A DNA stretch of 42,109 nt. It comes from Gemmatimonadota bacterium (GTDB lineage: Bacteria; Gemmatimonadota; Gemmatimonadetes; Longimicrobiales; Gaopeijiaceae). The notes under the pieces are model-generated. The model was not told the origin of the DNA. It searched no databases and saw only the letters and a program-made list of their open reading frames with translations. The position numbers and the translations under genes are program-made. Shown piece by piece: positions 1 through 42,109 of the stretch (the first letter of the stretch is position 1; each line of letters begins with the position of its first letter). Where the stretch lies: positions 1-42,109 of the forward strand of contig SKNW01000010.1 of NCBI GenBank assembly GCA_007120305.1, written 5' to 3'.

Positions 1-648
1 CGAAACCTGCGGTTCGCCGCCGTGACCGGAACGGCGGCCAACCTCATGATGGGGGCCGGCGCCGTCTTCATCGGGATCGTGGGGCGAGCCCATTTCCCCG
101 AGGTCGGACTCCTGGGCGGCGACACCGAGAACCTCTACCCCATGCTGGCTGCGGAGACCCTCCCCCCGGTGCTCTTCGGGGTGGTGGTGGCCTCCATTTT
201 TGCCGCCATCATGTCCACGGCCGATTCCCAGCTCCTGGTGGGCGCCTCCGCCGTGGTCCGGGACGTCTACGAGAAAGGAATGCGGCGAGGCGAGTCGGTC
301 CCGGACACCACCCTGGTCCGCCTCTCCCGGGCGGTGGTGGTGCTCCTGGTGCTGGGATCCCTCGTCCTGGGGTGGGTAGCAGAGGACCTGGTCTTCTGGA
401 TGGTCCTCTTCGCCTGGGCCGGCCTCGGCGCGGCGCTGGGGCCTCCGCTGATCCTGGCGCTGTACTGGAAGGGAACCACCCGGGCGGGCGTGCTGGCGGG
501 CATCCTGACGGGCGCGGGGGTCACCGTGGTCTGGTACTACACCCCGGCCCTCAAGGCCCTGGTCTACGAACTGGTCCCGGCCTTCTTTCTGGCGCTGGGG
601 GTCACGGCGCTGGTCAGCTGGATGGGACGCCGGCGCGAGGCCGCCTGA
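1..648 (+). CDS. Sodium:solute symporter (SSS/PutP family), C-terminal part
   Basis: This is the 3' end of a membrane transporter that couples solute uptake to the sodium gradient; the substrate cannot be told. The reading frame is open from base 1, so the true start lies outside the window and the tracked ATG at 22 is probably internal. The stretch AAIMSTADSQLL (about residues 68-79 of the visible part) is the conserved SSS segment, and hydrophobic segments before and after it look like membrane helices. The last residues (GRRREAA) are a basic cytoplasmic tail. The next gene is convergent and the two stop codons are 34 bases apart, separated by a hairpin. Family assignment is firm; substrate (proline, pantothenate, sugar or other) is unknown. 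Confidence 0.88.
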   Translation, partial: RNLRFAAVTGTAANLMMGAGAVFIGIVGRAHFPEVGLLGGDTENLYPMLAAETLPPVLFGVVVASIFAAIMSTADSQLLVGASAVVRDVYEKGMRRGESVPDTTLVRLSRAVVVLLVLGSLVLGWVAEDLVFWMVLFAWAGLGAALGPPLILALYWKGTTRAGVLAGILTGAGVTVVWYYTPALKALVYELVPAFFLALGVTALVSWMGRRREAA

Positions 649-649
649 T

Positions 650-682
650 GCCGGGTCGCTCGAGGGGCCGCCGGAACCCGGC
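650..682. terminator. Symmetric hairpin between convergent stop codons
   Basis: GCCGGGT at 650-656 pairs perfectly with ACCCGGC at 676-682. The hairpin fills the gap between the symporter stop (646-648) and the stop of the minus-strand gene (683-685). There is no T-run on either side, so it may act with Rho or as a bidirectional barrier; termination is inferred from position. Confidence 0.4.
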
Positions 683-967
683 TCAGGGGAGCAGCTCCCC
701 CACCGCCACCACGGCCATCTCCGGCACCAGGTTCAGGTCGTCCTCGACCAGGTGCGCCTGCTCCGCCAGCACGATGACCATGGTCCCGGGGCGGAGCTCC
801 TCGAGGTAGCCCGGAAGATCGTCTCCCTCTTCCAGGGGGGAGTGCGTCACGACCTGTCCGCGTCGCAGTGACCGGTCGGCACAGGTGCCCACAAGCCGGA
901 TGGTGACCCAGCCCGGACGGGGAGTCCAGGCCACGTTGGCGGAGGTGCGGACACGGGTTTCGCGCAT
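683..967 (-). CDS. Hypothetical protein, 94 aa
   Basis: I do not recognise this protein. I place the start at the ATG of MRETRVRTSANVAW; the longer tracked ORF upstream (to 1300) overlaps the neighbouring gene and is Arg/Pro/Gly-rich, like translation of a shadow frame. The predicted product is soluble, with alternating hydrophobic stretches (VTIRLVGTC, TMVIVLAEQ, MAVVAVGELL) that would suit a small beta-rich domain. It has one Cys and no signal peptide or membrane helix. It lies 86 bases downstream of another unknown minus-strand gene (1054-1506), so the two may share a transcript. Function unknown; existence as a gene is likely but not certain. Confidence 0.5.
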   Translation of the reverse strand: MRETRVRTSANVAWTPRPGWVTIRLVGTCADRSLRRGQVVTHSPLEEGDDLPGYLEELRPGTMVIVLAEQAHLVEDDLNLVPEMAVVAVGELLP

Positions 968-1053
968 GCGGAGAGGCTCCAGGTACGGGGGAAGGGCCGA
1001 AAGAGCGGACCCGTCGTGGGACCGGTGGGCCAGGAAGCTGGCGGGCTTCGAAA

Positions 1054-1506
1054 TCAGTCGTCGGCGGAGGTGCGTACCTTGCCCTTCACCAGAAGGTCCA
1101 GCGCGGCACGCTGGGCGTCGGAAAGCTCCGGAGGGAGGCCCACCGGCACTGCGCGACCCCGTCCATCCGGGAGGTGGAGGACCATCTGGTCCCAGCGGGG
1201 ACGGCCCTCCAGGGGTGTGGCGCGACCGGTGGCGTCCACGACGACGCTGCGCCCCGGCCCAACCGAGGCCGCAGCCAGCTCCAACCCGAACGCGAGCCAT
1301 GCCTCCAGGGGGTCGGCCTCGCCGCGCCCGACCGCTCCCACGATCTGGACCTCGTAGCGCGCCACCATCTCCCGGTAGGCCGCTTCATCCGCCCCCCGCA
1401 GGTCGCGCAGAAGGCCTCGGTAGAACTCCCGGGGATCCCGGGCGCCGGTGGCGGCCCGTCGTTCGGCGAAGCGCCGGTCGGCCAGGGTGGAAAGATCGTC
1501 GGTCAT
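1054..1506 (-). CDS. Hypothetical protein, 150 aa
   Basis: No family recognised. The N-terminal half is charged and predicted helical (LADRRFAERRAATG, REFYRGLLRDLR), and the middle carries a hydrophobic stretch (EAWLAFGLELAAASVG) too polar for a clear membrane helix. The C-terminal half has short strands (SVVVDATGR, DQMVLHLPDG, AVPVGLPPEL) and ends in a helix. There is no Cys, His-rich site or signal peptide. Codon composition and amino-acid mix look like a real protein. The start codon ATGACC is notable because the tandem repeat just upstream (1535-1638) carries the same ATGACC on this strand in several copies. Possibly co-transcribed with the 94-aa gene downstream. Confidence 0.6.
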   Translation of the reverse strand: MTDDLSTLADRRFAERRAATGARDPREFYRGLLRDLRGADEAAYREMVARYEVQIVGAVGRGEADPLEAWLAFGLELAAASVGPGRSVVVDATGRATPLEGRPRWDQMVLHLPDGRGRAVPVGLPPELSDAQRAALDLLVKGKVRTSADD

Positions 1507-1534
1507 CCCGCACGATGGGGCCGGGAGCCGAAGG

Positions 1535-1638
1535 GGTCAATGTACAGGGTCATCGCACAGGGTCATCGCACCGGGTCATCGCACCGGGTCATCGCACCAG
1601 GTCAACGCACCGTGTCATCGCACCAGGTCAACGCGGAG
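1535..1638. repeat. 13-bp tandem repeat, about 8 copies
   Basis: Eight head-to-tail 13-bp units with consensus GGTCATCGCACCG start at 1535, 1548, 1561, 1574, 1587, 1600, 1613 and 1626. The inner copies are near-identical (1561 and 1574 are the same); the first and last are degenerate. Read on the minus strand each good unit contains GCGATGACC, resembling the start of the minus-strand gene at 1506 (CGGGATGACC). No spacer/repeat pattern of a CRISPR is present. Confidence 0.92.
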
Positions 1639-1645
1639 CGCATCG

Positions 1646-1695
1646 GCCCCGGCACCCCCGGCCCCGGCCCCGGCCCCGGCACCCCGGCCCCGGAC
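1646..1695. repeat. Low-complexity GGCCCC/CCCCGG run
   Basis: About 50 bases consist of repeated CCCCGG hexamers with two CACCCC interruptions, directly after the 13-bp repeat. It looks like a simple-sequence expansion. The rest of the gap to the next gene (1696-1826) holds a short AT-rich patch (TTATTCTTTTCT at 1699-1710) that could belong to a promoter, but no convincing -35 element is visible. Confidence 0.7.
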
Positions 1696-1826
1696 CTGTT
1701 ATTCTTTTCTGGAGATGCGGTGCTCCTGGGTGCATCCGCTGGCGAGTTCGTTTCGCCCTCGGATCCCCGGGCCCGGTTTCCCCGCCCCGCGCCCCTGACC
1801 CCCGCCCCTTCGTTCGGAGGCCCCAC

Positions 1827-2414
1827 ATGTCCGGATCGACCCCCAGCCCTTCGTCCGGTTCTTCCTTCCGCCTCCCCGATCCCCACGTCCGTCCCGGGGA
1901 GTTCCTGGAGCTGGACTGGGAAATGTTCGGCGAACTCTGCCGCGCCCTGGCCATGCGGGTGGCGCGGGACTACCGCCCCGAGGTGGTGGTGGGGGTGGCC
2001 CGGGCCGGGGTGATCCCGGCGGCCATCATTGCCTCCCTCCTCCGCATCGACTTTCACGCCATCAGCATCTCGCGTCGCATGGGGCTCCACGGCGCCGACG
2101 ACGATGCCGACGTGCTCGAGCGTCCGCAGGTCTTCTCCCAGGTGCCTCGGCATATCGAGGGGAAGCGGGTCCTCCTGGTCGACGAGATCACCACCTCGGG
2201 CGACACCCTCCGCCTGGGGATCGCCACCCTGCGGGAGGCCTACCCGGCCCAGATCCGCACCGCCACCACCTTCGTGCGCCCCCGGGCCTACCGCCCCGAC
2301 TACCACGCCCTCGAGACCGACGCCACCGTCATCTTTCCCTGGGATGTGAAGGTCTTCGACGGCGAGTCCTGGGTCATCAACCCGCGCTACCGGGAGCTTC
2401 TCGAGGAGAGCTGA
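1827..2414 (+). CDS. Phosphoribosyltransferase family protein, 195 aa
   Basis: Type I phosphoribosyltransferase fold: these enzymes join a base to PRPP or, in regulators, bind nucleotides. The PRPP-binding motif is VLLVDEITTSGDTL (about residues 113-126), with two acidic residues followed by T-T-S-G-D-T. The N-terminal strand VVVGVARAGVIPAA supplies the usual flexible-loop framework. I start at the ATG at 1827 because it is preceded by CGGAGG at 1815-1820; the much longer tracked ORF from 885 runs through repeats and antisense gene sequence and is an artefact. The protein resembles purine (xanthine/hypoxanthine-guanine) transferases, but the substrate is not settled. It stands alone and converges with rho. 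Confidence 0.82.
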   Translation: MSGSTPSPSSGSSFRLPDPHVRPGEFLELDWEMFGELCRALAMRVARDYRPEVVVGVARAGVIPAAIIASLLRIDFHAISISRRMGLHGADDDADVLERPQVFSQVPRHIEGKRVLLVDEITTSGDTLRLGIATLREAYPAQIRTATTFVRPRAYRPDYHALETDATVIFPWDVKVFDGESWVINPRYRELLEES

Positions 2415-2433
2415 CCCGGGACCACCGCGGCAC

Positions 2434-2503
2434 GGACCTCTCCGGCTGGACCCGCAGAGCGGACCTCTCCCGCCCGCAGAGCGGCCCTCCCAGGCTCGAG
2501 CCT
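2434..2503. repeat. Direct repeats and a 12-bp palindrome between convergent genes
   Basis: The segment CGCAGAGCGGMCCTC occurs twice (within 2451-2470 and 2473-2492), and GGACCTCTCC occurs at 2434 and 2461. They are followed by the perfect palindrome AGGCTCGAGCCT at 2492-2503, just before the rho stop codon. A role in termination between the convergent phosphoribosyltransferase and rho genes is possible but unproven. Confidence 0.5.
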
Positions 2504-2508
2504 CGGCC

Positions 2509-3771
2509 TCATCCCGACTGCATGGACTCCAGGAACTCTGCATTGCTCTTCGTTCGCCGGAGCCGGTCCATGAGGAACTCGATGGCCTCGGAGGGATGCA
2601 TGTCGGCCAGGAAGTTGCGCAGGAGGTAGACCCGGTTCAGCTCCCCTTCGGTGAAGAGGAGTTCCTCGCGCCGTGTGCCGGACTTGTTCACGTCGATGGC
2701 GGGGAAGATGCGCTTGTCGGCAATGTGCCGGTCCAGAACCAGTTCCATGTTCCCGGTTCCCTTGAACTCCTCGAAGATCACCTCGTCCATGCGGCTGCCG
2801 GTCTCGATGAGCGCGGAGGCGATGATCGTGAGCGACCCGCCCTCGTCGATGTTCCGCGCGGCTCCGAAGAAGCGCTTCGGCTTGTGGAGGGCATTCGCAT
2901 CCACACCGCCCGACAGGATCTTCCCCGAGTGGGGAACGGTCACGTTGTACGCCCGGGCCAGCCGGGTGATGGAGTCCAGGAGGATGATCACGTCCTTGCC
3001 GTGCTCCACCAGGCGCTTGGCCTTCTCCAGCACCATCTCGGCCACCTGCGTGTGCCGCTCGGCGGGCTCGTCGAAGGTGGAGGAGACGACGTCGGCATCC
3101 ACATGCTCCTCCATGTCCGTCACTTCCTCGGGGCGCTCGTCGATCAGCAGCACGATGAGGTAGACGTCCGGATGATTCTCGCGGATCGAGTTCGCGAGCT
3201 TCTGGAGGATGGTGGTCTTTCCGGCCTTCGGGGGCGAGACAATGAGGCCGCGCTGCCCCATGCCGATGGGGGCGATCAGGTCGATGACCCTCATGGAGAT
3301 GTCGCCCTCGGCGTTCTCGAGTCGGATGCGCGTCTCGGGGTAGCGGGGTCGGAGGTTGTCGAAGGTGGTGCGGTGCTTCGCCTTCTCCGGTTCGTCCAGG
3401 TTCACCTCCTCCACCTTCAGGAGCGCCAGGTAGCGCTCTCCCTCCTTCGGGGGGCGGACCTGCCCCTTGATGGTGTCGCCGGTCCGGAGGTCGAAACGCT
3501 TGATCTGCGAGGGGGAGACGTAGACGTCATCGGGGCCGTAGAGGTAGTTCCAGTCCGAAGAGCGGAGGAACCCGTAGCCCTCGGGGAGAACCTCCAGGAC
3601 GCCCTCGGTCCGGAGAGTCACGTCCGTATCCAGGAGCTTCTGCTCGATCCTGAAGATCAGGTCCTGCTTCCGGAGGCCGGCGAAGTTCTGGAGTTCATGC
3701 TCCGCCGCGATGGCGTGCAGTTCGGAAACGGTTTTCTTCTTGAGGGCGGCGATGTCCACGGGAGTCTCCAT
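2509..3771 (-). CDS. rho: Transcription termination factor Rho
   Basis: Rho is the hexameric RNA helicase that binds C-rich nascent RNA and dissociates RNA polymerase. The 420-aa length matches ordinary Rho. Residues 1-45 form the N-terminal helical domain ([15 protein letters not shown]). Residues 50-130 form the cold-shock-type RNA-binding domain ([27 protein letters not shown]). The ATPase follows, with Walker A PPKAGKTT near 180-187, Walker [16 protein letters not shown] near 261-275, the Q-loop [11 protein letters not shown] and the R-loop [17 protein letters not shown] place the start at METPVD because the 168 residues in frame upstream are Arg/Pro/Ser-rich and unlike Rho. No strong Shine-Dalgarno precedes it; a hairpin abuts the start codon, and the leader is rich in C and poor in G, suggesting autoregulation. 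Confidence 0.97.
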
Positions 3772-3789
3772 CGTCGGGGGGAACCGACG
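3772..3789 (-). promoter_or_regulatory. Hairpin abutting the rho start codon
   Basis: On the minus strand CGTCGG-TTCCCC-CCGACG forms a perfect 6-bp stem with a 6-base loop and ends at the base before the rho ATG. It occupies the place of a ribosome binding site, so it could reduce initiation. The structure is seen directly; the regulatory role is inferred. Confidence 0.5.
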
Positions 3790-3900
3790 GGGCGGGAAGG
3801 AGGCGGTAGGCCAGGAGGGTGGCGGGGCAGGGCGGGAGGACGTGCGGGAGCCGACGCGAAGCGACGAGGCGGCGAGACAGCGATGGAGGGACCGGGGTTG
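3781..3900 (-). promoter_or_regulatory. C-rich, G-poor rho leader (rut-like)
   Basis: Counted by hand, the rho-sense strand of these 120 bases has about 66 C and 24 G, a strong C-over-G excess. Such unstructured C-rich RNA with many pyrimidine-C steps is the classic Rho loading signal, and rho in Escherichia coli is known to be controlled by Rho-dependent termination in its own leader. It lies right upstream of the rho start. The skew is visible; autoregulation is inferred. Confidence 0.5.
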
Positions 3901-4299
3901 GCCGGCCCCGGGGAACCTGCGGAAAGGTTCGGTACCCCGGAGCCCGGGGGATCGAGCCTCCGGGACTCGGCAGCGTCGGGGTCGGGACCCGCCCAATCGA
4001 GCATCCCGCGGGGAACGAGCGGTTCGGGGCGACCATGTCCGGTGACCACGGCCGGCGACCATGGTCGGCGACCAGCACCATGTTCTCGAGAGCGCGGCCA
4101 CGATAACGATCTGCCCACAGGGGGTCAAGCGCCAGCCACCCGGCCGGGCGTGTACCCCGCAGCCGGGGCCGATCGGGGGCGATCGGGGTCGCTCCGGGTC
4201 GACCGAATCGCTTGACACGGAACCCCCCCGTCGGGACATTCGCCGGGGAGCTCGACCGGCCAACGACAGGCCCATCCATCAACAGGCAGGGTCCACACC
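3901..4299. other. Intergenic region upstream of rho and the 4300 gene
   Basis: No convincing gene; the ORFs crossing it are Arg/Pro/Gly-rich shadows. It holds a 7-bp stem-loop (CCCGGAG at 3936-3942 with CTCCGGG at 3958-3964), a 13-bp tandem repeat (4028-4079), the perfect palindrome CGACCATGGTCG at 4056-4067 and a consensus-like TTGACA at 4212-4217 facing the plus-strand gene. The matching -10 (GACATT at 4235-4240) is poor, so this promoter is only tentative. Confidence 0.4.
4028..4079. repeat. 13-bp tandem repeat, 4 copies
   Basis: Four 13-bp units begin at 4028, 4041, 4054 and 4067 with consensus GGCGACCATGNCC. They diverge mainly in the last five bases. The period equals that of the repeats at 1535 and 18578, although the unit sequence differs. 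Confidence 0.75.
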
Positions 4300-4659
4300 G
4301 TGGCTCGACACAATCGGGAAGGGGAAGGGGTGGACCAGCACGGTTTCGCCTACCGGATCAGCTATCAGCCGGACTGGCTCCGTCAGGTGAAGATCAGCCG
4401 GGACCTGACCTCCGGCCGGCGCTCCACCATGACCCTCTTCCGGAATCCCCTGGAGCGCCAGGAATCGGCGCCGGGCGACCAGGTCAGGACCCGGATCACC
4501 TGCCCCGAGCAGGGGGTAGACGTCGAGGTCGCGGTTCGCTGCCACGATGGAGGCGTCTGCCGCATCGTGGTTTCCTGCGAAGTGCCCAGGTCCGGCGGCA
4601 ACGGCAACGAAGAGGTGGCCTTCGTCATCGAGAACGGACTGGCACCTCCCCTCGGATGA
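4300..4659 (+). CDS. Hypothetical protein, 119 aa
   Basis: Not recognised. The product is small, soluble and without signal peptide. Its core (FAYRISYQPDWLRQVKISRD, TMTLFRNPLE, VDVEVAVRCHDGGVCRIVVSC) reads like a beta-rich domain. Four Cys/His-type residues (CPEQ, RCHDGGVC, VSCEV) sit close together and could bind a metal, but the spacing fits no ribbon I know. The tracked start is GTG at 4300; a second GTG at 4330 follows AGGGGAAGGGG and could be the real start, giving 109 aa. It precedes the mla genes in the same direction with a 103-base gap in which I see nothing, so co-transcription is possible. Confidence 0.6.
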   Translation: MARHNREGEGVDQHGFAYRISYQPDWLRQVKISRDLTSGRRSTMTLFRNPLERQESAPGDQVRTRITCPEQGVDVEVAVRCHDGGVCRIVVSCEVPRSGGNGNEEVAFVIENGLAPPLG

Positions 4660-4762
4660 TCCTCCCCACGGAGAGCTTTCCCCCGGACGTCGCGCCCCGC
4701 CCGGCCCCCCTTTCGCCCCCTGCGCCACCCAACCCTCCCTCCGCTCCTCCGACCCCTGCCGC

Positions 4763-5545
4763 ATGACTCGCACCCTCCTGGCCCCCGTTCGAGCCCTCGG
4801 GCGCGGTACACGGGTATTCACGCTCGCCGTGGGAAGCTGGGGCAGCCTCGTCGTCGACGCCGTCCGGGCGCTCCGGTGGGTCCAGATCTGGGCCCCCCTC
4901 ACGCTCAGGCAGATGACCCGGATCGGGGTGGATTCGGTTCCCATCGCGCTGTTCATTGCGGCCTTCACCGGGATCGTGCTTGCGCTTCAGGCGTCGTACA
5001 CCTTCACCGGCGCCATCCCCCTGTACTTCGTGGGGGTGCTGGTGGGAAAGACCATGATGCTGGAGCTTGGTCCGGTGCTCACCGGCCTGGCCCTTTCCGG
5101 AAGGGTGGGGGCCAACATCTCGGCCGAGATCGGTACGATGCGGGTCACCGAGCAGATCGATGCCCTGGAGACGCTGGCCTACCCGCCCGTGGCCTACCTC
5201 GTGGTGCCTCGGGTCATTGCCGGGACCATCATGTTTCCGCTGGTGACGGCCCTGGCCATCGCCATGGGCATCGTGGCCGGGTGGATCACCGCCATCCAGC
5301 TCCTGGAGCTCTCCACCCCGGAGTTCGTGAACGGCCTCAAGCTCTTCTTCCTCCCCTTCGATGTGACCTATGCCCTTATCAAGGCCACGAGCTTCGGCTT
5401 CGTGGTCACCTCCATCGGGTGCCATTTCGGCTTCAACACCAAAGGGGGAGCCGAGGGCGTGGGACGCTCCACCACCGGGGCGGTGGTGGCCAGTTCCATG
5501 GTGATCCTGGTCCTGGACGCCTTCTGGGCCGTTCTCCTCCTGTGA
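4763..5545 (+). CDS. mlaE: MlaE-type ABC transporter permease
   Basis: Inner-membrane permease of the MCE/Mla lipid transport system, which moves phospholipids between the inner and outer membranes. At 260 aa it has the family's usual size. The conserved MlaE core LELGPVLTGLALSGRVGAN and AEIGTMRVTEQIDAL sits near residues 98-137, flanked by about five hydrophobic helices. The start ATG at 4763 is chosen over the longer frame from 4547, which overlaps the preceding gene. MlaF follows after 34 bases and MlaD overlaps MlaF, so the three form a minimal permease-ATPase-MCE set; the periplasmic carrier MlaC and the STAS protein MlaB are not next to them. Confidence 0.93.
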   Translation: MTRTLLAPVRALGRGTRVFTLAVGSWGSLVVDAVRALRWVQIWAPLTLRQMTRIGVDSVPIALFIAAFTGIVLALQASYTFTGAIPLYFVGVLVGKTMMLELGPVLTGLALSGRVGANISAEIGTMRVTEQIDALETLAYPPVAYLVVPRVIAGTIMFPLVTALAIAMGIVAGWITAIQLLELSTPEFVNGLKLFFLPFDVTYALIKATSFGFVVTSIGCHFGFNTKGGAEGVGRSTTGAVVASSMVILVLDAFWAVLLL

Positions 5546-5579
5546 GGCGGCGCTCCTGCTTCCGCCGGATTCCCCGCCC

Positions 5580-6329
5580 ATGAGCATCGAAATCGACGGG
5601 ATCCACAAGGCCTTTGGCGCCAACCAGGTCCTCCGGGGGTTCTCGGTGGAGGCCCGGGAGGGTGAGACCCTGGTGATCCTGGGGCATTCCGGCTCGGGGA
5701 AGTCGGTCACCATCAAGCACGTGGTGGGCCTGCTCCAGCCGGACGAAGGCGAGGTTCGGGTGGATGGCGAACGGGTGGGCGGCATGGACATCGAGGAACT
5801 CTTTAGCCTCCGGCGAAAAGTGGGATTCGTCTTCCAGTTCGCGGCCCTCTTCGACTCCATGTCGGTGGCCGACAACGTGGCCATGGGACTTCGGCGGATG
5901 AAGGAGGTCTCCGACGAGGAGCGGGAAGAGCGGGTGCGGGAGGCCCTCCGGGTGGTGGACCTGGTCGGCTTCGAGGACCGGGCGCCCTCGGAACTCTCCG
6001 GGGGGCAGCGAAAGCGGGCCGGGATTGCCCGGGCCATCGCCACGCGGCCAGGATACCTCCTCTATGACGAACCCACGACGGGGCTCGACCCCATCACACG
6101 GGCCGTGGTGGATCGACTCATCAATCGGATGAAGGACGAACTGGGGGTGACGGGGATCGTCATCACCCACGACATGGAGAGCGCCTTCCGCGTGGCGGAC
6201 CGGTTGGCGATGCTGTATGAAGGAAAGTGCCGGCTGGAGGGCACCCCCGACGAATTCAGGAACTCGGAGGACCCGGTGGTCCGGGCGTTCATCGAGGGCC
6301 GACCCGAACTGATGGAGGAGGCGGAATGA
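5580..6329 (+). CDS. mlaF: MlaF-type ABC transporter ATP-binding protein
   Basis: ATPase that powers the Mla lipid transporter from the cytoplasmic side. All ABC motifs are intact: Walker A GHSGSGKS near residues 35-42, Q-loop FVFQFAALFDSMSV, signature LSGGQRKRAGIARA, Walker B YLLYDEPTTGLDP and the switch His in VITHDM. The Q-loop FxFQ-ALFDS and the LSGGQRKR signature are typical of the MlaF/TtgA subfamily. The 249-aa length is normal. The stop codon overlaps the mlaD start by ATGA, implying translational coupling. Confidence 0.95.
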   Translation: MSIEIDGIHKAFGANQVLRGFSVEAREGETLVILGHSGSGKSVTIKHVVGLLQPDEGEVRVDGERVGGMDIEELFSLRRKVGFVFQFAALFDSMSVADNVAMGLRRMKEVSDEEREERVREALRVVDLVGFEDRAPSELSGGQRKRAGIARAIATRPGYLLYDEPTTGLDPITRAVVDRLINRMKDELGVTGIVITHDMESAFRVADRLAMLYEGKCRLEGTPDEFRNSEDPVVRAFIEGRPELMEEAE

Positions 6330-7315
6330 GCGAGAAGCGCGACGCCCTGGTGGGGGTGGTCATCATCGCCGCGCTGGTGGTGATCGCCGCCGGAACGCTC
6401 TGGCTCGAAGGCTCCAGCTTTTCGGGAGAGCGGACCGAGGTGGCGGCGGTCTTCCACGAGGTGGGCCAGATCAAGAGCGGGAACCCGGTCAAGCTCCGGG
6501 GCGTGCGGATCGGGCGGGTTCAGGAGGTGGAGGTGCTCGCCGACGGGAGCGGTGTTCGCGTCCACTTCCGCATCCAGGACGGGATTCGGCTTCCCGAGGA
6601 TGCGGCGGTGGTCCTGTCGCCCGAGTCCTTCTTCGGCGACTGGCAGGCCGAGATCCACCCCCGGACCCGGTTTCCCCACGCCGACTTCGCCGATCCCCGA
6701 GAGGCCGGTGAACTCCCCGGCTACGCCCTCCCGGATATTTCCCAGCTCACCGCCACCGCCGACCGGATCTCGGAGAACCTGGCCGAGCTCACCGACCGGG
6801 TGGGCATCGCCTTCTCCGACGAGACGGCCCGGAACATCGCCTCCCTCATCGGGAACGTGGAGGAGGTCACCGAGCGGCTTTCCGACCTCGTGACCCAGCA
6901 GGCGGCCTCCTTCACCGACGTGACCGACGACGTGCGCCGGGCGACCCAGGGAATCGGCGACGCGGCGCTGGAGGCGCAGGTGGCGCTGACGCGCATGAAC
7001 CAGCTCTTCGCCCAGGCCGCGACCGGAGATGCACTGGATGACCTCGTCGCGCTGGCCGCCAATCTCCGGATCTTGAGCGAGGGCCTTCAGGACACGAACG
7101 TTACCGTCCAGTCCATGGCGTCCAGGGTGGACTCGGCCTTCACCGCCCTGGACCGGGTCGTGGAGCGCGCGGAGTCCGGAGAGGGTTCCCTCGGGCGCCT
7201 CCTGGCCGATCCCACGATGGCGGCCGGAATGGAAGGGACCCTGGCCGAACTCCAGGTGCTACTCCAGGACATCCGGGAGAATCCCCGCCGCTACCTGCGC
7301 CTCTCCATCTTCTGA
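6326..7315 (+). CDS. mlaD: MlaD-type MCE domain protein
   Basis: Substrate-binding MCE subunit, anchored in the inner membrane with its domain in the periplasm, where family members form hexameric rings. One N-terminal membrane helix (ALVGVVIIAALVVIAAGTLWL, roughly residues 6-26) is followed by the MCE domain with its start pattern VFHEVGQIKSGNPVKLRGVRIGRV (shortened here to the key GxPVxLRGVxIGxV pattern). The remainder, from about residue 140, is a long helical tail (LAELTDRVGIAF, LADPTMAAGMEGTLAELQ) typical of longer MCE proteins and unlike the short E. coli MlaD. The ATG overlaps the mlaF stop. At 329 aa it may oligomerise through the helical tail. Confidence 0.9.
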   Translation: MSEKRDALVGVVIIAALVVIAAGTLWLEGSSFSGERTEVAAVFHEVGQIKSGNPVKLRGVRIGRVQEVEVLADGSGVRVHFRIQDGIRLPEDAAVVLSPESFFGDWQAEIHPRTRFPHADFADPREAGELPGYALPDISQLTATADRISENLAELTDRVGIAFSDETARNIASLIGNVEEVTERLSDLVTQQAASFTDVTDDVRRATQGIGDAALEAQVALTRMNQLFAQAATGDALDDLVALAANLRILSEGLQDTNVTVQSMASRVDSAFTALDRVVERAESGEGSLGRLLADPTMAAGMEGTLAELQVLLQDIRENPRRYLRLSIF

Positions 7316-7369
7316 CCGGGCGCCCGTGTTCCCTCTTCTCCCCCTCCCCACCCTGCAGGAGCGCCACCC

Positions 7370-7798
7370 GTGAGCACCGTCGAGCGGAGCGCAGGCGGCG
7401 TGGTCCTGCGCACCATCCATGGCCAGGTCCACGTGCTGGTGATCCGGGATCCCTACCGGAAATGGGGCCTTCCGAAGGGCCACCTGGAGGCCGGCGAGGC
7501 CCCGCACGAGGCGGCGGTCCGCGAGGTGGAGGAGGAGACCGGGCTCACCGGGCTGATCCTGGGTCCCGAACTGGGCGAGATCGACTGGGTCTTCCGCACA
7601 GGGAACGCCCGCATCCACAAGTTCTGCCGCTTCTACCTCATGGCGTCCGGCGACGGTGAGCCCGCTCCCCAGCTGGCGGAGGGGATCACGGAGGCGATCT
7701 GGCTTCCCACCAACGAGGCGGAGCAGCGGGTGACCTACGAAAACGCCCGGCAGATGATCCGACGGGCCCGGACCTTCCTCCCCTGGGAGGTGCTTTGA
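7370..7798 (+). CDS. Nudix hydrolase, 142 aa
   Basis: Nudix enzymes cleave nucleoside diphosphates linked to another moiety. The Nudix box is complete: GHLEAGEAPHEAAVREVEEETGL, i.e. GX5EX7REVXEEXGL, starting near residue 39. The preceding KWGLPKGH and the ending TYENARQMIRRA resemble the Ap4A hydrolase-like branch (bis(5'-nucleosyl)-tetraphosphatase), but the substrate is not proven. The start is GTG at 7370, preceded by CAGGAG at 7356-7361. The stop codon overlaps the proposed TTG start of the next gene. Confidence 0.88.
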   Translation: MSTVERSAGGVVLRTIHGQVHVLVIRDPYRKWGLPKGHLEAGEAPHEAAVREVEEETGLTGLILGPELGEIDWVFRTGNARIHKFCRFYLMASGDGEPAPQLAEGITEAIWLPTNEAEQRVTYENARQMIRRARTFLPWEVL

Positions 7799-9177
7799 CC
7801 GGGGAGGCGGGGGCCCGGGACATGGCGCGGGTGGCCGGGGTCGCAGCCGCCGTCCTCCTCCTGGGGGCGCTCCTCTGGCTCCTCCTCCCCCTCCTGAACC
7901 CGTTGATTCTCTGGTTCGGGCTGGTGGCGGTTCTCTTCCCCTTCCGGAAGGGCGCCACCTTCCTCCCCCTGGTGATCACCACAGGTGTCCTCACGGCGTT
8001 CTGGCTCCTGAGCGAACTGGGGGCCCTTCTTGCACCCTTTGTCGTGGCGGTGGTGCTCGCCTACATCCTGAATCCGGTGGTGAACAGGCTGGCCCGGACC
8101 CGCCCCCTTCTGGCCGCGGGGCGAAAGGTGGGAGATGCGGATCGCTTTCCCCGGACGCTGGCGGTCTTCCTCCTGGGCGTCCCTGTGGCGGGCGCCCTCG
8201 TGGGGGCGGTGGTCTGGGGACTCCCCTGGGCGGCGGAGGAACTGGCGGGGCTGGCCCGCCGCACGCCCGAGGCCCTGAACCGGCTGGCGACCATCCTGCA
8301 GGGGCTGGAGGGCCGGCTGGCCCGGCTCCGGATCCCCGGCGTGGAAGGGGCCGATGTGGCGGAGCGCCTCCGGGCCCTGCGCGCCGACGATGTGGTGGCC
8401 TTTCTGGATGCCCGGAAGGCGCAGCTGGGCGAGTGGCTCCTGAGCGGGGCCCTGGGGGTGGGCCGCGGAGTCGGGGCTGCCCTCACCGTGCTCGGGTACC
8501 TGGTCCTGACCCCGGTCATCGCCTTCTACCTGATGCGGGACTGGGACCGGGTCATCGGTCGCGCCTCCGCCCTGGTTCCGCCGACCCACGACCACATCCG
8601 CGTGTTCGGGCGGGACTACGACCAGGCGCTGGCCAGCTACCTCCGGGGGCAGGTCACCGTGTCCGTCATCATCGGAGCCATGACCGCGGGCGGGCTCCTG
8701 CTGGTGGGCTTCCCGTACGCGATCTTCCTCGGGCTCATCGTCGCCATCTTCAACGTGGTTCCCTACCTGGGCCTGGTCCTGAGCCTTCTGCCGGCCCTGG
8801 CCATCGCCCTGGCCAGCGGCGACGTGGGGACCTCCCTCCTCAAGATGGGCGTGGTCTACACCGTGGCCCAGACCCTGGAGAGCGCCGTTTTCAGCCCCCG
8901 GATCGTGGGGGATTCCACGGGGCTCCACCCGGTCTGGATCCTCCTGGCCATCGCGGTAAGCGGATTCTTCTTCGGGTTTGTCGGCCTCCTTCTGGCCGTC
9001 CCCGGGGCTGTGGGGATCAAGCTCCTCCTGGCTCGGGCACTGGAACGGTACCGGCGATCTCCCCTCTTTGCCGCCGAAGTCGCCCCCGATCTCGCCCCCG
9101 ATCTCGCCGCAAGTGGAGAGGCCGCCGAAGGGGCTGCTTCCTCCGCCGTCGGGCACCCGGACGCCGCTGCGGAGTAG
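7795..9177 (+). CDS. AI-2E/PerM family transporter
   Basis: Multi-pass membrane protein of the AI-2 exporter-like (PerM) family, whose members export small molecules or act as ion-coupled antiporters. About eight hydrophobic helices are visible: three near the N-terminus (VAAAVLLLGALLWLLLPLL, LVAVLF, LGALLAPFVVAVVLAYILNP) and a C-terminal group (TVSVIIGAMTAGGLLLV, AIFLGLIVAIFNVVPYLG, WILLAIAVSGFFFGFVGLLLAVP). The signature PYLG with its preceding IFNVVP is characteristic. The tracked start is TTG at 7795, inside the Nudix stop region; an ATG at 7822 is the alternative and only removes nine residues. The C-terminal tail contains a short PDLAPDLA repeat. Confidence 0.85.
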   Translation: MTGEAGARDMARVAGVAAAVLLLGALLWLLLPLLNPLILWFGLVAVLFPFRKGATFLPLVITTGVLTAFWLLSELGALLAPFVVAVVLAYILNPVVNRLARTRPLLAAGRKVGDADRFPRTLAVFLLGVPVAGALVGAVVWGLPWAAEELAGLARRTPEALNRLATILQGLEGRLARLRIPGVEGADVAERLRALRADDVVAFLDARKAQLGEWLLSGALGVGRGVGAALTVLGYLVLTPVIAFYLMRDWDRVIGRASALVPPTHDHIRVFGRDYDQALASYLRGQVTVSVIIGAMTAGGLLLVGFPYAIFLGLIVAIFNVVPYLGLVLSLLPALAIALASGDVGTSLLKMGVVYTVAQTLESAVFSPRIVGDSTGLHPVWILLAIAVSGFFFGFVGLLLAVPGAVGIKLLLARALERYRRSPLFAAEVAPDLAPDLAASGEAAEGAASSAVGHPDAAAE

Positions 9178-9257
9178 TCCGAAGGCGGCCGCCGCCCCTG
9201 ACCGTGCCCGCACATGTCCTCATCCACCACGCCACGAACACGCACCCGACCCCACCC

Positions 9258-10352
9258 ATGACGCAGGCATCCCCTTCTCCTGATTCCTCCCCGGAATCCT
9301 CCCTTGACGCTTCCCCGGCCGAATCCGGAAACCCCACCTCGGACCCCGACCGGACCCGTGACCTGACGGTCATCGGAGGGGGGCCCACCGGGCTCTTCGC
9401 CGCCTTTTACGCGGGGATGCGGGGGGTGTCGGTCCGGATCATCGACTCCCTGCCGGAACTCGGCGGGCAGCTCATGGCGTTGTATCCGGAGAAGCACATC
9501 TTCGACGTGGGGGGCTTCCCCAGGGTTCTGGCCAGGGACCTGGCCATGAACCTGATCTCGCAGGCCATGCAGTTCGAACCCGAGGTGATTCTGGACGAGG
9601 AAGTCCGCCACGTGACGCGCCAGGCCGACGGCCTCTTCCGGATGGAGGGCCGGACCGGCACCTGGTGGACCCGGGCCATCGTGCTGGCCGGGGGCCGGGG
9701 AGCCTTCGAGCCCCGGAAGCTGGACTGCCCGGGGTACGACACCTTCCTCGGCCGCGGGGTGCATTACGCGGTCAAGCGCCCCGACGACTTTGCCGGGAAG
9801 CGGATCCTCATCGTGGGGGGAGGAGACTCGGCGCTGGACTGGACCCTGATCCTCAAGGAACTGGCAGCCCACGTGATCCTCGCCCACCGCCGCGACGAGT
9901 TCCGGGCCCACGAGGCCTCCCTGACCCAGCTGGATGCGGCTGTGGCCGCCGGCCAGGTCGAACTCCGCCTCTTCCAGGAGGTGGCCGAGATCCAGGGCAC
10001 GGAGACGGTCGAGGGGGTCACGCTGGTGGACAACCGGGACCAGTCCCGCGCCGAGCTGGAGGTGGACGTGGTCCTCACCTTCCTCGGGTTCAAGCCTGAC
10101 CTGGGTCCCATCAAGACCTGGGGCGTCGAGGTGGAGAAGAACCGGGTCAAGGTGGGCCGCCTCATGGAAACCAACATTCCCGGCCTCTACGCCGCCGGCG
10201 ACCTCGTGGAGTACGAGGGAAAGCTCGATCTCATCGCCACCGGCTTTGCCGAGGCCGCCACCGCCGTCAACAATGCCGTCCGCTTCGTGGATCCCACGGC
10301 CCGGGTCAACCCGGGGCATTCCACGAGCAACAAGGCCTTCCAGGGAGCCTGA
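9258..10352 (+). CDS. Ferredoxin/flavodoxin-NADP(+) reductase, type 2 (YumC-like)
   Basis: Flavoenzyme that passes electrons between NADPH and ferredoxin or flavodoxin; it is built like thioredoxin reductase but lacks the redox Cys pair. The FAD motif GGGPTGLFAAFYAG, then the strongly family-specific LPELGGQLMALYPEK and the second dinucleotide motif GGGDSALDW are present. The end HSTSNKAFQGA resembles the C-terminal extension seen in this type. At 364 aa it is slightly long because of an N-terminal Ser/Pro-rich stretch of about 33 residues; a shorter start is possible but I see no better ATG. No clear Shine-Dalgarno. It lies directly before trxB (gap 3), forming a redox pair. Confidence 0.9.
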   Translation: MTQASPSPDSSPESSLDASPAESGNPTSDPDRTRDLTVIGGGPTGLFAAFYAGMRGVSVRIIDSLPELGGQLMALYPEKHIFDVGGFPRVLARDLAMNLISQAMQFEPEVILDEEVRHVTRQADGLFRMEGRTGTWWTRAIVLAGGRGAFEPRKLDCPGYDTFLGRGVHYAVKRPDDFAGKRILIVGGGDSALDWTLILKELAAHVILAHRRDEFRAHEASLTQLDAAVAAGQVELRLFQEVAEIQGTETVEGVTLVDNRDQSRAELEVDVVLTFLGFKPDLGPIKTWGVEVEKNRVKVGRLMETNIPGLYAAGDLVEYEGKLDLIATGFAEAATAVNNAVRFVDPTARVNPGHSTSNKAFQGA

Positions 10353-10355
10353 GCC

Positions 10356-11393
10356 ATGTCCGCATCCGACACTGCATCCGAATCCGCCACGCCCATCGAG
10401 AACGTCGTCATCATCGGCTCCGGCCCCGCCGGGTGGACAGCCGCCGTCTACGCGGCGCGTGCGCGCCTGGATCCCCTGGTGATCGAGGGCGGCCCCTCCC
10501 GGGAAATGATTCCCGGCGGGCAGCTCATGTTCACCACCGACATCGAGAACTTTCCCGGTTTCCCCGAGGGCGTGGACGGTCAGAAGCTCATGGCCGACAT
10601 GAAGCTGCAGGCCGAGCGCTTTGGAACCCGGGTCGTCACCGACGACGTGGTGGAACTGGACACCTCGGTGCGCCCCTTTCGCCTGGTGACCCGCTACAGC
10701 GGCGAGGTGCGGGCCCACACCGTGATCGTGGCCACCGGAGCCCGGGCAAACTGGCTGGGGCTGCCGAACGAGGAGCGGCTGGCCCACAGCGGGGGTGGCG
10801 TGTCGGCGTGTGCGGTCTGTGACGGCGCCCTTCCCGCCTTCCGGGACCAGGTCCTGGCCGTGGTCGGCGGGGGCGACTCCGCCATGGAGGAGGCCACCTA
10901 CCTCACCAAGTTCGCCCGCGAGGTCGTCATCGTGCACCGGCGGGATTCCTTCCGCGCCTCTCCCATCATGGTGGAGCGCGCCCTGGAGAACCCGAAGATC
11001 CGGGTGGCGTGGAACTCCGAAGTCGTGGACGTGCTGGGTGATGATTTCATCACAGGGCTCCGTCTGCGTGACACCGTCACCGGCGAAGAGTCCGAGATCG
11101 AGGTGGGCGGGCTTTTTCTCGCCATCGGGCATACCCCCAACAGCGCGTTTCTTCAGGGCGTGCTGGAACTGAACGAGGCCGGGTATGTGGTCCCGGCCGA
11201 ACCCTGGCGGACCCGCACCTCGGTGGAGGGGATCTTCGCGGCGGGCGATGTCATGGACGACTACTTCCGTCAGGCCGTCACCGCTGCCGGTACCGGGTGC
11301 ATGGCCGCCCTGGAGGCCGAGCGATGGCTGGCCCACGGGGTCGACGTCGAGGCCCACGACATTCCAGCGGAGCCCGTGGCCTCGGAGTCGTAG
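10356..11393 (+). CDS. trxB: Thioredoxin reductase
   Basis: NADPH-dependent reductase of thioredoxin. The FAD motif [16 protein letters not shown], the catalytic pair CAVC at residues 152-155 and the NADPH motif [13 protein letters not shown] are all present, and the C-terminal FAD segment is [10 protein letters not shown]. At 345 aa it is slightly longer than the 320-aa E. coli enzyme because of tails at both ends. It follows the YumC-like reductase by 3 bases and precedes the methionine sulfoxide reductase pair, which are thioredoxin-dependent, so the block is functionally coherent. A weak hairpin (11499-11515) separates it from msrB. Confidence 0.94.
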
Positions 11394-11498
11394 GCCGCCC
11401 CCGGCGGCGGCTGCCCGTGGGACTGGCCACGGGACCGGCCAGGGGAACGCCCGCCCGCCCGGGGGGTGCAACGAGACACACGGCAAAGGTGCGCGGCA

Positions 11499-11520
11499 GA
11501 GGTGCGCCGCACCTCGTTTT
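11499..11520 (+). terminator. Possible weak intrinsic terminator after trxB
   Basis: GAGGTGC-GCC-GCACCTC forms a perfect 7-bp stem with a 3-base loop, followed by GTTTTCC. The T-tract is short (four), so it may only partly stop transcription or separate msrB expression from trxB. It ends about 20 bases before the msrB start. Confidence 0.4.
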
Positions 11521-11539
11521 CCTCCCCACCGAGTGGACC

Positions 11540-12124
11540 ATGTCCGACCCGCACGACCTCGGGACCTCCGTCTCCTCCCGCCGGGCCTTCCTGGGCCAGG
11601 CCGGCGCGAAGCTCCTCTCGGCCCGCCTGGCCCTTCCCTTCCTGGGCTCCGGAGCGGCGCTGGCCCTTTCTGCCTGCCGGAGCACGTCGGGGGGCTCGAA
11701 CGGGTACGAGATGCCCCAGCTTCTCCCCCGCGAGGAGTGGCGGCGCCTCCTCACCGCCGAGCAGTTCCACATCCTCTTCGAGGAGGGCACGGAGCGGGCG
11801 GGATCGAGCCCGCTGGACAAGGTCTACGATCCCGGCACGTACGTGTGCGCCGCCTGCTTCCAGCCTCTGTTCAGCTCCGAGACCAAGTACGACTCCCGAA
11901 CCGGCTGGCCCAGTTTCTGGACCCACCTGCCCGGCGCCGTCGGAACGAAGGAAGACAACACCTTCTTCATGCGCCGCACGGAGTGCCACTGCTCCCGCTG
12001 CGGCGGGCACCAGGGACACGTCTTCTCCGACGGGCCTCCCCCCACCGGGGAGCGTTGGTGCATCAACGGGCTGGCGCTGGAGTTCGTGGCCGAGGGGCAG
12101 CCGCTGCCGGAGCTCCGGGGATGA
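11540..12124 (+). CDS. msrB: Peptide-methionine (R)-S-oxide reductase MsrB, Tat lipoprotein
   Basis: Reduces methionine R-sulfoxide in proteins. The zinc Cys pairs are CAAC (103-106) and CSRC (151-154), and the catalytic Cys is in RWCINGLAL (residue 174); WPSFW and GHQGHVFSDGPPPTGERW are family motifs. The N-terminus carries a twin-arginine signal (SSRRAFLG, RR at 14-15) followed by a hydrophobic stretch and a lipobox ALSAC (Cys46). It is therefore probably exported folded by Tat and lipid-anchored, so repair would take place in the envelope. The ATG at 11540 is the only start that gives this full signal. The stop overlaps the msrA start by ATGA. Confidence 0.93.
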   Translation: MSDPHDLGTSVSSRRAFLGQAGAKLLSARLALPFLGSGAALALSACRSTSGGSNGYEMPQLLPREEWRRLLTAEQFHILFEEGTERAGSSPLDKVYDPGTYVCAACFQPLFSSETKYDSRTGWPSFWTHLPGAVGTKEDNTFFMRRTECHCSRCGGHQGHVFSDGPPPTGERWCINGLALEFVAEGQPLPELRG

Positions 12125-12789
12125 GGCGCCTTGCGATGAGGCGGCTCGAGAGGGTCCTCCTGGCTACGCTTCTTCCCTTCTGGGGGCTCGCCGCCTGTGG
12201 CGCTGACCTGGAGGCTCGACCCGATGCCGCCCCTCCCGAACCGGCTGCCCGGGAACAGGCAGCGGACACGGCCTGGTTCGCCGGAGGATGCTTCTGGTGC
12301 ATGGAGCCGCCCTTCGACGCGGTGGACGGTGTCTTGTCCACCACCTCCGGGTTCATGGGGGGGAGCGTGGAGAACCCGACCTACCAGCAGGTCACGGCCG
12401 GCGGGACGGGGCACCTGGAGGCCGTGCAGGTCATCTTCGACCCGGCCCGGGTCAACTACGGCCAGCTCCTCCAGATCTTCTGGGTCAACATCGATCCCCT
12501 GGACGACGGCGGGCAGTTCTGTGACCGGGGGAGCATCTACCGGTCCGCCATCTTCGCCCGGGGAGAGGAGCAGCGCGCCACGGCGGAGGCGTCGCTCCTG
12601 GCGCTTCGGACCTCGGGGCGCTTCGATGCCCCCATCGTGACCCGGATCCTGGACGCCGCCCCCTTCTACGAGGCCGAGGAGTACCACCAGGGATACTACC
12701 GGAAGAATCCCGTGCGCTACCGGGTCTACCGGACCTCCTGCGGGCGGGACCGGCGGCTCCGGGCGCTCTGGGGCGCCGACGCGGGCTGA
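12121..12789 (+). CDS. msrA: Peptide-methionine (S)-S-oxide reductase MsrA, lipoprotein
   Basis: Reduces methionine S-sulfoxide, the partner reaction to MsrB. The active-site motif GGCFWC lies at 55-60 and is followed by FDAVDGV; EYHQGYYRKNP is the conserved C-terminal motif. The N-terminus (MRRLAMRRLERVLLATLLPFWGLAAC is a signal with lipobox LAAC at Cys26) predicts a lipoprotein, matching MsrB. The true start is the ATG at 12121 that overlaps the msrB stop; the long tracked ORF from 11185 is a shadow of trxB and msrB. A periplasmic thiol donor would be required and is not seen here. Confidence 0.93.
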   Translation: MRRLAMRRLERVLLATLLPFWGLAACGADLEARPDAAPPEPAAREQAADTAWFAGGCFWCMEPPFDAVDGVLSTTSGFMGGSVENPTYQQVTAGGTGHLEAVQVIFDPARVNYGQLLQIFWVNIDPLDDGGQFCDRGSIYRSAIFARGEEQRATAEASLLALRTSGRFDAPIVTRILDAAPFYEAEEYHQGYYRKNPVRYRVYRTSCGRDRRLRALWGADAG

Positions 12790-12802
12790 CGCTCGGACTG
12801 GC

Positions 12803-12818
12803 GCGCGGACTGCCGCGC
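12803..12818. terminator. Hairpin between convergent msrA and SDR genes
   Basis: GCGCGG-ACTG-CCGCGC is a perfect 6-bp stem with a 4-base loop in the 42-base gap between convergent stops, followed on the plus strand by TCGTTTCGG. No long T-run. Bidirectional termination is inferred from position. Confidence 0.4.
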
Positions 12819-12831
12819 TCGTTTCGGCGTC

Positions 12832-13557
12832 CTACCGCCCGCCCAGGGAGCGGCCCCCGTCCACCACCACCACCTCGCCCGTGATGAAGGGCGACCGATG
12901 CAGGAAGAGGACGGTCCGCACCACATCCTCTGGCGTTCCCAGGGTGCCCAGTGCCGCGGCCCGGCGGGACCGCTCCCGGTAGGCGTCTTCGGCGTCGTCG
13001 GGGGGGAGCACGGAGCCGGGGGCGATGGCGTTCACCCGGACCCGGGGGGCCATGGCCCGGGCCATGACCCGGGTCAGGTGGAGGAGCCCGGCCTTGGACA
13101 CGGCGTGATGGGCATACTCCGTCCAGGGCTGGGTGGCCGAAAGGTCCACCAGGTTCACCACCGTGCCTTCTGCCTGGTCCAGGAGGTCGGCTGTGGCCTT
13201 GAGCATGAGGAAGGGGCCCTTGAGGTTCACGGCCATGACCCGGTCCCACTCCTCCTCCTCCACCTCCAGCAGGCGCCGGGGCTGAAAGAGGGAGGCGTTG
13301 TTCACCAGCAGGTCCAGACGCCCGAAGCGCTCCCGGAGCACCGCGGCCACGCGCTCCACGCCGTCCGAGGTCGACACGTCACCCTGCACGGCCACGGCCC
13401 GCTGACCCAGCGCCTCGATCCGGTCCACCACGTCCTGCGCATCTCCCGGCGAGGCATGGTGGTTGACCAGGACGTCGAACCCGGCCTCCGCCAGGCCGAG
13501 GGAGATGGCGCGCCCCACGCGGCGGGCGCCTCCGGTGACGAGGGCAGTTCGGGCCAT
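12832..13557 (-). CDS. Pteridine reductase-like SDR with His in place of the catalytic Tyr
   Basis: Short-chain dehydrogenase most like pteridine reductase PTR1/FolM, enzymes that reduce dihydropterins with NADPH. The cofactor motif is TGGARRVGRAI (8-18), with NHHAS at 32-36 and NNASLF at 86-91. The PTR1-type Asp is kept (D138 in NLVDLS) and Lys155 too, and the 13-residue distance from Asp to the catalytic position equals that in PTR1. However, the catalytic position itself is His151 (YAHHAVSK; codons CAT CAC), while the Tyr three residues earlier, Tyr148, remains. The C-terminal VVVVDGGRSLGGR is normal. Activity may be changed or lost. The gene is divergent from the SDR at 13705. Confidence 0.8.
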   Translation of the reverse strand: MARTALVTGGARRVGRAISLGLAEAGFDVLVNHHASPGDAQDVVDRIEALGQRAVAVQGDVSTSDGVERVAAVLRERFGRLDLLVNNASLFQPRRLLEVEEEEWDRVMAVNLKGPFLMLKATADLLDQAEGTVVNLVDLSATQPWTEYAHHAVSKAGLLHLTRVMARAMAPRVRVNAIAPGSVLPPDDAEDAYRERSRRAAALGTLGTPEDVVRTVLFLHRSPFITGEVVVVDGGRSLGGR

Positions 13558-13692
13558 GGTGGATGATGGTGAGGGCTGGAGCGACAGAGGCTCGGAATGA
13601 AACGAAGGAGCTACTCCAAGGTACCCCTCTCATGCCGAACGGACGAGAGCGAACGCGTTCTCGGGCGGCAGGCGGCATCTACATCGACATCG

Positions 13693-13700
13693 AGGGAGGA
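13693..13700 (+). promoter_or_regulatory. Ribosome binding site deciding the SDR start at 13705
   Basis: AGGGAGGA lies 4 bases before GTG 13705. The tracked ATG at 13597 has no comparable site, and the 36 residues it would add are Ser/Arg-rich. Confidence 0.65.
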
Positions 13701-13704
13701 ACCA

Positions 13705-14445
13705 GTGGCTGAAGCGTCTGGGGGACACGACCTGGCCGGGAAGGTGGCCGTCATCACGGGGAGCACGAAGGGGATCGGCCGGGCCCTGGCCGAGGACCTG
13801 GTCCGGGCCGGAGCCCGGGTGGTGATCTCGAGCCGAACCGCGGCCGATGTGGAGCAGGTGGCCGCGGAAGTCAGCGGCATCGGGCCGGGGGAGGCCGTGG
13901 GCATCCCCTGCGACGTGCGCGAACCGGCGGCCTGCCATGACCTGGTGAGCGGTGCGGTGGCCCGGTTCGGTCGGCTGGACATTGTCGTGAACAACGCCGG
14001 GCTCGGGCGCTTTGCCCGCATCCAGGAGATGGACCCGGCGGACTGGGAGGTCCAGATCCGCACGAACCTGGACGGGGTCTTCCACGTTTCCCAGGCCGCC
14101 ATCCCCCACCTGGTGTCGGCGGGCGGTGGGTGGATCTTCAACGTGGCCTCGCTGGCGGGGCGCAACGCCTTCTCGGGCGGCACCGCCTACAACGCCACCA
14201 AGTTCGGCCTGGTGGGGATGACGGAGGCCATGATGCTGGACCTGCGCGACGAGAACATCCGCGTGAGCTGCATCATGCCCGGAAGCGTGAACACCCACTT
14301 CTTCGGCGGCGAGCCAGGACCGGAAGGGGCATGGAAGCTCCAGCCCGAAGACATCTCGCGGGTGATGATGGACCTCCTCGCGTTCCCGGGTCGCGCCCTC
14401 CCCTCCAAGGTGGAAATCCGCCCCAGCCGGCCTCCGAAGAAGTAG
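13705..14445 (+). CDS. SDR family oxidoreductase (FabG-like), 246 aa
   Basis: NAD(P)-dependent short-chain dehydrogenase of the classical type. The Rossmann motif is TGSTKGIGRAL, followed by NNAGLG, the catalytic Ser region FNVASLAG and the intact YNATK (YxxxK) pair. The protein resembles FabG-like 3-oxoacyl or general alcohol dehydrogenases; substrate unknown. The GTG at 13705 is used because it follows a strong AGGGAGGA. It is divergent from the pteridine-reductase-like gene, with about 147 bases between start codons. A DUF4242 gene follows after 123 bases. Confidence 0.85.
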   Translation: MAEASGGHDLAGKVAVITGSTKGIGRALAEDLVRAGARVVISSRTAADVEQVAAEVSGIGPGEAVGIPCDVREPAACHDLVSGAVARFGRLDIVVNNAGLGRFARIQEMDPADWEVQIRTNLDGVFHVSQAAIPHLVSAGGGWIFNVASLAGRNAFSGGTAYNATKFGLVGMTEAMMLDLRDENIRVSCIMPGSVNTHFFGGEPGPEGAWKLQPEDISRVMMDLLAFPGRALPSKVEIRPSRPPKK

Positions 14446-14557
14446 GGAAGATCCTGGGTGGGGATGATTTTTCTTGACGTGGGTGAAGGGGGGCGGAAGG
14501 TTCGACCCATGGATGCACCGTTCTTCCATCCGGCATGGACGGTTCACGTCAAGCAAT

Positions 14558-14564
14558 GGAGGTG
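14558..14564 (+). promoter_or_regulatory. Ribosome binding site of the DUF4242 gene
   Basis: GGAGGTG is 4 bases before the ATG at 14569 and fixes this start over the upstream ATG at 14458. A TTGACG at 14474-14479 upstream could be a -35 element, but no good -10 is seen. Confidence 0.65.
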
Positions 14565-14568
14565 TTTC

Positions 14569-14835
14569 ATGGCCATTTTCGCAGCGGATCGCAGTCTCCC
14601 GGGCATCACGATGGAGCAGCTCGCCGGCGCCCAGAAGGCGGCCATCGACACCTGCGGCCAGTTTACCGCAAACGGTCAGCCCGTTCGGTACATACGGTCC
14701 ATGTACGTGCCCGGAGACGACCACTGCCTGTGCCTCTTCGAAGCCGACGACGCCGAGGTCGTGAAGGCCGTCAACGACACGGCAGGCATCCCCTACACCC
14801 GGGTGGTCGAAGCCATGGATCTCACGCCGGGCTGA
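14569..14835 (+). CDS. DUF4242 (SCO4226-like) protein, 88 aa
   Basis: Small ferredoxin-fold protein of the DUF4242 family, one of whose members (SCO4226 of Streptomyces) binds nickel; function is otherwise unclear. The pattern MEQLAGAQKAAIDTC, then YIRSMYVPGDDHCLCLFEADDAEVV and the ending YTRVVEAMDL match the family. Three Cys and one His (DDHCLC) sit in the strand-turn area and might bind metal. The ATG at 14569 has a strong Shine-Dalgarno. It converges with the CocE-like gene. Confidence 0.75.
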   Translation: MAIFAADRSLPGITMEQLAGAQKAAIDTCGQFTANGQPVRYIRSMYVPGDDHCLCLFEADDAEVVKAVNDTAGIPYTRVVEAMDLTPG

Positions 14836-14865
14836 GGTCAGCCCCCCCGGTGCGGCCCACCGGGG
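14829..14865. terminator. Two hairpins between convergent genes
   Basis: GGGCTGA-GG-TCAGCCC (14829-14844) overlaps the stop codon of the DUF4242 gene, and CCCCGGTG-CGGCC-CACCGGGG (14845-14865) follows immediately with a perfect 8-bp stem. There is no T-run. The first has a 2-base loop and would need to open slightly. Barrier function is inferred. Confidence 0.5.
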
Positions 14866-14883
14866 AGGCTCTCCGCGGGGAAC

Positions 14884-16854
14884 CTATCCTCCCACGGCCC
14901 CCCGGAACGCGGCCTCGCCGCCTACCACGGGGAGCACCAGCGAGGTCCCTGCCAGCTCCACCGTGACCTCCGTACCCGGGGCCGGCCAGAGGGTGTAGTC
15001 CCGGTCCGACGAAAAGATCATGAGCCCGATCTGCCGGCCGGCCGGGATCACCTGGTCGGTGGGCTGGAGGGTGAAGGTGACGTCCCGGAAGACCCCGGGG
15101 ACCATGGGCTCGCTCTCGGTCAGGGAGCGATGGTTCTTGGGGTCGGCCCACCCGCGGGTGATGATGCTGAAGCTGGGCTGCCGGGGGGCGGCCTCCTCCC
15201 AGGGAAGGGCCACGAGCCAGACCGAGAGGTTCCCGGCCGCCCGGTCCAGCGCCAGGCGGACCGTCACTTCCGGGGTTCCCGACACGTGGACGGGGGAAGC
15301 GAGTTCGGGCGTGGCATAGAGAAGCCGGTGGGCGGATGCGCCGTCCATGGCCAGCTGGGCCCCGCTCACGCCCACGTCATCAGTGAAGGTCTCCCGGGCG
15401 GGAGCTCCTCCGGAGGCTGGGGTCCCGGCGTCCTCTGAGCCGGAAGACCGAGTCGAGAAGACCAGGCCTCCCACCTGCCGTCCGGCCCCCTCGGGGTGGA
15501 GGATGACCGGCGCTGCCCCCGGAACGGGCCAATCGGCGTACGCCGTGGGGGAGAGGCGCTCGTCATCTTCCCTCACGATCCAGGCCCGGGGATCCTGCTC
15601 GACTCCGTTCTCGACCCCAACGACGTAACGGGTGAACCACCGGTTCATCATCTCCAGCGGGGGAGCTCCGCCGTGGCCCCCCTGGTGGAAGTACATCTGG
15701 AGCGGCGTCCCCCGCGCCCTGAGCCCCTCGATCACACGCACCGAGTGCTCGGGCATCACGTTCCAGTCATTCCAGGCGTGGGCCATGAGCACGGCGGCCC
15801 GAAGCGAGTCCAGCTGCAGGGCGTAGTCTCGCGAGGCCCAGAAGTCGCTCCAGTTTCCGGTGACCCGGTCCAGGTTCGCCAGCAGCTCCCCCTCGCGGAC
15901 CACGGTGTTGCAGTAGTCGCGCCGGTCCTCGGGCCCCGAGTAGACGAAGTCGTAGAGGGAGTCGATGTCCTCTCCCAGGTACCCGCCGGGGGAGCGGATC
16001 AGCCCGTGGGAACGGTAGTAGTGCCAGTAGGAGGTGTTGGGCGCGATGGGAATGATGGCCTCGAGCCCTGCCACCCCGGTGGTGGCGGCGGCCAGGGGGA
16101 GGGTGCCGTTGAACGACGTCCCGGTCATGCCGACTCGCCCGGCGGACCAGGTGGCCACGACCTCCTCGTTCCCGTCGGCCGTGGTGAAGCCCCGGGCTTG
16201 CCCCGTGAGCCACTGCACAACGGCCTTCGGGGCCAGGGACTCGTTGATCCCCCCCATGGTGGGACACCCCTGGCTCAACCCGGTCCCCGGTGCCTCCGAG
16301 TGGACCACGGCGAACCCGCGGGGCACCCAGGTGGCGATGTGGGAGCTGGAAATCCCCACGCCCCGGTCGCCCCTGTGAGGCACCACGGGCTGCGGTCCGC
16401 GAGGCGGGGGCTCGGTGTAGAGTTCCTGGTTCACATCCCAGAGGATGTCCTGCACGCTGGCGGTGCCGGCGTAGTAGGGACTCGTCTCGTAGATCACCGG
16501 GACCCGGATCCCCGAGGTCTCGGTCTGGCGAGGCCGGACCACGCTCACGTGCACCCGGTCCGGGCGGCCGTCCCCGTCGGAGTCGATGGCCGTCTCCACC
16601 CAGAGCCGCTCCCGGATCCAGGCGGTGGAGTCGGCAAACGCCTGCACCACCTGGACCTGGCCGTCGGCGATCACGAGCCCGGCCTCCTCCGGAGACCAGG
16701 ATGAACCGGCGACCTGTCCCGCCGGCGAGGTCGCCGACTCGGGCCCGGGACCGGGGGAGCACGCGGAGAGTCCGGCCGCTCCCCCCAGCCCAACAAAAAG
16801 AAGGACCGGGAGCGGCGGGACCCTGGGGGAGGTGGGGCGAAGGCGGTTCGTCAC
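14884..16854 (-). CDS. CocE/NonD family (X-Pro dipeptidyl-peptidase-like) hydrolase, lipoprotein
   Basis: Alpha/beta hydrolase of the S15/CocE family, which cleaves X-Pro dipeptides or esters. The 656-aa protein has an N-terminal signal with lipobox GLSAC (Cys32), so it is probably anchored in the envelope. The catalytic triad is visible: Ser247 in GTSFNG, Asp363 in AWNDWNV, His394 in HQGGHGG. The C-terminal part from about residue 440 is the beta-rich jelly-roll PepX_C domain (VTFTLQPTDQVIPAGRQIGL). The start is GTG at 16854, which overlaps the stop of the upstream peptidase gene (GTGA); the longer tracked frame is shadow. Coupling with an M14 peptidase suggests joint peptide breakdown outside the cytoplasm. 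Confidence 0.88.
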   Translation of the reverse strand: MTNRLRPTSPRVPPLPVLLFVGLGGAAGLSACSPGPGPESATSPAGQVAGSSWSPEEAGLVIADGQVQVVQAFADSTAWIRERLWVETAIDSDGDGRPDRVHVSVVRPRQTETSGIRVPVIYETSPYYAGTASVQDILWDVNQELYTEPPPRGPQPVVPHRGDRGVGISSSHIATWVPRGFAVVHSEAPGTGLSQGCPTMGGINESLAPKAVVQWLTGQARGFTTADGNEEVVATWSAGRVGMTGTSFNGTLPLAAATTGVAGLEAIIPIAPNTSYWHYYRSHGLIRSPGGYLGEDIDSLYDFVYSGPEDRRDYCNTVVREGELLANLDRVTGNWSDFWASRDYALQLDSLRAAVLMAHAWNDWNVMPEHSVRVIEGLRARGTPLQMYFHQGGHGGAPPLEMMNRWFTRYVVGVENGVEQDPRAWIVREDDERLSPTAYADWPVPGAAPVILHPEGAGRQVGGLVFSTRSSGSEDAGTPASGGAPARETFTDDVGVSGAQLAMDGASAHRLLYATPELASPVHVSGTPEVTVRLALDRAAGNLSVWLVALPWEEAAPRQPSFSIITRGWADPKNHRSLTESEPMVPGVFRDVTFTLQPTDQVIPAGRQIGLMIFSSDRDYTLWPAPGTEVTVELAGTSLVLPVVGGEAAFRGAVGG

Positions 16855-18557
16855 GGATGACTCCGGTCGGCGGGGTGGCGGGGGGGAGGCGGAAGGAGTC
16901 GGGACGTCTCGCGGGGAAGTTCCCGCAGCCGGTGCACCGGGAGGAATCCCCCGACCCGCTTTTCGGCGGCGAACCGCCCCTCGCTGGCAAAGGAGTCCAC
17001 GTCTTCCGGCTCGAGCAGGGCGAAGGCCAGCCCCGCCATGGGCTGACCCGCCCGGACCAGGTAGGCACCCCGGGGGAGGGCCGCCCGGCGAAGCTCCGGC
17101 GTCGTCCAGACGGCCCGCTCGTAGTATCCCTCGGCCGTGGCGGAAGCCACCTGGATGGAGTCCACCCGGAAGCTTTCCACCTCGGTCTCCAGCGGCCCGT
17201 CGATCCACTCCACCTGCAGGCCGTGGCGCAGCAGCTGCTCGGCCAGGTCCCCCCGATGCGCCTCGATCAGGTACCCTACGGGACGGGGGCGCGTCACCAC
17301 GCCCACGATCCGGTCCCGGTAGGGCACGCGCAGCTCCAGGATGCGTCCGGTGGGTTCGAACCCGGGTCCGTCGGTCCGGCGCCGCATCTCGGGGGATCGG
17401 TAGTCCACCGTGTCTCCTACCTCCAGCTCGGCCCGCACCACGAGGGTGTCGGACGGATCCCACCGGTTCCCGAGCCGCTCGTTTTCGGCCCGCCCCTCGG
17501 CCACCGCAGCCATGACCTCCGCGCCGTTCTCCACCGCCCAGCGCGCCAGTCCCTCCATGGCCAGGTGCTGCCAGCGGGCGCGCTCCTCGATGCGAAGGCT
17601 CGGGTCGTCGTCGCGGCGGCTCTCGTAGAGGAGGCTCACGGCCCCGCGGACCCCCCCGTAGCTCCGGAGGATGCGCACGCCGTACCCGGCCCCGATGATG
17701 CCCGCCTCAGGGATGGTGGTGGGATCCGAGGGGAGGAGGTGGTAGGGGAAGTAGGTGTATCCCGCTCCCTCGATGGCCCGGCGCACCGCGTCGGTGGCGG
17801 GGCCGGCGGCCATCTCCCGGACGGCGGTGGGGGTGGACAGATGGCTGGGATGCAGGGCGTAGAAGTCGTAGGCGTGGGCTCCGGACACCTCGTGGGCGTC
17901 CACGGTCACGTGGGGACGCCAGGGGGTGAGGATCTCCTCCACAATGGCCCGGGATTCGGGGTTCACGAGGCGGGCGTAGTCCCGGTTGACGTTGTAGCCC
18001 GCGGGGTTGGTCCGCGTCCCGTCCCGGCTCGCTTCGGCGGCATCGGGATTGATCTGCGGGACGAGGACGAACACGGCACCGTCCAGGAGGTCACGGGCGT
18101 TCCCCACGGCCAGTTCCCGGGCAAAGAGCATGAGTCCCTCCTTGCCGGCGGGCTCGTTGCCATGGACCTGCGCGCCGATGAACACGATGGGCTTGCCCGA
18201 GGCGTGGGCCTCCCAGGGTTCGGCCACGGCCGGACGCGACAGGGTCACGCCCAGAATCGGACGCCCTTCCCGGCTCACGCCGATCTCGCGAAGCCGCACG
18301 TCGGGGGAGTGGCGGGCCAGTTCCCGGTAGAACCGGAGCACGTCGTCATGCGGGGTCAGCTCCGCGAAGCCGGAGCGTTCCGCGTGGGTGCGAAGCGCGT
18401 CGGGAATGCCCGTCGCGGTCCCGGTCACATCCTGGGCGTGAAGCTCCGCAGGCTCAAGGAGTGCAGCGGGAATCGCAAGGACCGAAACCGCGAGGAGAAG
18501 GAGGGTCGAGGCCAGGGAAGACCTGGAGCTCCGACGAGCCGGGGGGGGAGCGGGCAT
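16851..18557 (-). CDS. M14 family zinc carboxypeptidase-like protein, secreted
   Basis: Zinc metallopeptidase of the M14 carboxypeptidase family. After a signal peptide (SLASTLLLLAVSVLAIPAALLEPAELHAQ, cleavage likely after AELHA) come the zinc ligands His132 and Glu135 in GAQVHGNEPAGKE and His222 in VDAHEVSG, Arg192 in NVNRDY, and the catalytic Glu in LLYESRRDDD. The C-terminal third (about 360-568) is a further region not recognised. The ATG at 18557 is chosen because it opens the signal peptide; the upstream ATG at 18665 runs through repeats. The stop codon overlaps the GTG of the CocE-like gene, so the two are translated together. Confidence 0.85.
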   Translation of the reverse strand: MPAPPPARRSSRSSLASTLLLLAVSVLAIPAALLEPAELHAQDVTGTATGIPDALRTHAERSGFAELTPHDDVLRFYRELARHSPDVRLREIGVSREGRPILGVTLSRPAVAEPWEAHASGKPIVFIGAQVHGNEPAGKEGLMLFARELAVGNARDLLDGAVFVLVPQINPDAAEASRDGTRTNPAGYNVNRDYARLVNPESRAIVEEILTPWRPHVTVDAHEVSGAHAYDFYALHPSHLSTPTAVREMAAGPATDAVRRAIEGAGYTYFPYHLLPSDPTTIPEAGIIGAGYGVRILRSYGGVRGAVSLLYESRRDDDPSLRIEERARWQHLAMEGLARWAVENGAEVMAAVAEGRAENERLGNRWDPSDTLVVRAELEVGDTVDYRSPEMRRRTDGPGFEPTGRILELRVPYRDRIVGVVTRPRPVGYLIEAHRGDLAEQLLRHGLQVEWIDGPLETEVESFRVDSIQVASATAEGYYERAVWTTPELRRAALPRGAYLVRAGQPMAGLAFALLEPEDVDSFASEGRFAAEKRVGGFLPVHRLRELPRETSRLLPPPPRHPADRSHP

Positions 18558-18927
18558 GGGGTGTTGATCCGTTGCAATGGGTCGGAGCCAGGGGTCGGAA
18601 CCAGGGACCGGAACCAGGGACCGGACCGCGGAGTGGACGCGAGGCCGCGTGGCGGGCCGGGACACAGCTGCGCATCCCCCCCGCGAAACACAACCTTCAC
18701 GCTACCATGTCATGGGCAACGCGACCAGAGGCTCGGCCAGGGGCGAGGGGCGACAGCGCCAGGGGCTTCGCATCCGGGGTCATTCCCCCCCATATTGTGG
18801 GCCTGTCGAGGCGACGGCCCATGGGCTCCGCCTCCCCTGCGGGATCCCACGTCCCTGCCCCCTGTCATCCCGGGATCTCCCGTCACCCCCGAGACTCGCG
18901 TCTCGACATCATCATGGAGCGTTGCCG
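18558..18927. other. Intergenic region between divergent peptidase and fumarase genes
   Basis: No gene is supported; it should contain promoters for both directions. Apart from the 13-bp repeat (18578-18627) there is an AT-richer patch around CGAAACACAACCTTCACGC (18683-18701) and another around CATATTGTGG (18791-18800), but no convincing -35/-10 pair. Confidence 0.4.
18578..18627. repeat. 13-bp tandem repeat, about 4 copies
   Basis: Units begin at 18578, 18591, 18604 and 18617 with consensus GGGTCGGAACCA, the last two reading GGGACCGGAACCA / GGGACCGGACC. It starts 21 bases upstream of the minus-strand peptidase start codon. Confidence 0.8.
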
Positions 18928-20337
18928 ATGTCCGAAGGATTCCGGACGGAGAAGGACTCCCTGGGCCTGGTGCAGGTGCCGGCCGCGGCGCTGTTTGGCG
19001 CCCAGACCCAGCGGGCGGTGGAGAACTTTCCCATCAGCGGACAGCGCTTCGGGCGCCGGATGATCCAGGCGCTGGGAACGGTGAAGCAGGCGGCCGCCCG
19101 GGCCAATGGGGCCCTGGGGAACCTGGATCCGCAGATGGCGGATGCCATTGCCGAGGCCGCCGCCGCCGTCGCCGCCGGGGACTGGGATGACCAGTTCGTG
19201 GTGGACGTCTACCAGACCGGATCAGGCACCTCCTCAAACATGAACACCAACGAGGTGGTGGCCACGCTGGCCAGCCGGATCCTGGAGGGGTCGGGGACCC
19301 GGGTTCACCCGAACGACCACGTGAACTTCGGGCAGTCCTCGAACGACGTGATCCCCACGGCAATCCACGTGGCCGCGCGCCTCGCGGTGGTGGAGGAGAC
19401 GATCCCGGCCCTCGAAGGGCTGGCAAAGGCGCTCCGCGAGAAGGCGGGGGCCTTCGATGGAATCGTGAAGTCGGGGCGCACCCACCTCATGGACGCCACC
19501 CCCCTCCGGCTGGGGCAGGAGTTCGGCGGGTACGCCACCCAGGTCGAAAAGGGGGTCGCCCGACTCCAGGCCGCCTCCGAGGCCCTGGCGGAACTCGCCC
19601 TGGGCGGGACCGCCGTGGGCACCGGAATCAACACCCACCCCGACTTTGCGCCCCGGGCCATTGCCGGGATCTCCGAGGCCACGGGCCTTTCGTTTCGCGA
19701 GGCGCCCGACCACTTCGAGGCCCAGGGGGCCCGGGATGCCCTGGTGGAGGCCCACGGGGCCCTGAACACGGTGGCCGTCTCGCTGATGAAGATCGCCGAC
19801 GACATCCGCTGGCTTGCCTCGGGGCCCACCTCCGGCCTGGCCGAGATCCAGCTTCCCGCCATTCAGCCGGGGAGCTCCATCATGCCCGGCAAGGTCAACC
19901 CGGTTCTCTCCGAAGCCCTCATGATGGTCTGCTGCCGCGTCATGGGGAATCAGACCACGATCACGGTGGCCGGAAGCCGGGGGAACTTCGAACTGAATGT
20001 GATGATGCCCGTGATGGCCCAGGCCTTCCTGGAGTCCGCCACCCTTCTCGCCGGCGGGGTCCGCGCCTTCACCGATCGGTGCGTGGTCGGCATCACCGCC
20101 AACGAGGCCCGGGCCCGGCAGCTCCTGGAACTCAACCCGGCCATTGCCACGGCGCTCAACCTCTCCATCGGCTACGACGCGGCCAGCGAGGTGGCGAAGC
20201 AGGCGGCCCGGGAGGGTCGATCGGTCCGGGACGTGGTCCTGGAGCGGGGCCTGCTGGACGAGGCGAAGCTGGACGAGGCCCTGGATGTGCGCAGCATGAC
20301 CGAACCCGGTCTTCCCGGCGCTTCCAGCCCCGCCTGA
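18928..20337 (+). CDS. fumC: Class II fumarate hydratase
   Basis: Interconverts fumarate and malate in the citric acid cycle without an iron-sulfur cluster. The 469-aa length is typical. The family signature [11 protein letters not shown] is at about residues 314-324, [11 protein letters not shown] with the catalytic His near 181-191, and [14 protein letters not shown] near 97-110. The ATG at 18928 is preceded by GGAG and gives [13 protein letters not shown], the normal fumarase N-terminus; the longer frame from 18577 crosses repeats. It is followed after 24 bases by a GGDEF gene in the same direction. Aspartase or argininosuccinate lyase are less likely given the N-terminal motif and length. 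Confidence 0.94.
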
Positions 20338-20361
20338 CGACCCCGCCCGACGGCCCCGCCG

Positions 20362-21543
20362 ATGAACGAGTGGGAGGAACGCGCGGTTCTCCGGAAGCCG
20401 GAGGATCCCCGGCGGGGCGACCCGGTCCAGGGCCGGCCCCTCGAAGGGCTGGCGGCGCAGATCCCCATGCTCCTCGGCGTGCTGGGCACCCTGTACGCCG
20501 TCACCACCTCATGGCACCTCGTGGCCACGGGACGCGAAGCCACGACGCCGCTCCTCGTCGGGGTGTCCCTCGCCGCCACCCTGGCCCTGGCCGGGGCCTG
20601 GCGGGTCTGGTCCCGAGACGACCTCCCGTCGCCCGAGTCGGCCCACCGGTTCCTCTTCCTGGTGGTGGCGGTGGCCATCACGGTGAGCTTCGTCCACCTT
20701 GCCGTCACGCAGGACCCTCTCCACAGCATCGGTTTTGCGCTGATCCTCCTGGCCATCGCCGCCCTCTTCCAGGACGGGGCTCGCCTCCTGGTCGCCGGAC
20801 TCCTGACCCTGGCCGCCTGGGTGGTGGCGCTCCAGCTGGCTGGGCTCCCCCGTGAGAGTTGGCCCATCCTGGGGATGGGGATGCTGGGAGCCGCCGGACT
20901 CGGCGGCGTCATGAGCGTCTACCGCATCCGGGAACTGCACCGGCTGGAGTCGCGGAACCGGGAGCTCCAGGTGCAGATCGGGTTCGATGCCCTGACCGGC
21001 ATCGCCAACCGGCGGGCCTTCGACGAGCGACTGACGGCGCTCTGGATGCGCCTTGCCCGGGAAGATGCCTCGCTGGCCCTGATCCTCGTGGACCTGGATG
21101 ACTTCAAGAACCTGAACGACACCCGGGGGCATGGCGAGGGGGATGCCGCCCTCCGCCAGATCGGCGGCGTGCTGCGCATGGTGGTCCGGAGCACCGAGGA
21201 CGTCCCGGCGCGCCTGGGGGGCGAGGAGTTCGCCATCCTCCTGCCCCGTACTCGCATGGAGCATGCCCTCCTGGTGGCCGAACGCCTTCGGGAGGCGGTG
21301 GCGTTCACCCGAATCCCCAATCCAGGTGCGCCCACCGGCGACCGCCTCTCCGCCAGCATCGGGGTCGCCATGGCCTGGCCGAGCGACGGAGGGGCCGCCG
21401 CCGAACTCTTCGAACGCGCGGATGCGGCGCTCTACCGAGCCAAGGCCGAGGGCCGCGACCGGGTGGTGGTGGACCCCTCCGGGCACCGCGCTCCTCGCAC
21501 CCCGGACTCCACCATCCCCCAAACCGAACCTCCGGAATCATGA
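20362..21543 (+). CDS. Membrane GGDEF protein (diguanylate cyclase)
   Basis: Makes the second messenger cyclic-di-GMP. About six hydrophobic helices in residues 30-190 form an unrecognised membrane sensor part, followed by a short linker helix (ELHRLESRNRELQVQ) and the GGDEF domain starting at DALTGIANRRAF. The active-site motif is GGEEF at 286-290, with DLDDFKNLND and ARADAALYRAK-type ends (here FERADAALYRAKAEGRD). The usual inhibitory I-site RxxD ahead of the motif is not intact: the sequence is RSTED, with Arg one residue too far. Feedback inhibition may be absent. The stop overlaps the start of endonuclease IV by ATGA. Confidence 0.9.
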   Translation: MNEWEERAVLRKPEDPRRGDPVQGRPLEGLAAQIPMLLGVLGTLYAVTTSWHLVATGREATTPLLVGVSLAATLALAGAWRVWSRDDLPSPESAHRFLFLVVAVAITVSFVHLAVTQDPLHSIGFALILLAIAALFQDGARLLVAGLLTLAAWVVALQLAGLPRESWPILGMGMLGAAGLGGVMSVYRIRELHRLESRNRELQVQIGFDALTGIANRRAFDERLTALWMRLAREDASLALILVDLDDFKNLNDTRGHGEGDAALRQIGGVLRMVVRSTEDVPARLGGEEFAILLPRTRMEHALLVAERLREAVAFTRIPNPGAPTGDRLSASIGVAMAWPSDGGAAAELFERADAALYRAKAEGRDRVVVDPSGHRAPRTPDSTIPQTEPPES

Positions 21544-22451
21544 CCGAGCACGATCGTTCCTCCGACGTCCCCGCCCCCGCCGATGCCTCTCCCGTCCTCG
21601 ACGAACTCGGGGCCCACATTTCCACCGCCGGCGGCGTCGAGAAGGCACCGGCGCGGGCCCGGGACATCGGTTCCGTCACCCTTCAGCTCTTCACGAAGCA
21701 GCCGAACCGCTGGGCCGAACCCCTGATCGACGACGCCCGGGCCGGGACGTGGGCCTCGGAGCGAGCGACCCGGAACATCGTCACCGCCGGATCCCACGAC
21801 TCCTACCTCATCAACCTCTCCACCCCCACGGACGATCTCTGGGATCGATCCTTTGCGTCCTTCCGCGCCGAGCTGGAGCGCTGCGCTGCGCTGGAGCTGG
21901 ACTTCCTCGTGACCCACCCGGGGAACGCCACCGACGGCGACCCCGACCGGGGGGTGGCCCGGAATGCCGAGGGCGTCACCCGGGCGCTGGAGGAGGTGCC
22001 GGGCTCCACCCGTGTCCTCCTGGAGATCACCGCCGGGTCCGGGACGTCGGTGGGCGGAAGCTTCGAGAACCTGGCGGCCATCCTCGAGCGCATTCCCGAG
22101 CCCCAGCGCAGCCGCGTCGGGATCTGCTTCGATACCTGCCACGCCTACTCCGCCGGCTACGACCTGGTCCGGGACTACGAAGGGGTCTGGTCCCGCTTCG
22201 ATGATGTCCTGGGGCTGGATCGGCTGGGGCTTTTTCACCTGAACGACTCCCAGCATCCCTTCGATTCCAGGAAGGACCGGCATGAGCACATCGGAGAGGG
22301 TTCGCTGGGCGAAGAACCCTTCCGGCGCATCATGACCGACGAGCGATTTGCCCGGGTCCCGAAGGTCCTGGAGACCCCCAAGGGCGACGACATGGTGACC
22401 CTGGACCGGATGAACCTGGCCCGGCTCCGCAGCTACCGAGATTCTGTTTGA
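21540..22451 (+). CDS. nfo: Endonuclease IV (apurinic/apyrimidinic endonuclease)
   Basis: Zinc enzyme that cuts DNA at abasic sites in base excision repair. The family pattern LGAHISTAGGVEKAP, TLQLFTKQPNRW, ICFDTCHAYSAGYDL and FHLNDS is clear, and DRHEHIGEGSLG near the end carries metal-binding His residues. The 303-aa length is usual, with a Ser/Pro-rich N-terminal extension of about 20 residues. Its ATG overlaps the stop of the GGDEF gene, so the two are probably coupled. The -35 element of the 6S RNA promoter overlaps its stop codon. Confidence 0.95.
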   Translation: MTEHDRSSDVPAPADASPVLDELGAHISTAGGVEKAPARARDIGSVTLQLFTKQPNRWAEPLIDDARAGTWASERATRNIVTAGSHDSYLINLSTPTDDLWDRSFASFRAELERCAALELDFLVTHPGNATDGDPDRGVARNAEGVTRALEEVPGSTRVLLEITAGSGTSVGGSFENLAAILERIPEPQRSRVGICFDTCHAYSAGYDLVRDYEGVWSRFDDVLGLDRLGLFHLNDSQHPFDSRKDRHEHIGEGSLGEEPFRRIMTDERFARVPKVLETPKGDDMVTLDRMNLARLRSYRDSV

Positions 22452-22476
22452 CACCGCGCCCCAGGATCCTTACCTT
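22448..22476 (+). promoter_or_regulatory. Promoter of the 6S RNA gene
   Basis: TTGACA at 22448-22453 is a perfect -35 hexamer, separated by exactly 17 bases from TACCTT at 22471-22476. The -35 overlaps the nfo stop codon. Initiation would be expected near 22483, which is the first base before the closing stem of the RNA. Confidence 0.75.
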
Positions 22477-22482
22477 GAATTC

Positions 22483-22696
22483 AGGATGTGTCGAAGGGCC
22501 TCGTTATTGAGCCAACACATCTGAAGCCGGGACTGACTTTGGCGCCCGACGACCTGCCCCGGGCGGTGCTTCACCGCGGGGGACTTCGGAAGGCGCGGAG
22601 AGGTCACCAGACGATTGAACCCGGGCTTCAATACAACCCCTTCGGCACGATCCGGAGTCGGCATCCTTTCCTTGGAAAGGGTGCCGGCTTTTTTTT
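22483..22696 (+). ncRNA. ssrS: 6S RNA
   Basis: 6S RNA mimics an open promoter and holds sigma-70 RNA polymerase in stationary phase. The fold is visible by hand: closing stem GGATGTGTCGAAGGG (22484-22498) pairs with CCCTTCGGCAC-G-ATCC (22638-22653) with one wobble and one bulge. A large asymmetric bubble follows (5' side 22499-22521), then TGAAGCCGGG (22522-22531) pairs with CCCGGGCTTCA (22620-22630). The long apical arm ends in CCCC-GG-GCGGTG-CTT-CACCGC-GGGG. Sequence marks shared with E. coli 6S are GGGCC...TGAGCC on the 5' side and TTGAACC..GG.TTCAA on the 3' side. It has its own promoter and an intrinsic terminator. Mature RNA is probably about 170 nt. Confidence 0.85.
22659..22696 (+). 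terminator. Intrinsic terminator of 6S RNA
   Basis: CGGCATCCTTTCC pairs with GGAAAGGGTGCCG (one G-U wobble) around a TT, followed by GC and eight T residues (22689-22696). This is the strongest intrinsic terminator in the window. Confidence 0.93.
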
Positions 22697-22819
22697 ATCC
22701 CCTGGCCATCGCCGTGACACTCTGGCTCCTCAGGCTCGTTCCGGCTCCATTCGGGGTGGATCCCCGAGGTGCCCTGCGGGTAGTCCTCGCTCCGTTTCCC
22801 TCCCCGCCCCCGGTTCACC

Positions 22820-23260
22820 ATGCCCCAGCCCCTCGTTCGCGTTACCCGCCGGCTCCACTTCAACGCCGCGCATCGCCTCTACCGGCCCGACTGGACCGAC
22901 GAACGCAACGCCGAGGTCTTCGGTCCCTGCGCCAATCCCCACTGGCACGGCCACAACTACGAGATCGAGGTCACGGTGGAAGGGACGATCAACCCCGAAA
23001 CGGGGTACGTGATGGACCTGGGTGACCTGAAGGACCGGGTGAACGAGTCCGTCATCGACCAGGTGGATCACCGGAACCTCAACGTGGAGGTCCCCTGGCT
23101 GGAGGGTCTCAATCCCACCACCGAGAACTTCGTGGTGGCCATCTGGACGCGGCTTGAGCCACTTCTGCCTTCCGGGGTGCGCCTGGCCCGCCTGGTGCTC
23201 TGGGAAACCCCCCGCAACTACGTGGAATACGAGGGCGAACTCGCCCCTTCCTCCTCCTGA
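22820..23260 (+). CDS. 6-pyruvoyltetrahydropterin synthase (animal-type PTPS)
   Basis: PTPS converts dihydroneopterin triphosphate to 6-pyruvoyltetrahydropterin, on the way to tetrahydrobiopterin; the related QueD makes the queuosine precursor. Zinc ligands are His18, His43 and His45 (FNAAHRL, HWHGHNY), the catalytic Cys is Cys37 in FGPC, and Asp83-His84 follow in VDHRNLN. The FGxCxNPxxHGHNY spacing, INPETGYVMDLGDLK and the ending NYVEYEGE read like animal PTPS and unlike the short QueD pattern (compare the 24880 gene). This favours a biopterin-type role. The ATG directly follows a 123-base gap after the 6S terminator, and folE starts on the base after its stop codon. Confidence 0.88.
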   Translation: MPQPLVRVTRRLHFNAAHRLYRPDWTDERNAEVFGPCANPHWHGHNYEIEVTVEGTINPETGYVMDLGDLKDRVNESVIDQVDHRNLNVEVPWLEGLNPTTENFVVAIWTRLEPLLPSGVRLARLVLWETPRNYVEYEGELAPSSS

Positions 23261-23989
23261 ATGGACTCCATGGATTCAAGGACGCCCTCCATGCCTTCGA
23301 ACCTGCTCGATACCGAGAACGGGCTCACGCCCGCCCCCACCGCCTCGATCCCCACGGCCGACGGATCCCTTCCGCCCCTCGACGGCGACGTCTCTCCGGA
23401 ACAGGCCGAGGTCATTTCCCAGGTCCCCTTCACGGCCCTGGTGCGCGAGACGCTGCGGCGGATCGGAGAGGAGCCGGACCGGGAGGGGCTCCTCAAGACC
23501 CCGGAGCGGGTGGTGAAGGCCTGGGAGTTCCTGGCCCGGGGCTACCGGGTCTCGGCCGAGGAGACCATCGGCGACGCCCTCTTCGCCGAGCGGCATCACA
23601 ACATGATCATCGTGAAGGACATCGAGATGTACTCGCTCTGCGAGCATCACATGATTCCCTTCTTCGGGAAGGTGCATGTCGCCTACATCCCCGATGGCCA
23701 CATCCTCGGACTCTCCAAGGTGGCGCGGCTGGTGGAGGTCTTCAGTCGCCGGCTCCAGGTGCAGGAGCGGCTCACCGAGGAGATCGCCCAGAGCTTCTGG
23801 GAGGTGGTGCAGCCGCAGGGCGTGGGCGTGGTCATCGAAGCCCATCATCTGTGCATGATGATGCGCGGCGTTCAGAAGCAGAACTCCTACACGATCACCT
23901 CGGCCATGCGGGGGGCGTTCCTCGAGGAACCCAGCACCCGCGACGAGTTCCTCCGCCTGTGCATGCACAGCCGGCCCCCGGTGGGGTGA
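23261..23989 (+). CDS. folE: GTP cyclohydrolase I
   Basis: Opens GTP to form dihydroneopterin triphosphate, the first step of folate and tetrahydropterin synthesis. The zinc site is Cys127 and His130 in [10 protein letters not shown] and Cys198 in [29 protein letters not shown] and the ending EFLRL are typical. At 242 aa it has a Thr/Ser/Pro-rich N-terminal extension of about 45 residues; in-frame ATGs at 23270 and 23291 are alternatives. Placed immediately after PTPS and 4 bases before an SDR, it supplies the PTPS substrate. Confidence 0.96.
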
Positions 23990-23993
23990 GGTC

Positions 23994-24770
23994 ATGATGG
24001 TGGATGCGACGAATTCGGCCGAGGCGACGTCATCGGTCTCCGGCGCCGGGAGCGCCGGCCCGAAGCCCCTGGCGGGGCAGTCCGCCCTTGTCACCGGCGC
24101 CTCCCGGGGGATCGGGGCGGCGGTGGCCCGGGATCTGGCCCGCCTGGGAGCCCGCGTCGGCGTGGCCGCCCGAAGCGAGGCCCCGCTCCGGGAACTGACC
24201 GCAGAACTCGGGGGGTGGGCCCTCCCCGGCGACCTCACCGACCCCGACGGCGTCGCGCAGATGCTTCGGCGCTTCCGGGAGGCCGCGGGGGGCGAGCCCG
24301 ACATCCTGGTCACCTCGGCGGGGGTCTTCACCATCGCCTCGGTGGAGGCCACGTCGGCGGAGGAGCTGGACCTGAACTGGGCGCTGAACGTCCGGGCCTC
24401 CGTCCTCTGCGTGCAGGGGGTTCTGGCCGGGATGAAGGCCCGGGGATCCGGTACGCTCGTGCAGGTGGGCTCGGTGGCGGGTCGGAAGGCCTTTCCGGGG
24501 AACGGGGCCTACTCGGCCTCCAAGTTCGGGATCCGGGGGTTCCACGAAGTGCTCCTGGAGGAGATCCGGGGCACGGGCGTGCGGGCCACCCTGCTGGAAC
24601 CGGCGGCCACCGACACCCCCATCTGGGATCCCATCGACCCGGACAACGACCCGCATCTCCCCCCCCGAGCGGCCATGCTCCGTCCCGCCGAGGTGGCGGA
24701 AGCAGTATCTTTCGTGGTCACCCGGCCGGCGGGGGTACAGATCCCCTTCCTGCCCATCGAGCGGAGCTGA
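23994..24770 (+). CDS. SDR oxidoreductase, possible sepiapterin-reductase-like role
   Basis: Classical short-chain dehydrogenase: cofactor motif TGASRGIGAAVARDL near residues 34-48, catalytic Ser in VGSVAGRKAF and YSASK (YxxxK). The usual NNAG motif is TSAG here. By sequence I can only call a general SDR with FabG-like features. Its position, 4 bases after GTP cyclohydrolase I and between two PTPS-family genes, makes a 6-pyruvoyltetrahydropterin (sepiapterin) reductase role attractive, but that is inference from context. Start is ATG 23994 or 23997 (ATGATG). A 109-base gap with nothing evident follows. Confidence 0.82.
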   Translation: MMVDATNSAEATSSVSGAGSAGPKPLAGQSALVTGASRGIGAAVARDLARLGARVGVAARSEAPLRELTAELGGWALPGDLTDPDGVAQMLRRFREAAGGEPDILVTSAGVFTIASVEATSAEELDLNWALNVRASVLCVQGVLAGMKARGSGTLVQVGSVAGRKAFPGNGAYSASKFGIRGFHEVLLEEIRGTGVRATLLEPAATDTPIWDPIDPDNDPHLPPRAAMLRPAEVAEAVSFVVTRPAGVQIPFLPIERS

Positions 24771-24879
24771 AGGGGCGAGTCCGCCCCCAGGCCCCCTCCC
24801 TGCAACCGAACCCCCCGGAGCCGGCCCGTCGGCCCCCGCCGCTCGCCGGCCTCCGGATGCGCGTCTCCCGGAGTTCCGC

Positions 24880-25296
24880 ATGTACACCGTCAGCGCCCAG
24901 GCCCACTACGACGCCGCCCACTTCCTCCGCCATCACAAGGGGAAGTGCGCCCGTCTTCATGGACATCGGTACGTGGTGGAAGCCGCCGTTCAGGCGGCGG
25001 AGCTGGACGAGGCCGGGCTCGCCTTCGACTTCGGGGACCTGAAGGCCATTCTCCGCGAGCTGGCCGAGGAACTGGACCACGAGAACCTGAACGAACTTCC
25101 CATGTTCCAGGGCGTGGAGACCAGTGCCGAGAACCAGGCCCGCTGGTTCCACGACGAGCTGAAGCGCCGCCTCCCCGCCGACCTGGCCGGGGGGCTCCTC
25201 TACGCCCGCATCTGGGAGTCTCCCACCCAGTGGGCCCAGTACGGTCCCGCGTCGTCCGGAGGGGGGATGCCCGCGTACCGCGCCCCCTCCCTCTGA
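24880..25296 (+). CDS. queD: 6-carboxytetrahydropterin synthase-like protein (QueD type)
   Basis: Second PTPS-family member in the cluster, of the shorter bacterial pattern. Zinc ligands His14, His27 and His29 (YDAAHFL, RLHGHRY), catalytic Cys23 in GKCARLHGH, and LDHENLNEL. QueD converts dihydroneopterin triphosphate to 6-carboxytetrahydropterin, the precursor of 7-deazaguanine in queuosine tRNA. QueC and QueE are not in the window, so this role is by family. The C-terminal tail (SSGGGMPAYRAPSL) extends beyond the fold. Three bases separate it from the next gene. Confidence 0.85.
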   Translation: MYTVSAQAHYDAAHFLRHHKGKCARLHGHRYVVEAAVQAAELDEAGLAFDFGDLKAILRELAEELDHENLNELPMFQGVETSAENQARWFHDELKRRLPADLAGGLLYARIWESPTQWAQYGPASSGGGMPAYRAPSL

Positions 25297-25299
25297 GCC

Positions 25300-25929
25300 A
25301 TGCACCTCCTGACCACCGACCGGCTGGCCTGCCCCCGCTGCGGTCCGGCCTTCGGGCTCATCCTCCTGGCCGACCGGGTGGTGGATCGGAGGGTACTGGA
25401 AGGGAGCTTCGGCTGCGCCAACTGTCGTGAGCGCTTTCCGGTCCGGGGCGGCTTCGGGGACTTCCGCCCTCCTCCCGCCGCGCCTCTGGCCGAAGACCCC
25501 CGGGCCGCCGATCCCGGCCCCGACGACCCCGAAGGAGCGCTTCGCCTTGCGGCCATGCTGGGGGTGACCGAGGGGCCGGCCACCCTCCTCCTGCTCGGAG
25601 GACCGGCGCGCCAGGCCGAGCGCCTGGTGGCCATGGTGCCGGGGGTGGAGGTGGTGGCGGTTCACCCGGGCCTCCGGGAACGGCCGGAGGGGGAGGGGGT
25701 TTCCCGTCTCCATGTCAGTACCGTCCTTCCCTTCTTCTCCGCTACCTTCCGGGGCGTGGCCATGGATGCCGCATGGGCCGCGACCCACCTGGACGAGGCG
25801 CTCCGGGTGGCCGCTCCCGGCGTCCGTGTGGTCGTGGAGCTGTCCGATGCGGCGCTGGCCCGCCGGGTCACGAAGGCGCTCCAGGATGTCCTCCTCCAGA
25901 CCGAGCGGCTGATCGTTGGCACACGCTGA
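25300..25929 (+). CDS. Trm112-like zinc-ribbon protein with an unrecognised C-terminal domain
   Basis: The N-terminus has a Trm112-like zinc ribbon: CPRC at 11-14 and CANC at 39-42, with GCANCRERFPV, the pattern found in small proteins that activate methyltransferases. The rest (about 75-209) has alternating strands and helices (TLLLLGGPARQ, GVEVVAVHPGL, SRLHVSTVLPF, VRVVVELSD) like a Rossmann-type methyltransferase, but I do not see the glycine-rich SAM loop except LLLGGPA. It may be a reduced methyltransferase or a partner protein. Function unknown. It ends the pterin cluster. Confidence 0.7.
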   Translation: MHLLTTDRLACPRCGPAFGLILLADRVVDRRVLEGSFGCANCRERFPVRGGFGDFRPPPAAPLAEDPRAADPGPDDPEGALRLAAMLGVTEGPATLLLLGGPARQAERLVAMVPGVEVVAVHPGLRERPEGEGVSRLHVSTVLPFFSATFRGVAMDAAWAATHLDEALRVAAPGVRVVVELSDAALARRVTKALQDVLLQTERLIVGTR

Positions 25930-25972
25930 TCCCTGCACCTTCGGCCCCCCCCGGCCAAGCCCAGCGGCAGCA

Positions 25973-26002
25973 TTGCGTTTCGGGGTCGGCGGCCGCTACC
26001 TT
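25973..26002 (+). promoter_or_regulatory. Putative promoter upstream of the TPR gene
   Basis: TTGCGT at 25973-25978 and TACCTT at 25997-26002 are 18 bases apart. The -10 is identical to that of the 6S RNA promoter. It lies about 39 bases before the ATG at 26041. Confidence 0.5.
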
Positions 26003-26040
26003 CGGACCCGATTTCCACGGACCCTCGGCCCGGGAGCGGT

Positions 26041-26475
26041 ATGAATTTCTGGAAGAAGATCCTCGGAGGGGAAGACAGCACCGAGCGGGTGGACTACTAC
26101 GAGGAGGGCATGTCGCTTCTCCGGGAGGGTCGGTTCCACGATGCCCTCACCTCGTTTCGTCTTGCTCTTCGGGAAGCTCCCGGTGACTCGGTGGTCCTTC
26201 AGCAGATCGCCATCTCGTACACGCGAATCGGGATGGCGGAAGAGGCCCTCCGCACCTACCGGTCGGTGCTGGAGCGAGACCCGCGGGCCCATGGCGCCCA
26301 CTACGGTCTGGCGTTCCTCCTTCTGCGAAAGGGCGACGAGGCCGAGGCCGCCCAGCACCTGGAGCGCTTTCTCGAGAACCCGCCGCGAGGTCCGGAGGCC
26401 CAGGAGCACATTGCCCATGCCCGCTCCACCCTGGCCCGCCTCCGGGGGGAACCGGAACCCCATCCCGAATTCTGA
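26041..26475 (+). CDS. TPR repeat protein, 144 aa
   Basis: Protein of two to three tetratricopeptide repeats: YYEEGMSLLREGRFHDALTSFRLAL, then VVLQQIAISYTRIGMAEEALRTY, and AHYGLAFLLLRKGDEAEAAQHLERFL (each carries the A/G/Y pattern at TPR positions). TPR proteins bind other proteins; the partner is not evident. It has no signal peptide but begins with MNFWKKIL. The promoter at 25973-26002 suggests that it opens a transcript with OsmC (gap 23). Confidence 0.85.
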   Translation: MNFWKKILGGEDSTERVDYYEEGMSLLREGRFHDALTSFRLALREAPGDSVVLQQIAISYTRIGMAEEALRTYRSVLERDPRAHGAHYGLAFLLLRKGDEAEAAQHLERFLENPPRGPEAQEHIAHARSTLARLRGEPEPHPEF

Positions 26476-26498
26476 CCCTTTGACGTCGGCCGCACGCC

Positions 26499-26924
26499 AT
26501 GTCCGAGCATCTCCGCACCGCCACGCTTCGCTGGACCGGCGAGGGCCTTGCCTTCGAGGGAACGGCCGGATCCTCCGGCCCCGACCGGATCGTACCCATC
26601 GACGGGGAGGGAGACGGGGGGCCCGCGCCCATGGAGATGCTCCTTCTCTCGCTGGGAGGATGCATGGCCATCGACATCCGGGTGATTCTCGTGCGATCCA
26701 GGGTGAAGCTGGACACCCTGGAACTGGACCTGGTGGGCGAGCGTCGCGAGGCCGAGCCCCAGTCGTTCCAGGCCATCCGCATGCACCTCCGCATGGCCGG
26801 CCCCTCGGAAGGGGACCGGGCCAAGGTGGAGCGGGCCATCCGTCTGTCCGAGGAGAAGTACTGCAGCGTCTACCACACGCTCCGTCCTGACCTCCGGATC
26901 CAGACGTCGTTCGAGCTCGTCTGA
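26499..26924 (+). CDS. OsmC family protein
   Basis: OsmC/Ohr proteins reduce organic hydroperoxides using a Cys pair. Cys55 (SLGGCMAID) and Cys122 (EKYCSVYHTL) are in the expected places and RTATLRWTGEGLAFEG opens the beta sheet. At 141 aa it is a YhfA/OsmC-like protein; whether it is a true peroxidase is not clear. A 70-base gap precedes the acyl-CoA ligase gene. Confidence 0.87.
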   Translation: MSEHLRTATLRWTGEGLAFEGTAGSSGPDRIVPIDGEGDGGPAPMEMLLLSLGGCMAIDIRVILVRSRVKLDTLELDLVGERREAEPQSFQAIRMHLRMAGPSEGDRAKVERAIRLSEEKYCSVYHTLRPDLRIQTSFELV

Positions 26925-26994
26925 GGACCCCGCCGTCCGGGCCCGGGTCACCGCGCCTGGAGCCTGCCCGACCCTCTCGAAGGAGTTCTCCCTC

Positions 26995-28869
26995 ATGGCG
27001 AAGACCCACGCCTCCAACCCCGCCGATCTCCCCGAGGCCACCCTTGTGGAGTTCTTCTTCGAGGCGATGGAACGCTTCGAGACGCTTCCGGCCTTTCGCC
27101 ATCACGCGGGAGGAAGCTGGCATGACCTGAGTCACGCCGACGCCCTCGAGCGGGTGCAGGCTGCGGCCGCCGCCCTCCGGGCCTCCGGGCTTGTCCGGGG
27201 GGATCGGGCGGCCATTCTGGCCGAGAATCGGCCCGAATGGGCCATGGCTGACTACGCCTGCCTGACGTCCGGCGTGGTGGATGTGCCGGTCTACGCCACG
27301 CTGACACCGGGTCAGATCCGCTACATCCTGGAAGATGCCGGGGTCCGGGTCGTGTTTGCCTCCGACGCCGAGCAGCTGGCCAAGATCCAGGAGATCCGCG
27401 GGGATCTGCCGGCGCTGGAGCGGGTGATCGTGTTCGACGAACCCGCAGGCATCCTTCCCCAGGGGGTGGTGGGGTGGGAGTCCTTCCTGGAAGAGGGGAG
27501 GGCGGCGGCCCTCTGGGACGACCCCGGCGGCTTCATGGAGGAGGCGCTCTCGGCTCGGCCCGAGGATCTGGCCACCATCCTCTACACGTCGGGAACCACA
27601 GGGAACCCCAAGGGGGTCATGCTCACGCATCGGAACCTGAGTTCCAACGTGCTGGCGGCGAGCCAGGTTCTCATCATCGACGAAAAGGACGTCACCCTTT
27701 CGTTCCTCCCCCTCTCCCACGTCTTCCAGCGCATGGTGGACTACCTCCTGTTCAGCAAGGGGTGTCTCATTGCCTACGCGCGCTCCATCGAGACCGTTCC
27801 CGAGGACCTCCGGGCCATCCGACCCACCATCGTGGTCTCGGTCCCTCGCCTCTACGAGAAGGTCTACGCCAGGGTAACCTCCGCCACGGGGGCGAAAGGG
27901 ACCCTGGTGGGATGGGCCCGGGGTGTGGGGGAGCGTTGGGCCGAGGCGAAGCTGGCCGGGCGGGAGCCGGGGGCGGGCATTCGCCTCCAGTACGCCCTGG
28001 CCAGCAAGCTCGTCTTCTCGAAGATCAAGGCCGGGGTGGGGGGGAACCTCCGGTATTTCGTCAGCGGTGGGGCTCCGCTGGCCCCGGACATCAACCGCTT
28101 CTTCTTCGCCTCCGGGGTCATGATTCTCGAGGGGTATGGCCTCACCGAGACAAGCCCGGTCACGAACGTCAACAGCCCCATCGACTTTCCAGCCAACTTC
28201 CGCATTGGGACCGTGGGGAAGCCGGTGGCGGGCACCGAGGTGCGCATCGCCGAGGACGGCGAGATCCTGATCCGGGGACCCCAGATCATGAAGGGGTATC
28301 TGAACCGGCCCGAAGACACGGCCGAGGTCATCGACGCCGACGGCTGGTTCCACACCGGAGACGTGGGCGAGATCGATGACGATGGTTTCCTTCGCATCAC
28401 GGACCGGAAGAAGGACCTCATCGTGACGGCGGGCGGGAAGAACGTGGCGCCGCAGCCCATCGAAAATCGCCTCAAGAAGAACCGCTTCGTGGACCAGCCG
28501 GTGCTCGTCGGCGACCGGGAGCGCTTCATCACCCTCCTCCTGGTCCCCGACTTCGAGGTGCTGGAGAACTGGGCGAAGGAGTCCGGGGTGTCGGCCACGG
28601 AGCGGCGGGAACTCCTGGCCGACGCGAGGGTCCAGAAGCACCTTGTCCAGCAGATGGAGACGGAGCTCTCGGACCTGGCACGGTACGAGATGCCGAAAAA
28701 GCTCGTGCTCCTGGATGTGCCCTTCACCATCGAGGATGGCTCCCTGACCCCCACCCAGAAGGTAAAGCGAAGAATCGTGCAGGAGCGCCTGGCTTCGCGG
28801 CTCCGGGAGGTCTACGCGGAAGAGAACGCACAGCAGACCGTTTTCACGGCGTGGAATGGCGACGGCTGA
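26995..28869 (+). CDS. Long-chain fatty-acid-CoA ligase (AMP-binding)
   Basis: Activates fatty acids to acyl-CoA through an acyl-adenylate. The AMP motif YTSGTTGNPKGVMLTH is at about 196-211, GYGLTETSPV near 380-389, the hinge DGWFHTGDVGEIDDDGFLRITDRKKD, and the catalytic Lys region SLTPTQKVKRR near the C-terminus. At 624 aa it fits FadD15-like ligases that keep LVTAGGKNVAPQPIE-type segments (IVTAGGKNVAP here). An ATG preceded by AAGGAG supports the start at 26995. Its last 14 bases overlap the CutA gene. Confidence 0.93.
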   Translation: MAKTHASNPADLPEATLVEFFFEAMERFETLPAFRHHAGGSWHDLSHADALERVQAAAAALRASGLVRGDRAAILAENRPEWAMADYACLTSGVVDVPVYATLTPGQIRYILEDAGVRVVFASDAEQLAKIQEIRGDLPALERVIVFDEPAGILPQGVVGWESFLEEGRAAALWDDPGGFMEEALSARPEDLATILYTSGTTGNPKGVMLTHRNLSSNVLAASQVLIIDEKDVTLSFLPLSHVFQRMVDYLLFSKGCLIAYARSIETVPEDLRAIRPTIVVSVPRLYEKVYARVTSATGAKGTLVGWARGVGERWAEAKLAGREPGAGIRLQYALASKLVFSKIKAGVGGNLRYFVSGGAPLAPDINRFFFASGVMILEGYGLTETSPVTNVNSPIDFPANFRIGTVGKPVAGTEVRIAEDGEILIRGPQIMKGYLNRPEDTAEVIDADGWFHTGDVGEIDDDGFLRITDRKKDLIVTAGGKNVAPQPIENRLKKNRFVDQPVLVGDRERFITLLLVPDFEVLENWAKESGVSATERRELLADARVQKHLVQQMETELSDLARYEMPKKLVLLDVPFTIEDGSLTPTQKVKRRIVQERLASRLREVYAEENAQQTVFTAWNGDG

Positions 28870-29206
28870 GGGGGATGCGGTAACGACCGGTGCGGTCCGG
28901 GTGGTCCTGGTCTCCCTCCCCGATGCCGGTGCGGCACGGGTCCTGGCCAGGACGCTGGTGGACGAGCGTCTCGTCGCCTGCGGGTCGGTGGTCCCGGGCG
29001 TCACCTCCGTGTACCGCTGGGAGGGCGAACTCCAGGAGGACCCGGAGGTCATGCTCTTCCTCAAGACCACGGACGCCGCCCTCCCGGATCTTCTTCGGAG
29101 GATTCCCGAACTCCACGGCTATGACGTCCCCGAGATCCTCGCGCTGCCGGTTTCCGAGGGACACCCGCCCTACCTGGCCTGGGTCACCGAGTCCACGGAG
29201 AGGTGA
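28856..29206 (+). CDS. cutA: CutA-like divalent cation tolerance protein
   Basis: Small trimeric ferredoxin-fold protein of the CutA1 family, linked to divalent metal tolerance though its true function is debated. RVVLVSLPDAGAARVLARTLVDERLVACGSVV shows the family start (shown in part: LVDERLVACGSV), and TSVYRWEGELQEDPEVMLFLKT plus YDVPEILALPV complete it. Length 116 aa with an N-terminal extension of about 12 residues. Overlaps the ligase gene by 14 bases. The usual metal-binding His is replaced in part, so metal binding is unsure. Confidence 0.92.
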   Translation: MATAEGDAVTTGAVRVVLVSLPDAGAARVLARTLVDERLVACGSVVPGVTSVYRWEGELQEDPEVMLFLKTTDAALPDLLRRIPELHGYDVPEILALPVSEGHPPYLAWVTESTER

Positions 29207-29293
29207 GCCGGGCCTCCGGTTCTCCGCGTCCGGTGGATTTCCGGATCGGGTGACCCTGGCCAATCCCCCCGCTTCACAACGAACGGACACCTC

Positions 29294-29746
29294 ATGTCGC
29301 AGGACGAACTTCCGCACGACCTCGACTCCGAGGTTACCCTTCACCTGCTTCTCGAGGAGGTGCAGGAGGCCGACCGGCGAGGCGAGGCCGAGCGGGCGCT
29401 GGCGCTCTTCGAGGAGGCTCTCGCCCTGGATGGATCGGATCCGGGGCTCAGGGTCGCCTGGGGGCGTGCCCTCATGACCCGGGCCCGCCACCGGGAGGCC
29501 CTGGCGGTGCTTCGGGACCTCTGTCAGGAAGACGAGGCCCACGCCGAGGCCCACCGCGTCCTGGGCGAAGTTCTGCACCGAACCGGTGCCGACGAGGACG
29601 CCCTCCAGGTCCTGGCGCGGGCGGCCGAACTGGAGCCCTCGCATCCCCGGCCCTGGTACCTGATGGGGCTGGTCCACGACAGCTGCGGCCGACCCGAAGA
29701 GGCGGCCGCCATGTACCGCCACGCCCGGGAGCGGTCGGCAGGCTGA
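29294..29746 (+). CDS. TPR repeat protein, 150 aa
   Basis: Three tetratricopeptide-like units (ALALFEEALALDGSDPGLRVAWGRAL, AVLRDLCQEDEAHAEAHRVLGEVL, LARAAELEPSHPRPWYLMGLVHDSCGRPEEAAAMY, each over 20 residues and therefore given only in outline). It would act as a protein-binding scaffold. It starts an operon of six genes whose stop and start codons touch; the next ATG shares one base with its stop (TGATG). Preceding gap of 87 bases shows no clear promoter. Confidence 0.82.
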   Translation: MSQDELPHDLDSEVTLHLLLEEVQEADRRGEAERALALFEEALALDGSDPGLRVAWGRALMTRARHREALAVLRDLCQEDEAHAEAHRVLGEVLHRTGADEDALQVLARAAELEPSHPRPWYLMGLVHDSCGRPEEAAAMYRHARERSAG

Positions 29747-30327
29747 TGACCTGGCGTGTCGCGGTCCTGGTCGGGGACCCTCTCCGGACGCCGGGCGATG
29801 CGCTGGCGCGCCCGGTTACGGGGGCCATGGAGGGGATCACCCCCTGGTCCCGGCAGGTGGAGGTGGAGGGCGGAACGAGACTGACCCAGCAGTTGGCGGG
29901 ACAGGATGGGCTGCCCGCCGGGGCCGTCCTCGTCACGCCGGCCGGCGAACTCCCTTACGAACTCCTTCTCCACGCGGTCCTCCTCACCGCCGAGGAGGGT
30001 GTGGCCAGGGGCGGGCTCCTTCGGGCGCTTCGGAACGTTTTCCGCCAGGCCGCCGAGTGGGACGTTCGGGTCCTCGTTCTTCCCCTCCTGGGTGCCGGCG
30101 TGGGACAGCTCTCGCTGGAGGAGGCGGCGGAGGTCCTGGCCGATGCCCTCTCCGAACTGGACGGCCACGCCGCCGACCTCGAGATCCGCATCCCCACGGC
30201 AGGGCCGACGGAGGCCGGGGTGGTCCGGCAGACTCTGGCCCGGAGCTTTCCCGGCCGTGTGGGCGTCCAGGCGTCCCCCGAACCGGCGTCCCCCCGGGCG
30301 GCGTCCTCCGGAGAGGAAGGGGCGTGA
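29746..30327 (+). CDS. Macro-domain-like protein, 193 aa
   Basis: Resembles a macro domain, the fold that binds or hydrolyses ADP-ribose. AVLVTPAGELPYELLLHAVLL corresponds to the strand with the VxTxAGxLPxxxxxHAV pattern, and LLPLLGAGVGQLSLEEAAEVL to the phosphate-binding PxLGxGxG loop plus helix (LPLLGAGVG near 112-120). The usual Asn of the active loop (GNxxN) is not evident, so catalysis is doubtful. The C-terminal tail (SPEPASPRAASSGEEGA) is disordered. It is locked in the operon by TGATG upstream and GTGA downstream overlaps. Confidence 0.6.
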   Translation: MTWRVAVLVGDPLRTPGDALARPVTGAMEGITPWSRQVEVEGGTRLTQQLAGQDGLPAGAVLVTPAGELPYELLLHAVLLTAEEGVARGGLLRALRNVFRQAAEWDVRVLVLPLLGAGVGQLSLEEAAEVLADALSELDGHAADLEIRIPTAGPTEAGVVRQTLARSFPGRVGVQASPEPASPRAASSGEEGA

Positions 30328-31883
30328 CCCGCCGAGTCGTCCTGGCGGTCGCCGTGCTGGTGGTCTGGGTGGCGGTGGCGGGCTGGCACGTGCGCCGGGA
30401 GTACTTCGCCCCCGCGCTGACGCGCCTGGCCGAGGCCACGCTCACCCTGGACCCGGTCACGCATTTCTATGCCATCCGCATGGGGGATCGCACCATCGGG
30501 ACCTCCTCGTCGAGGCTGGACACCGTGCCGGAAGGGTTTCGCCTCGACGACCTGACCCAGCTGGACCTGCTGGCCATGGGGCAGTCCGGGCAGGCGGTGG
30601 TACGGACCCGGACCACGCTCTCTCCCACCCTTCGAATGCTGGATTTCGAGTTCGCCCTCCAGTCGGCGGCGGGCGACGTCGAGGCCGAGGGGCGGGTGGA
30701 AGGGGATTCCCTCCTCTGGGTCCGACTCCAGGCCGCGGGAGCCCCCCCGGAAGAACTGACCTTCCGGGTGGCCGAGGCGCCCCTGGTGAGCGGGGCTCTC
30801 CCCATCCGCCTCGCCAAGGGCGGGGAGCTCCGGGCTGGCCGGACGGTGCGCTTTCCGGTCTTCGATCCCTCCACCGTCTCGAACCGCGTGGTGGAGGTGG
30901 AGGTCATGGAGCAGGGACTCGTGTCGCTCGTCGACTCCGCCAGGGTGAATCCGGCCACCGGACGGTGGGAGCCCGCCCGGGAGCGATCGGTGGAGGGGTG
31001 GCGGATCGTGGAGCGCTACGGGGGGGTCCAGGTGGAGAGCTGGATCGACGAAGACGGACGCATCCTGCGTTCCACCTCGCCCCTGGGTTTCGCCCTGGAA
31101 CGGACGGAGTTCGAGCTGGCCCGGCAGGCCCGGGAGGACACGCGCGGGCGGGGCGCGGGGGACCTTGCAGGAGGGGCGGGCTCGGGCGACCTGATCCTGG
31201 CCACGGCCATCGCCTCCAACGTGGCCCTGGACGCCCCCCAGGGGTACGATCGCCTTCGGTTCCGCCTCTCCGGCGTGGAGCTGGAAGGCTTCGACCTGGC
31301 CGGCGGACGTCAGCGCCTCGAAGGCAACGTCCTTACCGTGGACCGGGAGCGCTGGGGCGATCTCGCGCCGGGGTACACCCTGCCGTACCCCCGGATGGAT
31401 CTTCGCGAGGCGCTGGAGCCCGAGCCCCTGGTGCAGAGCGGCGATCCCCGGATCCGCCAGGCTGCGGAGGCCATGGTGCGGGAGCGGGGCCGCCTGCCCA
31501 ACGATCCCCGGGTGGTGGCGGAGCGACTGACCCTGGGGGTCCACCGGCTCCTCCGCAAGGAGGTGGTCTTCGCCCTCCCGTCGGCCCTCTCCGTGCTGGA
31601 GAGCCGCCGGGGCGACTGCACCGAGCACACGGTCCTCTTCGTGGCGCTGGCCCGGTCCCTGGGCCTCCCGGCCCGGACGGCCGTGGGGCTGGTCTACCTG
31701 GAGGGGGCCTTCTACTACCATGCGTGGCCCGAAGTCTGGCTCGGGGAATGGGTGGCGGTGGATCCCACCTTCGGCGACGTCCCCGCAGGAGCCGCCCACC
31801 TGCGCTTTGTCACCGGAACGCTGGCGCAGCAGGTCGAGATCGCGAGGCTCATCGGAACCCTGGGCATCGAGGTGCTGGAATGA
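30324..31883 (+). CDS. Transglutaminase-like cysteine protease-fold protein, membrane-anchored
   Basis: Transglutaminase-like domain at the C-terminus with an intact triad: Cys432 in RRGDCTEHTVLF, His466 in YYHAWPEVW and Asp480 in VAVDPTFGD. The N-terminus has one membrane helix (VVLAVAVLVVWVAVAGWHV), so the bulk (long beta-rich region 40-400) probably lies outside the cytoplasm. Start is GTG 30324, overlapping the macro-domain stop (GTGA); the tracked ORF from 30057 covers shadow sequence. The stop overlaps the ABC ATPase ATG. The substrate is unknown; such proteins are often found next to exporters. Confidence 0.83.
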   Translation: MTRRVVLAVAVLVVWVAVAGWHVRREYFAPALTRLAEATLTLDPVTHFYAIRMGDRTIGTSSSRLDTVPEGFRLDDLTQLDLLAMGQSGQAVVRTRTTLSPTLRMLDFEFALQSAAGDVEAEGRVEGDSLLWVRLQAAGAPPEELTFRVAEAPLVSGALPIRLAKGGELRAGRTVRFPVFDPSTVSNRVVEVEVMEQGLVSLVDSARVNPATGRWEPARERSVEGWRIVERYGGVQVESWIDEDGRILRSTSPLGFALERTEFELARQAREDTRGRGAGDLAGGAGSGDLILATAIASNVALDAPQGYDRLRFRLSGVELEGFDLAGGRQRLEGNVLTVDRERWGDLAPGYTLPYPRMDLREALEPEPLVQSGDPRIRQAAEAMVRERGRLPNDPRVVAERLTLGVHRLLRKEVVFALPSALSVLESRRGDCTEHTVLFVALARSLGLPARTAVGLVYLEGAFYYHAWPEVWLGEWVAVDPTFGDVPAGAAHLRFVTGTLAQQVEIARLIGTLGIEVLE

Positions 31884-32686
31884 CGCAGTTCATCGACCGG
31901 AGCGGGGAGGCCCCTCCGCTCCTGGAACTGGAAGGGGTGAAGAAGGCGTACGGCCGGTTCCAGGCCGTGCGGGGGATCGACCTGGCGGTCCCCCGGGGCG
32001 AGATCTTCGGATTCCTGGGGCCCAACGGAGCCGGCAAGACCACCACGATCCGCATGGTGGCCGGCATCCTCCAGCCCACTGCCGGACGCATCCGGGTGGC
32101 GGGGGTGGATCTCCTGGATGACCCCGGCACGGCCAAGCGGCACATCGGGTACATTCCCGATCGCCCCTTCCTCTACGAGAAGCTCTCGGGCGGTGAGTTT
32201 CTCCGGTTCGTGGCCGCCCTCTGGGGGAAGGAAGGCCCGGAGGTGGAAGCGCGCATGGACCGGTTCCTCGAGCTCTTCTCCCTCGCCGCGTGGAAGGACG
32301 AGCTCATCGAGAGCTACTCCCACGGGATGCGGCAGAAGCTCCTGATCTCGTCGGCCTTTCTCCACGACCCCGACCTCGTGGTCGTGGACGAGCCCATGGT
32401 GGGGCTCGATCCCCGCTCGGCCCGGATCCTCAAGGACCTCCTTCGCTCCTTCGTGGAGGGGGGCGGCACCGTCTTCCTCTCCACCCATACGCTGGAGGTG
32501 GCCGAAGCGGTGTGCGACCGGATCGCCATCATCGTGGCCGGCGAGGTCCAGGCCCAGGGGACCATGGACGAGCTCAGGACCCAGGCGGGGCAGGGCGCCA
32601 CCCACCTGGAGGAGATCTTTCTCCGGGTCACCGGGGGGGACGAGGTGGCGGACCTGGTGGGTGCCCTCGCGGGAGAGGTCCGATGA
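31880..32686 (+). CDS. ABC transporter ATP-binding protein
   Basis: ATPase of an ABC-2 type exporter. Walker A GPNGAGKTT, Walker B LVVVDEPMVGLDP, and the signature is SYSHGMRQKLLISSAF (SHGMRQK instead of LSGGQ, common in ABC-2 exporters). The switch His is in STHTLEV. The C-terminal region (GATHLEEIFLRVTGGD) matches this group. The permease is two genes downstream at 33504, with a carotenoid gene between them, all joined by 4-base overlaps. Substrate unknown. Confidence 0.92.
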   Translation: MTQFIDRSGEAPPLLELEGVKKAYGRFQAVRGIDLAVPRGEIFGFLGPNGAGKTTTIRMVAGILQPTAGRIRVAGVDLLDDPGTAKRHIGYIPDRPFLYEKLSGGEFLRFVAALWGKEGPEVEARMDRFLELFSLAAWKDELIESYSHGMRQKLLISSAFLHDPDLVVVDEPMVGLDPRSARILKDLLRSFVEGGGTVFLSTHTLEVAEAVCDRIAIIVAGEVQAQGTMDELRTQAGQGATHLEEIFLRVTGGDEVADLVGALAGEVR

Positions 32687-33507
32687 GCGGTGCCCCGATA
32701 GGCGGAGAGACAATCAGCGGAGCGAGGACCGGAGGCCCGCTCCGGAATCTGCTCCGGGTGCTGGAGACCCGGCCGGCGTTCGGGATCGGCCTGTTCGCCG
32801 TCTTCTACGGGGTCGGGGTGGTGGGTCACCTCCTGGACGGGGTGCGTCCGACCATGCTCCTCATCACCCCCTACTTCCTTCCGGCCATGGGCCTCCTGGC
32901 CCTCGCCACCCTCCTGGCGCCAACGGGCGAACCGAGCCGCTCCAGGTTCTGGGCCTGGGCCGGAGGGACCTTCGCTGCCACCTGGGCCCTGGAGGTCCTG
33001 GGCGTGCACACGGGCATCGTCTTCGGCGAGTACGTGTACGGTCGGGGCCTGGGGGCGCCCATCCTGGGGGTCCCGCCCCTCATCGGGTTCAACTGGGTGC
33101 TGGTCTGCCTGGGGATGCTGATCTGGGTGACCTCCGCCGAGGCGTGGTGGGTGGCCCGGAGGCGCGAAGAGGGCCGGACGTTCAAAGGGGGCCGGACGTT
33201 CGAAGGGGGCCGGGAGGATGGGCATCTTCCCCGGCCAATCCTGGCCCTGGCGGCGGCGGTGCTGGCCACCGGCTTTGACTGGGTCATGGAGCCCGTGGCC
33301 ATCGGGCTGGGCTACTGGAGCTGGGCGGGAGGGGACATCCCTCTGCAGAACTACGTCGCCTGGTTTGCCATTGCCCTGGGCGCCTCCCTGGCGTGGCTCT
33401 ACCTCCTCCCTCGCGCGATCCGGACCGCCACGCGGCTCCCGGCATGGCATGTCCTCGCCCAGCTCCTCTTCTTCGCGGCGCTCCGCGTGGGGCTTTTCAG
33501 TGGGTGA
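32683..33507 (+). CDS. cruF: CruF-like carotenoid 1,2-hydratase
   Basis: Membrane protein of the carotenoid hydratase family (CruF / bacterioruberin hydratase type), which adds water to the psi end of carotenes. Family patterns: GVHTGIVFGEYVYGRGLG, PLIGFNWVLVCLG and DWVMEPVAIGLGYWSW followed by IPLQNYVAW. Six to seven hydrophobic helices. A cytoplasmic loop carries an in-frame 18-bp repeat (GRTFKGGRTFEGG). No other carotenoid gene lies in the window, and it is wedged between the ATPase and permease of an ABC system, overlapping both by 4 bases. Function by family is likely; role inside this operon is unclear. Confidence 0.82.
   Translation: MSGAPIGGETISGARTGGPLRNLLRVLETRPAFGIGLFAVFYGVGVVGHLLDGVRPTMLLITPYFLPAMGLLALATLLAPTGEPSRSRFWAWAGGTFAATWALEVLGVHTGIVFGEYVYGRGLGAPILGVPPLIGFNWVLVCLGMLIWVTSAEAWWVARRREEGRTFKGGRTFEGGREDGHLPRPILALAAAVLATGFDWVMEPVAIGLGYWSWAGGDIPLQNYVAWFAIALGASLAWLYLLPRAIRTATRLPAWHVLAQLLFFAALRVGLFSG
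33171..33218 (+). repeat. In-frame 18-bp repeat within the CruF-like gene
   Basis: Units GGGCCGGACGTTCNAAGG at 33171-33188 and 33189-33206, with a partial third (GGGCCGGGAGGA). They add GGRTF(K/E) repeats to a loop and keep the frame. Confidence 0.75.
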
Positions 33508-33577
33508 TCGGGCGGGTGGTTGATCGGTCGGTGGGTGATCGGTCGGTGGGTGATCCGGCCCTGGGTGATCCGGCGGC
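33502..33577 (+). repeat. 15-bp tandem repeat across a gene junction, 5 copies
   Basis: Copies at 33502-33516, 33518-33532, 33533-33547, 33548-33562 and 33563-33577, consensus GGGTGATCGGTCGGT; one extra T (33517) splits the first two. The first copy contains the CruF stop and the GTG start of the permease (GGGTGA); the later copies encode DRSVG / DPALG units of the permease N-terminus. Confidence 0.85.
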
Positions 33578-35312
33578 ACGAGGGCACGTTCGCCCCGGGG
33601 TTCGGGCACTCCTCCGGCCCAAGCTCCGGAGCAAGTGGAACCGGAGCGCCCGACGGGAGGGAGGCCGGGTCCGGCTGGCCTTCCTGGGCGTCCTCGCGCT
33701 GGGGTTCTGGGCCCTCCTCTTCACCCTCATCTACCGGATGCTGCTGTACTTCCGGGGGGCGGAGGGGATCGGCGACCTGCTGGCGGGGAAACTCCTGGGG
33801 ATCGGATTCCTGACCTTCCTCATGATCCTCCTCCTCTCCAACGTCATCACGGCCCTCTCCACCTTCTTCCTCTCCCGGGACCTGGATCTCCTCCTGGCGG
33901 CGCCGGTGGACCCCCTGCAGGTCTACTGGGCGCGCCTCACCGAGAGCATGGTGAACTCCTCGTGGATGGTGGTGCTCCTTGTGGTCCCCCTGCTGGCCGC
34001 CTACGGTGTCATGTACGGCGCCTCGCCTCCCTTCTGGCTCCTGGCGGCCGTGGTGCTCCTGGCCTTCCTGGTGCTCCCGGCGGTGGCAGGTTCGGCGCTG
34101 ACCCTGGTCCTGGTGAACGTCTTTCCGGCCCGGCGTACGCGGGACCTGCTGGCGCTGGTGGGGCTCCTTGCCGCCGCCGGCGTGGTGCTTCTCGTCCGGC
34201 TGCTCCAGCCCGAGCGACTGGTGCGGCCCGACGAGTTCCGCTCCCTCGTGGACTTCATGGCGGTGCTCCGCACCCCCACCTCGCCCTGGCTTCCCTCGGA
34301 GTGGGCGGCCTCCACCCTCCTCACCTTCCTCACGGGTCGGTGGGATGCCTTTCCCCTGGTCCTCCTGGTGAGCACCGCCGCGGCGGCCCTGGTCCTGGGG
34401 GGGGTGCTGCACCTCAAGGCGTTCCCCTCCGGCTATTCCCGGGCCCAGGAAGGGGCGGAGCAGCAGGCGGGACGGACCCGGAGCCGATGGGCAGAGCGGC
34501 TCGTTCCGGCCCGGAACCCGGCGATCCGGCAGCTCGTGGCCAAGGAGGTGCGTGTCTTCTTCCGGGACACCACCCAGTGGTCCCAGCTCATCCTCCTGGC
34601 GGTGCTGGTGGTGGTCTACGTCTACAACATCCGGGTGCTGCCGGTGGGACGAACGGCCGACGTCTCGTTCTTCCTGGTCAACGTCATCGGGTTCCTGAAC
34701 CTGGGGCTGGCCGGGTTCGTGGTGGCGGCCATTGCGGCCCGCTTCGTCTTCCCGGCCATGTCGCTGGAGGGACGCATGAACTGGCTTCTCCGCTCCTCCC
34801 CCCTGGATCCCCGGACCCTCTTCTGGACCAAGTACGCCGTGGGGACGCTCCCTCTCCTCGTCGTGGCCCTCCCCCTTATCGTCCTCACCAACCTGACGCT
34901 GGAGGTCTCTCCCCTCCTCTTCTGGGTCTCCACCCTGGCCATGGTGGGGGCCACCCTGGCCATGACCGCCATGGCGCTGGTCCTGGGGGCCCTGTTTCCG
35001 AACCACGAGACCGAGAACCCGGCCGAGATCCCCACCTCCTTCGGGGGACTTCTCTTCATGATGTCGGCGGTGGCGTACCTGGCGGCCGTGGTGGCTCTCT
35101 GCGGCTGGCCCGTCTACCGGATCCTGCGGGCCCGCCTGGCCGAGGTGGCAGGCGGCCCCGGGGCGATGGTCCCGGACGTGGGGCTCCTTCCCCAGGTGCT
35201 GGGCTTCGGGGGAGCCACGCTCCTGACCGGGGTCATCATTGCCCTCTCCCTCCGCCTCGGGGTGCGACGCATCCGCGAGGCCGAGACCTTCGTGGGAGAG
35301 GGGGCGGCCTGA
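33504..35312 (+). CDS. ABC transporter permease (ABC-2 type), 602 aa
   Basis: Large membrane permease, partner of the ATPase at 31880. At least ten hydrophobic helices (for example LAFLGVLALGFWALLFTLIYRML is the first, near 58-80; LLAVLVVVYVYNIRVL mid-protein; LGGATLLTGVIIALSL at the end). Start is GTG 33504, overlapping the CruF stop; the N-terminal 30 residues are made by the 15-bp repeat (VVDRSVGDRSVGDPALGDPA). A later start is possible, since this tail is not conserved-looking. Substrate unknown. A 152-base gap follows. Confidence 0.85.
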   Translation: MIGRVVDRSVGDRSVGDPALGDPAARGHVRPGVRALLRPKLRSKWNRSARREGGRVRLAFLGVLALGFWALLFTLIYRMLLYFRGAEGIGDLLAGKLLGIGFLTFLMILLLSNVITALSTFFLSRDLDLLLAAPVDPLQVYWARLTESMVNSSWMVVLLVVPLLAAYGVMYGASPPFWLLAAVVLLAFLVLPAVAGSALTLVLVNVFPARRTRDLLALVGLLAAAGVVLLVRLLQPERLVRPDEFRSLVDFMAVLRTPTSPWLPSEWAASTLLTFLTGRWDAFPLVLLVSTAAAALVLGGVLHLKAFPSGYSRAQEGAEQQAGRTRSRWAERLVPARNPAIRQLVAKEVRVFFRDTTQWSQLILLAVLVVVYVYNIRVLPVGRTADVSFFLVNVIGFLNLGLAGFVVAAIAARFVFPAMSLEGRMNWLLRSSPLDPRTLFWTKYAVGTLPLLVVALPLIVLTNLTLEVSPLLFWVSTLAMVGATLAMTAMALVLGALFPNHETENPAEIPTSFGGLLFMMSAVAYLAAVVALCGWPVYRILRARLAEVAGGPGAMVPDVGLLPQVLGFGGATLLTGVIIALSLRLGVRRIREAETFVGEGAA

Positions 35313-35464
35313 ACGACTCGACAGCATGGATCCGAGAGCCCATATTCGGGTATCGACGTCGCCGTTGACCCACAGGACCCGACCCTGCGCCGCCCGCGGT
35401 CCGAGCCGCCCTCGCCCGTCCGGTCCCCTTCGCCACGACCTTCACCCCGAATCGAGAGCAGGCC

Positions 35465-35605
35465 ATGCTTCCCGGTGGATACGACTTCATTCACATCGTC
35501 TTCTGGATGGTGGTGATTCCCATCATCGTGGGAACCAACTTCATGGCCATTGCCCTTTCGGTGGGGCTGGGGCTTCTCCTGATGGAGTCCATCGGGAAGC
35601 GTTGA
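35465..35605 (+). CDS. Small membrane protein, 46 aa
   Basis: Below the ORF-track limit. MLPGGYDFIHIVFWMVVIPIIVG opens a 46-residue product with two hydrophobic stretches (about 8-23 and 27-41) and a short basic end (ESIGKR). A GAGCAGG precedes the ATG. The frame is clean, the hydrophobic pattern is strong, and a terminator-like hairpin follows at 35668. Function unknown; it may be a partner of the ABC system upstream or an independent gene. Confidence 0.6.
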   Translation: MLPGGYDFIHIVFWMVVIPIIVGTNFMAIALSVGLGLLLMESIGKR

Positions 35606-35667
35606 CGGGCCCGGGCCATAGCCGGGCCATGAACAGGGCCCTGGCCGGACGTTGGACGGGCTGGATG

Positions 35668-35709
35668 CGGGGGACCTCCGGAACCATCCGGGGGTCCCCC
35701 GTTTACCTT
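35668..35709 (+). terminator. Intrinsic-type terminator after the small membrane gene
   Basis: CGGGGGACC (35668-35676) pairs perfectly with GGTCCCCCG (35693-35701), with an inner CCGG/CCGG pairing. It is followed by TTTACCTTT. The T-tract is interrupted, so strength is moderate. Confidence 0.65.
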
Positions 35710-35758
35710 TACCCAGTCTCCCGCTCCGCCCAGCCTCCCCGCCCCGACCCCGGTCTCC

Positions 35759-36007
35759 ATGTCCTTTCTTGCCATCCTCGGGATGTTCGCCGCCCTCGCC
35801 TTCGGGATCTACTGGGGGCTTCCGACCCGGTACCAGCCGGACATGGACGAGATCGACGAAGCCCTGTCCGACGAGAACCGGGAACGGCACCGGGTGGAAC
35901 GAAAGGCCACCTTCCTCTCCCTGCTTCAGCGGAACATGATGCGGGGATCGGACCGGCGTCGTGGACGACGCGGACGACGCCCCTTCCAGCTGAACCAGGA
36001 AGACTGA
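35759..36007 (+). CDS. Small single-helix membrane protein, 82 aa
   Basis: MSFLAILGMFAALAFGIYWG gives one N-terminal membrane helix, followed by a charged cytoplasmic part with a helical stretch (MDEIDEALSDENRERHRVERKATF) and a basic tail (RRRGRRGRRPFQLNQED). Not recognised. The start ATG at 35759 fits the helix. It converges with the DUF445 gene, with a small CCGGC-AGCC-GCCGG hairpin (36014-36027) between. Confidence 0.65.
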   Translation: MSFLAILGMFAALAFGIYWGLPTRYQPDMDEIDEALSDENRERHRVERKATFLSLLQRNMMRGSDRRRGRRGRRPFQLNQED

Positions 36008-36029
36008 CCGGCACCGGCAGCCGCCGGGT

Positions 36030-37604
36030 TCAGGGAAGGAAGGCGTTTACTCCCACGAGAATCATGCCGATCATGGCGCCCAGGATGTAGCCCAGGCGCA
36101 CGATGAGGCGGAGTTCCCGCTCGGTGACGCGCCGTACCAGAGCCTCCAGTTCGGCCGTGGGGTAGGCCATGACCTTGGCCTCGACGCGGTGGACCACGTC
36201 CATGGTCTGGACCAGTTCGGGGATCTGCCCCTGGAGCCAGCCCCAGAGCGGCTCCGACAGGGCCGCCTCCAGGCGCGCGGGGGCTCCGTCGGGAAGCCAG
36301 TCGGCGGGACGACCGATGGGACGGTCAAGGAGTCCCAGGAGCGCCCGCTGCAGGGCGTTTCGGTAGGCCTCCCGGGCCGCGCCGCTGCGGGCGGCCGTCA
36401 CCACCCCTTCGGCGATCCGCTCCGGGGGAACGTGGCGGAGCAGGTCCCCCCAGGTGCCCTCCGACGCCTTCCCCAGCCCAGCCTGCAGCTTCTCCACCAG
36501 GAACCCCCGGGTCGAGGGATCCCGCGCCATCCCCAGCACCCACCCGGCGAGGGTCTCCCGGGTCCGGACCACCGAGTCGTCCTCGGGCGCACCCAGAACC
36601 TCGGTCACGGGGCGACGCATCAACTCCACCACCGCCTCGTTCACTCCCCGGGCCAGGGCCTTCTGGATGTCCGGCTCCCGGAGCATCTCGGCCACCCGCT
36701 CGGCACCTTCGGCCTGAACGGTGTCCAGCACCCGCTCCAGCGTGTCCTCGGTCACCACCAGCTTGGCCACCAGACGCTGATGGAAGCGCAGGTCCCCCAG
36801 GAGGCGCTGGAAGAGGTCGTGAAGGGCCGTCTCCACCCTTGCCCGGGCCACGGGGTCTTCCAGCAGCCGGCCCAGCCGCTGGACGGCCACGGGCAGGTAG
36901 GTGGCCATGGCCCGTTCCAGGGAACCGGCCAGCCCCAGTGGGAGGATCTCCTCGAAGGTCCGGTCCGGCCGGAGGAGGGCCCGGGATCCCCGCTCCAGGT
37001 AGTCGTCCACAGCGGACCGGAAGCTCTCCCGTTCCACGGCGGATCCGAGCCAGTCTTCGACGGCCCGGGTCACCGCGGCTTCCCGGGCCGGCGTGAGGAG
37101 ATCTCCCACCGGCTCTCCGGCCATCCGGGTCAGGAGCTCGGCGGTGCTGCGACCCGCGGCCGCCTCGAAGTCTTCCGAATCCATCCAGGCGGTGAGGCGG
37201 GTGGCCAGGTGCTCGGCCACCCCCTCCAGGACACGCGTGGCTTCGGCCTCCAGCTCCGGAGGGAGGAGTTCCCGGAGGCTCCCCCGCTCCTCCCGGAGCA
37301 GACCGTCGAGGAACGCGGTGAGCCGTCGGTCAAAGGCTTCGCGGATCTCCTCTCCGCCCAGGATCCCCTCCAGATCCTCCCGGGTCAGGAGCCGGTTTCC
37401 CACCGTGCGCCCCACGGCGGAGGCGAGCCTCGGCTGGTTCTTGGGGATGGCGCCGTGGAGGAACCGGATGGGCCACCGTCCGAAGAGCCGGGGCGGCTCG
37501 TAGGGATGAAAGAGCATCCACACCGCCACGGTGTTCGTGAGCCCCCCCGCCAGGGAGCCGGCCACCACCGTGACGGCGGCGCGGATCAAGTCGGCCTGGG
37601 TCAT
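36030..37604 (-). CDS. DUF445 family membrane protein, 524 aa
   Basis: DUF445 proteins are membrane-associated and of unknown function. The N-terminus (ADLIRAAVTVVAGSLAGGLTNTVAVWMLFHPYEPP) has the family signature GGLTNxxAVWMLFxPY. A long helical region with several DUF445 repeats follows, and the C-terminus ends in a second membrane helix (LIVRLGYILGAMIGMILVGVNAFL). Start ATG 37604 is adjacent to a small tandem repeat. It lies downstream of the lipoprotein gene (gap 39), so the two may share a transcript. Confidence 0.85.
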   Translation of the reverse strand: MTQADLIRAAVTVVAGSLAGGLTNTVAVWMLFHPYEPPRLFGRWPIRFLHGAIPKNQPRLASAVGRTVGNRLLTREDLEGILGGEEIREAFDRRLTAFLDGLLREERGSLRELLPPELEAEATRVLEGVAEHLATRLTAWMDSEDFEAAAGRSTAELLTRMAGEPVGDLLTPAREAAVTRAVEDWLGSAVERESFRSAVDDYLERGSRALLRPDRTFEEILPLGLAGSLERAMATYLPVAVQRLGRLLEDPVARARVETALHDLFQRLLGDLRFHQRLVAKLVVTEDTLERVLDTVQAEGAERVAEMLREPDIQKALARGVNEAVVELMRRPVTEVLGAPEDDSVVRTRETLAGWVLGMARDPSTRGFLVEKLQAGLGKASEGTWGDLLRHVPPERIAEGVVTAARSGAAREAYRNALQRALLGLLDRPIGRPADWLPDGAPARLEAALSEPLWGWLQGQIPELVQTMDVVHRVEAKVMAYPTAELEALVRRVTERELRLIVRLGYILGAMIGMILVGVNAFLP

Positions 37605-37610
37605 GGCGCC

Positions 37611-37654
37611 CGTCTCATCGCCGCTCTCTCATCGCTGCCCCTCTCATCGCTGCC
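37611..37654. repeat. 14-15-bp tandem repeat, 3 copies
   Basis: CTCATCG recurs at 37614, 37628 and 37643 within units CTCTCATCGCTGCC (14-15 bp apart). On the minus strand the repeat holds the lipoprotein gene's stop codon (37644-37646) and fills most of the space to the DUF445 start. Confidence 0.75.
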
Positions 37655-38735
37655 GGTGCCTCACCACGCCCCGTACCGCCAGGCGCTCCCCCAGGATCAG
37701 GATCTCTCCTTCCACCTCCAGGAACCCCTCCACGGGCAGAATGGGCCCCGGACCCTCTTCCACATTGAGGAAGGACCGGACCACCCGGAGTTCTCCTCCG
37801 AAGGCAGCGGCGGGGGCCGCGCCTCCGGTACCGGTCCCCGCGCCGGGGCGACGAGCCTCCAGCGACCATCCGGTGGGAACATCGCGCCGGGCCCGTTCCA
37901 GCGGGCGGACTCCGGACCAGCGTACCTGGACCTCGTTCCAGTTCCGCTCCTGGAAGGCCACTCGGGACCAGCCGAGCCACACTCCGGCCTCCCGCTCCGC
38001 AGCCCCGGGCGGCTCCCGCAGGAGGACCTGGGTGCCCGCCCCGTCGTGGAGGAACATCCAGTCCAGTCCGGGAGCACTCCCCGGCCCCCGGCTCCGGCTC
38101 AGGTCCAGCAGGAGGCCCTGGATTCCACCTGACGGCAGCACCACCTCTCCGCGGTGGATCCGCCACACCGATCCGGCGTCCGGAACCCACTCGGCCAGAA
38201 ACTCGCCGGGGATGAGCTCCACCGTGCGGGGCGGCGCGTCGAAGAGGAGCGACGCCACCGCATCTCCCTCGCCCACGACCAGGCGGACCGGCCCCCCGGG
38301 GAGGATCCGCCAGGGAAACCGGCTCAGGGGCGTGACCAGGGTGTCGGCCAGCAGGAGTTCCCACGTTCCCCCTCGCCCCAGGGAGGCCTGCCGGTGGCGA
38401 AGGATCCCCTCCTCGGTGATGGTGGAGCGGAAGCTCCAGGGGAGAAGGGTGGTGGAGTCCGAGGCCAGCGAAAGGAAGGTCAGCGCCCGGAGATGTTCCG
38501 CGCCCGCCACGGGCGCCGCGCCCTCCGGAGAGGGAGCAGGGGGAGGATCGTCCTCCGGGGCCAGGGCTCCACCCTCCGCGAAAGGGGAGGCCCCGTCTTC
38601 GGAATCGCCCGGGAGGGCGTCTCCGCGGTCGGTGCCTCCGCAGGCGGTGGCCAGGAGCCAGAGCGGGACCAGCGGGACCAGGAAGACCCTGAGCCGGTGG
38701 GGGACCGGGTTCCGGGAGGGGGTGGGAGAGAACAT
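37644..38735 (-). CDS. Unrecognised lipoprotein, 363 aa
   Basis: Signal peptide with lipobox LLATAC near residues 25-30 (LRVFLVPLVPLWLLATACGG), so the protein is probably lipid-anchored in the envelope. A Pro/Glu/Ala-rich linker (EDDPPPAPSPEGAAPVAG) follows, then a beta-rich region with patterns like GGIQGLLLDLS and WSRVAFQERNWNEVQVRW; the end (GFLEVEGEILILGERLAVRGVVRHRQR) looks like a final strand set. No known motif. The ATG at 38735 (MFSPTPSRN) is preferred over 38777 because the signal then begins close to the start; no Shine-Dalgarno is seen at either. Confidence 0.7.
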   Translation of the reverse strand: MFSPTPSRNPVPHRLRVFLVPLVPLWLLATACGGTDRGDALPGDSEDGASPFAEGGALAPEDDPPPAPSPEGAAPVAGAEHLRALTFLSLASDSTTLLPWSFRSTITEEGILRHRQASLGRGGTWELLLADTLVTPLSRFPWRILPGGPVRLVVGEGDAVASLLFDAPPRTVELIPGEFLAEWVPDAGSVWRIHRGEVVLPSGGIQGLLLDLSRSRGPGSAPGLDWMFLHDGAGTQVLLREPPGAAEREAGVWLGWSRVAFQERNWNEVQVRWSGVRPLERARRDVPTGWSLEARRPGAGTGTGGAAPAAAFGGELRVVRSFLNVEEGPGPILPVEGFLEVEGEILILGERLAVRGVVRHRQR

Positions 38736-38833
38736 GGATGGGAAGCTAAGCTCCGACTTGCAGGGGGGGGAGGCCATGTCTATCTTCGCGCGGCTTCCTT
38801 CCAGACCATCACGGGTTCCGCGCGGGACAACGC

Positions 38834-40123
38834 ATGCAGCTCTACACCAAGATCCTCCTGGGGCTCGTCCTCGGGGCGGCCGTCGGCTTTGCCGCCAATG
38901 TCTTCCAGCTCCAGGGGCTGACCACGGTCCTCCTGGCGCTGGAGCCCATCGGGACGGCCTTCATCCGTCTCATCACCATGATCATCATCCCGCTGGTGGT
39001 GGCGAGCCTCATGGTGGGCACGGCCTCGCTGGGGGACCTGGCCAAGCTGGGGCGGATCGGAGGGAAGACCATCGGCTTCTACCTCTGCACCACCGCGGTG
39101 GCCGTGACCATCGGGCTCATGGTGTCCAACGTGGTGAAGCCCGGGTCCCGCATCGACGACACCACCCGCGATGCCCTCTCGGCCCGCTTCGAGGGAGATG
39201 CCGTGAGCCGCATGCAGCTGGCGGACGAGGCTCCCCGGGTCATCGACACCCTGCTGAACATCATCCCCAGGAACCCCATCCAGTCGGCGGCCAACCTGGA
39301 GCTCCTTCCCCTCATCTTCTTCACCATCATCTTCGCCGCAGCGGTGAGCGTCATCGCCCCGAAGCGGCGGGAGGCGGTGATCACCTTCTTCGAGGGGGTG
39401 AACGACGCCAGCATGGTGGTCATTGACTGGGTCATGAAGCTGGCGCCCTACGCGGTGTTCGCCCTCATTGCCGCCGTGGTGGCGGACTTCGGGGCCGACC
39501 TCCTGGTAAGCCTCCTGGTCTATTCGGCGGTGGTGGTGGCCGGTCTCCTCATCCACCTCACCGTGACCTACGGACTCGCGGTCCGCTTCCTGGCCCGCCT
39601 CCCCTTCGGAACCTTCCTCCGGCGCATCTCCAAGGCGCCCCTGGTGGCGTTCTCCACCTCCAGTTCCAACGCCACCCTGCCGGTGACCATGGAAACGGCG
39701 GAGACCGAGGTGGGGATCTCCAAGCCGGTGGCGAGCTTCGTCCTTCCGCTGGGGGCTACCATCAACATGGACGGCACGGCGCTCTACCAGGCCGTGGCCG
39801 TCATGTTCATCGCCCAGATCTACGGGATCGAGATCGGGATCGCCGAGCAGCTCATCGTGGTGCTCACCGCCACCCTGGCCTCCATCGGGGCCGCAGGTGT
39901 GCCCAGCGCCGGGATCATCACGCTGATCATCGTGCTGAACGCCGTGGGGCTCGGAGCCCAGGTCCAGGCGGGGATCGCCCTGATCCTGGGTGTGGACCGC
40001 ATCCTCGACATGATCCGCACCTCAGTGAACGTCACCGGCGATCTCACCGCCGCCGCCGTGGTGGCCCGGAGCGAGGGCGAGGACCTCTCCTTCGAGCCGC
40101 GGGGAGGACGATCCGCCGCCTGA
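38834..40123 (+). CDS. Dicarboxylate/amino acid:cation symporter (DAACS)
   Basis: Sodium- or proton-coupled carrier for glutamate, aspartate or C4-dicarboxylates. The family signatures STSSSNATLP (near 275) and NMDGTALYQ (near 312) are intact, as are the P-S-A-G-hairpin (GVPSAGIITLIIVL) and NVTGDLTAA. At 429 aa it has eight helices plus two re-entrant loops as in GltPh. Substrate not settled. It ends at a TGA that is the first of the 14-bp repeats. Confidence 0.92.
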   Translation: MQLYTKILLGLVLGAAVGFAANVFQLQGLTTVLLALEPIGTAFIRLITMIIIPLVVASLMVGTASLGDLAKLGRIGGKTIGFYLCTTAVAVTIGLMVSNVVKPGSRIDDTTRDALSARFEGDAVSRMQLADEAPRVIDTLLNIIPRNPIQSAANLELLPLIFFTIIFAAAVSVIAPKRREAVITFFEGVNDASMVVIDWVMKLAPYAVFALIAAVVADFGADLLVSLLVYSAVVVAGLLIHLTVTYGLAVRFLARLPFGTFLRRISKAPLVAFSTSSSNATLPVTMETAETEVGISKPVASFVLPLGATINMDGTALYQAVAVMFIAQIYGIEIGIAEQLIVVLTATLASIGAAGVPSAGIITLIIVLNAVGLGAQVQAGIALILGVDRILDMIRTSVNVTGDLTAAAVVARSEGEDLSFEPRGGRSAA

Positions 40124-40175
40124 TGTCCTGCGTCTGATGTCCTGCGTCTGATGTCCTGCGCCTGATGTCCTTGCG
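40120..40175. repeat. 14-bp tandem repeat filling a convergent gap, 4 copies
   Basis: CTGATGTCCTGCGT repeats at 40120, 40134, 40148 and 40162, the first three nearly identical. The first unit contains the symporter's stop codon, and the last base precedes the stop codon of the minus-strand SIMPL gene (40176-40178). Confidence 0.92.
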
Positions 40176-40916
40176 TCAGGGGTGCAGGCGGTACTGGATC
40201 GACACGTTGGCGCTGACCCGCTGGAGTCCAGCCTCCACCGGCGTGGGGACGGCCTCCATGGCTGCCATGGCCATGCCCATGTCGGCCCTGAACGAGGGGC
40301 CGGGCTGAGGGAAGCTGGCCCCGCCCTGAACGGTGATGGGTGCGCCCAGCCGCATCCCCAGCGCCTCGGCCATGGCGGACGCCTCGCCCCGGGCCGCCGC
40401 GATGGCGAGGCGGAGCGCCTCCTGCCGGTGGGGCTCGGTGTCGCGGATCTCGAAGCTCATGCCGGCCACGCGGTTGGCTCCGGCCTCCAGCGCGGTGTCC
40501 ACCAGGCGCCCCACGGCATCCACGTCGTCCACGATTACCTGCACCGCGTTCCGGGCCGTGTACCCGGCGATGCGCTGGGGCTCGTTCCCCGACCGGGGGG
40601 CGTAGCGGGGCGCCAGGGAGTACCCGGACGTCTCGATGCGGAGGTCCGGGATGCCGGTGCCCCGGAGCGCCGTGATGACCCGGTCCATGAGGCGGGCGTT
40701 GGCTTCGCCGGCCTCCCTTGCCCCCTCGTGCTCGGTCTCGACGGCAAAGGAGAGGCGGGCCCGGTCCGGGGCCACCTCGACGTAGCCGGATCCGGTCACG
40801 TTCATCGTGGTCTCCTGGGCCAGGAGCCCGGGGGGCGAGGCGACGAGGAGGGAGGCCAGGGCCAGCGCCGGAACCAGGGCGAAGGCGGCAGGCAGGGTCC
40901 GCGGGGAGGTGGGCAT
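40176..40916 (-). CDS. SIMPL (DUF541) domain periplasmic protein, 246 aa
   Basis: SIMPL/DUF541 proteins (YggE-like) are periplasmic and linked to oxidative stress, with unclear chemistry. A signal peptide (AAFALVPALALASLLVASPPGLLAQE) ends near residue 33; then MNVTGSGYVEVAPDRARLSFAVETE, typical of the family start, IETSGYSLAPRY, and AGYTARNAVQVIV follow. Start ATG 40916 has GGAG about 8 bases upstream; the longer frame from 41015 adds no signal. Promoter unclear. Confidence 0.87.
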   Translation of the reverse strand: MPTSPRTLPAAFALVPALALASLLVASPPGLLAQETTMNVTGSGYVEVAPDRARLSFAVETEHEGAREAGEANARLMDRVITALRGTGIPDLRIETSGYSLAPRYAPRSGNEPQRIAGYTARNAVQVIVDDVDAVGRLVDTALEAGANRVAGMSFEIRDTEPHRQEALRLAIAAARGEASAMAEALGMRLGAPITVQGGASFPQPGPSFRADMGMAMAAMEAVPTPVEAGLQRVSANVSIQYRLHP

Positions 40917-40985
40917 GGGTCGTCTCCGGACGTAGGACGTGGCGTGAGGTGGGTGGCAGCGTGTGTCACGGTCAAGCATTGGCGC

Positions 40986-41015
40986 TTGTACACCGCAAGG
41001 GCGTCCGGGTATCAT
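40986..41015 (+). promoter_or_regulatory. Putative promoter of the nucleotidyltransferase gene
   Basis: TTGTAC at 40986-40991 and TATCAT at 41010-41015 (one mismatch from TATAAT) are 18 bases apart. Transcription would start near 41021, giving a leader of about 36 nt. Confidence 0.5.
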
Positions 41016-41056
41016 GAGAGGTGGTTCGCGCTTTCTCCAACCCCCGGAACTCTTCC

Positions 41057-42055
41057 ATGAAGGCTGTCATCCCCCTCGCCGGTCGCGGCACCCGTCTCCG
41101 CCCCCACACCCTGACGACGCCGAAGCCCCTGGTCCACGTGGCCGGGCGTCCGGTCATGAGCTACATCATGGACGACCTTCTGGAACTCGGGGTGACGGAG
41201 GTGGTGTTCGTCATCGGGTACCTGGGGGAGGTGGTGAAGGACTACGTGGCCCGGGAATACCCGGGGATCACCGCCCACTTCGTGGTGCAGGAGGTCCAGG
41301 ACGGCACCGCCGGGGCCGTGAAGCTCGCCGAACCCTTCGCCGGGGACGACGACCTTCTGATCCTGTTCGTGGACACCCTCTTCGACGCCGATCTTTCGCT
41401 GGCCCGCTCCCTGGACGACTCGTGGGCCGGGGTGATCTGGGCCAAGGAGGTGGAGGACTACCAGCGGTTCGGCGTCATCGTCACCGACGAGGACGGGGCC
41501 ATGACCCGCATCGTGGAAAAGCCCTCGGAGCCCATCTCGAAGCTGGCCAACATCGGGCTCTACTACATCCGGGACACGGAACTCCTCTTCCGGGGCATCG
41601 ACCACGTCCTGGCGGCCGGGGCGGCCAGTTCCGGCGAGTACTACCTCACCGACGCCTTCCAGTACATGGTGGACCACGGGGCCCGGATCCGTACCGCCCC
41701 GGTGGGCGGGTGGTACGACTGCGGGAAGGTGGATGCGCTGCTTGAGACCAACGCCCATCTCCTGGCCACCTCCCGCGGCGGGATCTCGCCGGATGCGGTG
41801 GTGGACGGCGCGGAGATCGTGGAGCCGGTGCGAATCGAGGCCGGCGTCCGGATCCGGGGCGGCCAGATCGGGCCCAACGTGACCCTGGAGGCGGGCGTGG
41901 TCCTGGAGTCCGCCGAGATCCGGGACAGCATCGTGGGGGCCAACGCTCACCTCCGGAACGTGCGCCTCGCCGACTCCATGGTGGGGGCCGAGGCACAGCT
42001 GGACGGGGTCCGGGGCCAGGTCAACGTGGCCGAGTACGCCGAAATCCGGGTATAG
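41057..42055 (+). CDS. Sugar-1-phosphate nucleotidyltransferase (RmlA/StrD-like)
   Basis: Makes an activated sugar (such as dTDP- or UDP-glucose) for envelope polysaccharides. The nucleotide motif is MKAVIPLAGRGTRLRPHT, with TTPKPLVHVAGRPV, then GTAG, FVDTLF and EKPSEPIS. The C-terminal part from about 245 has hexapeptide-like repeats (DAVVDGAEIVEPVRIEAGVRI, IGPNVTLEAGVVLESAEI, shown in outline) of a left-handed beta-helix, as in the longer, StrD-type enzymes. The ATG at 41057 is preferred over GTG 41021 because it gives the canonical MKAVIPLAG start. Exact nucleotide and sugar unknown. Confidence 0.9.
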   Translation: MKAVIPLAGRGTRLRPHTLTTPKPLVHVAGRPVMSYIMDDLLELGVTEVVFVIGYLGEVVKDYVAREYPGITAHFVVQEVQDGTAGAVKLAEPFAGDDDLLILFVDTLFDADLSLARSLDDSWAGVIWAKEVEDYQRFGVIVTDEDGAMTRIVEKPSEPISKLANIGLYYIRDTELLFRGIDHVLAAGAASSGEYYLTDAFQYMVDHGARIRTAPVGGWYDCGKVDALLETNAHLLATSRGGISPDAVVDGAEIVEPVRIEAGVRIRGGQIGPNVTLEAGVVLESAEIRDSIVGANAHLRNVRLADSMVGAEAQLDGVRGQVNVAEYAEIRV

Positions 42056-42070
42056 GCAGGACAGGGCTCG

Positions 42071-42109
42071 CCGGGTCAGGACTCTCCGGGTCAGGACTCT
42101 CCGGGTCAG
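42071..42109. repeat. 15-bp tandem repeat, cut by the window end
   Basis: CCGGGTCAGGACTCT at 42071-42085 and 42086-42100, with a partial third copy (CCGGGTCAG). A degenerate earlier copy (GCAGGACAGGGCTCG) lies at 42056-42070. On the minus strand each unit carries CTGACC, so it may again hold a stop codon of a convergent gene outside the window. Confidence 0.8.

Follow-up and report, generated by a model that had tools for sequence, protein, structure and literature searches.

Few catalytic residues in one of the largest enzyme superfamilies, the short-chain dehydrogenases/reductases (SDRs), are as strongly conserved as the Tyr of the YxxxK motif. Within this superfamily FolM is known to reduce both dihydropterin and dihydrofolate, and in E. 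coli it coexists with FolA. TmpR, a bifunctional dihydropteridine/dihydrofolate reductase, is likewise an SDR that is named as having dihydrofolate reductase (DHFR) activity. A comparative study identified the motif TGX3RXG as a mark that sets PTR1 and FolM apart from other SDRs, which carry TGX3GXG; it considered dihydropterin reduction the likely main role of FolM and described the DHFR of ThyX organisms as an open gap in folate comparative genomics (PMC1971073). For PTR1 the division of labour within the Asp-Tyr-Lys triad has been worked out: Lys places the nicotinamide, Asp takes up a solvent proton and Tyr passes it on to the substrate in the first reduction, while in the second reduction, from dihydro to tetrahydro, the proton comes from water as in DHFR (PMC8996148, PMC1618733). 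Mutation of the triad strongly lowers PTR1 activity, according to Leblanc (1998) as cited in PMC8996148.

The gene described here (P0002; 12832..13557, minus strand) lies in a 42,109-nucleotide stretch of DNA from a Gemmatimonadota bacterium, the whole of which is referred to as the window. It starts with ATG and encodes a PTR1/FolM-type short-chain reductase of 241 amino acids with a classical SDR Rossmann fold, a TGxxxGxG-type cofactor motif and an NNA motif (Pfam PF13561/PF00106; structural model). Read from the sequence, residues 8-15 (13513..13536, minus strand) form TGGARRVG and thus the TGX3RXG signature of the PTR1/FolM group, in which we take R13 as the equivalent of PTR1 Arg17. The position of the catalytic Ser of SDRs, which is Ser in FabG-type enzymes, is occupied by D138 (13144..13146, minus strand), the counterpart of PTR1 Asp181, and Asp is present here in the window protein and in all 29 sequences of alignment A1. 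The counterpart of PTR1 Lys198 is K155 (13093..13095, minus strand). Between them, in place of the catalytic Tyr (Tyr194 in PTR1), stands H151 (codon CAC; 13105..13107, minus strand), preceded by H150 (codon CAT; 13108..13110 in plus-strand numbering, minus strand), both within YAHHAVSK. D138 is 13 residues N-terminal and K155 four residues C-terminal of H151, a spacing identical to that of Asp181-Tyr194-Lys198 in L. major PTR1 (residue numbers from PMC8996148). The first-pass annotation had pointed out this His, its codons and the PTR1-like spacing of its partners, all of which we confirmed in the sequence. In place of the YxxxK of classical SDRs the protein therefore has HxxxK at 151-155, and in place of the Asp-Tyr-Lys of the PTR1/FolM group it has Asp-His-Lys.

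The resemblance to trypanosomatid PTR1 comprises the SDR fold, TGX3RXG, Asp at the Ser position, the spacing of the Lys and, assigned by motif, S89 and F91 at the Ser and Phe positions of the pterin pocket. The window protein differs from PTR1 in the His for Tyr194, in its shorter length and in an only distant sequence similarity. With FolM (E. coli FolM; Brucella FolM, 5tgd) it shares the SDR fold, TGX3RXG, the Asp and relatives clustered with folB and folK, but E. coli FolM retains the Tyr and sits in a separate Tyr clade. No published case of an SDR in which His replaces the catalytic Tyr was found in the open-access literature.

His is present in 30 of 30 nearest orthologues (53 to 85% identity), drawn from the genus, family and order of the window, and H151, D138 and K155 are all invariant in alignment A1. 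A wider set was built by sampling the class and the phylum, retaining rows with Asp at position 138 and dropping duplicates; it holds 96 distinct His sequences and 39 Tyr rows (E. coli FolM was entered twice). Nearly all of the 96 come from one bacterial class. R13, H151 and K155 are invariant among them, R13 is also found in 37 of 38 Tyr relatives, and TGX3RXG occurs in 95/96 His and 37/39 Tyr rows. Asp at position 138 is universal in the tree set, for which it was the selection criterion (96/96 His, 38/38 Tyr relatives), and is replaced by Ser in six of six FabG-type sequences. Purifying selection acts on the gene (NG86: dN 0.094 and dS 0.57 against a same-genus copy; dN/dS about 0.17). Because the His is conserved across homologues and dN/dS is low, the replacement is taken to be old and maintained. 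A sequencing or assembly error, in which case other members would be expected to keep Tyr, is ruled out for all practical purposes: the His recurs in 96 distinct sequences, which stem from many independent genomes, and no point in favour of an error was found. Less weight attaches to Y148 (13114..13116, minus strand; PTR1 Tyr191 by spacing), which had been listed as a retained Tyr, since this residue varies among the 96 His sequences (Y 65, F 15, H 10, L 5, R 1).

A quick maximum-likelihood tree was calculated with the His column excluded and FabG as root; PTR1 is absent from it. The classical Tyr group of FolM-, PRK09134- and PRK09135-like proteins, which includes Pseudomonadota and the phylum's other class, forms a clade with support 95, and the His group branches beside rather than inside it. 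On this point the proposed PTR1 affiliation is not supported in the form in which it was put forward. The tree requires at least four His/Tyr changes. Two Tyr rows (L165, L166) branch from within a set of His rows of their own family; their motif reads GYAHYCVSK where that of the His rows reads GYAHHCVSK, with codons TAC and CAC/CAT, respectively. Among these reductases Tyr and His interchange through a single codon change. A further Tyr set (L177, L183, L194, L198) lies in family f7. As the FabG root is weakly placed, it leaves open which way the first change went. One of the 96 His sequences, from a record labelled Chloroflexi (L092:3035-3754), groups with those of genomes G037 and G334, pointing to a possible transfer or a mis-binned contig. 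This sequence and the useful Tyr outgroups came from a scan of contigs of named organisms, among the matches listed there, which were mostly FabG and FolM-type relatives and did not include the nearest relatives.

Profile scores place the protein near the pteridine reductases and below their curated thresholds. The best NCBIfam models are PRK09134 and PRK09135 (pteridine reductase) with 225 bits each, against cut-offs of 281 and 288 bits, respectively; with 131.5 of the required 325 bits it is not a member of TmpR (NF012208). The suggestion of a PTR1-like pterin reductase holds for TGX3RXG, for the Asp at the Ser position, for the conserved His and for the relatives, two His members among them, that occur with folB-folK, and it falls short at the family cut-offs. 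The AlphaFold model has high confidence (pLDDT 96). Fold comparison was uninformative as to substrate because the roughly 2000 Foldseek matches span SDRs of all kinds, with FabG at the top and T. brucei PTR1 (TM 0.92) among them.

In the window's family the locus consists of thioredoxin-reductase-like genes, the reductase gene, a second SDR gene, and then fumarase and endonuclease IV genes, beyond which lie genes for PTPS, FolE, a Tyr-type SDR and a second PTPS. The second SDR is PRK07326-like with ordinary Ser/Tyr/Lys (13597..14445, plus strand); its gene is divergent to that of the reductase and is a conserved neighbour in the family. The pterin cluster (22820..25929, plus strand) comprises a PTPS gene (22820-23260; best score 6PTHBS, below cut-off), folE (23261-23989), the gene for the SDR with ordinary Tyr (23994-24770), a PTPS/QueD gene (24880-25296; QueD cut-off passed) and a small ORF at its end (25300-25929), all on the plus strand; folE and the SDR gene are thus flanked by two PTPS-family genes (22820-25296). 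This cluster, 10 kb from the reductase gene, had been offered as support for a pterin substrate. Its value as main functional evidence is weakened, since the neighbourhood is confined to the window's family and the cluster carries a Tyr-type SDR of its own. Neighbours kept across the class are thioredoxin reductases, fumarase and 2-oxoacid dehydrogenase subunits, with no folate genes among them. On the window's plus strand, a long ORF (11185-12789) has MsrA at residues 362-513 as its sole domain; in 20 relatives' loci there is no counterpart between thioredoxin reductase and SDR, and it probably represents an insertion whose true start lies much further downstream.

Clustering with genes of the pterin branch of folate synthesis is found elsewhere, in two His genomes and many Tyr relatives, and is absent from the window locus and from most loci across the class. 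In G037, a His genome of the same order, the SDR gene, folB and folK lie on one strand (L236: 9005-9739, 9818-10189, 10263-10916; folB and folK were named from the sequence, folK being confirmed by PF01288), and the same trio occurs in G334, a His genome of another family (L206, L245). The trio or near clustering also occurs with Tyr relatives in G019, G029, G350, G059, G061, in further genomes of the phylum and in Gammaproteobacteria.

A stronger lead than the pterin cluster is the rarity of FolA, which makes the His enzyme a DHFR candidate. Among 59 relatives PF00186 (FolA) matched in only five at any score, and the sole full-length match is in G029, which has neither a His orthologue nor ThyX. 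Across the phylum 35 of 395 genomes contain a strong FolA match (over 100 bits, full length). In family f4, 38 genomes have the reductase only, three have both enzymes, 23 FolA only and about 17 neither. For this opposite distribution Fisher's test gives p 1e-6 by genome and 0.007 by genus, with the qualification that these are mostly E-value presence calls with catalytic residues read for a subset, and that the genomes are not phylogenetically independent. The reductase is missing from 23 of the 26 FolA genomes of f4; ThyX was found in none of these 26 and in all ten tested reductase genomes without FolA. Outside f4, five genomes with both FolA and ThyX (G247, G275, G334, G344, G381) retain the His enzyme.

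Most genomes that lack both FolA and the reductase retain ThyX (23 of 25, a count that takes in non-f4 genomes and the Tyr-type G019 and G350), so another DHFR solution must exist in the about 17 such genomes of f4; g86 and g94 are examples of genera there with ThyX and neither enzyme. Stand-alone RibD_C was rejected as this alternative: its copy number scatters alike with and without the reductase, and the FolA-less G022, G025, G116, G133 and G181 have a single match. Profile matches to HPPK were found in 39 and to DHPS (over cut-off) in 40 of the 59 relatives, and none to either in the window's own genus, which for this reason may depend on folate salvage or on unconjugated pterins, with an unconjugated dihydropterin as the substrate. 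Several genomes gave split ThyX matches, 0.5-1.7 kb apart in one long frame (528-1187 aa) and near profile positions 70-90 (G001:C42:1742-3490, G004:C54, G020:C51, G025:C1:2369858-2371027, G037:C24, G050:C177, G052:C102); these are probably inteins in ThyX that recur in several genera.

Our preferred reading, with a probability of roughly 0.58, is that the protein is an active NADPH-dependent dihydrofolate and/or dihydropterin reductase of the PTR1/FolM type that works with the triad Asp138-His151-Lys155. Its substrate and role we infer from genomic context and distribution. Supporting lines are the PTR1-type residues, purifying selection, the interchange of His and Tyr, the folB-folK clusters and a distribution that is opposite to that of FolA and matches that of ThyX. 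In the proposed mechanism K155 and H151 would hold the nicotinamide ribose and hydride would be delivered to C6 of the 7,8-dihydro substrate, the proton coming from the Asp138-His151 pair or, as in the published second step of PTR1, from water. An enzyme that serves this second step alone could tolerate loss of the phenol, and H151, besides possibly serving as an acid, could still link D138 to the nicotinamide ribose. Given that Tyr194 is the proton donor for the first PTR1 step only, the His enzyme is expected to be good on dihydro substrates and poor on oxidised folate or biopterin. Its physiological role could be to supply the modest DHFR activity needed by ThyX-dependent bacteria without FolA. 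We propose more tentatively, at somewhat less than even odds, that the class-wide Asp-His-Lys (HxxxK) SDR lineage is the unrecognised DHFR of ThyX-dependent, FolA-less bacteria. The about 17 f4 genomes with neither enzyme, the window's genus without an HPPK or DHPS match and the strong drop in PTR1 activity on mutation of the triad speak against the preferred reading. A further counterpoint would be the pterin-stacking aromatic of PTR1, Phe113: its position, F91 in the window protein, is Phe in 59 of the 96 His sequences and Met in 35, about a third.

A role confined to dihydropterin reduction, in which a FolM-like enzyme would convert dihydromonapterin or dihydrobiopterin for tetrahydropterin cofactors and have no real part in folate metabolism, is in keeping with the main role proposed for FolM (PMC1971073), with the FolE and PTPS genes near the reductase gene in the window's family, with the missing HPPK and DHPS matches in the window's genus and with a biopterin-dependent hydroxylase in the window's genome (G000:C69). 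We nevertheless regard this as rather unlikely, because the hydroxylase occurs in only 15 of 59 relatives, in which the reductase is near universal, the FolE/PTPS neighbourhood is lost beyond the window's family, and the reductase follows ThyX and opposes FolA.

Activity on another substrate altogether, such as a carbonyl or acyl-ACP, with the His as general acid and the PTR1 resemblance a matter of ancestry only, would agree with the FabG-type enzymes that are the closest PDB matches by sequence and fold, with the unmet pteridine reductase cut-offs and with the class-wide neighbours outside folate metabolism. It is improbable in view of TGX3RXG and Asp138, both foreign to FabG (Asp in none of six FabG rows), the folB-folK clusters and the distribution opposite to FolA. 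Even less credible is a catalytically dead NADPH-binding pseudoenzyme: the catalytic Tyr is gone, and in PTR1 changes to the triad are costly (as cited in PMC8996148), but none of R13, D138, H151 and K155 varies among the 96 sequences, dN/dS is about 0.17, near relatives alternate between GYAHYCVSK and GYAHHCVSK, and retention is almost universal.

The natural and stable replacement of Tyr by His, which has changed repeatedly, offers ready-made pairs with which to probe the role of this residue. For one phylum, the reductase provides a concrete candidate for the missing DHFR of FolA-less ThyX bacteria.
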